This document shows, in pieces, positions 1-48,188 of a stretch of 48,188 bases of DNA. Position 1 is the first letter of the stretch, and the number at the start of each line of letters is the position of its first letter. The stretch lies in the NCBI GenBank assembly GCA_014384345.1, contig JACNGB010000031.1:1-48188 (forward strand), read 5' to 3'. The notes beneath the pieces are model-generated. The model saw nothing but the letters and a program-made list of their open reading frames with translations, made no database searches and was not told the DNA's origin. Source of the stretch: Candidatus Thioglobus pontius (GTDB lineage Bacteria; Pseudomonadota; Gammaproteobacteria; PS1; Pseudothioglobaceae). A program made the position numbers and the translations under genes.

Positions 1-1512
1 GGCGCATACATGCGTGAAGGTAAGTGGCAGATTATGATTCACGGTGAATCATACAAGCCTATCGTTGCTGAAGCGGCAACTAAGAACGTTGATAAGACAT
101 ACAACCGTATTATGGTTACTCACTTATTAATGGACGAAGCTAAAGAAAACCGTGTTGCAGGTGCTGTAGGTTTTAACGTACGTACTGGTAACTACCACGT
201 ATTTAAATCTAAGGCTACTATCGTTGGTGCTGGTGGTGCTTCTAACATCTTTAAGCCACGTTCAGTAGGTGAAGGTGCGGGTCGTGTATGGTACGCTCCA
301 TGGTCTTCAGGTTCTGCTTACGGTCTTATGATTGAAGCGGGTGCTAAGATGACACAAATGGAAAACCGTATCGTATTAGCTCGTTTTAAAGACGGTTACG
401 GTCCTGTTGGCGCATACTTCCTACACTTGCACACGTACACTCAAAACGGTTACGGTGAAGAGTATGAATCAAACTGGTTCCCTGCATTAGAGGAAATGGT
501 TGGTAAGCGTTACTTGAACACTGAAGCGTCTCACGTTTCTGCTCGTCCAATTCCGACTTGTCTACGTACTTCAGCGATTATTTCTGAAATTAACGCTGGT
601 CGTGGTCCAATTCACATGGTAACAATGGAAGCATTCCAAGACCCTCATTTAGAAGAAGTTGGTTGGGAAAACTTCCTAGGTATGACAGTTGGTCAAGCGG
701 TACTATGGGCTGCTACTGACATCGATCCTAAGTTCATTAACCCTGAATTAACAACGTCTGAGCCGTATGTAATGGGTTCACACGCAACAGGTTGTGGCGC
801 ATGGTGTTCTGGTCCTGAAGATCTTTCTCCGAAAGAGTACTTCTGGGGTTACAACCGTATGACGTCTGTTGAAGGTTTATTTGGTGCCGGTGATGCTGTT
901 GGTGGTACACCACACGCATTCTCATCAGGTTCATTTACTGAAGGTCGTCTAGCTGCTAAGGCTGCTTGTCAATACCTTGACGACGGTAAGGGTGAAGGCA
1001 TTGTGGTTTCTGATAAGCAAATTGCTGATCGTAAAGAAGAAATCTACAAGCCTTTAGAAACTTACAGAGTTGGCCGTAATGAAATCGTTGCTGGTACAGT
1101 ATCTCCAAGCTACATTCTTCCGATGCCTGGTCTACAGCGTCTTCAGAAGATTATGGATGAGTACTGTGGTGGTGTTACTGTTCAGTACATGACTAACGAC
1201 AAGTTACTTAACATGGGTATGCAGAAGATGTCTATCATGGAAGAGGACCTAGAGAAATTAGGTGCTGAAGATATTCACCAGTTAATGCGTGCATGGGAGC
1301 TTAAGCACCGTCACCGTACTTCTGAGTGTGTATTCCATCATACATTCTTCCGTAAGGAAACAAGATGGCCTGGTTACTACTACCGTGGTGATGCGATGAA
1401 ACTAGATGATGATAACTGGCACGTATTGACAGTATCTCATCGTGATCGTGTTACTGGTGAGTACACAATGCAGAAAGCGCCTTGTTACCACTTAGTTAAC
1501 GACGAAGAGTAA
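1..1512 (+). CDS. aprA: Adenylylsulfate (APS) reductase alpha subunit, 5'-truncated by window edge
   Basis: The reading frame is open from base 1 (G-A-Y then MREGKW), so the ATG at base 10 is internal. About 503 codons of a family usually 620-660 aa long are present, and the N-terminal FAD-binding GxGxxG part is missing. Visible family stretches are QIMIHGESYKP, VGAGGASNIFKPRS, GSHATGCGAW, the flavin-region GLFGAGDAVGGTPHAFSSG, and the C-terminal RTSECVFHHTFFRKETRWPGYYYRGD. AprA carries FAD and, with the iron-sulfur subunit AprB, interconverts APS with sulfite plus AMP in the cytoplasm. In sulfur oxidisers it runs from sulfite to APS. aprB would be expected upstream. A strong terminator follows. 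Confidence 0.96.
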   Translation, partial: GAYMREGKWQIMIHGESYKPIVAEAATKNVDKTYNRIMVTHLLMDEAKENRVAGAVGFNVRTGNYHVFKSKATIVGAGGASNIFKPRSVGEGAGRVWYAPWSSGSAYGLMIEAGAKMTQMENRIVLARFKDGYGPVGAYFLHLHTYTQNGYGEEYESNWFPALEEMVGKRYLNTEASHVSARPIPTCLRTSAIISEINAGRGPIHMVTMEAFQDPHLEEVGWENFLGMTVGQAVLWAATDIDPKFINPELTTSEPYVMGSHATGCGAWCSGPEDLSPKEYFWGYNRMTSVEGLFGAGDAVGGTPHAFSSGSFTEGRLAAKAACQYLDDGKGEGIVVSDKQIADRKEEIYKPLETYRVGRNEIVAGTVSPSYILPMPGLQRLQKIMDEYCGGVTVQYMTNDKLLNMGMQKMSIMEEDLEKLGAEDIHQLMRAWELKHRHRTSECVFHHTFFRKETRWPGYYYRGDAMKLDDDNWHVLTVSHRDRVTGEYTMQKAPCYHLVNDEE

Positions 1513-1550
1513 TAAACAAATAGAGATTTAACTTAAATTTCTATTTTGAT

Positions 1551-1583
1551 AAAAAGACCAACACTTTGCTGTTGGTCTTTTTT
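1551..1583 (+). terminator. Rho-independent terminator after aprA
   Basis: A perfect 13-bp stem AAAAAGACCAACA (1551-1563) pairs with TGTTGGTCTTTTT (1570-1582) around the 6-nt loop CTTTGC and runs into a T tract. It lies 39 bases after the aprA stop. Confidence 0.9.
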
Positions 1584-1623
1584 ATCGATTGTAGGTTTTC
1601 AATTAAGACTTACAATCGATAAA
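1581..1623. repeat. 13-bp inverted repeat overlapping the aprA terminator tail
   Basis: TTTATCGATTGTA (1581-1593) is the exact reverse complement of TACAATCGATAAA (1611-1623), with a 17-base spacer. The left arm begins inside the T tract of the preceding terminator, so the two hairpins share bases. No T tract follows, so this is not a simple terminator. It could be a regulator site or an mRNA-stabilising 5' hairpin for the gene starting at 1681. Confidence 0.75.
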
Positions 1624-1680
1624 AAATAATTTATCACCCTAATATGGGGCGGTTCAAAAAAAATAGTGGAGTACAAAATA

Positions 1681-2046
1681 ATGAATATTATTGACAAAAC
1701 TGATGAAGAAATACTAGCCATCGCCCATCCAATGTGGGATGACCTGATAAAATATTCCAACAATGCCAACTATGGCGCCTTTACTCGTAATTTTTCAGAA
1801 GATTTTTTACGCGGTGCAAACGAAGTCGAAATGGGCAAACAATTTGCTCGTAGTGAGTTAACCAAAGGTTTGGAAAAAGGTGCTGATTACCTAGGTATGA
1901 TTCGTCGTGGTGAGTATGTGACTGTTTTATACAGACAAACAAACAATGGTAAGCTTAACGCTGAAAAGAAAGGTGAGTACCTTGGTAGACTGGTACTTGG
2001 CTATGAAGGTGATGTGGTTAAGATTTTCGGTGCAACTATTTTTTAA
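1681..2046 (+). CDS. Small conserved protein downstream of aprA (NTF2/SnoaL-like, tentative)
   Basis: 121 aa from ATG 1681. A GTG start at 1666 is also open, but the GGAG at 1668-1671 sits an ideal 9 bases before ATG 1681, so 1666 is probably part of the ribosome binding site. No signal peptide or membrane segment is visible, so it is likely cytoplasmic. The length, the early helical part with W/Y residues, and the strand-rich C-terminus (GRLVLGYEGDVVKIFGATIF) recall small NTF2-like folds, but there are no catalytic residues to name. The stop is followed after 6 bases by the next ATG (2053), so it is co-transcribed with the SlyD-like gene. Function unknown; a link to sulfur oxidation is only by position. 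Confidence 0.75.
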   Translation: MNIIDKTDEEILAIAHPMWDDLIKYSNNANYGAFTRNFSEDFLRGANEVEMGKQFARSELTKGLEKGADYLGMIRRGEYVTVLYRQTNNGKLNAEKKGEYLGRLVLGYEGDVVKIFGATIF

Positions 2047-2052
2047 TTGGTT

Positions 2053-2562
2053 ATGGCAGATTATATTGAAGAGTCTAAATACGTTGAGTTGATCTACAAA
2101 GTAGTTGATCAAAAAACGGGTGACGTATTCTCAAGTATTGAATATCCAGTAGGTTACGTGCATGGTGCTAACGATGTATTGGGTAAAGAAGTTTTGGCTG
2201 AGTTAGAAGGTCGTGAACAAGGCGATATTATTGAAATTAAAGTGGATGTTGATAAGCTTTATGGCCCAAGAGATGAATCGTTAGTCTTTATCGATAAAAT
2301 CGAAAATGTGCCACAAGAATATCGTAAAGTTGGCACTAAGGTAACCATGGAAAATAAAGATGGCCAGCCTAAAGATTTCTTGGTGACCAAAGTTGATGAT
2401 GCCACGGTCACCATTGATGGTAATAATCCACTGTGTGGCCGCAAAGTGAATTTCGTATTAGAGGTGACTTTGGTTCGTGATGCAACCATTGAAGAGATGG
2501 AAGCTGGCGGAACAACAGATTCTGAGCCAAGTCTTGAGGAAATTTTAAGTCAAGGGCAATGA
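2053..2562 (+). CDS. SlyD-like FKBP-type peptidyl-prolyl cis-trans isomerase
   Basis: 169 aa from ATG 2053; a TTG at 2047 is open but would abut the previous stop. The layout follows SlyD: an FKBP half with YPVGYVHGANDVLGKEVL and a loop similar to the lid, an inserted chaperone-flap (IF) region at about residues 75-130, then DGNNPLCGRKVNFVLEVTLVRDAT, which matches the SlyD pattern DGNHxLAGxxLxFxVEVxxxREAT. SlyD proteins are cytoplasmic folding factors, and some handle metals. The His-rich metal tail of E. coli SlyD is absent here; the tail is acidic (EPSLEEILSQGQ). The position after aprA suggests a role in maturing sulfur-oxidation enzymes, which is inference. Confidence 0.85.
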   Translation: MADYIEESKYVELIYKVVDQKTGDVFSSIEYPVGYVHGANDVLGKEVLAELEGREQGDIIEIKVDVDKLYGPRDESLVFIDKIENVPQEYRKVGTKVTMENKDGQPKDFLVTKVDDATVTIDGNNPLCGRKVNFVLEVTLVRDATIEEMEAGGTTDSEPSLEEILSQGQ

Positions 2563-2563
2563 T

Positions 2564-2935
2564 ATGAGTGTTGATTTTACTGAATCAGAACTAACAACCA
2601 TCCAGAACAACTTGGATAATCGTTGGAGAAAAGAAAAAAAAGAAGTTCAGATGGCTGACATTGAAATAACTAGAGAAGGTGAAGATAAGCCTGAGTTATT
2701 CCCCGCTGCTGTTTGGGAAGATTCCAATTCAACCTTTATTATTATCAAGATGGATAATTTTAAATATAAGAGTTTCTTCTATTACATGACGGATAAACGC
2801 TTTGACACGGGTCAAGATATCTACAATGACTTACATGAGTGTACTGACAAGCTATTAAAGGCTCAGGCAGACTTTCTGTTAACCAAGAATACCAAAGGAT
2901 TGAATGTCCAAATACATGGGAAGACAGGCATCTAA
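2564..2935 (+). CDS. Uncharacterised 123-aa protein
   Basis: ATG 2564 follows the previous TGA (2560-2562) by one base, so this is the last gene of the small three-gene run after aprA. The protein is soluble and charged, with a helical, Lys-rich N-terminus (residues 8-32) and a central segment with aromatic pairs (YKSFFYYMTDKRFD). No signal peptide, cysteine pair or known motif was recognised. A clear terminator lies 10 bases downstream. Conserved linkage to apr genes would have to be checked in related genomes. Confidence 0.7.
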   Translation: MSVDFTESELTTIQNNLDNRWRKEKKEVQMADIEITREGEDKPELFPAAVWEDSNSTFIIIKMDNFKYKSFFYYMTDKRFDTGQDIYNDLHECTDKLLKAQADFLLTKNTKGLNVQIHGKTGI

Positions 2936-2944
2936 AGCTTAAAC

Positions 2945-2975
2945 AAAAGGAGTGTGATAACACTCCTTTTTTTTT
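2945..2975 (+). terminator. Rho-independent terminator
   Basis: AGGAGTGT (2948-2955), loop GATA, ACACTCCT (2960-2967), flanked by A/T pairing and a run of nine T. It ends the + strand run that follows aprA. Confidence 0.92.
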
Positions 2976-3002
2976 GCTTAAAAATACCAACAACTATCAA
3001 AC

Positions 3003-3034
3003 AAAAAAAGGCGTGCTATAAGCACGCCTTTTTT
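3003..3034. terminator. Bidirectional terminator between converging units
   Basis: GGCGTGCT (3010-3017), loop ATA, AGCACGCC (3021-3028), with A7 on the left and T6 on the right, so it can act in both directions. On the - strand it ends hppA, whose stop is at 3051. Confidence 0.9.
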
Positions 3035-3050
3035 GATCAATTGATTATTG

Positions 3051-5039
3051 CTACAGTAGCGGAATAATCATGATTGCAACGATGTTGATAATCTTGATCA
3101 GTGGGTTGATCGCAGGGCCAGCCGTATCTTTGTACGGGTCACCTACGGTATCACCTGTTACAGCTGCTTTATGAGCATCTGAACCTTTACCGCCACAATT
3201 GCCATCTTCGATGTATTTCTTGGCATTATCCCAAGCACCACCACCGGTAGTCATTGAAATAGCGACAAAAATACCTGTAGCAATTGAACCAATTAACAAG
3301 CCACCTAACGCCTCTGCACCCAGTAGTAAGCCAACAGCTACTGGGAACAAGATTGGTAGAATAGACGGGATAACCATCTCTCTAATCGCTGATTTAGTTA
3401 ACATGTCTACCGCTTTAGAGTAGTCAGGCTTTTGTGTGTAATCCATAATGCCTGGCATCTCTTTAAACTGACGACGCACTTCGTTAACAATACCGCCTGC
3501 TGCACGACCTACTGCCTCCATGGCCATGGCGCCAAATAAATATGGTACTAAACCACCCAAGAATAATCCGATGATAACTCTATGGTCTGATAAATCAAAT
3601 AACGTTTTAGTATCGCCACCTAGTGAGTTAGTAAAGTCAGCAAATAATACTAAGGCTGCCAATCCAGCAGATCCGATTGCATAGCCTTTGGTTACCGCTT
3701 TAGTTGTATTACCAACTGCATCCAAAGGATCAGTAATGTTACGAATTTCTTCAGGAAGGTCAGCCATTTCAGCAATACCACCTGCGTTATCAGTAATAGG
3801 GCCATAAGCGTCCAGTGCAACAATCACACCAGTCATAGACAACATGGCAGTTGCCGCAATAGCGATACCGTATAAGCCGCCTAATGCCTCAGCACCCCAA
3901 ATACTAGCACAAACGGCCAATACTGGTAATGCGGTAGATTTCATGCTTAAGCCGATACCTGCAATAACGTTAGTACCATCACCTGTTTTAGAAGCTTCTG
4001 CAATGTGTTGTACTGGTTTGTGTTCAGTTGCAGTGTAGTATTCAGTAACCACAACCATCCACGCAGTCAGCGCTAAACCAATGAGTGAAGCGTAGAATAA
4101 ATTCATGCTCATGCCCATGTCAATCGTGACAAAGTAAAAAGCAATAGCGGCCAATATACCAGAAACGATCAAGCCTTTGTATAGAGCGCCCATGATTGAT
4201 CCACCATCAGACACCTTAACAAAGAAGGTGCCGATAATTGAAGCAATGATAGACACTGCGCCCAATGCTAATGGGTAAAGAATTGCTTCGTTGCCCAAGC
4301 CTAAAACACCTGCAAGCAGCATTGTTGCAATGATGGTTACTGCATAAGTCTCAAATAAGTCAGCTGCCATACCTGCACAGTCACCGACATTGTCACCAAC
4401 GTTATCAGCAATTACTGCAGGATTGCGTGGATCATCTTCTGGGATGCCAGCTTCCACTTTACCAACAATATCAGCACCAACATCAGCGCCTTTAGTAAAG
4501 ATACCGCCACCCAATCTAGCAAAAATTGAGATTAATGAGCCGCCAAATGCAAGACCGATAAGAGCATGTAACGCTTCATTTTGCTCTACGCCATAACTAA
4601 CCAAGCCGGCGTAATAACCAGCAACACCTAACAGTGCCAAACCAACCACCAACATACCAGTCACCGCACCACCTTTGAAAGCAACTTGGAAAGCGGCGTT
4701 CACGCCATTCTTAGCAGCTTCAGCTGTACGTGAATTCGATTTAACAGAGACATTCATACCAATGTAACCTGTTGCACCTGAAAGTACCGCACCAATTAAG
4801 AATCCAAGACCAACTGTCATGCCTAAGAAATAAGTGATAACAATCAGTAAAACCAATCCTACAATACTGATAGCAGTGTATTGACGATTCAGATAAGCGG
4901 TTGCACCTTCTGCAATCGCGTCTGAAATTTCTTTCATTTTGTCGCTACCTGGTGATTGTTTGTAAATCCAGCTCATTGTAAATAAGCCGTATAAAACAGC
5001 AATAAGTGAGGCTGCAATAGCCATTTGAAGTATATCCAT
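3051..5039 (-). CDS. hppA: Membrane-bound proton-pumping pyrophosphatase, K+-independent type
   Basis: 662 aa with about 15-16 hydrophobic segments, the normal bacterial length. The PPi/Mg site is visible as [16 protein letters not shown] and [19 protein letters not shown] (about residues 180-230), plus [18 protein letters not shown] near the C-terminus. [18 protein letters not shown] carries Lys and Thr at the two positions that distinguish K+-independent H+-pyrophosphatases from K+-dependent enzymes, which have Ala and Gly there. It couples PPi hydrolysis (or synthesis) to proton movement across the inner membrane. Its ribosome binding site AGGAG is unusually far (about 12 bases) from the ATG. 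It converges on the aprA transcription unit. Confidence 0.97.
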
Positions 5040-5088
5040 TTGCTTTATTTTCTCCTTTTAGTTATGTTTTTATTTTCTCCCGCAAAAG

Positions 5089-5117
5089 ATTGTACTGTAA
5101 TTTGGATGACTAAGTAA
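5089..5117 (-). promoter_or_regulatory. Candidate sigma-70 promoter for hppA
   Basis: Read on the - strand: TTACTT, a 17-base spacer, then TACAAT, about 50 bases before the hppA ATG. The -10 is good and the -35 is weak. Confidence 0.5.
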
Positions 5118-5124
5118 TTAAAAT

Positions 5125-5154
5125 CCAAAAAAATAGCCCGAAATTCGGGCTATT
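5125..5154 (-). terminator. Rho-independent terminator after the 387-aa gene
   Basis: On the - strand AATAGCCCGA (5154-5145) and TCGGGCTATT (5141-5132) form a 10-bp stem followed by a T tract (5131-5127). It separates the unknown gene from hppA, so hppA probably has its own promoter. Confidence 0.88.
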
Positions 5155-5185
5155 GTTACGATCTAATATTATTACTTGATTGACG

Positions 5186-6349
5186 TTAGTCTTTTTTCCA
5201 ATATTTGGTCTCAATGCCCTCGCCAAGGTCAGCCTCTACTAATCTTGATCTAAGTTTTAATAGTTTTTCCAGTAGTGCTGGCTCAGCTTCTTCGTAGGCT
5301 TGTGCATCTGGCGTGCGATTCACGACAACGCCTAGCAATTCAGTAATTGCATTACCGATTGAATTTTGAGAGATAGTAACAATTAGTTTACCCTGATCAT
5401 TTCGATAGATTAATTGCTTAAAAGCCGGTTGCCAACGGATTGACGATGAATATTTAGGATCTTCAATGCATTTGTCACGGACTTTTTTAGCTGCAGACAA
5501 AAAGCATGTGTTGAATAGCAACGTATTTTCAATTAATTCAGGAAAATATGCCTCTTTCGGGACGGAGGAGTTACGACAAGACACCTGTGAAAAGAAGGTT
5601 CTATAGAAATCTAGAAATCCTTTTAATACTAGATCGTACTCATCCCAAAATTTGACGTTTTTTAAACTGTCAATGCCACCAGTCACTTCCCAACTTGGCA
5701 AGCCTTGAGGGTAGCCAGTAAGCGCAAGTCCAGAAGCTTTTCCATCGACAGGCTTCAGGATTTCAAAATTAAGTTTCGATTGAAATTCTGCATACACATC
5801 TTCCATATAGTTTGCAAATAATGAGTGTTGGCCACCATCAGTCAAATTAGGGTTTTTAGGGTCTGATAGCTCAGAATTTTCTAACTCCTCTTTATCAAAG
5901 ACGATGAAATGATTATGCAACATACGGATACTTGGAACACCAGGCGATGTTATTGGCCAGGTTGAATCTAGCGACGCTTCACCACACAACACTAAGTGCT
6001 TGTCTGCATCTGGAAACTCTTCTAGCATAAATCCAATGATTATTTGGTTCATGCGATTCCAAGCATTTTTAACTTTATTTGGTACCTGGGTGCGTCTTAC
6101 CGGTCTGCCCAAAGGGTTCAGTATGCTTTTGGATGTATTGTAAATAATGGAGCAATCAAATAAATTTGAATGTCCTAGCGCTTTACGATACAAGAGTAAA
6201 TCTTCACTGTTGTCCATGAGGCCATTGTTTTGAGCAAGGTCTGCTAAATTCTCTGATGAATTGAAAAACTCATTTGGCTTCATGCCTTCTGGCACATCTA
6301 GCGGAATTGGCCTAAAAGGTGTTGTAATTTGTCTTGGTCCAGTTTTCAT
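5186..6349 (-). CDS. Uncharacterised 387-aa protein in the PPi/AMP gene block
   Basis: I do not recognise the family with confidence. The protein is soluble, with no signal peptide or membrane segment. It contains a conserved-looking PSIRMLHNHFIVFD stretch (about residues 139-152), whose alternating His-x-His-hydrophobic pattern is reminiscent of GalT/Ap4A-phosphorylase (HIT-superfamily) nucleotidyl-transferases but is not a full HPHPH or HxHxHxx triad. Other likely conserved patches are HLVLCGEASLDSTWPITSPG (118-137) and GYPQGLPSWEVTGG. It sits between hppA and adk/PPi-phosphofructokinase on the same strand but is bounded by terminators on both sides, so it is likely a single-gene unit. A nucleotide or PPi-related role is inference only. 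Confidence 0.75.
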   Translation of the reverse strand: MKTGPRQITTPFRPIPLDVPEGMKPNEFFNSSENLADLAQNNGLMDNSEDLLLYRKALGHSNLFDCSIIYNTSKSILNPLGRPVRRTQVPNKVKNAWNRMNQIIIGFMLEEFPDADKHLVLCGEASLDSTWPITSPGVPSIRMLHNHFIVFDKEELENSELSDPKNPNLTDGGQHSLFANYMEDVYAEFQSKLNFEILKPVDGKASGLALTGYPQGLPSWEVTGGIDSLKNVKFWDEYDLVLKGFLDFYRTFFSQVSCRNSSVPKEAYFPELIENTLLFNTCFLSAAKKVRDKCIEDPKYSSSIRWQPAFKQLIYRNDQGKLIVTISQNSIGNAITELLGVVVNRTPDAQAYEEAEPALLEKLLKLRSRLVEADLGEGIETKYWKKD

Positions 6350-6374
6350 AATAGGTTGCTAATTAATAATTGGT

Positions 6375-6408
6375 AAAAAAAGGGCTTATGTCTAACTGAC
6401 ATAAGCCC
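6375..6408 (-). terminator. Rho-independent terminator after adk
   Basis: An 11-bp stem, GGGCTTATGTC (6382-6392) with GACATAAGCCC (6398-6408), loop TAACT. On the - strand it is followed by TTTTTT. It ends the pfp-adk unit. Confidence 0.9.
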
Positions 6409-6433
6409 CCAAGTTTTAACTCAAACTTGTTGT

Positions 6434-7102
<669 letters not shown>

Positions 7103-7105
7103 CTA

Positions 7106-8356
7106 TTAAAGATCCATGTCGAAAGTTGGTAGTTTTCTTTCAACCATTTCTTTTTTCATAACGACGTAGTCAGGAAGACCATTTTTGTATGGTGGGTATG
7201 CTTCGCCTTCAATTAATGGCTGTAAGTACTCACGACATGCATCAGTAATACCAAAACCATCTTCAGAGATATATTCCATTGGCATCATCTTTTCAACGTT
7301 AGCGATGTCTTTTAATTCGCCCATACCCATTTCCCAAGTATATGGGTTGTTTGATGTACGGATAATTGCTGGCATAACTGAGTTTTTGCCTTGCATAGCA
7401 AGCTCAACTGCTGCTTCACCTAATGCGTAAGCTTGCTCAACATCTGACTCTGAAGCCAAGTGACGTGCAGCACGCTGTAAGTAGTCAGCAACTGCCCAGT
7501 GGAATTTGTAGCCTAATGCATCTTTAATTAAGTTGGCAACAACTGGTGCAGCACCGCCTAATTGCGCATGACCAAAGTCATCACGAGTACCTTGTTCTGC
7601 TAAGAATGTTCCATTAGCCCATTTTGTACCTTCAGAAACAACAATCGTACAGTAACCAAACTTCTTAACGTTCGCATCAACTTTTGCTAAGAATTTTTCT
7701 TCATCAAAATCCACTTCAGGGAATAAGATAACTACTGGAATTGACTCGTCTAATAAGCCACCTGCAGCAGCGATCCAACCGGCATGACGACCCATAACCT
7801 CAAGTACGAAAATTTTCGTTGAAGTCGCTGCCATTGAAGCAACGTCAAAACTTGCTTCCATCGCAGAAACAGCAATATATTTAGCAACTGAGCCAAAACC
7901 TGGGCAGTTGTCTGTGACTGGTAAGTCGTTATCAACCGTCTTTGGTACGTGGATTGCTTGAATTGGGTAGCCCATAGATTCAGACAATTGAGACACTTTT
8001 AAACAAGTGTCAGCTGAATCGCCACCACCGTTGTAGAAGAAATAACCAATGTCATGTGCTTTAAATACTTCGATTAGTCTTTCGTATTCAGCCTTGTTAG
8101 CTTCTAAAGACTTCATCTTGTAACGACAAGAGCCAAAACCACCAGAAGGTGTGTGCTTTAATGCAGCAATATCGGCGTCAGACTCTAAAGAGGTATCGAT
8201 TAAATTTTCCATTAACGCACCAATGATGCCGTTTTGACCTGCGTAAACCTTGCCAATTTTGTCTGGATATTTACGAGCTGTTTCGATTACGCCACATGCA
8301 GAAGAGTTAATTACTGCAGTTACACCGCCTGATTGTGCATAAAAAGCATTTTTCAT
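7106..8356 (-). CDS. pfp: Pyrophosphate-dependent 6-phosphofructokinase
   Basis: 416 aa. The phospho-donor loop reads NGGGDSADT and the next motif reads PKTVDNDLP. The Asp at the position of Gly104 and the Lys replacing Gly124 of E. coli PfkA (PGTIDND) are the residues that exclude ATP and mark PPi use. EVMGRHAGW is the substrate-binding helix motif. The enzyme reversibly phosphorylates fructose 6-phosphate with PPi, and in methanotrophs and thiotrophic symbionts related enzymes also act on sedoheptulose 7-phosphate and link the Calvin cycle to PPi recovery. It is upstream gene of adk in a two-gene unit and close to hppA. Confidence 0.93.
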   Translation of the reverse strand: MKNAFYAQSGGVTAVINSSACGVIETARKYPDKIGKVYAGQNGIIGALMENLIDTSLESDADIAALKHTPSGGFGSCRYKMKSLEANKAEYERLIEVFKAHDIGYFFYNGGGDSADTCLKVSQLSESMGYPIQAIHVPKTVDNDLPVTDNCPGFGSVAKYIAVSAMEASFDVASMAATSTKIFVLEVMGRHAGWIAAAGGLLDESIPVVILFPEVDFDEEKFLAKVDANVKKFGYCTIVVSEGTKWANGTFLAEQGTRDDFGHAQLGGAAPVVANLIKDALGYKFHWAVADYLQRAARHLASESDVEQAYALGEAAVELAMQGKNSVMPAIIRTSNNPYTWEMGMGELKDIANVEKMMPMEYISEDGFGITDACREYLQPLIEGEAYPPYKNGLPDYVVMKKEMVERKLPTFDMDL

Positions 8357-8443
8357 GGTTGTTCCTATTTACTTATAAAAACGGTTAATTATACATTGCA
8401 GTTTACTAGGCGCTTGATTTTTTACTGGTTTTGACAATGTGGG

Positions 8444-8929
8444 TTAGTTGAAAATGTGAGTTTCTATTTGCCAGTTTTGTTCAGATTGAATGGTCAGCAC
8501 TAGGCATTTTGAGCCGCCATGAGTGCGCGTTTGCCCTGCTGCGCCTGGGTTGATGATCCATGGCGTGCTGTGTTGCTCTACTAATTGCTTATGAGTATGG
8601 CCGTAAACAATAATTCTAGCTTCAGGATAGGTTTGTCTGAGTGATTCATGTGAGGGGCTTTTGTGACCGTGAGTGTGACCATGGTCCACCATAATAATGC
8701 CGCCAGGCAAAACAACCTTTTCTACTGTGTTTAGCTGAGTAAGATGGGCGTCATTATTACCCTGAATAGCAATTAATTGTTGCTTAGGTTTGAGTTGCTC
8801 TAGTGTTGACACGTCGATAATATCGCCAGCATGAATGGCTAAATCGCAGTGGTTTATAATGTCGACAATTTCTTCATGAACAAAGCCATGCGTGTCAGAA
8901 AGAATGCCGATTGTCAAAGGTGTTTTCAT
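8444..8929 (-). CDS. YfcE/MJ0936-type metallophosphoesterase
   Basis: 161 aa. All calcineurin-like metal-binding motifs are present in order: GILSDTHG (residues 8-15), HAGDIID (33-39), GNNDAH (57-62), VDHGHTHGH (82-90) and VYGHTHK (108-114), followed by NPGAAGQTR. Short enzymes of this type are cytoplasmic Mn-dependent phosphodiesterases with unclear natural substrates. The gene stands alone, divergent from the SCP2-domain gene, with 87 bases before the PPi-phosphofructokinase start. Confidence 0.9.
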   Translation of the reverse strand: MKTPLTIGILSDTHGFVHEEIVDIINHCDLAIHAGDIIDVSTLEQLKPKQQLIAIQGNNDAHLTQLNTVEKVVLPGGIIMVDHGHTHGHKSPSHESLRQTYPEARIIVYGHTHKQLVEQHSTPWIINPGAAGQTRTHGGSKCLVLTIQSEQNWQIETHIFN

Positions 8930-9003
8930 GGTGAAAAATTATACGCTAGGCGTTATTTTCTCGTGACATTAACTGGTTAATTTATTGCTAAAAATAAGTA
9001 TTT

Positions 9004-9121
9004 TTGACACGCGTTAATGGGCATAATATTGCCATTCATAAAATGAATAAATTTGAGGAGAATGGATAAGGTAATCTTGAAAATTACCTTATTCTTATTA
9101 ATACTATCAATAGGAGATTAA
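9004..9121 (+). promoter_or_regulatory. Structured leader of the SCP2-domain gene, with mini-ORF
   Basis: This leader contains TTGACA (9004-9009) with a weak -10 (TATTGC at 17 bases), a small dyad ATTCAT-aaa-ATGAAT (9034-9048), and a perfect 10-bp hairpin ATAAGGTAAT (9066-9075) / ATTACCTTAT (9083-9092) with a 7-nt loop and no T tract. A 19-codon ORF (ATG 9062 to TAA 9121, sequence MDKVILKITLFLLILSIGD) spans the hairpin and ends one base before the next ATG. Its GAGGAG (9055-9060) lies only one base from the ATG, so translation of the mini-ORF is doubtful. Confidence 0.45.
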
Positions 9122-9122
9122 C

Positions 9123-9527
9123 ATGGCAGTATTATTTTCAAGTGAGTGGATGAATCAACTTAAAGATGCTTGGAATGCATCAGACGAGGTTCGTGGTAAA
9201 TTAGCAGAAATTAACTTCTCTTCAACCATTGCCTGTGGCTTTAAAGGTGACGGCACACCAACAGGTATTTTTGTGGTGGAAAATGGCGAATGTGTTCGTG
9301 CTGGTGATTATGATGGCGAGAGTGTAGATTGGGACATGCGTGCCGATAAGAAAAATTGGATAAAATGGTTAGATAAGCCATTAAGCATGAGTTCTATGGG
9401 CATGGCGGTCACTATGGGCAAGTTAAAGTTTGAACAAGGTGATTTTGGCGCTATGATTAAAAATCCAAGCATGGCCGGACCTTTTGTAAAAAGTTTTGCC
9501 TTAATGGCGGATATTGGTGGCGAGTAA
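9123..9527 (+). CDS. SCP2 sterol-binding-domain protein
   Basis: 134 aa, AGGAG 9 bases before the ATG. The whole protein looks like one SCP-2/sterol-carrier fold: an N-terminal helix (SSEWMNQLKDAWNAS), strand-rich middle, DWDMRADKKNWIKWL, and the terminal helical region MTMGKLKFEQGDFGAMIKN..., where a lipid-binding pocket normally closes. Such small bacterial proteins are thought to bind lipids or acyl chains; the ligand is not known. Monocistronic, with a clean terminator. Confidence 0.82.
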   Translation: MAVLFSSEWMNQLKDAWNASDEVRGKLAEINFSSTIACGFKGDGTPTGIFVVENGECVRAGDYDGESVDWDMRADKKNWIKWLDKPLSMSSMGMAVTMGKLKFEQGDFGAMIKNPSMAGPFVKSFALMADIGGE

Positions 9528-9551
9528 GTAGCCAGTAATATAGACGACTTA

Positions 9552-9577
9552 AACCCGCTTAATGGCGGGTTTTTTAC
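9552..9577 (+). terminator. Rho-independent terminator
   Basis: AACCCGC (9552-9558), loop TTAATG, GCGGGTT (9565-9571) and a T run. It ends the SCP2-domain gene and overlaps the 3' end of the convergent yrfG gene. Confidence 0.9.
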
Positions 9578-10263
9578 GTATGGTGTTCTAAGGGTAGGGT
9601 GTGCTTAAAGGTCTCAATGTTCATAAACCCGGTAACCGATTGAGTGGCAATTTTTGAGCTGGGTTTGCTAATAGCTACCACGGTGCCAATGCCAAATTGT
9701 TTGGCCGAATTAAGTACGCTAATTGAATCATCAAAAAAGATGCTGGTTTGTTTGTTTAGGTTAATGGCCTGCTCTAGTTGTTGCCAAAATCCCTGATCTT
9801 CTTTGGCTACGTTATAATCATGTGAACTGACAATCTCGTCAAAATAGCTTTCTAGATTAGTCACACGCATTTTTAGCTTAATGGTTTTTCGATGAGCATT
9901 GGTCACTAAATAAATGCGTTTATTATGTTGTTTGGCTTGATCCAAAAAATCCAATACAAAAGGGTGGATTTGAATCAAGTGCGAAACATCTTCTTTGAGT
10001 TGGGCGATATCTAGCTCAAAAATCTTTTGCCAATAATCTAGACAATACCAATGCAATTTGCCTTGTTCGGCTTCTAGCATTGGGCGAATTTTATCTTTAG
10101 ATTGTTGGTGGCTGATATTGTGTTTATTGGCATACACCAGTGGTAGGTATTCTAGCCAAAAATGCAGGTCAAAATTAAGGTCTAATAGTGTGCCATCCAT
10201 GTCCAGTAGAATGGTATCAATGGATGACCAGTTAATATTACTTTCTGCGCCAGCTGGTACCAT
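9574..10263 (-). CDS. yrfG: HAD-family hydrolase, YrfG-like GMP/IMP nucleotidase
   Basis: 229 aa. HAD motif I is [11 protein letters not shown] (residues 19-29), motif II is LVTNAH, and motifs III/IV are KEDQGFW and [10 protein letters not shown]. Similarity to E. coli YrfG extends along the length ([16 protein letters not shown], KEDQxxW), which supports a 5'-nucleotidase acting on purine monophosphates. The start overlaps the last 26 bases of cysS, so the two are co-transcribed and probably translationally coupled. Confidence 0.85.
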
Positions 10264-11626
10264 CTGAAGTATCCTCTAAAACAATGCCAAGCTCGGTCAG
10301 CTCATCTCTAATTTGATCAGACAAGGCAAAGTCTTTGTTGGCTTTTGCCTCATTTCGCTGTTTGATTTTTTCATCAATCGCTGAATCGTCTAAGTCAACA
10401 CCCTGCTTTAAGAACTCGTCAGCATTCAATTGCAAAATACCGATAAAACCACCTAGTTTAATTAGTAATTGTGCCAAAGCGCTTGCCTGATCAAGGTCTT
10501 TATTACGCTCTGAATTGATCAATTTGGCCAGCTCGAACAAAACACTGAGCGCAATAGGCGTGTTGAAGTCATCATCTAGCGCTTCATTAAATCGGGTTTC
10601 AAAATCAAAACGTTGAGAGACTTCATTGGTGGCCGCTTCACTGGCGTTCAGGCCTCGAATAGCTGTGTACAAACGAGTGATTGAGGTTTTTGCATTATCC
10701 AGGTTGGTATCAGAAAAATTCAACGGTGAGCGATAATGCGAGCTCATAATGAAATAACGCAAAGTTTCACCATCATAATTTTCCAATACGCCACGAATGG
10801 TGAAAAAATTATTCAGCGATTTACTCATTTTTTCATCATTAATATTGACAAAGCCAACATGCATCCAAGTGTTTACAAAGCTACAACTATTTGCCCCTTC
10901 AGATTGGGCAATTTCATTTTCATGATGCGGGAAAGATAAATCCATGCCACCACCATGAATATCAAAATGTTTGCCTAAATGATGGGTTGACATGGCTGAG
11001 CATTCAATATGCCATCCAGGACGCCCATCACCCCAAGGCGATGCCCAGCTTGGCTCGTCAGCTTTGGCCATTTTCCATAGGACGAAATCAAGCGGATCTT
11101 TTTTATCTGAATCGACATCAACACGAGCGCCGGCTTCTAAATCATCTAAGTTCTTGCCACTGAGTTTGCCGTAATCGGCAAATTTGCGTACCGAATAATA
11201 CACATCACCATTATTGGCTTGATAAGCAAATCCCTTGTCGACCAAAGATTTAATCATATAAAACATTTGATCCATGGCGTCAGTCGCACGAGGTTCAATA
11301 TCGGGCGGCAAAATGCCCAGCGCACGTTCATCCTCATGCATGGCATCAATAAAACGATTGGTTAAACTATAAATATCTTCTTTGTTTTCAATCGCACGTT
11401 GGATAATTTTATCGTCAATATCGGTGATATTGCGTACATAAGTTACTTCCGGAAAGTTGCGTCTTAAGTGGCGTGTAATCACATCAAACATCACTAATAC
11501 GCGTGCATGGCCCATATGACAGTAATCATAAACTGTCATGCCACATACATACATACCAATCTTGTCTGGATCGATGGGATGAAAAACTTCTTTTTGTTTA
11601 CTGAGCGTGTTGTAAATTTTAAGCAT
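10238..11626 (-). CDS. cysS: Cysteinyl-tRNA synthetase
   Basis: 462 aa, normal length. The class I HIGH signature appears as CHMGHARV (about residues 36-43) and the KMSKS loop as [11 protein letters not shown]. The zinc ligands are visible: Cys in [10 protein letters not shown], Cys in HIECSAMS, and His/Glu in [12 protein letters not shown]. It charges tRNA-Cys in the cytoplasm. It is divergent from the peroxiredoxin gene, with 127 bases between them. Confidence 0.97.
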
Positions 11627-11691
11627 GGCGCTATTTTACGCAAGATTCAAGGTGTTGTTAAGTTCTCGCACGCAAACCCTTATTTTTTATA

Positions 11692-11720
11692 AGATTTATT
11701 GGCTGGCGGTGTTGTATAAT
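11692..11720 (+). promoter_or_regulatory. Candidate promoter of the peroxiredoxin gene
   Basis: A consensus -10 TATAAT is at 11715-11720, about 34 bases before the ATG. The -35 position (AGATTT) is poor, so an activator may be needed. The ribosome binding site TGGAG is at 11744-11748. Confidence 0.5.
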
Positions 11721-11753
11721 TCATGAGTTTATTATTTAATTATTGGAGAATTT

Positions 11754-12353
11754 ATGAGCGTTCTAGTAACACAACAAGCCCCAGATTTTACCGCTGCAGC
11801 TGTATTAGCTGATGGCACAATCGTTGACGATTTTCAACTGTCTAGCCTTAAAGGTAAAAAGATCATGTTGTTCTTTTACCCATTGGATTTTACGTTTGTT
11901 TGTCCATCAGAAATTCTAGCGCACCATCACCGTGTTGCGCAATTTGCTGAAAAGGGTGTAGAGGTTGTAGGTGTGTCGATCGACTCACAATTTACGCATA
12001 ATGCTTGGCGCAATACTGCAGTCAATGATGGCGGCTTGGGCCCTGTTGATTTTCCATTAGTAGCGGATGTCAATCATGCAATCATGGAGGCTTACGGTAT
12101 TGTTCACCCAGACGGTGTTGCATTACGCGCTTCATTTTTGATTGATGAGAATTTTGATGTGCGCCATCAAGTGGTTAACGATTTACCATTAGGCAGAAAT
12201 GTTGATGAAATGTTACGCATGGTTGATGCGCTTGATTTCCACACCACACATGGCGAAGTTTGCCCTGCCGGTTGGAATAAAGGCGACGAAGGTATGAAAG
12301 ACACACCAGCAGGTGTGGCAGAATACTTAGCAAAGAACGCTGATAATTTGTAA
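11754..12353 (+). CDS. Typical 2-Cys peroxiredoxin (AhpC/TSA family)
   Basis: 199 aa. The peroxidatic Cys is in DFTFVCPSEI (about residue 51) and the resolving Cys in GEVCPAGW (about 169). The GGLG motif (NDGGLGP), typical of peroxidation-sensitive forms, is present. It reduces H2O2 and organic peroxides in the cytoplasm using thioredoxin, AhpF or another donor. A terminator follows, but a rubredoxin gene lies 75 bases downstream in the same direction, which makes rubredoxin a possible partner. Confidence 0.95.
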   Translation: MSVLVTQQAPDFTAAAVLADGTIVDDFQLSSLKGKKIMLFFYPLDFTFVCPSEILAHHHRVAQFAEKGVEVVGVSIDSQFTHNAWRNTAVNDGGLGPVDFPLVADVNHAIMEAYGIVHPDGVALRASFLIDENFDVRHQVVNDLPLGRNVDEMLRMVDALDFHTTHGEVCPAGWNKGDEGMKDTPAGVAEYLAKNADNL

Positions 12354-12373
12354 TTAAGCGTTTATTGCATTCG

Positions 12374-12400
12374 AAGGGAGTGTTTCACTCCCTTTTTTAT
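12374..12400 (+). terminator. Rho-independent terminator after peroxiredoxin
   Basis: AAGGGAGTG (12374-12382), loop TTT, CACTCCCTT (12386-12394), then a T run. Confidence 0.92.
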
Positions 12401-12427
12401 TGAGCAATTTAAACAGGATAAACTGAG

Positions 12428-12592
12428 ATGAAAAAATATAAATGTATGGTGTGTGATTGGATTTATGATGAAGCTAAAGGCTCACCAAAAGAAGGCATTG
12501 AGCCAGGCACCAAGTGGGAAGATGTGCCCGAGGATTGGGTATGTCCAGATTGTGGTGTAACCAAGGATCAATTTGAGATGGTTGAAATCTAG
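12428..12592 (+). CDS. Rubredoxin
   Basis: 54 aa, short enough to be missed by ORF filters. The two Cys-x-x-Cys knuckles are CMVC (residues 6-9) and CPDC (39-42), with the classic spacing, and the aromatic core is Y4, W11, Y13, W37 and F49. A single Fe is bound by the four cysteines; it is a cytoplasmic one-electron carrier. It lies between the peroxiredoxin and leuB. Its redox partner cannot be told from sequence; peroxide or oxygen detoxification is plausible from the neighbourhood. Confidence 0.96.
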
Positions 12593-12633
12593 TAAAATAG
12601 CTGTTTTTTAAGATTTAAATAAAAGGAAAGAAC

Positions 12634-13707
12634 ATGTCAAAAGTGTTGGTATTGCCAGGTGATGGTATTGGACAGGAAATTGTTGCTCAAGCATTGAAGG
12701 TTATTGATTATTTAAACAACAATGACAACTTGGGCATGGAGTTAGTGCACGGTTTAATTGGCGGTACAGCTTATGATGAAACCGGTTCACCACTCCCTCA
12801 GGCAACACTTGACGCGGCACACGAGTGTGATTCAATTTTACTCGGTGCTGTTGGCGGCTATCAGTGGGAGACATTAGAGCGTGACCTGCGCCCTGAGCGT
12901 GGTTTGCTTGGTTTGCGTGCCCAGATGGATTTATTCTCAAACCTACGTCCGGCTATTTTGTATCCACAATTGGCTTCTGCTTCAACCCTTAAAGAAGAAA
13001 TCGTTTCAGGCCTGGATCTGATGATTGTGCGTGAATTGGTGGCTGGTATTTATTTTGGTCAGCCACGCGGTATCGAACAAAGAGATGGTGAGCGTTACGG
13101 CTTTAATAGCGCAACGTACTATGAATCTGAAATTCGCCGTATTGGTCATTCAGCTTTTAAAATTGCCCAAAAACGCAACAAGCGCGTTTGTTCAGTAGAC
13201 AAGGCTAACGTACTAGAAGTATGTGAGCTTTGGCGCGATGTTATGGAGGAGGTGGCCAAAGACTACCCAGATGTAGAGCTTTCGCATATGTATGTTGATA
13301 ATGCAGCCATGCAATTGGTTAAAGCGCCAAAACAATTTGACGTGATGGTGACTTCAAACCTATTTGGCGATGTGTTGTCTGATTGTGCCGCTATGTTAAC
13401 GGGTTCTATTGGTATGTTGCCAAGTGCATCACTTAATAAAGACGGTTACGGCATGTATGAGCCGATTCATGGTTCTGCGCCAGACATTGCCGGCCAAGAT
13501 ATGGCCAATCCATTGGCGACTATTTTGTCAGTTTCAATGATGTTGCGTTATTCGCTAGACCAAGTGACACTTGCTGACAAGATTGATTCAGCAGTCAACA
13601 CCGTACTTGATCAAGGTTACCGCACGCAAGATATTGCTGCAGAAGGTGATACAGTTGTTGGCACGAATCAAATGGGTGATTTAGTTGTTAAAGCTTTACA
13701 GAGTTAA
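12634..13707 (+). CDS. leuB: 3-isopropylmalate dehydrogenase
   Basis: 357 aa. It starts with [10 protein letters not shown] and carries [36 protein letters not shown] (substrate loop), [35 protein letters not shown] (Mg-binding Asps) and [13 protein letters not shown] (NAD binding). It catalyses the oxidative decarboxylation step of leucine synthesis. AAAGGAAAG precedes the ATG. The glutaredoxin gene follows after two bases. No leuA, leuC or leuD is present in the window. Confidence 0.97.
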
Positions 13708-13709
13708 TC

Positions 13710-13949
13710 ATGAAAATCGTCGTTTACTCAACCCATTCTTGCCCAATTTGTGTCAAAACCAAAGAGCTTTTGGATAAATGGAGTCTGCCATTTGAGCAAA
13801 AATACATCGATGAAGATCGCGCCCATATGGTGGAGTTTTCTAAAGTAACTAACGGTGCACGCATGGTGCCACAAATCACCATTGATGGGAAGCACATTGG
13901 TGGGTTTAGTGATCTTACAGAGCTCCATATGGACGGCTTTTTCGACTAA
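13710..13949 (+). CDS. grxC: Glutaredoxin (GrxC-like)
   Basis: 79 aa, class I dithiol type but with active site CPIC (residues 11-14) instead of the usual CPYC. The cis-proline loop MVPQITIDGKHIGG and the glutathione-binding GGFSDL are present. It reduces disulfides at the expense of glutathione in the cytoplasm. Two bases separate it from leuB, so it is translated from the same mRNA. The last gene before the repeat-containing gap. Confidence 0.9.
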   Translation: MKIVVYSTHSCPICVKTKELLDKWSLPFEQKYIDEDRAHMVEFSKVTNGARMVPQITIDGKHIGGFSDLTELHMDGFFD

Positions 13950-13959
13950 ATAAGGGTTC

Positions 13960-14059
13960 TTTTTGCCAAAGGCTTTGTTGTCGAAATTCTCAAAAACAGT
14001 CACTTATATTTATAAGCTCCTGCCTTTTCGAATTCCTTACGCCTCGACTTTGGTAAAAA
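13960..14059. repeat. 100-bp imperfect palindrome
   Basis: The outer arms TTTTTGCCAAAG (13960-13971) and CTTTGGTAAAAA (14048-14059) and the inner arms CTTATA (14003-14008) and TATAAG (14011-14016) share the same centre (14009.5). Ungapped, 31 of 50 arm positions pair. It fills the gap between the glutaredoxin gene and the lipoprotein 3' end. It looks like a REP/MITE-type palindromic unit; no second copy was seen in the window. Confidence 0.65.
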
Positions 14060-14065
14060 TTACCG

Positions 14066-14114
14066 CTTACCGGTCAAGTTGTTTGCCTTAATAACAAGTA
14101 ACTTGACCGGTAAG
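14066..14114 (-). repeat. 15-bp perfect inverted repeat spanning the stop of the lipoprotein gene
   Basis: CTTACCGGTCAAGTT (14066-14080) and AACTTGACCGGTAAG (14100-14114) are exact reverse complements around a 19-base loop holding the TAA stop of the convergent lipoprotein ORF. On the - strand the hairpin is followed by CGGTAATTTTT, so it may act as the terminator of that gene. A nested GGTAA-aaa-TTACC dyad (14052-14064) abuts it. Confidence 0.75.
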
Positions 14115-14585
14115 GACGGATGTTGTGCATACAGGAGTGCGCTGTATTGGTTGGTATGCGTTATTTAAACCAGTATTCCATCCGTTAATAAATGACTTGG
14201 CTGCTTCAGAATCTTCTTTCTGTTTATTTTGTTTTATTGCGGCAACTTTATCATTTATATTTTTAAATTCTTTTGCGGTGCAGTCAATAAAATTTTGTGT
14301 TGCGTCTTTGTGGCCAAATTCAGTACATTGTCTTTTGGCCAACTCTACAACATCACAGCTTTTCTTATTCAACACTCCTCTTTTGTTTAGTTCTTTTTCT
14401 ATATTTTTATTCTCTTCTTTATCAACATACCAATCAGAATACATTTGATTTGGCCTGTAAAGTAAAGTGCACAGCTCCCAAGTATTAAAAGTGTGTGCGT
14501 TTTCTTCTTTTACAACCATTGTTGAGCAGCTACTGAGTAATAGTATTGCTAAGGACGATATGGCGACGAATAATGATTTTTTCAT
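14088..14585 (-). CDS. Small lipoprotein of unknown function
   Basis: 165 aa. The N-terminus is a lipoprotein signal: MKKS, hydrophobic stretch, then lipobox LLSSC with Cys at residue 20. The remainder has Cys residues at about 38, 79, 90 and 105, a Lys/Glu-rich helical part (KQNKQKEDSEAAK) and a C-terminal tail ending in TCY that is encoded by the arm of an inverted repeat. It is likely anchored in the outer membrane. It is followed 3' by repeat elements. No family recognised. Confidence 0.75.
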   Translation of the reverse strand: MKKSLFVAISSLAILLLSSCSTMVVKEENAHTFNTWELCTLLYRPNQMYSDWYVDKEENKNIEKELNKRGVLNKKSCDVVELAKRQCTEFGHKDATQNFIDCTAKEFKNINDKVAAIKQNKQKEDSEAAKSFINGWNTGLNNAYQPIQRTPVCTTSVLTGQVTCY

Positions 14586-14613
14586 TAAAAAAAGGGTGTA
14601 AATAGGCGATTGT

Positions 14614-14889
14614 TTAGAGTAGCCAAATCAATATCGCTACAATAATTACAATGGGTAGCGCATATTTTTTAATGTCAAAATCCTCTTGAGCAGTAGTGCT
14701 TGGTGTTCTTGTCGGTTGAACGGGTGCGGCTGCTTTTGGCTCTGGAGTGGCAATTGGTTCAGGCTTTTGTTCAGTAGCTTCAACAAGTTGGGCAATAAGC
14801 TCATCTTTCTTGTGTTTAAGATTAAGCTTGACGCCAATGGTTTCACCATGGTCTTTTAATTGTTGCTTGGTCATGCTCTTAAAATTCAT
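14614..14889 (-). CDS. Small tail-anchored protein with SAP/Rho-N-like N-terminus
   Basis: 91 aa. Residues 5-42 (MTKQQLKDHGETIGVKLNLKHKKDELI..) have the helix-extended-helix look of SAP/Rho-N DNA- or RNA-binding modules. A Pro/Ala/Thr-rich linker follows (about 43-68), then DFDIKKY and a single C-terminal membrane helix ALPIVIIVAILIWLL. The layout would place a nucleic-acid-binding head on the inner membrane. It is 28 bases upstream of the lipoprotein gene on the same strand, GAGCGG before ATG. Function unknown. Confidence 0.7.
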   Translation of the reverse strand: MNFKSMTKQQLKDHGETIGVKLNLKHKKDELIAQLVEATEQKPEPIATPEPKAAAPVQPTRTPSTTAQEDFDIKKYALPIVIIVAILIWLL

Positions 14890-15015
14890 ATCCGCTCCTC
14901 AGATTATTCAAGATTATTTTATGATTACAGTAGATATATTACCTGTAAAAATTTGGAAAATAATGAAAATGTGCTTAAAAATCGCAAAATTTCGGATAAC
15001 AACGGCAAAAAACCG

Positions 15016-15095
15016 TGTTTTTAAGCTTAAAAACATGAAAAATCTTAAAATAAGTCCTATCTTTTAATCAGTTATGAAAAATTTCTGAAATTTTT
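15016..15095. promoter_or_regulatory. Two perfect palindromes upstream of carbonic anhydrase
   Basis: A 20-bp perfect palindrome centred on AAGCTT (15016-15035) and a 19-bp palindrome AAAAATTTC-t-GAAATTTTT (15077-15095) lie in the 250-bp AT-rich gap between divergent genes. They are operator-like candidates. The gap holds no convincing ORF. Confidence 0.45.
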
Positions 15096-15139
15096 AAAAT
15101 GAACGATAAAGGGGTGTTATTGCGTTACAATTCAGCCTT

Positions 15140-15724
15140 ATGAAAGACATAATTGCCAATAACGAACATTTGAGAAAGCTTATAGAGGGTAATAAGCGCT
15201 ATATGGCTTCACATCTTGAGCATCCTGATCAGACCAGTGAAAGGCGTTTTGAGCTTAAGCATGGCCAGCACCCATTTGCCATTATTTTAGGCTGTTCGGA
15301 TTCTCGTGTACCACCTGAGGTAATTTTTGATCAAGGTCTGGGGGATTTGTACGTGGTGCGTGTGGCGGGCAATGTGCTTGATCAAATGATTGTGGCCAGC
15401 ATTGAGTATGCAGTGTTGCATCTTAATGTGTCGCTGATTATGGTCATGGGGCACTCTCAATGTGGTGCGGTGGCAGCAACTTGCAATCATGAGCAATTAG
15501 AGGGGCATTTACCAAGCCTTACTTTTGCACTCAATGCAGCCTTTAATAAAGCCAAAGGTCAACCGGGAAATTTGGTTGAAAATGTAACACTAGCCAATGT
15601 TGATTTGGTGGCTAATGAGCTGAAACAAACCGGTGCGCATTTTCCAGAAATGGTGAAAGATAATCAATTAACTATTGTGCCAGCGTATTATCATATCGGT
15701 ACTGGCAAGGTGGATTTATTATGA
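15140..15724 (+). CDS. Beta-class carbonic anhydrase
   Basis: 194 aa. The zinc ligands are CSDSR (Cys about 51, Asp-Arg dyad) and HSQCGAV (His about 103, Cys about 106), with VVRVAGNVLD between. It interconverts CO2 and bicarbonate, probably in the cytoplasm, as no signal peptide is present. No good ribosome binding site precedes ATG 15140; the nearest purine run GGGG is 25 bases upstream. The stop overlaps the ATG of the next gene (ATGA), so a TRIC-type channel protein is translationally coupled to it. Confidence 0.93.
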   Translation: MKDIIANNEHLRKLIEGNKRYMASHLEHPDQTSERRFELKHGQHPFAIILGCSDSRVPPEVIFDQGLGDLYVVRVAGNVLDQMIVASIEYAVLHLNVSLIMVMGHSQCGAVAATCNHEQLEGHLPSLTFALNAAFNKAKGQPGNLVENVTLANVDLVANELKQTGAHFPEMVKDNQLTIVPAYYHIGTGKVDLL

Positions 15725-16356
15725 ATTTAGAAATTACTCAAGAATTTTCCAACAGTCTGTATTGGCTTTCGTTAATAGCTGTTGTGGTATCTTCAGCTTC
15801 GGGTGTGCTTAAGTCTGGTTTTCGACATTTTGATTTATTTGGCGTTATTATTATTGCCATCACCACCGGTTTGGGTGGTGGGTCATTGCGCGACATGTTG
15901 TTAGATTTGGATGTATTTTGGATTCAGGATCAAATCTTTTTTATTGCATCCTTATCCAGCGCTATTGTTATTTTTATTGGCGCTCGTTTTGTTTCAATTT
16001 CTCCAAAACTATTTTTAATTCCGGATGCTGCTGGGCTGGCAGCATTCAGTATTGCAGGCACTATGGTGGCTTTAATGGCAGGCGCACCTTGGTTGGTCGC
16101 CAGCTTTATGGGGGTTGTTACGGGCTCAATGGGCGGTATTTTTAGAGACTTACTCTGCAACGAAACCCCGATTGTTTTTAAAAGCCCGCTGTATGCAACG
16201 GCTGCCTGGTTTGGCTCTTTAGGATTTATTGCTCTTGTGTACTATGAGGTGAGTATTGTCCTAAGTGCTATTGTTGCAGGTTCTGCAATATTTATTACCC
16301 GATTAGTGGCACTTCAGCTTAATCTTGGCTTGCCAAAGTTTCAGTTAAAAGAATAA
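15721..16356 (+). CDS. TRIC/UPF0126-family membrane protein (trimeric cation channel type)
   Basis: 211 aa with about seven hydrophobic helices in two repeated halves. Each half carries the family motif: GGGSLRDMLLD (about residues 52-62) and GSMGGIFRDLL (about 137-147), matching the KGGGxxRD/GGxxRD signatures of prokaryotic TRIC channels. It sits in the inner membrane and probably conducts monovalent cations. The ATGA overlap with carbonic anhydrase suggests it works with it, perhaps in charge or pH balance during bicarbonate use, which is inference. Confidence 0.88.
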   Translation: MNLEITQEFSNSLYWLSLIAVVVSSASGVLKSGFRHFDLFGVIIIAITTGLGGGSLRDMLLDLDVFWIQDQIFFIASLSSAIVIFIGARFVSISPKLFLIPDAAGLAAFSIAGTMVALMAGAPWLVASFMGVVTGSMGGIFRDLLCNETPIVFKSPLYATAAWFGSLGFIALVYYEVSIVLSAIVAGSAIFITRLVALQLNLGLPKFQLKE

Positions 16357-16360
16357 GGTA

Positions 16361-16393
16361 AAAAAAATGACGACTCAGAGTCGTCATTTTTTA
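16361..16393. terminator. Bidirectional terminator
   Basis: ATGACGAC (16367-16374), loop TCAGA, GTCGTCAT (16380-16387), with A7 before and T6 after. It separates the TRIC gene from the convergent metallohydrolase. Confidence 0.9.
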
Positions 16394-16411
16394 TTATTGA
16401 AAAGCTAGTGG

Positions 16412-17362
16412 TTACAGATCTAGCGCTTCAATTTCTAGCAGCATTTTGTTAATGTGTTTGCCAAGTTGCTCGTCATAACCACTCCAATCTCTATATTCTG
16501 CTAGATGTTTATCCGCAAATGGTTTGATCTCATAGTCGGCTAAATCCTCTTCGTAGCCTTTTCTAGATTCTTGTTCGATGATCTTAAGATAGTTTAGGTA
16601 GGGGTCAATTGCTTGAGTAACAGCCCCTGAGTAACCATGTCCAGGAACATAAGTATCAATTGTTAGGTTTTTAGCGTAATCTAGAATTTTAATATTGTCC
16701 AGCATGTTTGACTGTCCATCAAATCTGCCCATGCGGTCAGTAAAGGCATTGTCTCCAGTAAAAAGTGTTTTAGAATTTACATGCTCAATCATGATATCCG
16801 AAGATGAGTGAGACGATGGCAGTGGTGAGTGAATGATGAACTTTTGCCCTTCGATAGTTAACGTGTCTTTATGGCCAATTGAATAAGTTGGTATCACGGC
16901 GATTGTGCCCTTTGCTTTGTCCGTAATATCACTATATGTCTTTATCCAGCGCTGCGCTTCGCCATATTCTGCTTCTCGAATCATGTTCATGTGAGCATAG
17001 AATTTAGCATCTGGATATTTGTCTTTAATGGCATGATTTGCAAGCCAGTGATCACCATGTACGTGTGTATTTATAACAGCCACAACGGGTTTTGATGATA
17101 TTTTTTTAACCTCTTTAAGAATGTTGTCTCCAACAAATTTTGAACTACCAGGGTCAATGACAATTAAGCCATTATCTCCTTCGATAAAAATAGGGTTATT
17201 CATAAAACCATAGTTTTGCTCATTGGGGCTGGCAATAGGCCCGTGCATGACGTAAACCCGATCACTTGCCTGTTCAAATTTAAAATCGCCCACGCCATCA
17301 ATTGTCCAGGCGTGTGTTATTGATGAAAATATCAAAGCAAATAATAATGCTAATTTGTTCAT
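16412..17362 (-). CDS. Exported MBL-fold metallohydrolase, SoxH-like
   Basis: 316 aa from ATG 17362, preceded by GAGGAGAGAG. The frame is open to 17482, but that would overlap the divergent nudE and hide a clean signal peptide (MNKLALLFALIFSSITHAW). The metal motif is THVHGDHW (about residue 100), with further ligands in SSHSSSD, FTGDN and PGHG. SoxH/quinoprotein-relay zinc hydrolases of this type are periplasmic and found in thiosulfate oxidisers and methylotrophs; the substrate is not established. A second paralogue is at 35193-36131. Confidence 0.85.
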   Translation of the reverse strand: MNKLALLFALIFSSITHAWTIDGVGDFKFEQASDRVYVMHGPIASPNEQNYGFMNNPIFIEGDNGLIVIDPGSSKFVGDNILKEVKKISSKPVVAVINTHVHGDHWLANHAIKDKYPDAKFYAHMNMIREAEYGEAQRWIKTYSDITDKAKGTIAVIPTYSIGHKDTLTIEGQKFIIHSPLPSSHSSSDIMIEHVNSKTLFTGDNAFTDRMGRFDGQSNMLDNIKILDYAKNLTIDTYVPGHGYSGAVTQAIDPYLNYLKIIEQESRKGYEEDLADYEIKPFADKHLAEYRDWSGYDEQLGKHINKMLLEIEALDL

Positions 17363-17416
17363 GTCTCTCTCCTCTATATTGAACTGACTATTATAGCTAA
17401 TGATATAATGCCAATT

Positions 17417-17968
17417 ATGCGAAAAAAACCTACACTGAGTAATGTTACTGACATGGCCACCACTCGATTTTTTAATATCCAATCAATGGATGTTGAGTTT
17501 TCTAATGGCGAAAAACGCCAATATGAGCGTCTCAAGCCGCCTGGTAATGGCGCAGTCTTGATAGTGCCTATGTTGGATGATGAAACCGTGCTGATGATTT
17601 ATGAATACTCAGGCGGCACAGATCGCTACGAGCTAGCGCTGACTAAGGGCAAGATTGACGACGGAGAGGCGCCACTAGAGGCGGCGAATCGTGAGCTGAT
17701 TGAAGAAATTGGCTATGGCGCCAAGCAGCTGACCTACCTTAAGGCTATGAGTATTGCACCGGGCTACCAATCAAGCATCACTCATATTGTTTTGGCGCAA
17801 GATTTATATCAAGCGTCAGCTGAGGGGGATGAGCCAGAGCCATTGGAAGTGGTTAAACATAAATTGGCCGATTTAGAAACATTGGTTTATAACGATGATT
17901 TGACCGAAGCACGTAGTATTGCTGCTTTGTATCTGGCAAAAGAGGCGATTAAACAGCAACAGTTGTGA
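17417..17968 (+). CDS. nudE: ADP compounds hydrolase NudE (Nudix)
   Basis: 183 aa from ATG 17417 (MRKKPTLSNV); an ATG at 17408 is also in frame. The Nudix box GKIDDGEAPLEAANRELIEE..GY is complete (about residues 78-100). Similarity to E. coli NudE extends across the protein (KPT.LNV, FSNG..R.YER, SIAPGYQSS, AQDLYQAS.EGDEPEP). It hydrolyses ADP-ribose, NADH and Ap3A-like compounds. Its TGA overlaps the GTG start of aat. Only 45 bases divide it from the divergent metallohydrolase. Confidence 0.93.
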   Translation: MRKKPTLSNVTDMATTRFFNIQSMDVEFSNGEKRQYERLKPPGNGAVLIVPMLDDETVLMIYEYSGGTDRYELALTKGKIDDGEAPLEAANRELIEEIGYGAKQLTYLKAMSIAPGYQSSITHIVLAQDLYQASAEGDEPEPLEVVKHKLADLETLVYNDDLTEARSIAALYLAKEAIKQQQL

Positions 17969-18624
17969 TTGAAATTCCGCAATCTTTTGTACTAACGGAT
18001 GATGACACGCCATTTGCCAATATAGAGCAAGCCCTGGATGAACCTAATGGGCTGATTGCTGTTGGCGGGGCGTTGTCAACCGAGCGACTTATCGATGCAT
18101 ACCAGCGCGGAATATTTCCTTGGTATGGTGAAGATGAGCCAGTGCAGTGGTATAGTCCAAATCCGCGTATGGTGATTACACCAAACAAATTACATATTTC
18201 CAAAAGTTTGAACAAGACGATCAATCAATCTAAATTCAACCTCAAGATTGACCAAGATTTCGATTCCGTGATTCGTCATTGTAAAACAGTTAACCGTAAG
18301 GATCAAGCTGGCACCTGGATTGATGAAGCCATGGTTGAGGCCTATACAGTACTACATCAGCAGGGCGTGGTGAAATCAGTTGAGGTGTATCAAGATAGCG
18401 AGCTTGTTGGTGGATTGTACGGTGTGGCGATGGGCAAAATATTTTTTGGTGAATCAATGTTTTCATTAAGATCAAATGCCTCAAAAATCGCTTTCGTGCA
18501 TTTGGTACAATCAATGGGTTATGAGTTAATTGATTGCCAGGTGGAAAGTCCACATTTAAAAAGCCTGGGCGCCTTTAATATTGAGCGCTCTGCGTTTACA
18601 AAACTATTAAAAGATTTACTGTAA
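17965..18624 (+). CDS. aat: Leucyl/phenylalanyl-tRNA-protein transferase
   Basis: 219 aa from a GTG start overlapping the nudE stop (GTGA). Family motifs are present: GLIAVGGALSTERLIDAY, RGIFPWYGEDEPVQWYSPNPR (residues 51 on), GTWIDEAM, GGLYGVAMGKIFFGESMFS and DCQ.ESPHLKSLGA. It adds Leu or Phe from charged tRNA to N-terminal Lys/Arg of proteins, marking them for ClpAP (N-degron pathway). Confidence 0.95.
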   Translation: MIEIPQSFVLTDDDTPFANIEQALDEPNGLIAVGGALSTERLIDAYQRGIFPWYGEDEPVQWYSPNPRMVITPNKLHISKSLNKTINQSKFNLKIDQDFDSVIRHCKTVNRKDQAGTWIDEAMVEAYTVLHQQGVVKSVEVYQDSELVGGLYGVAMGKIFFGESMFSLRSNASKIAFVHLVQSMGYELIDCQVESPHLKSLGAFNIERSAFTKLLKDLL

Positions 18625-18655
18625 AATAAGCGGTAAATAATAATTAGGACAGAAC

Positions 18656-18853
18656 ATGAAAAAAATAGCACAGTTGGCCTTATTGGCTTTTGTTGTCGTT
18701 GGTATTAGTGCTTGCGGTAAGATGGGCGAATTAGAAGCGGTTAAAGCACAGCAAGTGACACTTTCTCCAGCACCGGTTAATACCCAAGCCATTGATGAAA
18801 CAACGCAAGCTGTTGCGCCTGAGCTTGACATTCTGCCGCATAACTCAAAATAA
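18656..18853 (+). CDS. LptM-like small lipoprotein
   Basis: 65 aa. Signal MKKIAQLALLAFVVVGISAC with the lipobox GISAC, then GKMGEL, which matches the Cys-Gly-x-x-Gly-x-Leu start of mature LptM (YifL), followed by a Pro/Thr-rich low-complexity tail. LptM assists oxidative maturation of the LptD-LptE complex in the outer membrane. Position just before lysA, as in many gammaproteobacteria (yifL-dapF/lysA), supports the call. Confidence 0.75.
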   Translation: MKKIAQLALLAFVVVGISACGKMGELEAVKAQQVTLSPAPVNTQAIDETTQAVAPELDILPHNSK

Positions 18854-18856
18854 CAC

Positions 18857-20098
18857 TTGAGCTTTTCTTATAAAAATCAATCTCTACACGCTGATTCTGT
18901 TGATATAGCAGACTTAATGGCTAACTACGGTTCGCCATTGTATGTGTATTCGCGTAGCGACATAGAAAGTAATTGGCGTGAATTTGATGAGGCTTTTGGT
19001 GATCATCCGCATTTAGTCTGCTACGCAGTTAAGGCTAACTCTAATATTGCAGTACTTAATGTGCTGGCCAAAATTGGTGCGGGTTTTGATATTGTCTCAG
19101 TGGGCGAGCTAGAGCGAGTTCTAGCCGCTGGCGGACAAGCTTCAAACTGTGTTTTTTCAGGCGTTGCCAAAACTCAGGATGAAATTAAACGTGGACTAGA
19201 GGTTGGTATTCGTTGTTTTAACGTTGAGTCTAGTGCAGAGATGAGTCGTATTGAGCAAGTGGCGCAAGCAATGAATACCCAGGCGCCTATTTCGATTCGC
19301 GTTAATCCGAATGTTGATGCCAAGACGCATCCGTACATTTCAACCGGCCTTAAAGAAAATAAATTTGGTGTCGATATTGATGATGCATTGGCCTTGTATG
19401 AGCAGGCGCATAATTCTAAATATATCAATGTTCAGGGTCTGGATTGTCATATTGGGTCGCAATTAACAGAACTGTCTCCATTTATTGATGCGCTTGATAA
19501 AGTGTTAGAATTAATCACCCAATTAAATGATCGCGGTATTGAGATTTCACATCTTGATTTAGGCGGTGGTGTTGGTATTCGATATGATGACGAAACAACC
19601 ATTGATATTGCTAAGTATGTTGACGCTATTTTAGACAAAGTGGGTGATTTAGATATTATTCTCGAACCAGGCAGGGCGATTGTGGGTAATGCGGGTGTAT
19701 TTGTGACCAAAGTGGAATTTTTAAAGCAAAATTCAGATAAATCATTCGCCATTATTGATGGCGCCATGAATGATTTATTGCGCCCTGCTTTTTATAATGC
19801 CTATCATCAAGTGTTGCCAGTGAACGAAAATGCCAAAGGTACTGAAGCCAGCTGGGATTTGGTCGGGCCAATTTGTGAAACTGGTGATTTTTTAGCCAAA
19901 GACAGGCAGTTGTCTTTATCTGAGGGTGATTATTTGGCACTAATGTCGGCTGGCGCTTATGGTTTTACCATGAGTTCAAATTATAATTCACGCCCACGTG
20001 TGGCCGAGGTAATGGTGTCAGATAAAGCACATCATCTTATTCGCCAACGTGAAACCATTCAAGATTTATTTAATACAGAGAGTGTCATCAATGACTAA
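18857..20098 (+). CDS. lysA: Diaminopimelate decarboxylase
   Basis: 413 aa with a TTG start, three bases after the previous stop. TTG is chosen because the FSYKNQSLHADSVDIADLM stretch aligns with the family N-terminus, and the next Met would remove it. The PLP lysine is in CYAVKANSN (about 56), with LDCHIGSQL, DLGGGVGIRYD, EPGRAIVGNAG, GPICETGDFLA and GAYGFTMSSNYNSRPR. It makes lysine from meso-diaminopimelate. yhbY overlaps its end by 8 bases. Confidence 0.96.
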   Translation: MSFSYKNQSLHADSVDIADLMANYGSPLYVYSRSDIESNWREFDEAFGDHPHLVCYAVKANSNIAVLNVLAKIGAGFDIVSVGELERVLAAGGQASNCVFSGVAKTQDEIKRGLEVGIRCFNVESSAEMSRIEQVAQAMNTQAPISIRVNPNVDAKTHPYISTGLKENKFGVDIDDALALYEQAHNSKYINVQGLDCHIGSQLTELSPFIDALDKVLELITQLNDRGIEISHLDLGGGVGIRYDDETTIDIAKYVDAILDKVGDLDIILEPGRAIVGNAGVFVTKVEFLKQNSDKSFAIIDGAMNDLLRPAFYNAYHQVLPVNENAKGTEASWDLVGPICETGDFLAKDRQLSLSEGDYLALMSAGAYGFTMSSNYNSRPRVAEVMVSDKAHHLIRQRETIQDLFNTESVIND

Positions 20099-20393
20099 AC
20101 TTACCAACAACCAAAAGAAATTTTTACGCTCAAAAGGCCATAGCCTGAAACCCGTTGTTATGATGGGCCAGCATGGTTTGAGTGAAGGTGTTTTGGCCGA
20201 ATTAGAGTCCAGTTTAGAGACACATGAGCTATTAAAAATCAAGGTACGCGGCGATGATCGTGAGGATAAGCAGCGTATTATTAATGAAATTATTAATATT
20301 ACTGGTGCTCATTTGGTTCAAGTGATTGGCAATATAATGGTCATTTACCGAGCCTTTGACAAAGATCCTCAACTTATCCTTCCAAGAAAATAA
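20091..20393 (+). CDS. yhbY: YhbY-type RNA-binding protein (CRM domain)
   Basis: 100 aa from ATG 20091 (MTKLTNNQKKFLRSKGH); an upstream in-frame start at 20049 lies deep in lysA and is unlikely. The CRM-domain pattern is visible: LRSKGHSLKPVVMMGQHGLSEGV, the GxxG loop region, HELLKIKV, and VQVIGNIMVIYR. YhbY associates with pre-50S ribosomal particles. Overlaps lysA by 8 bases; lpxB follows after 6. Confidence 0.93.
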   Translation: MTKLTNNQKKFLRSKGHSLKPVVMMGQHGLSEGVLAELESSLETHELLKIKVRGDDREDKQRIINEIINITGAHLVQVIGNIMVIYRAFDKDPQLILPRK

Positions 20394-20399
20394 TAATCC

Positions 20400-21488
20400 A
20401 TGACCAAGATTGCCATTAGCGCTGCTGAAACCTCAGGCGATCTAATTGGCTCAAGCTTGGTTAGCGCTTTAAAAGCTCAAGATTCAGAGCTTCATATTGA
20501 AGGTCTTTGTGGTGAAAAAATGCAGAAAGCAGGCTGCGTTAAACACTGGGACATGAGCTTGGTTAATGTTATGGGCTTTACTGAAGTTCTGAAAAAACTG
20601 CCGTCGTTACTTAAGCTGAGATCAGCCATGGTTGAGTTTTTTTCACAGCAAAAGCCGGATGTTTTTATTGGTGTTGATGCACCTGATTTTAATTTTGTTA
20701 TTGAAAAAAAGCTTAAAAAACAGTCGGTTAAGACCATTCATTTTGTGTCGCCATCGGTTTGGGCTTGGCGTCAATCTCGGGTTAAAAAAATCAAACAATC
20801 CACTGACTTGATTTTGTGTTTGTTTCCTTTTGAAGTTGATTTTTATAAACGCTATAATCAGCGTGCAGTGTTCGTTGGTCACCCCTTGGCTGAACAATTA
20901 ACCCCTAGAAAAAACTACGTATCCAGCAAGCAAATATTATTAATGCCTGGCTCACGTTCAGGTGAAGTTAAACGGCTACTACCCGAGTTATTGTCAGCTG
21001 CTAAATTAATGGCCGAACAAGATGGGGCGCTCAGTTTTCATTTAGCATTGGCTAATGACGAATTACTAGATTGGGCACAAGCGTTGGTAGGTCAGCAAGC
21101 GGTTGAAATTTCTGTTGATGCAGCTCATCAGCATATGCAAACTGCAGATTTAGTATTGGTGGCATCAGGTACTGCAGCTTTGGAGTTGGCCTTGGTTGGT
21201 GTGCCAATGGTGGTGGTTTATAAACTATCGGCTATGAGTTACTTTATTGCCTCTCGTCTGGTTAAAAGTCCTTATATTAGTTTGCCCAATGTTATTGCTG
21301 ATAAATCACTAGTACCAGAGCTGATTCAAGATGACGCTAATGCACATAATATTGCCACAGAAGCAATGAAAATTCTGGCAAATGATCAAGTGAACCTTGT
21401 GGCAGAATTCAATCAAATACACCAAACACTAAATCTAAATGCTAGCGATGAATCTGCCCGATTAATTCTTGAGTTTATTCATGAATAA
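20400..21488 (+). CDS. lpxB: Lipid-A-disaccharide synthase
   Basis: 362 aa. It begins AISAAETSGDLIGSSLV, with VMGFTEVLKKLP, FIGVDAPDFNF, HFVSPSVWAWRQSR and FVGHPLAEQL, then LLMPGSRSGEVKRLLPELL and DLVLVASGTAALELALVGVPMVVVYK in the C-terminal half. It joins UDP-diacylglucosamine and lipid X to form the lipid A disaccharide at the inner membrane. Slightly short for the family (about 380). nadC overlaps its end by 8 bases. No lpxA or lpxD is nearby in this window. Confidence 0.95.
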   Translation: MTKIAISAAETSGDLIGSSLVSALKAQDSELHIEGLCGEKMQKAGCVKHWDMSLVNVMGFTEVLKKLPSLLKLRSAMVEFFSQQKPDVFIGVDAPDFNFVIEKKLKKQSVKTIHFVSPSVWAWRQSRVKKIKQSTDLILCLFPFEVDFYKRYNQRAVFVGHPLAEQLTPRKNYVSSKQILLMPGSRSGEVKRLLPELLSAAKLMAEQDGALSFHLALANDELLDWAQALVGQQAVEISVDAAHQHMQTADLVLVASGTAALELALVGVPMVVVYKLSAMSYFIASRLVKSPYISLPNVIADKSLVPELIQDDANAHNIATEAMKILANDQVNLVAEFNQIHQTLNLNASDESARLILEFIHE

Positions 21489-22302
21489 AGATATTGAGAC
21501 AATTGTCCAACTAGCTCTAGCTGAAGATTTGGGATCGGGCGATGTATCAGCCAGCTTACTGGAAGATAAGATAATTCAGGCAAATATTGTTTGTCGAGAA
21601 GATGCGGTGATTTGCGGGGTTGAATATGCACAAGCGGCGTTTTTGTCATTAAATCAAGATATTCAGATTAATTGGCAAATTAAAGACGGTGACTTGGTTA
21701 AGTTGTCACAAGTATTGTGCACGCTATCAGGTTCATCTAGGGCGATTATTAGTGGCGAGCGTGTGGCGCTGAATTTTTTGCAAACGTTGAGTGCTGTCGC
21801 TACTCAAACACGACTTTTGGTGGATAAAATTTCTCATACCAATGCACAATTGCTAGACACCAGGAAAACCTTACCAGGCCTTCGCCTGGCACAGAAATAT
21901 GCAGTCAAGTGTGGTGGCGGGGTGAATCATCGACTGGGTTTGTATGATTGTATCATGCTCAAGGAAAATCACATTATTGCATCGGGCAGTTTGACTGAGG
22001 CGATTAATAATGCCAAGCAAAAATTCGCCAATTTGCCATTAATTGTTGAAGTTGAAACACTGGATCAATTAAATGAGGTGTTGACACTATCGGGCGTTGC
22101 TAGGGTGCTTTGTGACAATTTTTCGATCCAAATGTTAGCTGAGGCTGTTAGCTTGGCAAAAGGTAAGTTGCCTTTGGAAGCTTCTGGAAATGTTGACAAT
22201 ACTAGCATTGTGGCAATCGCAGAAACCGGAGTAGATTTTATTTCAACCGGCAGCATTACCAAAAATATTCAAGCGGTTGATTTGTCTCTACGCTTTGCCT
22301 GA
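21481..22302 (+). CDS. nadC: Nicotinate-nucleotide pyrophosphorylase (quinolinate phosphoribosyltransferase)
   Basis: 273 aa from ATG 21481, overlapping lpxB by 8 bases; the in-frame TTG at 21469 is less likely. Motifs: LAEDLGSGDVS, SGERVALNFLQTLSAVAT, LLDTRKTLPGLR, AVKCGGGVNHRLGLYD, MLKENHI, and EASGNVDN/ISTGSIT at the end. It turns quinolinate and PRPP into NaMN, releasing PPi and CO2. Its 3' end overlaps the convergent cysQ by 15 bases. Confidence 0.96.
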   Translation: MNKDIETIVQLALAEDLGSGDVSASLLEDKIIQANIVCREDAVICGVEYAQAAFLSLNQDIQINWQIKDGDLVKLSQVLCTLSGSSRAIISGERVALNFLQTLSAVATQTRLLVDKISHTNAQLLDTRKTLPGLRLAQKYAVKCGGGVNHRLGLYDCIMLKENHIIASGSLTEAINNAKQKFANLPLIVEVETLDQLNEVLTLSGVARVLCDNFSIQMLAEAVSLAKGKLPLEASGNVDNTSIVAIAETGVDFISTGSITKNIQAVDLSLRFA

Positions 22303-23052
22303 GGCAAAAAACACCGGACTACTAAGACTGTCTTTGGTGTTGTAGCGCAAAGGTTGGTTGTTCTCATCTACAACACAGCCACCTGCTGCTTCTAAAATAT
22401 AGCCACCTGCTGCTGTGTCCCATTCAGAGCATGGGCCAAATCTTGGGTAGTAGTCAAACTCACTTTCAGCAATTTTGCAAAATTTTAGTGCACTGCCAAG
22501 GCGTTCAACTTGCGTTTCTCCTAAGGCTTTTAGGTGTTGCTGGAGCTGTTTATTTTGTGCAGAATAATGACCGATAAGCACTCTTAAAGGCTGTTGTTTA
22601 ACAGTTGTTTGTAATTGCTGTGTTTGATTATTGCGCAGTTTAAATGCTTGATGCTGGTCGTTAGTGTAATAATGAGTTTTGCTTAGTGGGGCGTAAACAA
22701 AGCCAAAAATTGGGCGATGGTTTTTGATGTAGGCGATACAAATGCAAAACTCTCCCGTTTGCTCAATAAAATCTCGCGTCCCATCAAGCGGATCGATTAG
22801 CCAATATTCATCCCAACCGCCACGAATGGCAAAATCGATGACATCAGACTCTTCGGACAAAATGGGTGTGGCTGGTGTGAGTTGAGATAACCGCTCAGTA
22901 ATAAGCTGGTGTGCCTGTTGATCAACAATGGTTATTGGCGTTTGATCCGCTTTGGTTTCAACGGTTAAATTAGATTGGTAGTGCGACATAATCATCTCGC
23001 CTACGACTTGAGTGAGGTTGATTAAATGAGGGGTTAAGGCGTCAAATGTCAT
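22288..23052 (-). CDS. cysQ: 3'(2'),5'-bisphosphate nucleotidase CysQ
   Basis: 254 aa. The inositol-monophosphatase-fold metal site is visible: ILSEESD (about 70), WLIDPLDGTRDFI (about 88-100) and CSEWDTAAGGYILEAAGG (about 207-224). CysQ removes the 3' phosphate of PAP, a by-product of PAPS-dependent reactions, giving AMP; it is peripherally linked to the inner membrane. It is the last gene of the rpoD-tRNA-cysQ stretch. It overlaps convergent nadC by 15 bases. Confidence 0.93.
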   Translation of the reverse strand: MTFDALTPHLINLTQVVGEMIMSHYQSNLTVETKADQTPITIVDQQAHQLITERLSQLTPATPILSEESDVIDFAIRGGWDEYWLIDPLDGTRDFIEQTGEFCICIAYIKNHRPIFGFVYAPLSKTHYYTNDQHQAFKLRNNQTQQLQTTVKQQPLRVLIGHYSAQNKQLQQHLKALGETQVERLGSALKFCKIAESEFDYYPRFGPCSEWDTAAGGYILEAAGGCVVDENNQPLRYNTKDSLSSPVFFASGKA

Positions 23053-23107
23053 AGGTCAATCATACCGTTTGTATGAGGGTAGATGACTAGTATTGACGAG
23101 AGTAATA

Positions 23108-23184
23108 TGGTGGGCCTACTTGGACTTGAACCAAGGACCAATCGATTATGAGTCGACTGCTCTAACCAACTGAGCTATAGGCCC
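23108..23184 (-). tRNA. ileX: tRNA-Ile2 (CAU anticodon, lysidine-modified)
   Basis: 77 nt including encoded CCA. The acceptor stem GGGCCTA pairs with TAGGCCC. The anticodon loop is CTCATAA (anticodon CAU). The anticodon stem and flank (GTCGACTCATAATCGATTGGTC) follow E. coli tRNA-Ile2 (GCGACTCATAATCGC-TTGGTC) rather than elongator or initiator Met, so C34 is expected to be converted to lysidine by TilS, whose gene is also in this window (42910-44085). It lies between rpoD and cysQ. Confidence 0.85.
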
Positions 23185-23198
23185 GAAAAACGGAAGGT

Positions 23199-25013
23199 TT
23201 ATGTATCTAGGAAACTTTGCAGTTTATGTGCACGAGAAGGGTGTCTTAGCTTTCTAAGCGCCTTAGCCTCAATTTGACGAATGCGTTCACGCGTTACGTC
23301 AAATTGTCTGCCCACCTCTTCTAGGGTGTGATCAGTGTTCATATCAATACCAAAACGCATTTTCAACACTTTAGCTTCACGAGGAGAAAGATTGGCTAAT
23401 AAGTCGCCGGTGGTTTCTCTAAGGCTTTCCTTGGTAGTAATTTCTACCGGTGAAGACAGGTTAGTGTCCTCGATAAAATCACCAATATTTGAATCTTCAT
23501 CATCACCGACTGGTGTTTCCATAGATAAAGGCTCTTTGGCAATTTTAAGAATTTTAATAATTTTATATTCTGGCAACTCCATTTCAGTGGCCAACTCTTC
23601 TGGCGATGCTTCACGACCAAATTTTTGTAATAGTTGGCGACGCACGCGATTAAGCTTATTAATGGTCTCAATCATGTGAACAGGGATACGAATCGTGCGC
23701 GCTTGATCAGCAATTGAGCGAGTGATCGCTTGACGAATCCACCAAGTGGCATACGTTGAGAATTTGTAACCACGACGGTATTCAAATTTATCAACCGCTT
23801 TCATTAAGCCCACATTGCCTTCTTGAATAAGGTCAAGGAACTGCAAGCCACGATTAGCGTATTTTTTAGCAATAGAGATAACCAAACGCAAGTTAGCTTC
23901 GATCATTTGAGATTTGGCTTTTTTCGCACGACGATCACCTTTTCTATAAAGCTTGTTTAATGCTTTTAACTCTGCAGTGGTGAGTTGCATTTCTTCTTCA
24001 TATTCGTGCAAATTTTTCTGTGCATAGAAAATTTCGTCTTTAGCGGCTTCTAATGCCTTGGCTACTTTAGCGTCTAATTTTGCCCCCTTTAGCCAGTCAA
24101 AGTTTGTTTCATTGCCGTTAAAGAGTTCAAAAAATTGAGCTCTTTCCATGCCGGCATAAACACAAGCATTAAGAATGGTTTTTTCTTGTTTTTTGACATC
24201 AGCCACACGATCACAGATAACTTCCATCATGGTTGAAACCAATTTCGGCGCTAGACGTAAATCTGACAATCCTTTGGAGAGTTGTTCGCGAGCAGCGACT
24301 GTTTTTTTATCACGAAAGCCATGCTTTTCTTTTAGTTCGTTGTAACCTTGAGAACAGGTTAAAACAGTTTCGAAGCGCGTGTATACCTTGTCCTCATCTG
24401 GGCCAGTGTACTCCATCTCTTCCATGTCTTCGTATTCTTCGTCATCATCGAATTCGCCCGCATCAAAGGCTGTTTTTTTTGCTTCAAAATCAGCTGCATC
24501 GCCTTGATAACCGATGATTACATCAGTCATCTTACATTTGCCTTCTTCAAGGCGTTTATGGGCCTTGAAGAATTGCTCGGTGATTGATGGGTATAGCGTG
24601 ATGGCCTGCATAATTTCAAACACGCCCGCTTCAATTTCTTTAGCAATGCGAATTTCATCTTCTTGTTCTAGTAAGTCAACCACGCCCATTTCACGCATGT
24701 ACATTCTAACAGGGTCAGTGGTTCGGCCAAATTCAGAGTCAAGCGCTGCCAAGGCTGCAACTGCCGCTTCAGCAGAAGTTGATTGTGCTTTAGCGCCTGA
24801 TTCAACTACTAAAGTATCAGCATCTGGTACAGAGTCAGAGACGGCAATGTCCAATTCTTCTAAAATCGTTACAATTGGCTCGATCTGCTCTTGGGTTAGT
24901 AGGTCTTCTGGCAAGATGTCATTGATTTCAGAATAGGTTAAGTAACCTTTCTCTTTACCAACCATGATTAATTTTTGCAGTGCTTGCTTGTGTGCTTTAG
25001 TAGTAGATTTCAT
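23199..25013 (-). CDS. rpoD: RNA polymerase primary sigma factor sigma-70
   Basis: 604 aa. Region 1.1 at the N-terminus ([20 protein letters not shown]), region 1.2 [27 protein letters not shown], an acidic non-conserved insert ([14 protein letters not shown]), regions 2.1-2.4 ([42 protein letters not shown]), 3 ([12 protein letters not shown]) and 4.2 ([19 protein letters not shown]). It directs housekeeping transcription. The tRNA-Ile2 gene follows 15 bases after the stop. No dnaG or rpsU lies upstream as in E. coli. Confidence 0.98.
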
Positions 25014-25100
25014 AAATTAATGCGTTTTGACAAACCAAATGATGGATTATACACAAAGTTAGCTGTTAAAAATCATAGCCTTGTGCGACTTATAGAGGGG

Positions 25101-26063
25101 TTATTGGATATCAGTAAATATGTTGATAATAGACTGCTCTTCACTAATGCGCTTGATGACTTCAGCCATGATTGGCGCAATTGATAATTGTCTGATTTTG
25201 CCACATTTAACTGCTTCAGCAGTTAACGGAATGGTATTAGTTGTAATCAACTCATCAAGTGCTGAATTTTTAATATTACTCATAGCAGCACCTGATAAAA
25301 CTGCGTGAGTTGCATAAGCCACCACTTTTTTAGCACCTTTTTCTTTAAGAATGCCGGCCGCCTGACACAAGGTGCCAGCGGTATCAACCATGTCGTCAAT
25401 CAAAATACAAGTCTTGCCTTCAACATCACCAATCACGTTCATGACTTTAACCATGTTTGGTGCAGGGCGACGTTTGTCGATAATGGCCAAATCAGCATCG
25501 TTAAGTTTTTTAGCCGCTGCACGAGCACGAACCACACCGCCAACATCTGGAGATACAACCACAATATCATCATAGTTTTTACTCATAATATCATCTAGCA
25601 ATACCGGCTGCGCATAAATATTATCGATTGGAATATTAAAAAATCCTTGGATTTGATCCGCGTGCAAATCAACCGTTAGAATTCTATCAATGCCAGAAGC
25701 TTCAACCATTTTGGCGGCTAGTTTTGCAGTAATTGGCACTCGAGTTAAGCGTGAGCGACGATCTTGTCTTGAGTAGCCAAAATAAGGAACAACAGCGGTA
25801 ATTCTGGCTGCTGATGAGCGTTTTAAAGCGTCAGCCACAATCAGTAACTCCATCAGTGTTTCTGCTGGTGAAGGGCCACAAGTTGGCTGAATAATAAACA
25901 CATCACATCCACGAACATTTTCTAAAATTTCAACTTGGGATTCGCCATCGCTAAATTTGCCAACTAGAGCCTTGCCCTGAACGACATTAAGACTTGAAAT
26001 AATTTCGCCAGAAAGTAGCGGATTAGCGTTACCGCTAAAGATTTTAATGGTGTCGAGGGACAT
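25101..26063 (-). CDS. prs: Ribose-phosphate pyrophosphokinase
   Basis: 320 aa. Motifs: [12 protein letters not shown] at the N-terminus, [20 protein letters not shown] (ATP site), [31 protein letters not shown] and the PRPP loop [13 protein letters not shown]. It makes PRPP from ribose 5-phosphate and ATP, releasing AMP. It is downstream of tRNA-Gln and its terminator, so it should have its own promoter (TATAAT read on the - strand at 26099-26094). Confidence 0.97.
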
Positions 26064-26093
26064 AAAGCTTATAGGTTGTTGAAAATTGATTAA

Positions 26094-26122
26094 ATTATAC
26101 TACGTTATGATCAAAAATATAA
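26094..26122 (-). promoter_or_regulatory. Candidate promoter of prs
   Basis: Read on the - strand: consensus -10 TATAAT (26099-26094), with TTATAT at the -35 position 17 bases upstream, about 31 bases before the ATG. It is needed because a strong terminator precedes it. Confidence 0.5.
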
Positions 26123-26170
26123 CACTTGCTGATAGATTGCTTATATCAATTTGATTTTTTAATAAATATA

Positions 26171-26205
26171 AAAAAAGCCACGTTTTGACAGCAAAACGTG
26201 GCTTT
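26171..26205 (-). terminator. Rho-independent terminator after tRNA-Gln
   Basis: GCCACGTTTTG (26177-26187) and CAAAACGTGGC (26192-26202) form an 11-bp stem, extended by AAA/TTT. On the - strand a T run follows. It ends the orn-ispE-tRNA-Gln unit. Confidence 0.92.
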
Positions 26206-26211
26206 AGAAAA

Positions 26212-26286
26212 TGGCTGGGCTGGCAGGATTTGAACCTGCGCATGACGGGATCAAAACCCGTTGCCTTACCGCTTGGCGACAGCCCA
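26212..26286 (-). tRNA. glnT: tRNA-Gln (UUG)
   Basis: 75 nt with encoded CCA. The acceptor TGGGCTG pairs with CAGCCCA, discriminator G. Anticodon loop TTTTGAT gives anticodon UUG. T-loop GGTTCAAATCC. The unpaired-looking U1-A72 start is typical of tRNA-Gln. The synteny ispE-tRNAGln-prs is common in gammaproteobacteria. Its first 21 bases also encode the end of ispE. Confidence 0.95.
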
Positions 26287-27132
26287 TTTAAGGATCGGAG
26301 AAGTGTTTATTGCTTTCGCTGTAAAACTCATCCATTTTTCTGGTATTTTTTTTAACGCTACCAGAGCATCTTTCTCATTGGCAAATTCGGCAAATACGCA
26401 GCTACCTGTGCCGCTCATTCTTGCTTGTCCAATCAAGTTAGAACATGAATCTAAGTGTTCTAAAGCAAGTCTGATTTCATCGGTTTGCGCGATTGCCGCT
26501 TGCAAACAATCATTATGAGTGTTTGTTAGCTCAGAGAAGTCGGATATTTTCCCTATCATTGGACTCATTGTCAATGCTTTGTGCGAGAAAATTTCTTGAG
26601 TGGAAGTGTGTTGATTAACAAACACCACCAAAAACACATGATTTGGCGTTTTTATCGGGCTTAATATTTCACCCACGCCTTCGGCCCAAGCGCTTTTTGC
26701 ATTAATAAAAATAGGTACGTCAGCGCCTAGTGATAGACCTAGTTGCATGAGTTCTGATTGACTTAATTCAGTTTTCCATAATTGATTCAGGGCAACCAAG
26801 GTGGTGGCCGCATCAGAAGAGCCACCACCCAGTCCGCCACCTGCAGGAATACGTTTAAGAATAGAAATATTGGCCCCAAGCGAGGTTTGAGTGGTTTCTT
26901 GCAACAGTTTAGCAGCGCGAATAATTAAGTCTTGTTCAGGGTTAACTTCTTCATTGCCTGATAAGCGTTTAATGGTGCTATCATTAGTGATGTCAAAGGT
27001 TAGTTCGTCGTAAAAATCGAGCAGTTGAAAAATGGTTTGCAGATTATGGTAGCCATCTTTGCGTTTGGAATTAATATGCAAAAACAGGTTTATTTTTGCT
27101 GGAGCCAGCCACGTTTTGACAGGGCTAGACAT
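26266..27132 (-). CDS. ispE: 4-diphosphocytidyl-2-C-methyl-D-erythritol kinase
   Basis: 288 aa. GHMP-kinase motifs: [11 protein letters not shown] at the start, [16 protein letters not shown] (about residues 90-105) for ATP binding, and [12 protein letters not shown] near the end. It is a step of the MEP isoprenoid pathway. The last six codons (WAVAKR) and the stop lie inside the tRNA-Gln gene: TAA is in the D-arm region. The start overlaps orn by 8 bases. Confidence 0.95.
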
Positions 27133-27667
27133 CTATAAACACATCTTGGTAATATTTTAATTCATTAATTGAATCACGAATGTCAGCCAAGGCTAAATGG
27201 GCAGGCTCACCATCACGAATTAATTTAGATTCCGGCTTCCAACGTACCAATAATTCTTTTAGGGTGGTGACATCAATATGACGATAGTGGAAGAATTTTT
27301 CTAATTCTGGCATGTAGTTGTACAAAAAGCGTCTGTCTTGGCAAATGGTATTGCCACACATTGGTGAGGCGCCAGCTTCAACATATTGCTGTAAAAATTC
27401 AATGGTTTGTTTTTCGGCGTTTCTGGTGGAAATAACACTGTCTTTGACACGTTGAGTTAAGCCAGAATTACCATGGTGCTCGGTATTCCACTCATCCATA
27501 CCGGCCATAATTTCACTGCTTTGATGAATAACCAATGAAGGGCCTTCGGCTAAAATATTAAGATCTTTGTCAGTAACAATGGTGGCGATTTCGATAATAA
27601 CGTCCTGTTCAGGCAACAGGCCAGTCATTTCCAAATCAATCCAAATTAGATTCGTATCTTTATCCAT
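27125..27667 (-). CDS. orn: Oligoribonuclease
   Basis: 180 aa. DEDDh exonuclease residues are visible: [10 protein letters not shown] (Asp12, Glu14 region), [14 protein letters not shown], and [17 protein letters not shown] (His and Asp of motif III). It degrades 2-5 nt RNA fragments to mononucleotides and is usually essential in gammaproteobacteria. AAAGGA 9-10 bases before the ATG lies in the end of the long inverted repeat described at 27672-27863. Confidence 0.97.
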
Positions 27668-27671
27668 TTAA

Positions 27672-27863
27672 TGAGTCCTTTGTATAGATATGAGTGATAA
27701 GCAAAGTATTAAATTTTACCGAATTGATTATTTTTTTAAAGTTTGCTTTAGTAATTCTAAGGCTGGCTTGAAAAAAATAATCAAGTTGGTGAAAGTTGGT
27801 GTTCCCCCCCTCAAGAGGGGATTGAAAAGAATGATGGTTATTCATATTTATATAAATGACTCA
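27672..27863 (+). repeat. Long imperfect inverted repeat filling the trpD-orn gap; candidate + strand structured RNA
   Basis: Centre at 27754. The inner arms 27705-27751 and 27757-27803 pair without any gap: 34 Watson-Crick, 9 G-U and 4 mismatched pairs, including a 14-bp perfect core (TTGATTATTTTTTT, 27724-27737, with 27771-27784). After a 27-base insertion in the right arm (27804-27830, a CCCCTC-aa-GAGGGG minihairpin plus ATTGAAAAGA), the outer arms 27672-27704 and 27831-27863 pair again: 24 Watson-Crick, 5 G-U, 4 mismatched. All wobbles are G-U as + strand RNA; no A-C pairs were found. Two short ORFs on opposite strands are by-products of the symmetry. Confidence 0.8.
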
Positions 27864-27866
27864 CTC

Positions 27867-28886
27867 TTAGCAACCTGTTGATTCACGCACAAAATCATCT
27901 AATTTTTGATGTGCCGAGCCTTTATTTAAAATTTCAATGGCCTTATTAATACCGTCTTGTAGTGAATCAGCCAATCCGCTAACATAAATGGCAGCACCTG
28001 CATTCATGGCAATGATATTTTTTGCAGCGCCTGGCTTTCCGTCAAGTGCCTGCTGAATAAGTACCAAAGAGCTGTCCGCATCTTCAGCCTTGATATCATC
28101 AAGACTACCCAGTGGTAAACCAAAGTCGGCTGGATTGATTGTGTAAGTGGTGACAACGCCATTATTTAGTTCAGCAACAAACGTATCATCAGCAATGGAA
28201 ATTTCATCTAAGCCATCGTTAGAGTGAACCACCATAACATGTGTTGAGCCAAGGCTTTTTAAGACATTGGCAATAGGTTCTACTAGGGCTTTGTCATAAA
28301 CACCCATGACTTGAGTGGGCGCTTTGGCAGGGTTAGTGAGTGGCCCAAGTACGTTAAAAATGGTTCTAACAGCTAGCTCTTTGCGCGGACCAATGGCGTG
28401 CTTCATGGCCGAATGATGAGCGGGCGCAAACATAAAGCCAACGCCAATTTTATCCACACTTTTGCTAATTTGTTCAGCGCTCATGTCTAAATTGACGCCA
28501 GCGGCCTCCAACACATCAGCGCTACCAGATTTTGAGGAAATTGAACGATTACCATGCTTGGCTACTGAGCCGCCTGCTGCAGCCACTACAAAGGCGCAAG
28601 CGGTAGAAATGTTAAATAATCCTAAGCCGTCGCCACCCGTACCGCACGTATCCACCAAGTGCTTAGTTTTCTTTACGCTAACCCCTTTGGCTAATGAACG
28701 CATAACTTTTGCACTCGCAGTGATCTCTTCAACCGTTTCTCCTTTCATCGAAAGCCCGACCAAAAAAGCACCAATTTGTGCATCAGTGGTTTTGCCGGTC
28801 ATGATGTCGTTCATCACTGTGTGCATTTGAGTTTCGGTTAAGTCTTGCTTGGCAATAACTGCCTTTATGGCTTGTTGTATGTTCAT
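27867..28886 (-). CDS. trpD: Anthranilate phosphoribosyltransferase
   Basis: 339 aa. DTCGTGGDGLGLFNISTA (about 80-97) is the PRPP-binding glycine loop; KHGNRSISSKSGSADVLEA and HAIGPRKELAVRTIFNVLGPLTNP follow, with the metal pair in DGLDEIS. It makes phosphoribosyl-anthranilate in tryptophan synthesis and releases PPi. The start is 4 bases after the pepP stop. Neither trpE/G nor trpC lies beside it. Confidence 0.96.
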   Translation of the reverse strand: MNIQQAIKAVIAKQDLTETQMHTVMNDIMTGKTTDAQIGAFLVGLSMKGETVEEITASAKVMRSLAKGVSVKKTKHLVDTCGTGGDGLGLFNISTACAFVVAAAGGSVAKHGNRSISSKSGSADVLEAAGVNLDMSAEQISKSVDKIGVGFMFAPAHHSAMKHAIGPRKELAVRTIFNVLGPLTNPAKAPTQVMGVYDKALVEPIANVLKSLGSTHVMVVHSNDGLDEISIADDTFVAELNNGVVTTYTINPADFGLPLGSLDDIKAEDADSSLVLIQQALDGKPGAAKNIIAMNAGAAIYVSGLADSLQDGINKAIEILNKGSAHQKLDDFVRESTGC

Positions 28887-28890
28887 GGGG

Positions 28891-30114
28891 CTAAGGTTGG
28901 CTCATTAGGGTTTCAATTTCGTTAATAGTTTTAATCAGATTGCCAGTTAAAACCTGATGGCTTGTTGCTGTAACCAAGACATCATCCTCAATTCTAATAC
29001 CAATATCGTGATAAATAGAATTGATTTTATCATCCTTGCGAATATAAATGCCGGGTTCAACAGTGATGATCATGCCTTTTTCAAAAGCACGATGTTGCTT
29101 GTTATGTTGATACTGGCCAACATCATGCACATCTATACCTAGCCAATGGCCTGTGCCATGCATATAAAACTTTGAAAGTGGCTCGCCTGGAGATAGAAGC
29201 CCCAGTGATTCTAAACCTTGCTGAATAATTTGAGTGGCAATTTTATGTGGCCGGTGTACGCTAACGCCTGGCTTGATGCATTCGATGGCTGCAAGTTGGG
29301 CGTCTAGCACGATTTGATAAATCGCTTTTTGTGCCTTGGTGAATTTGCCATTAACGGGAAAGGCTCGAGTAATATCACTGGCATAACAATTCAGTTCACA
29401 ACCCGCATCAATAAGCACCAAATCGCCATCTTGCAGTGGTTGATTGTTGTTGATATAGTGCAAAATACAAGCATTTTTACCACCAGCCACAATTGGGGTG
29501 TAAGCATGTTGAGCCTGATTTTTAACAAACTCCGCATCAAAAACACTTTGCAGTTCGTATTCAAACATGCCCGGCACAACTGACTTCATAGCTTGTTCAT
29601 GGGCGCCGATGGAAATATCAGCTGCTTGCTGCATGGTGTCAATTTCAGATTGATCTTTAATCAAGCGCATTTCGTGCAAGGGTGCTTGCAGGCTGTTAAC
29701 GTCGTAATCTGATAAAAGCGTTGAAATTTTTGTATCCAACTCACAAGGCTTGGCATCAAAATAAATAACATTATCATCAGTAATAAGGTGTGCAAGTTGT
29801 ATCTCTAATTGGTTAATGTCAAATGCCTGATCAAGTTTTAGCACATCAGGCGCATCAGTAACGCCCAGGCGCACCCCATCCCAAATTTCACGAGCTGGAT
29901 CTTTGTCGCGTAAAAACATTGAGCATTGTTGACTACTAATAACAACAACTGCTTCAGGCTCTTGAAAACGGGTTAAATAAAAAAAATCGCTATGAGGGCG
30001 AAATGGAAAGCTGACATCGCCATTTCTGAATTGTTCAGGGTTGGTTGAAATAATGATTAATGCATTATCATCCAATTGGCTTAGCAGCTTGTTAATTCTA
30101 TTTTGATGTATCAT
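28891..30114 (-). CDS. pepP: Xaa-Pro aminopeptidase
   Basis: 407 aa. The N-terminal creatinase-like domain (RPHSDFFYLTRFQEPEAV) is followed by a pita-bread catalytic domain with all five metal ligands: LIDAGCE, YASDITR, HGTGHWLG.DVHD, VEPGIY and IRIEDD. It removes N-terminal residues next to proline in the cytoplasm. It forms a two-gene unit with trpD. It is divergent from rsmE, with 35 bases between their starts. Confidence 0.95.
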   Translation of the reverse strand: MIHQNRINKLLSQLDDNALIIISTNPEQFRNGDVSFPFRPHSDFFYLTRFQEPEAVVVISSQQCSMFLRDKDPAREIWDGVRLGVTDAPDVLKLDQAFDINQLEIQLAHLITDDNVIYFDAKPCELDTKISTLLSDYDVNSLQAPLHEMRLIKDQSEIDTMQQAADISIGAHEQAMKSVVPGMFEYELQSVFDAEFVKNQAQHAYTPIVAGGKNACILHYINNNQPLQDGDLVLIDAGCELNCYASDITRAFPVNGKFTKAQKAIYQIVLDAQLAAIECIKPGVSVHRPHKIATQIIQQGLESLGLLSPGEPLSKFYMHGTGHWLGIDVHDVGQYQHNKQHRAFEKGMIITVEPGIYIRKDDKINSIYHDIGIRIEDDVLVTATSHQVLTGNLIKTINEIETLMSQP

Positions 30115-30149
30115 TATTTTTCAAATCAATTTAGTAGCGCAAAGATACC

Positions 30150-30866
30150 ATGAAACACGTTCGCTTGTACCAAAATGCCCCGTTGAAAATTAATGATACT
30201 TTGCAATTGGACGACTATGGCTCGCATCATTTAACCAAGGTATTGCGCTTTCCGGAAGGGCAAGATATTACGCTATTTAACGGAGACGGCAATAATTATA
30301 CCGCCACGGTTTTGAGTGCTAAAAAGCACTGTGAGGTACAAATACACAGCGCCGTAGCTAATCAAAGTGAATCGCGTTTAGCATTGACTTTAGTGCAAGG
30401 GGTTGCTAAAGGCGACAAAATGGATTTTTTAATGCAAAAGGCGGTTGAGCTGGGTGTAAATCAGATTGTGCCAATTTTTACCAAGCACTGCGTGGTTAGA
30501 CTTAAAGGTGATAAGCTAAAAAAACGCAAGCAGCATTGGCAAAAAATCATTATTGGCGCTTGTGAGCAGTCAGGCAGATCGGTGGTGCCTAAGCTACTAG
30601 AGCCCCTTGATTTCAATCAGTTTATTGAGCAAGATTTTGGCAATAAGTTTGTCCTACATCATCGCGCTGAACAATCTTTGCTAGACGTTGAGCCACTGTC
30701 GCAGGCAACTATTATCATTGGCCCTGAAGGCGGGTTGAGTGATGATGAAATCCAGTTAGCTATTGAGCATAATGCTCAGCCGTTATTGCTAGGATCACGC
30801 GTACTCAGAACAGAAACAGCATCATTGGCGGCACTTGCCAATATGCAGCTGTTATGGGGTAGTTAA
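30150..30866 (+). CDS. rsmE: 16S rRNA (uracil1498-N3)-methyltransferase
   Basis: 238 aa. N-terminal PUA-like domain (DYGSHHLTKVLRFPEGQDI..FNGDG) and C-terminal SPOUT knot with IIIGPEGGLSDDEI and LLGSRVLRTETASLAAL. It methylates U1498 of 16S rRNA with SAM. The 3' end overlaps the convergent DsrS-like gene by 15 bases. Confidence 0.95.
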   Translation: MKHVRLYQNAPLKINDTLQLDDYGSHHLTKVLRFPEGQDITLFNGDGNNYTATVLSAKKHCEVQIHSAVANQSESRLALTLVQGVAKGDKMDFLMQKAVELGVNQIVPIFTKHCVVRLKGDKLKKRKQHWQKIIIGACEQSGRSVVPKLLEPLDFNQFIEQDFGNKFVLHHRAEQSLLDVEPLSQATIIIGPEGGLSDDEIQLAIEHNAQPLLLGSRVLRTETASLAALANMQLLWGS

Positions 30867-31937
30867 GTGTTTTAGGGCGTCTTGTATTGGCGTTAGTACA
30901 TTGGCCAATTTTTTGCGAATGGCCGAGCCGGTTAAATTGTGCGCTGAAATAGTGCTCACGACCAATTGCTCACTTACCCCTGCTAATAATAATCTAGCAT
31001 TCAGCTTGTCTTGTTCTGCATCGGCGGTTAGGTTTAAGTTTTCAATCTGAGTAGTAATATGGTCAATCGAGCGCTGTGGGTTGATTTTAGCGTGTTTCAT
31101 GTAATTTCCTAGCGCCTCTAGTGCGCGATACAGTACATATTCTTGGTTGATTTTTTTTAAAATATGAGACAACGTGGTTAAAAAAATCTGCGACTGTTCA
31201 CTGTTGACTATTTGCAGATCGTCGTGCTGAAAGTGTCTGGCTTGAATATTAAGCTCATTAGGTAAATTATCTGTCATGCGCTCAACAAAGCCAACCAGAA
31301 AAGCTGTTTTACGCTGGCCTTGTTTCCACAATCTATCTTTGTCTTTTTGCTCAATTAAATTATCTTGTAACACTAGGCTGGTGGTGTCAATAAGCTGCTC
31401 TGTGTCGTTAACAAAAGGCAAAAATTCTAATAAATATTGGGCAATTTCTCGACCAGTAGATGTGCCTAATACAAAGGGCTTTGTGAGTAAAAATCGTCCA
31501 ATTTCTGCTTGGCTGTCCGTATTAGTGGCGCACCACCAAGTAAGTTTTAACAGTTCATTATTTAAGTTGGTTGAATTAGCAACCGCAACCACTGCTTCGA
31601 CTTCGCCTAATTTTAGTAGTGATGCCAGATTTGAAGATTCAACCTGCCCCATTCTTGACCAGCGCTTTAAATAAGAGGGGTATCCGCCCATAGCGCCAAG
31701 CACTTGAGTGACTAATAGCTTTTTGACCGCCTTAAGGTAAGCCTCACTGTCGCCATTGGGTTTAAGCTCAATGGTTTGCTCTTTGAATTGCGCATTAAGG
31801 CCGACCACAGTGAGTTTATAGCTATCAATGCGAATAGCAATTGAAGTTGCAATTAAAACATTCAGTTTGAGTGTGTCTTCAGGTTCTAGCATTAAGTAGT
31901 CGATTAAGGTGAGATAAGGAATGACCTGTAAGCGCAT
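30852..31937 (-). CDS. Conserved cytoplasmic protein, DsrS-like (tentative)
   Basis: About 361 aa from ATG 31937; a TTG at 31949 is also open and Met at 31892 would reduce the overlap with the upstream gene. Features that recall DsrS of Allochromatium and relatives are the opening LTLIDYLMLEPEDTLKLNVLIA and the stretch GGYPSYLKRWSRMGQ (about 95-109); I match these from memory and cannot verify it. It is helical and soluble, with no known catalytic motif. In sulfur oxidisers DsrS affects reverse Dsr expression or function. It follows a membrane protein and proC and overlaps the former by 59 bases. Confidence 0.55.
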   Translation of the reverse strand: MRLQVIPYLTLIDYLMLEPEDTLKLNVLIATSIAIRIDSYKLTVVGLNAQFKEQTIELKPNGDSEAYLKAVKKLLVTQVLGAMGGYPSYLKRWSRMGQVESSNLASLLKLGEVEAVVAVANSTNLNNELLKLTWWCATNTDSQAEIGRFLLTKPFVLGTSTGREIAQYLLEFLPFVNDTEQLIDTTSLVLQDNLIEQKDKDRLWKQGQRKTAFLVGFVERMTDNLPNELNIQARHFQHDDLQIVNSEQSQIFLTTLSHILKKINQEYVLYRALEALGNYMKHAKINPQRSIDHITTQIENLNLTADAEQDKLNARLLLAGVSEQLVVSTISAHNLTGSAIRKKLANVLTPIQDALKHLTTP

Positions 31938-32280
31938 CTCTAAAGACAATCAATGGGCGCTTTTTCGCCACAATTATCACTAAAAATCGAGATTGGTAGG
32001 CGCAATAAACATGGGGATATTCTTGTTTTTCTCCGAGCTTATTGGTGGTGATGAGTTGTTGATTTTCCAGGGAAAAGTCTAAAATTGAATCTGGTGTTTG
32101 TAGAAAGATAGAACGATTCAGGTATTGAAAGTGAATGATTAAAATCAAACTAAGGATTAGGCTCGTATAAAGATTATGCTGGTAAGCCCAAACGACAAAT
32201 AGCGTGCAAAGATGCACAATCAATGATAAGCCAAAATACAGTTTAGAGGCTTGCAGTTTAAAGCTGTGTTTTTCAGTCAC
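31879..32280 (-). CDS. Small inner-membrane protein with two membrane helices (YgfX-like, tentative)
   Basis: 133 aa. Two adjacent hydrophobic helices (about residues 13-32 and 38-55) are followed by a soluble, strand-rich domain (IFLQTPDSILDFSLENQQLITTNKLG.. VYCAYQSRFLVIIVAKKRPLIVFRDAL). This layout, ending in VFRDALTGHSLSHLNRLL, resembles the YgfX/CptA family, which normally lies beside sdhE; sdhE is not here. Its start overlaps proC by 8 bases and its end runs into the DsrS-like gene. Confidence 0.65.
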   Translation of the reverse strand: MTEKHSFKLQASKLYFGLSLIVHLCTLFVVWAYQHNLYTSLILSLILIIHFQYLNRSIFLQTPDSILDFSLENQQLITTNKLGEKQEYPHVYCAYQSRFLVIIVAKKRPLIVFRDALTGHSLSHLNRLLNART

Positions 32281-33103
32281 ATTCGCCTAATTCAACTGCT
32301 AACTCTCCAGCTCTGTCATAGGCAGCACGCATGGCGTGAGCGACAATTACTTCAAAGTCTTGATCTTGAAAAGACTCAATGGCTGCTTGCGTGGTGCCAT
32401 TTGGCGAAGTTACTTTGGCGCGCAGTTCACGCGGCGACTCCTTGCCTGCATCTGCCATCATGCCAGCGCCTAAAGCGGTTTTAATGCTAAGCTGCTGGGC
32501 AGTTTGTTCACTAAGTCCAAGCGCAACGCCCGCCTTGGTCATAGACTCAATCATTAGAAAAAAATAGGCTGGACCACTACCCGATAATGCCGTAACCGCA
32601 TCAAGCATATTTTCTTCTTCAACCCATAAGCTTTGACCAACACTCTGCAAGACATCACCGGCCAATTGTTTTTGTGTTTGATTAACAAACTCATTGGCAA
32701 ATAGCCCAGTTACGCCTTGGTTGAGTAGTGCAGGTGTATTGGGCATAGTGCGCACAATGGCTTTGTTGCCACCCAGCCAGCGCTCAATGTCGTGAGTGCG
32801 GATGCCTGCAGCAATAGATATAACAAGCGTGTCATTTTTTAAGGTTGACTGAAGCTGACGACAAACCGTTGATAATACTTGCGGCTTAACGGCTAATACA
32901 ACAATATCGACCTTGTCGGCCAGCTCGCTATTATCCGTAAAGACTTCGAGGTTAAACTCACGCTTTCGAAGGGATAATAGCGCTTCGTCAGTATCACTGA
33001 TTTTAATTTTGTCAGCAGAGATACCCTGATTAATAAGACCGGATATAATGGCGCAAGCCATATTTCCTGCGCCAATAAAACCAATTGATGTTGAATTTTG
33101 CAT
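32273..33103 (-). CDS. proC: Pyrroline-5-carboxylate reductase
   Basis: 276 aa. Rossmann motif IGFIGAGNMACAIISGL (residues 8-24), VVLAVKPQ, RTMPNTPALLNQGVTGL, and the C-terminal signature ALSGSGPAYFFLMIESMTKAGV..GL and TSPNGTTQAAIESF. It makes proline from pyrroline-5-carboxylate with NAD(P)H. It heads the proC, membrane-protein, DsrS-like unit. Confidence 0.96.
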   Translation of the reverse strand: MQNSTSIGFIGAGNMACAIISGLINQGISADKIKISDTDEALLSLRKREFNLEVFTDNSELADKVDIVVLAVKPQVLSTVCRQLQSTLKNDTLVISIAAGIRTHDIERWLGGNKAIVRTMPNTPALLNQGVTGLFANEFVNQTQKQLAGDVLQSVGQSLWVEEENMLDAVTALSGSGPAYFFLMIESMTKAGVALGLSEQTAQQLSIKTALGAGMMADAGKESPRELRAKVTSPNGTTQAAIESFQDQDFEVIVAHAMRAAYDRAGELAVELGECD

Positions 33104-33123
33104 TACAATGTTTTTTTTAAATT

Positions 33124-33136
33124 TAGTCTAAGACTA
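33124..33136. promoter_or_regulatory. Short dyad between divergent proC and gph
   Basis: TAGTCT-a-AGACTA, a perfect 6+1+6 palindrome in the 64-base divergent gap. It is a possible operator; it could also be chance. Confidence 0.3.
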
Positions 33137-33167
33137 TTCTACCAAAATAACCAAAGAGAGTTCTAAA

Positions 33168-33842
33168 GTGAGTACAAAAAAATTTAATCCAAAATTAATT
33201 ATGATCGATGTTGATGGCACCTTAGTGGACAGCGTGCCTGATCTTGCCTACTGTGTTGATGAAACCATGAAAGCGATGGGTAAAGAGCCGTGGGGTGAGG
33301 CTAAAGTTCGCCATTGGGTGGGTAATGGTGTGCCAAAGTTGGTAGAGCGTTCATTAACGGGTGAACTAGAAGGTACGCCTGATGCGGTAGAATACGACAA
33401 GGCTTACCCAATATTCTTGGAGTTATATGCAGTGAATACCTCAAAACGTTCTTGTTTATACGACGGCGTTAAAGAAGGCTTGGATTATATGAAGGCACAA
33501 GGCTGCACGCTAGGCTGTGTAACTAACAAGGCTGAGCAGTTCACGCTACCAATTTTGAAAGATTTAGGTATTTTTGATTATTTTGGTCTTGTAGTGTCAG
33601 GCGACACGCTGGCCAAGAAAAAGCCAGATCCACTGCCACTACTGCACAGTGCAGAGTTCTTTGGTATTGATCCGGCAGATTCATTAATGTTGGGCGATTC
33701 TGTCAGTGATGTTAAGGCGTCGCGTGCAGCCGGATTTGACATTATTTGTATGTCGTATGGCTACAATCATGGCGAGGATATTCGCGACACCAATCCTGAT
33801 TTGGTGATTGATTCCATGGCCGAATTAAAAGATTATTTATAA
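33168..33842 (+). CDS. gph: Phosphoglycolate phosphatase
   Basis: 224 aa from GTG 33168, with AAGAGAG upstream. HAD motifs: MIDVDGTLVDSVPDL (residues 11-25), CVTNKAEQ, KKPDPLPLLH and MLGDSVSDVKASRAAG. It hydrolyses 2-phosphoglycolate, a product of RuBisCO oxygenation and DNA repair; this fits an autotroph. WVGNGVPKLVERSL is typical of Gph. Confidence 0.93.
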   Translation: MSTKKFNPKLIMIDVDGTLVDSVPDLAYCVDETMKAMGKEPWGEAKVRHWVGNGVPKLVERSLTGELEGTPDAVEYDKAYPIFLELYAVNTSKRSCLYDGVKEGLDYMKAQGCTLGCVTNKAEQFTLPILKDLGIFDYFGLVVSGDTLAKKKPDPLPLLHSAEFFGIDPADSLMLGDSVSDVKASRAAGFDIICMSYGYNHGEDIRDTNPDLVIDSMAELKDYL

Positions 33843-33912
33843 AAGTATTATAGGCAAGGCCTATAATACTTGAACTTGTAGTTTTTAAGGAAGGCAGGGT
33901 TTTCCTTAAAAA
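33843..33912. repeat. Two tandem hairpins between gph and bioA
   Basis: Hairpin 1: AAGTATTATAGGC (33843-33855), loop AAG, GCCTATAATACTT (33859-33871), a perfect 13-bp stem just after the gph stop. Hairpin 2: TTTTTAAGGAA (33882-33892), loop GGCAGGGTT, TTCCTTAAAAA (33902-33912), a perfect 11-bp stem. Neither is followed by a T tract, so both lack the classic terminator form. Confidence 0.7.
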
Positions 33913-33957
33913 TTAGAAAAGGCGAGACTCATCTAAAGTTGCGTAAAATGTAGCTAT

Positions 33958-35196
33958 ATGAATACATTTGATCAGCAACATATTTGGCATCCTTATGCCA
34001 AAGTGCCTAGTGAAATCGACACCTACTTGGTTAAGTCAGCAAGTGGCGTTCATCTTAATCTGGATAATGGCCAGCAAGTTATCGATGGCATGAGTTCATG
34101 GTGGAGTGCCATTCATGGCTACAATCATCCGGACCTTAACAAAGCAGCGATTGACCAGCTAGGCAAAATGTCACACGTGATGTTTGGTGGCTTAACCCAT
34201 GATCCAGCTATTAAATTGGCGCAAACACTGGTTGAATTGACGCCTGAAAATTTAACTAAAGTCTTTTTTACTGACTCTGGCTCAGTGGCAGTGGAAGCGG
34301 CACTCAAAATGGCGTTGCAATATTGGCATAATAAAGGCCAAACCAATAGGCATAAATTTATCACCTTGCGTGGTGGTTATCATGGCGATACTTTTGGCGC
34401 CATGAGTGTGTGTGACCCTGACAACGGCATGCATCATTTGTTTGCTGGCGTCTTGCCTAAGCACTATTTTGTCAAAAGTCCATCCATGGTGGCAATGGAT
34501 GAAGCACTGGGCGATCTAGAGGCGACGCTTGATACTCATTCAGACACGATTGCAGCAATGATTCTAGAGCCTGTTGTGCAAGGTGCGGGCGGTATGCGCA
34601 TTTATAATCCGCAATATTTAACCAAGGCCAAGGCACTTTGCGATAAACATCAAGTGTTATTTATTTTGGATGAAATTGCCACTGGATTTGGGCGCACGGG
34701 CGAGTTATTTGCTTTGGAATATGTTGATGTTGAGCCTGATATTTTATGCTTAGGCAAAGCGCTTACAGGCGGTTATATGACACTGGCTGCCACGCTGACA
34801 ACGGACGAAATTTCTCAAGAGGTCGGTACGCTGATGCATGGCCCTACGTTTATGGCTAATCCATTAGCTTGTAGTGTGGCTAACGCTAGTATTGAATTAT
34901 TATTAAATTCGCCATGGCAGGATAATATTGCCAATATTGAGGCCGTGCTAAACAGTGAATTATCTTCATTGCGAGCGCATGAAAAAGTGGCTGATGTGCG
35001 GATTTTGGGCGCTATTGGTGTGGTTGAATTGTTAGATGAAATCAATGTTCAATTGGTGCAAGATTTATTAATCAAACAAGGTGTATGGTTGCGCCCTTAC
35101 GGCAAGTTGCTTTATACCATGCCGCCTTTTATAATCACAAAACAAGAATTATTAACCATTACACGCGCCATAAAAACGGTGATTGAGGCCCTATGA
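33958..35196 (+). CDS. bioA: Adenosylmethionine-8-amino-7-oxononanoate aminotransferase
   Basis: 412 aa. HIWHPYAK at the start, GMSSWWSAIHGYNHP (residues 44-58), GGYHGDTFGAMSVCDP, EPVVQGAGGM, LDEIATGFGRTG, the PLP lysine in CLGKALTGGYM, and HGPTFMANPLACSVANAS. It makes diaminopelargonate in biotin synthesis. Stop overlaps the ATG of the metallohydrolase (ATGA). No other bio genes are next to it. Confidence 0.95.
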   Translation: MNTFDQQHIWHPYAKVPSEIDTYLVKSASGVHLNLDNGQQVIDGMSSWWSAIHGYNHPDLNKAAIDQLGKMSHVMFGGLTHDPAIKLAQTLVELTPENLTKVFFTDSGSVAVEAALKMALQYWHNKGQTNRHKFITLRGGYHGDTFGAMSVCDPDNGMHHLFAGVLPKHYFVKSPSMVAMDEALGDLEATLDTHSDTIAAMILEPVVQGAGGMRIYNPQYLTKAKALCDKHQVLFILDEIATGFGRTGELFALEYVDVEPDILCLGKALTGGYMTLAATLTTDEISQEVGTLMHGPTFMANPLACSVANASIELLLNSPWQDNIANIEAVLNSELSSLRAHEKVADVRILGAIGVVELLDEINVQLVQDLLIKQGVWLRPYGKLLYTMPPFIITKQELLTITRAIKTVIEAL

Positions 35197-36131
35197 AAAA
35201 AATAACCCTATTGTTCAGTTTATTATTTTGGTTCACACATGTTAATGCTTACGAAAAGCCGAGCGTGGAAGTTGTGGCTGAAAATCTTAATGGCGATGCG
35301 TACTATATTCCAGGATTATCTGGCGCAGCTACCGAATATGAAGGCTTTATATCAAACGCAGGTTTTGTGATAACTACTGAAGGGGTGGTTGTGTTTGACA
35401 GCCTGGGTACGCCATCACTTGCTAATGCTATGCTTAAGGAAATTAGAAAAATTACCGACAAACCGATTAAGCTAGTGATTGCAAGTCACTATCACGCTGA
35501 TCACATCTATGGTCTGCAAGTGTTTAAAGAGCAGGGCGCTAAAATTTGGGCGCCTAAAGGCACTTGGGATTATCTTGATTCGGAAGCGGCGCCAAATTTG
35601 TTAAATGCCAGACGCATATCGCTCTATCCTTGGGTTGATAACAAAACTTACCTGGTTGAACCTGATCGTATCATTGATCAAGATACGCCATTTGCACTCG
35701 GTGAGCATCAATTTTTGTTGACTTATTTTGGCAAGGTGCATTCTGAAGGCGATATGTCGCTTTTAAGCATTAATGATCAAACACTTTATAGTGGTGATAT
35801 TATTTTTGAGGGGCGTATTCCTTTTGTGGGCGACGCTGATATCATTAAGTGGTCAAAAACACTTGATCGAGTGCGCAATATTGAGATGGAATATTTTGTG
35901 CCTGGGCATGGCATGGCATCTGACCAGCCACAAGAAACCATGGATCTTACCTATCGCTACTTAAATTTCTTAATTGAGCAGTTAAGTCTGGCTGTTGACG
36001 ACATGACACCATTTGACGAGGCCTATGCAGCCATTGATTGGTTAGAGTTTGAAGATGAGCCAGCATTTGAGGCGGCTAATCGTAAGAATGCTTATGCGGT
36101 CTATTTGTATTTAGAGCGTGTCATGGACTAG
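35193..36131 (+). CDS. Exported MBL-fold metallohydrolase, SoxH-like
   Basis: 312 aa with a clear signal peptide (MKKITLLFSLLFWFTHVNA). The metal-binding motif is ASHYHADHIYG (about residue 98), with further ligands at GKVHSEGDM, YSGDIIFE and VPGHGMAS. It is translationally coupled to bioA and followed by a sensor kinase, 9 bases on. A role in periplasmic sulfur or glutathione-type thiol ester chemistry is possible; substrate unknown. A distant paralogue is at 16412-17362. Confidence 0.85.
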   Translation: MKKITLLFSLLFWFTHVNAYEKPSVEVVAENLNGDAYYIPGLSGAATEYEGFISNAGFVITTEGVVVFDSLGTPSLANAMLKEIRKITDKPIKLVIASHYHADHIYGLQVFKEQGAKIWAPKGTWDYLDSEAAPNLLNARRISLYPWVDNKTYLVEPDRIIDQDTPFALGEHQFLLTYFGKVHSEGDMSLLSINDQTLYSGDIIFEGRIPFVGDADIIKWSKTLDRVRNIEMEYFVPGHGMASDQPQETMDLTYRYLNFLIEQLSLAVDDMTPFDEAYAAIDWLEFEDEPAFEAANRKNAYAVYLYLERVMD

Positions 36132-36140
36132 CTGTTATTT

Positions 36141-38270
36141 GTGCGTAGATTGAAATTTTTATTCGCAGCTCTGTGTTTTGGACTATCTTTATCTACTGCC
36201 GCCAAAAATATTTCAATTGCTGTTTTGGCCTTTTCAGGCGAGGAATACGCGCGCACTTCTTGGCAACCAACAGTTGACTATTTAAATGCTCATATATTAA
36301 AGCATCGATTTAATCTTGTTCCTATAGAGCCAAGCAATATAGAGTATTTAGATCAATTAGTACAGCAGCAGAAAGTTGATTTTATTATTACCCAACCCGT
36401 TACCTTTGTTGAGCTGCAAGTAAAATACGGCGCCACCAGTATTCTCACCTTGGTAGATGCGTCCAAATCATCTGAATTTGGCTCGGTCATTTTTTCTAGA
36501 TCTGATGGTGATATTGTCAATTTATCTCATATAAGAGGCAAGTCTATTGCTGGCGCTAATCCAAAAGGGCTGGGTGGATGGCTTATCGGGTATAACGAAT
36601 TGAAGCAGCATAATGTTGACGTGATGAATCAATCCAAGGTGTCTTTTTTGGGCGTGCAAGAGAATATCGTTCGTCGCGTTTTGGATGGTTCGGTCGATGT
36701 TGGCATTGTGCGTACCGGCGTACTTGAGAGGCTCTCTAATAGCAAAAATTTAGATTTAACCAAACTAAGGGTGCTTAATCAGAAAAAAGTTAAAGATTTT
36801 CCTTATTTGTTGAGTACATCATTATATCCAGAATGGGCTTTTGTTAAGGCAGGCCACACCTCTAAGCTGATTGCTAAGCAAGTGGCCTCCACGCTTTTAT
36901 TAATGACACCTGGTTCGAAAGAGGCGGTTGCTAGAGGTTATTGGGAGTGGGTTACACCGGTTAATTATCAACCCATTCATGATCTTATGAAAAGTCTTCG
37001 TGTGGGCGTTTATCAAGATTTTGGTAAAGTTAGCTTTGTCCAATATATTAAAGATAATCTTATTCTATCATCTATGTTTTTTGCGGTGTTGATGGTATTG
37101 ATCATGACAGGATTATGGATATTAAGATTAAATCATCAATTAAAAATCACTAATTATTTTATAGAGCAACAAAATAATATGATTCTTGATTCGGTATCCG
37201 AGGGGATTTATGGTGTTGATTTGGAAGGCAAATGCACGTTTATCAATCAGGCATTAACCAATATAACAGGTTGGGAAAAGCAAGACATGTTAGGAAAATT
37301 TCAGCATGAAATTCTTCATCATACCTATGCAGATGGCACTCCCCATCCTAGTGACCAATGTCCGGTTTATAAGACATTTAAAGATGGAAAGGCTAGATTT
37401 ATTGATAAAGATACTTTTTGGAAAAAGAACGGGCAGAGTATTTCTGTTGAATATAGCACCACACCTATTAAGGGCAAATTAGGAAATATTGTTGGTAGTG
37501 TTGTTGTTTTTAGAGATGTTACTCAGCAAATTGAGCATCAAAAATTGCAAAAACAATACGAGCAAGATCTCGAACATGTAAGCAGACTTAATACCATGGG
37601 TGAAATTGTAACAGGCATAGCGCACGAATTAAATCAGCCGTTAACGGTTATATCAACCATGGCTTTTACGGGGGCAAGGCTAGTTAAATCCAAGCAATAT
37701 GATACGGATAAGTTCTTAGATATTTTTAGCATGTTGTCAAAGCAAGCTGAGCACGCGGCTAGTGTGATTAAGCACATGCGTAAGATGAGCAACAAGGAGC
37801 GGTCTGATTATGCATTAATTAATATTAACGCAAGAATCAAAGGCGTGATCACATTGCTGCAATCACTTATTAAAGATAACAATATTCAATTAACACTGGA
37901 TTTAGATCAAACACTGCCCTTGGTATCTGCACAAGCGGTGCAGATTGATCAAGTGGTTTTAAATCTGTGTAAAAATGCAATTGACGCGATGGATGATAGT
38001 GACAGGCATAAGATCCTTGGTATTAAAACAAGGTGTCTGGATAAAATGATAGAAGTTACAATTACCGATACTGGTAACGGCATTGATCCTGAAATTGTTG
38101 AGCATTTATTTGACCCTTTCTCGACGTTTAAGAAAAATGGCATGGGTATGGGTTTGTCGATCAGTAGAAGTATTATTGAACGTCATTATGGTAGTCTATA
38201 TGTGGCAAAATCTAAACATAACATGACCACTTTTAAATTTACGCTACCCATTAAAGCGCCCCATGAATAA
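36141..38270 (+). CDS. TtrS-like sensor histidine kinase (PhnD-type periplasmic sensor, PAS)
   Basis: 709 aa from GTG 36141. Domain order: signal (1-21), periplasmic PhnD/SBP-like sensor (about 24-285; ISIAVLAFSGEEYARTSWQPTVDYL), membrane helix about 313-333, PAS (about 345-460) with a CxxC-less VYKTFKDGK insert, His-phosphorylation box IVTGIAHELNQPLTV (His about 494), N box NLCKNAIDAM, DTGNGID and GMGMGLSISRS. This layout matches TtrS, which senses tetrathionate with TtrR. The next gene overlaps by 8 bases and is its regulator. Ligand here is inferred to be a sulfur oxyanion from the nearby soxYZ. Confidence 0.87.
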   Translation: MRRLKFLFAALCFGLSLSTAAKNISIAVLAFSGEEYARTSWQPTVDYLNAHILKHRFNLVPIEPSNIEYLDQLVQQQKVDFIITQPVTFVELQVKYGATSILTLVDASKSSEFGSVIFSRSDGDIVNLSHIRGKSIAGANPKGLGGWLIGYNELKQHNVDVMNQSKVSFLGVQENIVRRVLDGSVDVGIVRTGVLERLSNSKNLDLTKLRVLNQKKVKDFPYLLSTSLYPEWAFVKAGHTSKLIAKQVASTLLLMTPGSKEAVARGYWEWVTPVNYQPIHDLMKSLRVGVYQDFGKVSFVQYIKDNLILSSMFFAVLMVLIMTGLWILRLNHQLKITNYFIEQQNNMILDSVSEGIYGVDLEGKCTFINQALTNITGWEKQDMLGKFQHEILHHTYADGTPHPSDQCPVYKTFKDGKARFIDKDTFWKKNGQSISVEYSTTPIKGKLGNIVGSVVVFRDVTQQIEHQKLQKQYEQDLEHVSRLNTMGEIVTGIAHELNQPLTVISTMAFTGARLVKSKQYDTDKFLDIFSMLSKQAEHAASVIKHMRKMSNKERSDYALININARIKGVITLLQSLIKDNNIQLTLDLDQTLPLVSAQAVQIDQVVLNLCKNAIDAMDDSDRHKILGIKTRCLDKMIEVTITDTGNGIDPEIVEHLFDPFSTFKKNGMGMGLSISRSIIERHYGSLYVAKSKHNMTTFKFTLPIKAPHE

Positions 38271-38877
38271 AACCACTGTTTTTATTATTGACGATGACCA
38301 ACAGGTTAGAGCGGCCTTATCTTTATTGATGGAGTCTGTAGGCTGGAATGTAAAGCTATTTGCGACAGCTGTTAGTTTTTTAGAGCAGTTTGATAGTGAC
38401 ATACCTGGCTGTATTATTGCTGATATTAGAATGCCTATGATGAGTGGCCTGGATCTGCAAATCAAGTTAAAAGAGTATCGTATTTCACCGCCAGTTTTAA
38501 TGATAACAGGCCATGGAGATGTAGCCATGGCGGTGCGTGCTATTAAAGAAGGTGCGCTAGATTTCATTGAAAAGCCATTTAACAATCAGTATCTTTTAGA
38601 CCGAGTGCATCAAGCCATTGAAATTGATAATGATAATAGGAAAGCGGCGTTGCGTGTTCTAGAGGTTAACGAAAAATATAATCAGTTGACCGATAAAGAA
38701 AAGCAAGTATTTGGGTGGATTATTAAAGGCGCCCTAAGCAAGCAAATTGCTGAAGAGGTATTTGTGACTCAATCAGCAGTTGAGGCTAGACGTTCTAAAA
38801 TTATGGAAAAAATGGGCGTTAAAAATATTCCTGACTTAATGAAAATGGCTATGATTATGGGCATGGTAGACATCTAG
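38263..38877 (+). CDS. TtrR/FixJ-like response regulator
   Basis: 204 aa. Receiver domain: DDDQQVRAAL (10-19), phospho-acceptor Asp in CIIADIRMPMMSGLDL (about 53), Thr in MITGHGD and Lys in FIEKPF. A linker leads to a LuxR-type HTH (LTDKEKQVFGWIIKGALSKQIAEEVFVTQSAVEARRSKIMEKM, about 141-186). It pairs with the upstream kinase, with which it overlaps by 8 bases. It probably controls the divergent-end DsrE-soxYZ genes or other sulfur genes; no binding site could be assigned. Confidence 0.9.
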   Translation: MNKTTVFIIDDDQQVRAALSLLMESVGWNVKLFATAVSFLEQFDSDIPGCIIADIRMPMMSGLDLQIKLKEYRISPPVLMITGHGDVAMAVRAIKEGALDFIEKPFNNQYLLDRVHQAIEIDNDNRKAALRVLEVNEKYNQLTDKEKQVFGWIIKGALSKQIAEEVFVTQSAVEARRSKIMEKMGVKNIPDLMKMAMIMGMVDI

Positions 38878-38882
38878 TTAGA

Positions 38883-38901
38883 AATTTAATTTGATTAAAT
38901 T
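38883..38901. repeat. AT-rich dyad after the response regulator
   Basis: AATTTAAT-ttg-ATTAAATT is a perfect 8-bp dyad 6 bases after the response regulator stop. It is weak as a terminator because of AT content and absence of a T run. Confidence 0.4.
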
Positions 38902-38998
38902 CATTATTTATCTCAACTTAGATTGTTGCACGCATGACATGTTTCTTTGAGAATGCCGACTTTCACCAGTAAAGCGTGAATTGTTAAAAATACCCAAT

Positions 38999-39304
38999 TT
39001 ATTTTGATATTTTGGATATTTGTAGCGTCTTTCCCAAATTGTCGATAGATTCGAAACGGATCTCATCACCTTTTATACCTGGAATCTTAAACTGAAAAAA
39101 CGGATTTTCAGAAACACTTCCGCCAATCATTGCTTTGGCAGCTAAACGATTATTTTTCTTTAAGGTTAGGTGGGTGATGTGATTTGCTGGTACTATTTTT
39201 CCACTTTTATCTTTTCGATTGCCGCTTTCCATTGGATGTTTAATTAAAACTCTAACGGTAATAAGTCCTGATCTTGATTTAGCTTTTAGTTTGATTTTTG
39301 CCAT
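38999..39304 (-). CDS. soxZ: Sulfur-oxidation protein SoxZ
   Basis: 101 aa, normal for SoxZ, without its own signal (it is carried to the periplasm by SoxY). Immunoglobulin-like beta fold with IKLKAKSRSGLITVRVLIKHPM at the start, PANHITHLTLKKNNR, and ENPFFQFKIPGIKGDEIRF. It partners SoxY as carrier for thiosulfate-derived sulfur. It follows soxY by 21 bases. No soxAX, soxB or soxCD lies in the window. Confidence 0.95.
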   Translation of the reverse strand: MAKIKLKAKSRSGLITVRVLIKHPMESGNRKDKSGKIVPANHITHLTLKKNNRLAAKAMIGGSVSENPFFQFKIPGIKGDEIRFESIDNLGKTLQISKISK

Positions 39305-39325
39305 AATTTTTTCCGGAGTGTTGTC

Positions 39326-39769
39326 TTAACCTCCACATCCTCCTAGGGTGACTTTAACTGTCTTGTTTTGAATAAAGCTTCCTGAATCTGTACTAACAAC
39401 AGCTGTTACGACTGATGTCTCTGCCATTTTGATACGCGTTGTAATAAAAGCAGAAGCTTCTAAAATTTCAAAATAGGCAGATAAAGGTTCTTTGTTGTTA
39501 TGCACATAAATCGCAATATTTTTAACTGTAGACATATGGCTAGCATCAATTGTAATAGGCACCATGGCGCCATTTTCCGCAATCTCTGGCGCCTTTAATA
39601 CAAACTCACCTTCTTGGGCGCTAGACAATCGCTGTTGTGTTTTTTTGGATAGTTCTTTAAATTCTGATATATTGGCAAACGCCTTAATAGGTGTTAGTAA
39701 CCCAACACTAACTGCGGTTGCAACCGAAGTAGTGGCGATAGACCGCTTTAGAAATAATCTTCTATTCAT
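39326..39769 (-). CDS. soxY: Sulfur-carrier protein SoxY
   Basis: 147 aa. A twin-arginine signal is visible (MNRRLFLKRSIATTSVATA...) with a likely cut after AFA. The protein ends in GGCGG, the swinging-arm Cys to which sulfur intermediates are covalently bound during thiosulfate oxidation in the periplasm. GEFVLKAPEIAENGAMVPITIDA is typical for SoxY. It is located between the DsrE-family gene and soxZ. Confidence 0.97.
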   Translation of the reverse strand: MNRRLFLKRSIATTSVATAVSVGLLTPIKAFANISEFKELSKKTQQRLSSAQEGEFVLKAPEIAENGAMVPITIDASHMSTVKNIAIYVHNNKEPLSAYFEILEASAFITTRIKMAETSVVTAVVSTDSGSFIQNKTVKVTLGGCGG

Positions 39770-39824
39770 TGTATACTCTCTTTAAGTGTCAGCACACAAG
39801 TAGAAATCCTGTGTGCTGATATTA

Positions 39825-40307
39825 TTAAGGTCTTAAGTAGGCAAAGCCTTTGGATTGAAGATGTGCGATCTCTGCAACACCGCTTGGAACGATATCAGTT
39901 TTTTCTGCATCATAAAGCTGGTCTATATCAATTTTCTTGCCTTTTAGCGTATTAGCGCACACTTTAAAAGTAACGCCTTGTTTTTTTAGATTGGCAATAG
40001 ATGCTTGTTGCTTATTTGTAGCATTTCCAATCGGAAGCTTGGTGCTACTGGCTTCTTCTGGTAGCAATAACATTGACAAACCTTTGCCGTGCATCACAAC
40101 GCGAAGATCTAGGTTTTTGGCGCCGACAGCATTGATGTGGTTCTGGATATTTCTAAGCGCACCTGTTTGTCGCTTGGCGTTGTCATAGTTAACGTGGTAG
40201 GTGACGCTTTGCGTTCCATAACCGCCGGCATTAACTGATGATGACATGCCGAGCACCATACCAAGTGCCATTAACCCTGTGACTATTTTATTGATTGTTG
40301 TTTTCAT
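39825..40307 (-). CDS. Periplasmic DsrE/F-family protein
   Basis: 160 aa. Signal peptide MKTTINKIVTGLMALGMVLGMSSSVNA, then a DsrE-like fold: VTYHVNYDNAKRQTGALRNIQNHI, LRVVMHGKGLSMLL, and VTFKVCANTLKGKKID, which holds the single conserved Cys. Exported DsrE-family proteins often lie beside sox genes and may bind sulfur. It heads the soxYZ unit; GGGAGAG precedes the ATG. Confidence 0.87.
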   Translation of the reverse strand: MKTTINKIVTGLMALGMVLGMSSSVNAGGYGTQSVTYHVNYDNAKRQTGALRNIQNHINAVGAKNLDLRVVMHGKGLSMLLLPEEASSTKLPIGNATNKQQASIANLKKQGVTFKVCANTLKGKKIDIDQLYDAEKTDIVPSGVAEIAHLQSKGFAYLRP

Positions 40308-40443
40308 TCTCTCTCCCTATTTATATGAAATGTTTTTTAAGTCAAGCAATATAGCTCGACCGATTTCAATTGTATAGAACTGGAAAATTAATAGAATTGG
40401 AGCTTATACCAATAATGTTAGTAGTTATTTGAAAGGCGGCTGT

Positions 40444-42405
40444 TTAATCAATCGGGTCAACATCCAAATACCAGCGCACCTTATTTTTCAGTTTAATCTT
40501 ATCAATATGTTGGCTAAAGGTAGCTAGCATCTGATGAAGTGCCGCTCTATCGTTAGACTGCAAGTACAAATTAAAGTAATAATAATCTGCCTTTTTCTCA
40601 ATTGAGTTAGGTGTCGGGCCCCAAATCTCAACGCCATTCATATCAATGCTTTTAAGCAGGCCAGCCACTTCTTGTAAAAACGCTTGAGCATTGTCTTTAT
40701 TTTTGGCATTGGCACAAAGCTGTGCTTGATGAGCAAATGGTGGCATCATTGCACTCATCCTTTGCTTAAGTAGCCCGCTGGCAAACTGTGTGTATCGATT
40801 TGATAAGACAAAGTTAAACATAGGGTGCTCTGGGAAGCGCGTTTGAATAGCCACTTCGCCTTGTTGACCACTTCTTCCAGCGCGCCCTGATACTTGGATG
40901 AGTAGTTGCGCCAAGTATTCGGTAGCGCGGAAATTGGTTGATAAAAATCCGCCATCAATGTCCAAAATACCCACCATGGCCAGATTGGAAAAATCATGAC
41001 CTTTGGCCAGCATTTGCGTGCCAACAATAATACAAGGCTCGCCAGAATTAATTTTTTCTAAGTGTTGGGCAAGTGCTTTTTTGCGCCTAGTGGTGTCGCG
41101 ATCAATACGGATAATTGGCGTGTCTGCAAAGTGTGATCCTAGCGTTTCTTCTAGGCGTTCAGTGCCATAGCCATAAACTTCCAAACTTGGCTGAGTACAA
41201 TCAGGGCAAGTTTGTTCTGGCATTTTCTCATCCCCACAGTGGTGACATTTTAGTCGGTTAATATGACGGTGATAAATCATTGAAGCATGGCAATGATTAC
41301 ATTCAGATTTCCAACCGCACTCCGTACAAAAATACACCGGCGCATAGCCACGTCGGTTGATAAACAGCATAACCTGTTTGCCATGAGACAAGTATTGCTG
41401 CATTTTTTCAACCAGCAATTTTGACAGGGCGCCATCTGTGTTGGTGCGCATATCAATCAGACTGACTTTTGGCATGACCACATCACCCGCTCGATTAGCT
41501 AGCGTTAAGCGAGTGAGTTTGCCATCCATGGCATTTTTTAAAGTCTCAAGACTTGGGGTGGCTGTACCTAAAATTAGTGGAATATTGGCTTGCTTGGCGC
41601 GAATAAAACTAAGATCTCGTGCTGAATAGCGAAAGCTGGATTGTTGTTTGAATGAGCCATCATGTTCTTCATCGATGATAATCATGCCCAAATTAGGCAT
41701 GGGAGCAAAGATGGCACTACGTGTGCCTAACACCACACCCGCTTCGCCATTTTTAGCCATTAAGTAAGCGTCCAATTTTTGCGTTTCATTGAGTTGAGAA
41801 TGAATGGCAACCACGCGTGTTTTTAAGCGATTTTCAAAACGAAAAATCATTTGTGGTGTTAGGCCGATTTCAGGCACTAAAACCAACACTTGCTTGTTTT
41901 GATCAAGTACTGCTTGAGTGCTGCGCAGGTAAACTTCAGTTTTGCCACTGCCGGTAACACCATGTAGTAAAAATCCATGATAAGCATCCTGTTTGGTAAG
42001 AATGCTGTTGATGGCAGTATTTTGCTCGTTGGTGATCTCAAAATCAGGCTGATTAACTTGGGTTGGTAGGCCGACAACTTTTTTGATCTTGGCTTCTTTG
42101 CCAAGGCGTAAGTTTTTAGGTAGAGCGGCCAATAGCACTTCGCCAATAGGGTGATGATAGTATTTAGCAGACCAAAATAGAAAATCCAAAATTGGCTTAT
42201 CAAGAATTGGTGTTTCGTCTAGTATTTGCTCAACTGGTTTTAATTTGCTAAATTCGCTTTTTTGCTTATTGGACAGCGCAATTCCAACAACCTTTTTAGC
42301 GCCAAAAGGCACTTTAACGCGAGCGCCAACAACTACTTCAGTATCAGTCAGATAATCAAAAGTTCGATTTAAAGGGACGGAAATAGCAACTTCAACGATT
42401 GGCAT
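40444..42405 (-). CDS. priA: Primosomal protein N' (PriA helicase)
   Basis: 653 aa from ATG 42405 (a TTG directly upstream is in frame). About 80 aa shorter than E. coli PriA. Walker A GVTGSGKTEVY, IIDEEHDGSFKQ, GTATPSLETL, a zinc-binding region with eight Cys (CTECGWKSECNHC ... CHHCGDEKMPEQTCPDC), AKGHDFSNLAMVGILD and QVSGRAGRSGQQGEV. It restarts stalled replication forks by loading DnaB. Confidence 0.96.
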   Translation of the reverse strand: MPIVEVAISVPLNRTFDYLTDTEVVVGARVKVPFGAKKVVGIALSNKQKSEFSKLKPVEQILDETPILDKPILDFLFWSAKYYHHPIGEVLLAALPKNLRLGKEAKIKKVVGLPTQVNQPDFEITNEQNTAINSILTKQDAYHGFLLHGVTGSGKTEVYLRSTQAVLDQNKQVLVLVPEIGLTPQMIFRFENRLKTRVVAIHSQLNETQKLDAYLMAKNGEAGVVLGTRSAIFAPMPNLGMIIIDEEHDGSFKQQSSFRYSARDLSFIRAKQANIPLILGTATPSLETLKNAMDGKLTRLTLANRAGDVVMPKVSLIDMRTNTDGALSKLLVEKMQQYLSHGKQVMLFINRRGYAPVYFCTECGWKSECNHCHASMIYHRHINRLKCHHCGDEKMPEQTCPDCTQPSLEVYGYGTERLEETLGSHFADTPIIRIDRDTTRRKKALAQHLEKINSGEPCIIVGTQMLAKGHDFSNLAMVGILDIDGGFLSTNFRATEYLAQLLIQVSGRAGRSGQQGEVAIQTRFPEHPMFNFVLSNRYTQFASGLLKQRMSAMMPPFAHQAQLCANAKNKDNAQAFLQEVAGLLKSIDMNGVEIWGPTPNSIEKKADYYYFNLYLQSNDRAALHQMLATFSQHIDKIKLKNKVRWYLDVDPID

Positions 42406-42461
42406 CAACGAGAGAAAGTTATCAACGTAAAATAAATCATTTTATCAAGTAAACCTTTGAC

Positions 42462-42902
42462 GTGATTGTTATTCAAAATAGTATTAATGATTCATCTATT
42501 GATGAAGGTTATCTGGCTGCTAGCTTACAGCAGGTAATAGCTGACTTAGGCAAACCTGAGAGCGAGTTATTAATTCGAATTGTCGACAAGATTGAGATTC
42601 AAAATTTAAATAAAACTTATCGACATAAAGACAAGACCACTAATGTGTTGTCTTTTCCAAGTGATCTGCCCATTGAGATCGATGAATCGATTTTGGGCGA
42701 CGTGGTTATTTGTCGTGATGTGGTGGCTAGTGAGGCGAAAGATCAAAACAAAACTTTTGATGATCACTTGCTACACATGGCCATCCATGGCACACTGCAT
42801 TTGATGGGTTATGATCATATTGACGATGAAGATGCTAATAAGATGGAAGCTTTAGAGATAAAAATTTTGGAAAAAATGCAAATCAGCAATCCGTATAAAT
42901 AA
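42462..42902 (+). CDS. ybeY: Endoribonuclease YbeY
   Basis: 146 aa from GTG 42462. The zinc motif HGTLHLMGYDH (about residues 109-119) is complete, and NKTYRHKDKTTNVLSFPSD is the usual central motif. YbeY takes part in 16S rRNA 3' end maturation and ribosome quality control. The gene stands alone, without ybeZ or ybeX, and converges on tilS. Confidence 0.95.
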   Translation: MIVIQNSINDSSIDEGYLAASLQQVIADLGKPESELLIRIVDKIEIQNLNKTYRHKDKTTNVLSFPSDLPIEIDESILGDVVICRDVVASEAKDQNKTFDDHLLHMAIHGTLHLMGYDHIDDEDANKMEALEIKILEKMQISNPYK

Positions 42903-42909
42903 TCTAGAC

Positions 42910-44085
42910 TTATTCGGCATGCTCCATGTTCCCAAGGCGTTCCATGGCGCGTAATTCATCGTTAATATAATACATTTTGAGCGAATTTCGCTCCCAAGGT
43001 GGTATACCAGCCTCTTGTAGCACCTTTTTTAGGGATTGAGAGTGTGTTTTTCCCGGTAATTTAATACGCTGACCTTCGGCGCGATAACGAATGGAAAAAT
43101 TTGGCAAATTTTGTAATTCAAGCTGAATTGGGCAAGTTCTGACTTCTTTATCGTCGGCATTGTTTATAAAATACAATTCTTGCTGATAACGCCTAATTTC
43201 GTAATCATCCCATTGCACCAAAGGCTTGGCGTCTTGTTTTGCATGAAGTAGATCAACAATTTGACTCATGACTTTATCAGTGGGCGCTAAAAAACCCAGC
43301 AAACTCAGATGGTGACGCAAAATATTCTTAATTCTATGTGTTTCTAGTTTAATGAGCTCGACAGTATTAATGCGACCACTGTCATTGATAATGTTGTTGC
43401 TTTGTAAATCAATATCCGCTAATTCTCGTGTTAGTTTTAAGGCTTCTGATTGGTGTTTGGCGCTCCTAGATAGGATTTTTGCTAAATTTTTATAAATAGT
43501 TGAGAGTTTTGGAATTATCTCTAAACGCAAGAAATTGCGCCTAAAATTAGTGTCTTTGTTGCTATCGTCCTCTATCCAGTTAAGTTTGTGCGTTTTAGCA
43601 TAATCAATAATTTGAGCTTTGCTAATATCCAGCATGGGGCGATAATGACTACCTTTGCCCAAGGGTTTTTCTTTAGGCATGCTGGCCAGTCCGGCGCTGC
43701 CAGCACCTCTAAATAATTGCAAAAGTAACGTTTCAGCCTGATCTTGTTGATGATGTGCAGTACACAACACCTCGTTGTCTAGCATATTACAAGATAATGA
43801 GTGATAGCGGCTTTTACGAGCATTTTCTTCAATATTTTTAGAATTTTCTATATTTAAGTCAATATTTGAGTATGGAATGTTGAGTGTATTGCATACATTT
43901 TGGCAAAATAAATGCCAATCATTGCAATATTCAGACAAATGATGATTGCAATGAATTGCTCTAATATGGTTTGGGTAGTGGCTGTGCAGATAGTGCAATA
44001 ACACAATTGAATCAATGCCGCCACTTAAAGCTAGGGCAATATTTTTACCCTCAAGAAAAGTATCTTTAGTCTTTAAACTTTCCAA
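42910..44085 (-). CDS. tilS: tRNA(Ile)-lysidine synthase
   Basis: 391 aa from a TTG start; no earlier Met precedes the PP-loop [16 protein letters not shown] (residues 17-32). [38 protein letters not shown] and the C-terminal domain with [32 protein letters not shown] are typical. It converts C34 of tRNA-Ile2(CAU) to lysidine, so it reads AUA. Its substrate tRNA is at 23108-23184. The start overlaps accA by 20 bases. Confidence 0.95.
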
Positions 44086-45016
44086 AGCTTAGTAGTTTTT
44101 CTTGTCTTTTTAGTAGCAAGTCAGCAGTTGATAGTTGTTTAATGTTATTGAGTTCTTGAATGAGCGCATCTTTTAACAAGGTTTTTGCTGCAGATGGGTC
44201 GCGATGAATGCCACCTAATGGCTCATCAATAATAACATCAATTAATCCTTCTTTTTTCAAGTGCTCTGAGGTTAGCTTTAAAGATTCAGCAGCAATATTT
44301 GCTTTAGTGGCATCTTTATAAAGAATCGAGGCGCAGCCTTCAGGCGAAATAACCGAATAGATTGAATATTCAAACATCATCATAGTGTCAGCAACACCAA
44401 TGGCCAGTGCGCCGCCTGAGCCACCTTCACCAATCACTACTGAGATGATGGGTGTTGATAGGGTTGACATTTCAAATAAATTTTTAGCGATGGCTTCTGA
44501 TTGACCGCGTTCTTCTGCGCCAATGCCTGGGTAGGCGCCCGGCGTGTCAATAAAAGTAATGATAGGCATGTTAAACTTTTCAGCCATTTTCATTAAACGC
44601 AAGGCTTTGCGATAGCCTTCTGGGCGTGGCATGCCGAAGTTGTGCTTGAGTTTTTCTTGTGTGGTTCGGCCTTTTTGCTGGCCGATAAACATGACCGGCT
44701 GTTCGTCAAGCTTGGCAATGCCGCCAACAATTGCATGATCGTCGCCATAAGCACGATCACCATGAAGCTCGGTAAATTCTTCAAAGACTTCATCAATATA
44801 ATCAAGTGTATATAGGCGCTTTGGATGACGTGCTAATTGAGAAATTTGCCAATCAGACAAAGATGAGAAGATTTTTTTGGTCAGGGTGTTGCTTTTGGCT
44901 TTTAACGCTTCCATTTCTTCAACAATATCAACTTTATCTTTAATATTGCAAAGCGCTTCAATCTTGGCTTCAAGGTCGGCAATTGGTTGTTCAAAATCAA
45001 GATAATCTAAATTCAT
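44066..45016 (-). CDS. accA: Acetyl-CoA carboxylase carboxyltransferase subunit alpha
   Basis: 316 aa. Motifs: [87 protein letters not shown] and [17 protein letters not shown]. With AccD it forms the carboxyltransferase of fatty acid synthesis. The tilS start lies in its last 20 bases, so the pair is coupled, as in other gammaproteobacteria. Confidence 0.97.
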
Positions 45017-45060
45017 AAGGCGTTAAAATCAATGTTTAAATAATATTTGAATTATAGCAG

Positions 45061-45669
45061 ATGGATCTATTAACGCTACTGTCTTTAACCTTTGCGACAT
45101 TTGTTTATGCCATCTCGCCAGGGCCGGGTTTATTTGCGGTATTGGCAACCTCAACTCGATATGGGCCAGTTGCTGCTTTATGGCTTTCAGCGGGGCATGT
45201 TATTGGCGATATTTTGTATGTGTCAATTGCAATGTTTGCCTTGAGTGTTCTAGCGCAAACGATCGAGCAAAGCATGGTCTATGTGAAGTTTTTTGGTGCT
45301 GCTTACTTGCTTTATATTGGTATTCAACAATATCGCTCAAAAGGCGTGAGCTTTGAAGCAGATAGTGGTCAGCAATCTGTTGTTAAATTATTGTTTGCTG
45401 GTTTTGTGGTCGGTGGCACTAACCCTAAAACCATTATTTACTATTTGTCTTTTTTGCCAGTTTTCATTGATTTGAATAATTTGACTCTGGCAATTGAAAT
45501 TGAAGTGATTGTAGTGGTAGGTATTACTGTGCTGTTTGTGCTGAGCTTGGCTAATATATTAGGGCTTAGACTGCGACAGTCTATTGAAAACCCGCAGGTT
45601 ATTAAGAAAGTTAATAAAATAACCGGTATTACCATGATGCTAGTCGGTGTTTTTGTGGCTTTATATTAA
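45061..45669 (+). CDS. LysE/RhtB-family exporter (1)
   Basis: 202 aa with about six membrane helices. ISPGPGLFAVLATSTRYGP (about residues 19-37) is the LysE-family signature, and VVGGTNPKTIIYYLSFLPVF marks the second half. It likely exports an amino acid or similar small solute from the cytoplasm. The paralogue follows after 10 bases in tandem (45680-46288). Substrate cannot be told. Confidence 0.9.
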   Translation: MDLLTLLSLTFATFVYAISPGPGLFAVLATSTRYGPVAALWLSAGHVIGDILYVSIAMFALSVLAQTIEQSMVYVKFFGAAYLLYIGIQQYRSKGVSFEADSGQQSVVKLLFAGFVVGGTNPKTIIYYLSFLPVFIDLNNLTLAIEIEVIVVVGITVLFVLSLANILGLRLRQSIENPQVIKKVNKITGITMMLVGVFVALY

Positions 45670-45679
45670 AGATAATTTG

Positions 45680-46288
45680 ATGACTATTATTGAATTTTTT
45701 GCGCTATTTTTTATTGCCTTTGTGTTTGTAATAACACCAGGTCCAGGCACGCTCGCAGTTTTTGCTAAAAGCCTTTCTCAAGGTTTTTGGCCAGCATTTT
45801 ATTTATCGTTCGGCATGGTGTTGGGCGATTTAATTTATTTGTCAGTGGTGATCTTTTCTTTGGATTTATTCGCTGAATTGATCACGCCAATGATGGATTA
45901 TGTGCGGGTATTGGGCGGTGTTTATTTAATTTATTTGGGTTATAAATCTTGGTATGCGCACAAGGTTGAATTAAAAACCCGGGCTGAGCATAAAAGCGAC
46001 CTAAAAGAGCTTTTAACTGGATTGTTAATCTCGTTAACCAACCCCAAGGTGATGATTTTTTATATTGCTATTTTGCCGGCATTTATAGATTTAACCCAAG
46101 TTGATTTGTATTATGCACTGAGTATTTTATTGACTGTTGGCGTGGGTTTGTTGGCCGGCATCAGTTTAATTAATGTTGGCGTGGTTAAGATTAAGGTACT
46201 ATTCACCAAGCCTCACATGGATCGGCGTATTAATCAGATGGTTGCTGTGGTAATGGTGTTAGCAGGTGTGCTACTTGGGTTGTCATGA
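45680..46288 (+). CDS. LysE/RhtB-family exporter (2)
   Basis: 202 aa from ATG 45680; an in-frame start at 45647 lies inside the preceding gene. The signature VITPGPGTLAVFAKSLSQGF (about 15-34) and SLTNPKVMIFYIAILPAFIDL match the upstream copy in order and spacing, so the pair arose by duplication or they work as a two-part exporter. Six membrane helices. The stop overlaps the start of the DMT transporter gene. Confidence 0.9.
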   Translation: MTIIEFFALFFIAFVFVITPGPGTLAVFAKSLSQGFWPAFYLSFGMVLGDLIYLSVVIFSLDLFAELITPMMDYVRVLGGVYLIYLGYKSWYAHKVELKTRAEHKSDLKELLTGLLISLTNPKVMIFYIAILPAFIDLTQVDLYYALSILLTVGVGLLAGISLINVGVVKIKVLFTKPHMDRRINQMVAVVMVLAGVLLGLS

Positions 46289-47175
46289 TGAACAATCGGC
46301 TTTATTTTTGGATGGTGTTGGCTATGTTGTTTTGGGGTGCCTCTTGGCCAATTGCTAACGTATTGTCCGCCTACATAACAGAGCACGAATTTATCACCTA
46401 TCGATACGTATTAACCAGTATTACCATGGTGCCAGTATTGGTGTGGATGAAGCTATCTTTTAAAATTGATTGGTTAAATTTAACTATTGCCGCATTAGCT
46501 GCGCTGTTACTGATTTTTTATACTAAATTTTATTTTCTAAGTACCCAGTATGGCTCGCCAGGATTGTCCGGCGCTGTGGTAACCACATTAATGCCAATAT
46601 TGGTTTATTTGTTAATGCTATTTAGTCAGCAGAAAAAACCAAAAATAATTGATTGGCTAGCATTAGGATTGGGTGCAGCTGGTGTTATCACTACGATGGA
46701 TGTTTGGCATTTGAGTGCTGAACAAATATGGATTAGTCATAACATTTACATGGTGGCAGCAGCTAGTTTTTGGGCTGTTATGTCTATTGTGAGTTCTTAT
46801 GCTAAGCGGATTAATCCAGCAGTTTTAAGTTTTTATATTTATTTAATAACCGCCATTATTGATGCGCTGTTCTTCTTTAAACCCACTTATGGGTCTATAT
46901 TTGCCATGGACGGCATTTTTTGGATTAATTTTTTAATCGTTACCATTGCATCCACCACCTTCGCCACCACCGTCTATTTTTTAGGATTGCAACGACTTGG
47001 CTCAAGACAAGGCAGTGTTTTTACGTTTTTGGTGCCGCTTTTTGCCGTTGGTCTGAGTGTTATATTTTTAAAAGAGACCTGGCAATGGACGACAATCGTA
47101 GGCGCAATCATGACCATTGTTGCATTAATTATTTTGAATAAAATCAAATTGAATTTTTATAATAAGCACTCATAA
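46285..47175 (+). CDS. EamA/DMT-family transporter
   Basis: 296 aa, ten hydrophobic helices in two EamA halves (MLFWGASWPIANVLSAYITEHEF..YRYVLTS at start; VAAASFWAVMSIVSSYAKRINPAVLSF at about 150). Overlaps the upstream exporter gene by 4 bases (ATGATG, either ATG possible), so three transporters are co-expressed. Likely drug/metabolite or amino acid efflux; substrate unknown. Confidence 0.88.
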   Translation: MMNNRLYFWMVLAMLFWGASWPIANVLSAYITEHEFITYRYVLTSITMVPVLVWMKLSFKIDWLNLTIAALAALLLIFYTKFYFLSTQYGSPGLSGAVVTTLMPILVYLLMLFSQQKKPKIIDWLALGLGAAGVITTMDVWHLSAEQIWISHNIYMVAAASFWAVMSIVSSYAKRINPAVLSFYIYLITAIIDALFFFKPTYGSIFAMDGIFWINFLIVTIASTTFATTVYFLGLQRLGSRQGSVFTFLVPLFAVGLSVIFLKETWQWTTIVGAIMTIVALIILNKIKLNFYNKHS

Positions 47176-47203
47176 AAAATCTTACTAGTGGAATTGACAA
47201 GAG

Positions 47204-47377
47204 CTAATCGATCTTTCGATCTTTAAGATCTTGCATGATGGCTTTTCGAACGTCGTCTGAATAGTTAATCCAGCCACTAATTTCGTCACTATGGCGTTTG
47301 CAGCCAACACAATAGTTGTTTTTGTTGTATTTGCAAATGCCAACACAAGGGCTTTTTAGTGCTTGATAATTATTCAT
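47204..47377 (-). CDS. DUF1289 family small cysteine protein
   Basis: 57 aa (ATG 47377 to TAG 47204). SPCVGICKYNKNNYCVGCKRHSDEISGW carries the family pattern of four cysteines (residues 11, 15, 23 and 26), then the Arg/Glu-Trp signature and a helical tail. It likely binds a metal or Fe-S centre. Function of the family is unknown. It is divergent from the rhlE-like gene with 59 bases between starts. Confidence 0.88.
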   Translation of the reverse strand: MNNYQALKSPCVGICKYNKNNYCVGCKRHSDEISGWINYSDDVRKAIMQDLKDRKID

Positions 47378-47436
47378 ATTTTTTATTATAAGATGTCAAT
47401 GTAAAATATACATCTTTATTTCATCAGCATTCTTCC

Positions 47437-48188
47437 ATGGGTTTTACTAAATTAGGCTTGTCAGAGTTAATTCTGAAGGCAGTTTCTCAGCAAGGCTATG
47501 ACAAGCCATCACCCATTCAAGAGAAGTCCATTCCTCTGGTATTAGAGGGTAAAGATGTCATGGCAGCGGCACAAACCGGCACCGGTAAAACCGCAGGCTT
47601 TACTTTGCCAATTTTGCAACTATTGTCAGAGGGTCAGCCGACTAAGTCAAACCAAGTTCGCTCGCTGATTTTAACGCCAACACGTGAGCTAGCAGCACAA
47701 GTGCAAGCCAGTGTTGATACCTACGGAAAACAACTGCCACTCAAGTCAACGGTGGTATTTGGCGGGGTGAAAATCAATCCGCAAATGCAAAAGCTTCGAG
47801 GCGGCGTAGATATATTGGTAGCAACACCTGGGCGCTTATTAGACCTTTATTCACAAAATGCGGTTAGATTTGATCAACTAGAAATCATTGTTTTTGACGA
47901 AGCAGATAGAATGCTAGATATGGGCTTTATTCACGATATTAAGCGTATTTTAAAGATTTTACCTGCTAAAAGACAGACGTTAATGTTTTCAGCAACCTTT
48001 TCTGATGAGATTAGAAAGCTGGCTAAAACCTTAGTGCATAATCCGGTTGAAATTTCAGTTACTCCTAGAAACTCCACCGTGAAATCAGTCAAGCAGTGGA
48101 TTCATCCGGTTGATAAATCTAAAAAACAAGCGTTACTTACCAAGCTAATTAAAGATCACAGCTGGTATCAGGTGCTGGTGTTTAGTCG
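47437..48188 (+). CDS. rhlE: DEAD-box RNA helicase, RhlE type (3'-truncated by window edge)
   Basis: The first 250 codons from ATG 47437 are in the window, with no stop. Q-motif region ([24 protein letters not shown]), Walker [34 protein letters not shown] in [13 protein letters not shown] and the SAT motif MFSATF are all in order. It unwinds RNA in ribosome assembly or mRNA turnover. The start [10 protein letters not shown] and spacing support RhlE rather than SrmB or CsdA. Confidence 0.92.

Follow-up and report, generated by a model that had tools for sequence, protein, structure and literature searches.

The gap between trpD and orn on a contig of Candidatus Thioglobus pontius (the window, which is the whole analysed stretch of 48,188 nucleotides) is occupied by a single long hairpin, in which the departures from Watson-Crick pairing are G-U in the sense of the + strand and never A-C. 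Such one-sidedness raises the question of what has acted upon this sequence. A first-pass annotation, made from the letters alone, had offered several answers: selection on a folded + strand RNA (possibly a local antisense transcript of trpD's 3' end, or a control of orn), a repeat family that had spread in that form, or strand-biased C-to-T change. Its arm coordinates and pair counts proved exact on recount (Table 1), with the whole hairpin comprising 58 Watson-Crick pairs, 14 G-U, no A-C and 8 other mismatches; in the inner arms these others are three A/G and one T/T, with no A-C among them. Its description of the hairpin as the whole trpD-orn gap is slightly off, as the element takes up 190 of 199 nt.

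Folding of positions 27660-27875 on both strands gave -74.3 kcal/mol for the + strand (z -8.5, with none of 200 shuffles as good) and -48.2 kcal/mol for the - strand (z -4.5), and thus the stronger structure lies on the + strand. In a two-sided binomial test the 14:0 split of G-U and A-C gives p = 0.00012, although much of the pattern belongs to a repeat family, so that the 14 sites do not amount to 14 separate tests of selection on this copy.

Table 1. Features of the trpD-orn region of the window (WC, Watson-Crick pairs)
Feature	Position	Strand	Basis or detail
orn (oligoribonuclease), downstream neighbour	27125..27667	-	ORF list; name from the first-pass annotation and from synteny with trpD in ten congeners
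Outer 5' arm	27672..27704	+	Pairs with 27831-27863; 24 WC, 5 G-U, 4 other, no A-C; recount
MITE copy (161-bp family; 190 bp here)	27673..27862	+ (the family's foldable strand)	Aligns with family copies; site empty in congeners
Left terminal inverted repeat, GAGTCCTTTGTATAGATA	27673..27690	+	3 mismatches to GAGACCTTTGCATAAATA; complement gives AAAGGA upstream of orn
Inner 5' arm	27705..27751	+	Pairs with 27757-27803; 34 WC, 9 G-U, 4 other; recount
Inner 3' arm	27757..27803	+	Partner of 27705-27751
27-base insert, with a C-rich/G-rich stem of its own	27804..27830	+	Copy L051 has a related insert at this point
Outer 3' arm	27831..27863	+	Partner of 27672-27704
Right terminal inverted repeat, degenerate	27845..27862	-	Sequence; family alignment
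trpD, upstream neighbour	27867..28886	-	ORF list; name from the first-pass annotation and from synteny with orn in ten congeners

Judged by its sequence and that of its relatives, the trpD-orn hairpin is one aged copy of a dispersed 161-bp MITE rather than a local regulatory structure, and the ‘repeat family’ option was the right one: the element is dispersed, its orthologous sites are empty and its young copies carry target duplications. Classification as a MITE follows from fixed terminal inverted repeats in many copies, target site duplications (TSDs), filled and empty sites, and a short length with no transposase gene. The ends read GAGACCTTTGCATAA...TTATGCAAAGGTCTC, and most copies of the element are 161 bp long, running GAGACCTTTGCATAAATA...TATTTATGCAAAGGTCTC. 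A DNA search of 83 genomes of the bacterial family to which the window belongs, thiotrophic gammaproteobacteria of SUP05 type, found matches in 43, several of them multi-copy, although chance may account for a number of the weaker ones (the order-level search covered the same 83 genomes); the good matches start and stop at the same points as the window hairpin. Hosts identified by an exact-pattern scan of named genomes include Bathymodiolus thiotrophic gill symbionts, Ca. Thiodubiliella endoseptemdiera and Ca. Ruthturnera. In some of the Bathymodiolus thiotrophic symbionts there are roughly 150-300 end pairs per genome (forward/reverse end counts of 303/305 in G050, 226/248 in G053, 176/177 in G059 and 155/143 in G060, for a pattern that allows up to two mismatches, a few of the hits coming from full-length IS elements that share these ends). 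A perfect 5-bp TSD flanks 48 of 72 copies sampled in G053 and G050 (400 kb per genome). The copies sampled from G050 are mostly near-identical, which points to a recent burst.

A further copy lies in the window's own genome (G000:C15:53478-53638), 80% identical to the consensus and with the near-matching flanks TTGAA and TTTAA. In family orientation it has 12 G-U and 5 A-C (L357, about 1500-1661), and it sits just upstream of an open reading frame beginning ATGAAAAAAATCACTAAAGTT. The element had no match in the phage collection, its end pattern had none in the viral contigs, and a literature search found no paper on MITEs in these symbionts.

At the trpD-orn locus itself, the orthologous gap lacks the element in 10 of 10 congeners holding both genes, with the two genes about 8-15 nt apart; in the nearest congener (G069), orn and trpD are 98% identical and the gap reads TAA GGTAAATC ATG. 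Given these empty gaps, the window hairpin would most simply be an insertion later than the split from G069. The insertion parted a closely spaced gene pair, and AAAGGA in the element's end falls 8 nt ahead of the orn start, which agrees with the earlier placing of a putative orn ribosome binding site within the end of the arm. Any effect on orn would be incidental, with the element splitting a short gap and providing a ribosome binding site. Because no target duplication is recognisable around the window copy, and its genome yielded no transposase match, this copy is probably old and immobile. Only short mechanical open reading frames, of 61 and 63 aa, span it, and scans for promoters and terminators found nothing clearly above chance at the element.

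A plausible source of mobility is found in IS5-family elements of 1243-1284 bp that have the same GAGACCTTTGCATAA ends as the MITE (full-length examples are 1284 bp in G050, 1266 bp in G044 and 1243 bp in G052). Their transposase domains, PF05598 and PF01609, score above cut-off; NF033581 (IS5-family) is the best NCBIfam model, with each half below its curated cut-off. One full-length element has the TSD CATTC and another AATAA, and G044 has 34 matches to the IS5-type transposase. Since MITE and full-length IS have only about 15 bp in common, the former is evidently not simply an internally deleted copy of the latter; the shared ends suggest that an IS5-family transposase mobilised it in trans. 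In one element (L327, G050:C1:13058-14341) the IS5-type transposase extends over two overlapping frames, a sign of either programmed frameshifting or decay; in many of the G044 copies there is just one frame, of about 353 aa.

The pairing asymmetry is a property of the family as a whole. For an alignment of 24 divergent copies (A1), the alifold consensus reaches -61.3 kcal/mol on the + strand and -5.0 on the - strand; 93.5% of cells at paired positions are paired, against 88.4% in shuffles, and 28 pairs are changed on both sides, against 14.1. On each of five measures the observed value lies beyond all 500 shuffles; kinship can beat shuffles without structure, and a fold derived from the same sequences favours itself, but the more trustworthy measures, of pair count and pair type, likewise exceed every shuffle. 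A covariation test, of the kind proposed with the first-pass annotation, came out in favour of compensatory change on the + strand fold, and covariation on one strand, as looked for in a structured RNA, is present. When G-U and A-C were treated alike in a hairpin alignment, the 50 copies other than the window copy summed to 501 G-U and 101 A-C, and each of five multi-copy subfamily consensuses had 8-16 G-U and 0-1 A-C in the same orientation. Equal numbers of A-C and G-U departures, or a loss of conserved pairing, had been named as outcomes that would count against selection, and neither is what the other copies show. A single position illustrates the pattern: the states of pair 46-115 across copies are CG, TG and TA, with no CA. 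Divergent lineages keep their arms complementary through compensatory change, with G-U tolerated and A-C hardly ever, in one orientation. Three copies (L093, L399 and L402) have A-C over G-U as oriented; their pairing suggests that they were read in reverse, and once turned round they show the G-U excess of the family again.

Whether this reflects mutation or selection was addressed by comparing private and shared variants within four genomes. Changes seen in a single copy comprise 38 distinct G-U and 33 A-C departures, those in two copies 9 and 8, and those in three or more copies 25 and 15 (p 0.43 versus private); at this shallow, within-genome level, purging by copying is invisible. (A raw count of shared variants, 130 G-U to 47 A-C, was dropped as evidence, as it counts one event many times.) Fresh mutation is balanced, and single inserts show no sign of being kept foldable. 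Across the five consensuses, however, 18 pair positions have G-U and 2 have A-C, which differs from the private 38:33 at a Fisher p of 0.0035; these pair positions were taken from the RNA fold, which omits fixed A-C sites, and the even-handed hairpin alignment agrees in direction. Drift at the level of the copy (balanced) can hence be separated from change at the level of the lineage (one-sided), which suggests that the element itself has been selected to fold on one strand.

A control is provided by a second hairpin MITE, found in G031, of 268-317 bp and with the same GAGACCTTTGCATAA ends around a different interior (L383-L386 and L388). Its five copies (one of them a 105-bp deletion form), oriented alike, have 46 G-U and 34 A-C (p = 0.22). 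It is less one-sided than the 161-bp family, with the qualification that the copies are few and were oriented by eye from their end sequences, and that the Fisher comparison takes related copies as independent. Given a MITE with these ends and no clear bias, neither general mutation nor mobility via the shared ends alone readily accounts for the bias of the 161-bp family.

The account that we consider probable is that the trpD-orn hairpin is an old MITE copy, that the family's propagating lineages have been selected to fold on one strand, and that effects at orn are incidental. Selection would act between rounds of copying, in that lineages with a foldable + strand propagate, or are tolerated, better than others. 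The suggestion of selection on a folded + strand RNA thus stands at the level of the family, through covariation and the excess of G-U over A-C; its ‘RNA’ is the part that cannot be separated from single-stranded DNA. The folded molecule would most likely be an RNA from the + strand, given that other bacterial MITEs yield transcripts with long stem loops, some of them subject to RNase III cleavage or with an effect on mRNA stability. It might, for instance, be a substrate of RNase III or be shielded from decay, as reported for such MITEs. A stronger proposal, which we put forward tentatively and at rather less than even confidence, is that this is a bacterial DDE-type MITE whose copying success depends on a hairpin RNA (or single-stranded DNA) folded from one defined strand.

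The alternative that fares best keeps selection on the fold and changes the molecule: a single-stranded DNA intermediate of replication or transposition. It is unlikely. G-T pairs hold in DNA, DNA folding too favours the + strand (-34.1 versus -20.9), and REPIN hairpins, which are thought to move as single-stranded DNA, show compensatory change (PMC3116915), but terminal inverted repeats, TSDs and IS5-type DDE relatives suggest a double-stranded route (on general knowledge of DDE transposases), and the sibling MITE has the same ends without a clear bias.

Strand-biased mutation with no selection on the fold (such as C-to-T on the + strand, for instance through transcription of the source copies) would produce G-U over A-C in one orientation, and source copies could have been transcribed one way. 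It is nevertheless improbable, and the C-to-T option of the first-pass annotation loses ground with it: balanced private changes (38:33) argue against such mutation, as they do against selection on individual inserts, and the private + strand changes lean towards G>A (41) over C>T (19). The sibling hairpin MITE, at 46:34 with the same ends, points the same way, and double compensatory changes occur in an excess that bias alone does not make.

Inheritance from a single founder that chanced to hold G-U pairs, passed to all copies with no later selection, likewise has a low probability, even though core G-U positions are common to the subfamilies and the 14:0 of one copy would then be a single draw. 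Other G-U positions are not common to them, so part of the excess arose separately, although shared ancestry means that the G-U sites of the subfamilies are not all independent. The subfamilies differ elsewhere, too, by way of G-U (18 positions versus 2 with A-C in the five consensuses), and in 28 pairs both sides have changed.

It is very improbable that the hairpin is a regulatory RNA conserved in the trpD-orn gap, whether as an antisense to trpD's 3' end or as a control of orn, for all that it takes up the gap, covers the ribosome binding site of orn and has a strong fold. Ten congeners lack it there, which already contradicts an ancestral feature and led to the rejection of a cis-regulatory leader of orn. 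Elsewhere the copies have unrelated surroundings and a mixed orientation to flanking genes, 29 being sense and 38 antisense (p 0.33, with genes taken from crude ORF calls), and the lack of a preferred orientation argues against a general cis-regulatory role; the local antisense or orn-controlling RNA is left unsupported on both counts. Template switching in replication, which can produce multi-base compensatory changes in hairpins and keep arms complementary with no selection (PMC8794818), is scarcely credible as the cause, since the pairs that it restores would be Watson-Crick ones, with no one-strand preference for G-U over A-C, which would leave the asymmetry unexplained, and since single changes through a G-U intermediate are seen at pair 46-115.

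The usual picture of a bacterial MITE is of a passive leftover that a transposase carries in trans. If selection of the 161-bp family for a one-strand fold is borne out, a nucleic-acid structure beyond the ends of a MITE would be under selection, with fixed G-U and scarcely any A-C in each subfamily examined while inserts drift evenly. Present in hundreds of copies per mussel-symbiont genome, the family would then allow selection on an RNA or single-stranded DNA within a miniature transposon to be put to the test. Setting private against fixed G-U and A-C changes is a simple procedure that could serve for other MITE families too; no such contrast was found in the papers searched.

Among known systems, the family resembles the GAGACCTTTGCATAA-ended IS5-family elements and their derived MITEs in its terminal repeats, 5-bp TSDs, intergenic spread and lack of a transposase in the small element. 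It differs from IS5-derived deletion MITEs in its interior, where a hairpin of nearly full length shows strand-specific covariation, and in sharing only those ~15 bp with the IS. ERIC/IRU, Correia/NEMIS and related MITEs are ~100-200 bp long and their transcripts are predicted to form long stem loops, some bacterial MITE transcripts being cut by RNase III or altering mRNA stability (PMC2229807, PMC10969869); they have TA termini, in place of GAGACC here, and other hosts, a distinction drawn from descriptions rather than sequence comparison. REPINs (PMC3116915) are likewise miniature elements whose hairpin has undergone compensatory change from copy to copy, but they are moved by RAYT and built of REP pairs, unlike an element with DDE-type terminal inverted repeats and TSDs. 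As far as PMC5896051 is relayed by PMC10969869, the QMITEs of Coxiella burnetii are similar as gammaproteobacterial MITEs with long stem-loop transcripts, and give rise to small RNAs, but have TSDs of 7-9 bp and other ends. An Rfam search returned only sub-threshold hairpin matches, none at gathering score; MIR6288 (RF03664), a long AU-rich hairpin, was rejected as an identity, since its weak match (34.5 bits versus a gathering score of 74) is best read as chance likeness between hairpins.

The insert at 27804-27830 may mark a subfamily, since copy L051, from G045, has a related insert there. Other insertions of ~30 bp are found near the hairpin tip in the family copies L080 and L095, which suggests that the tip tolerates insertions, and 35 bp across the 27-base insert resemble an IS-like repeat in G040 (L062-L065) that occurs at least 8 times in that genome.
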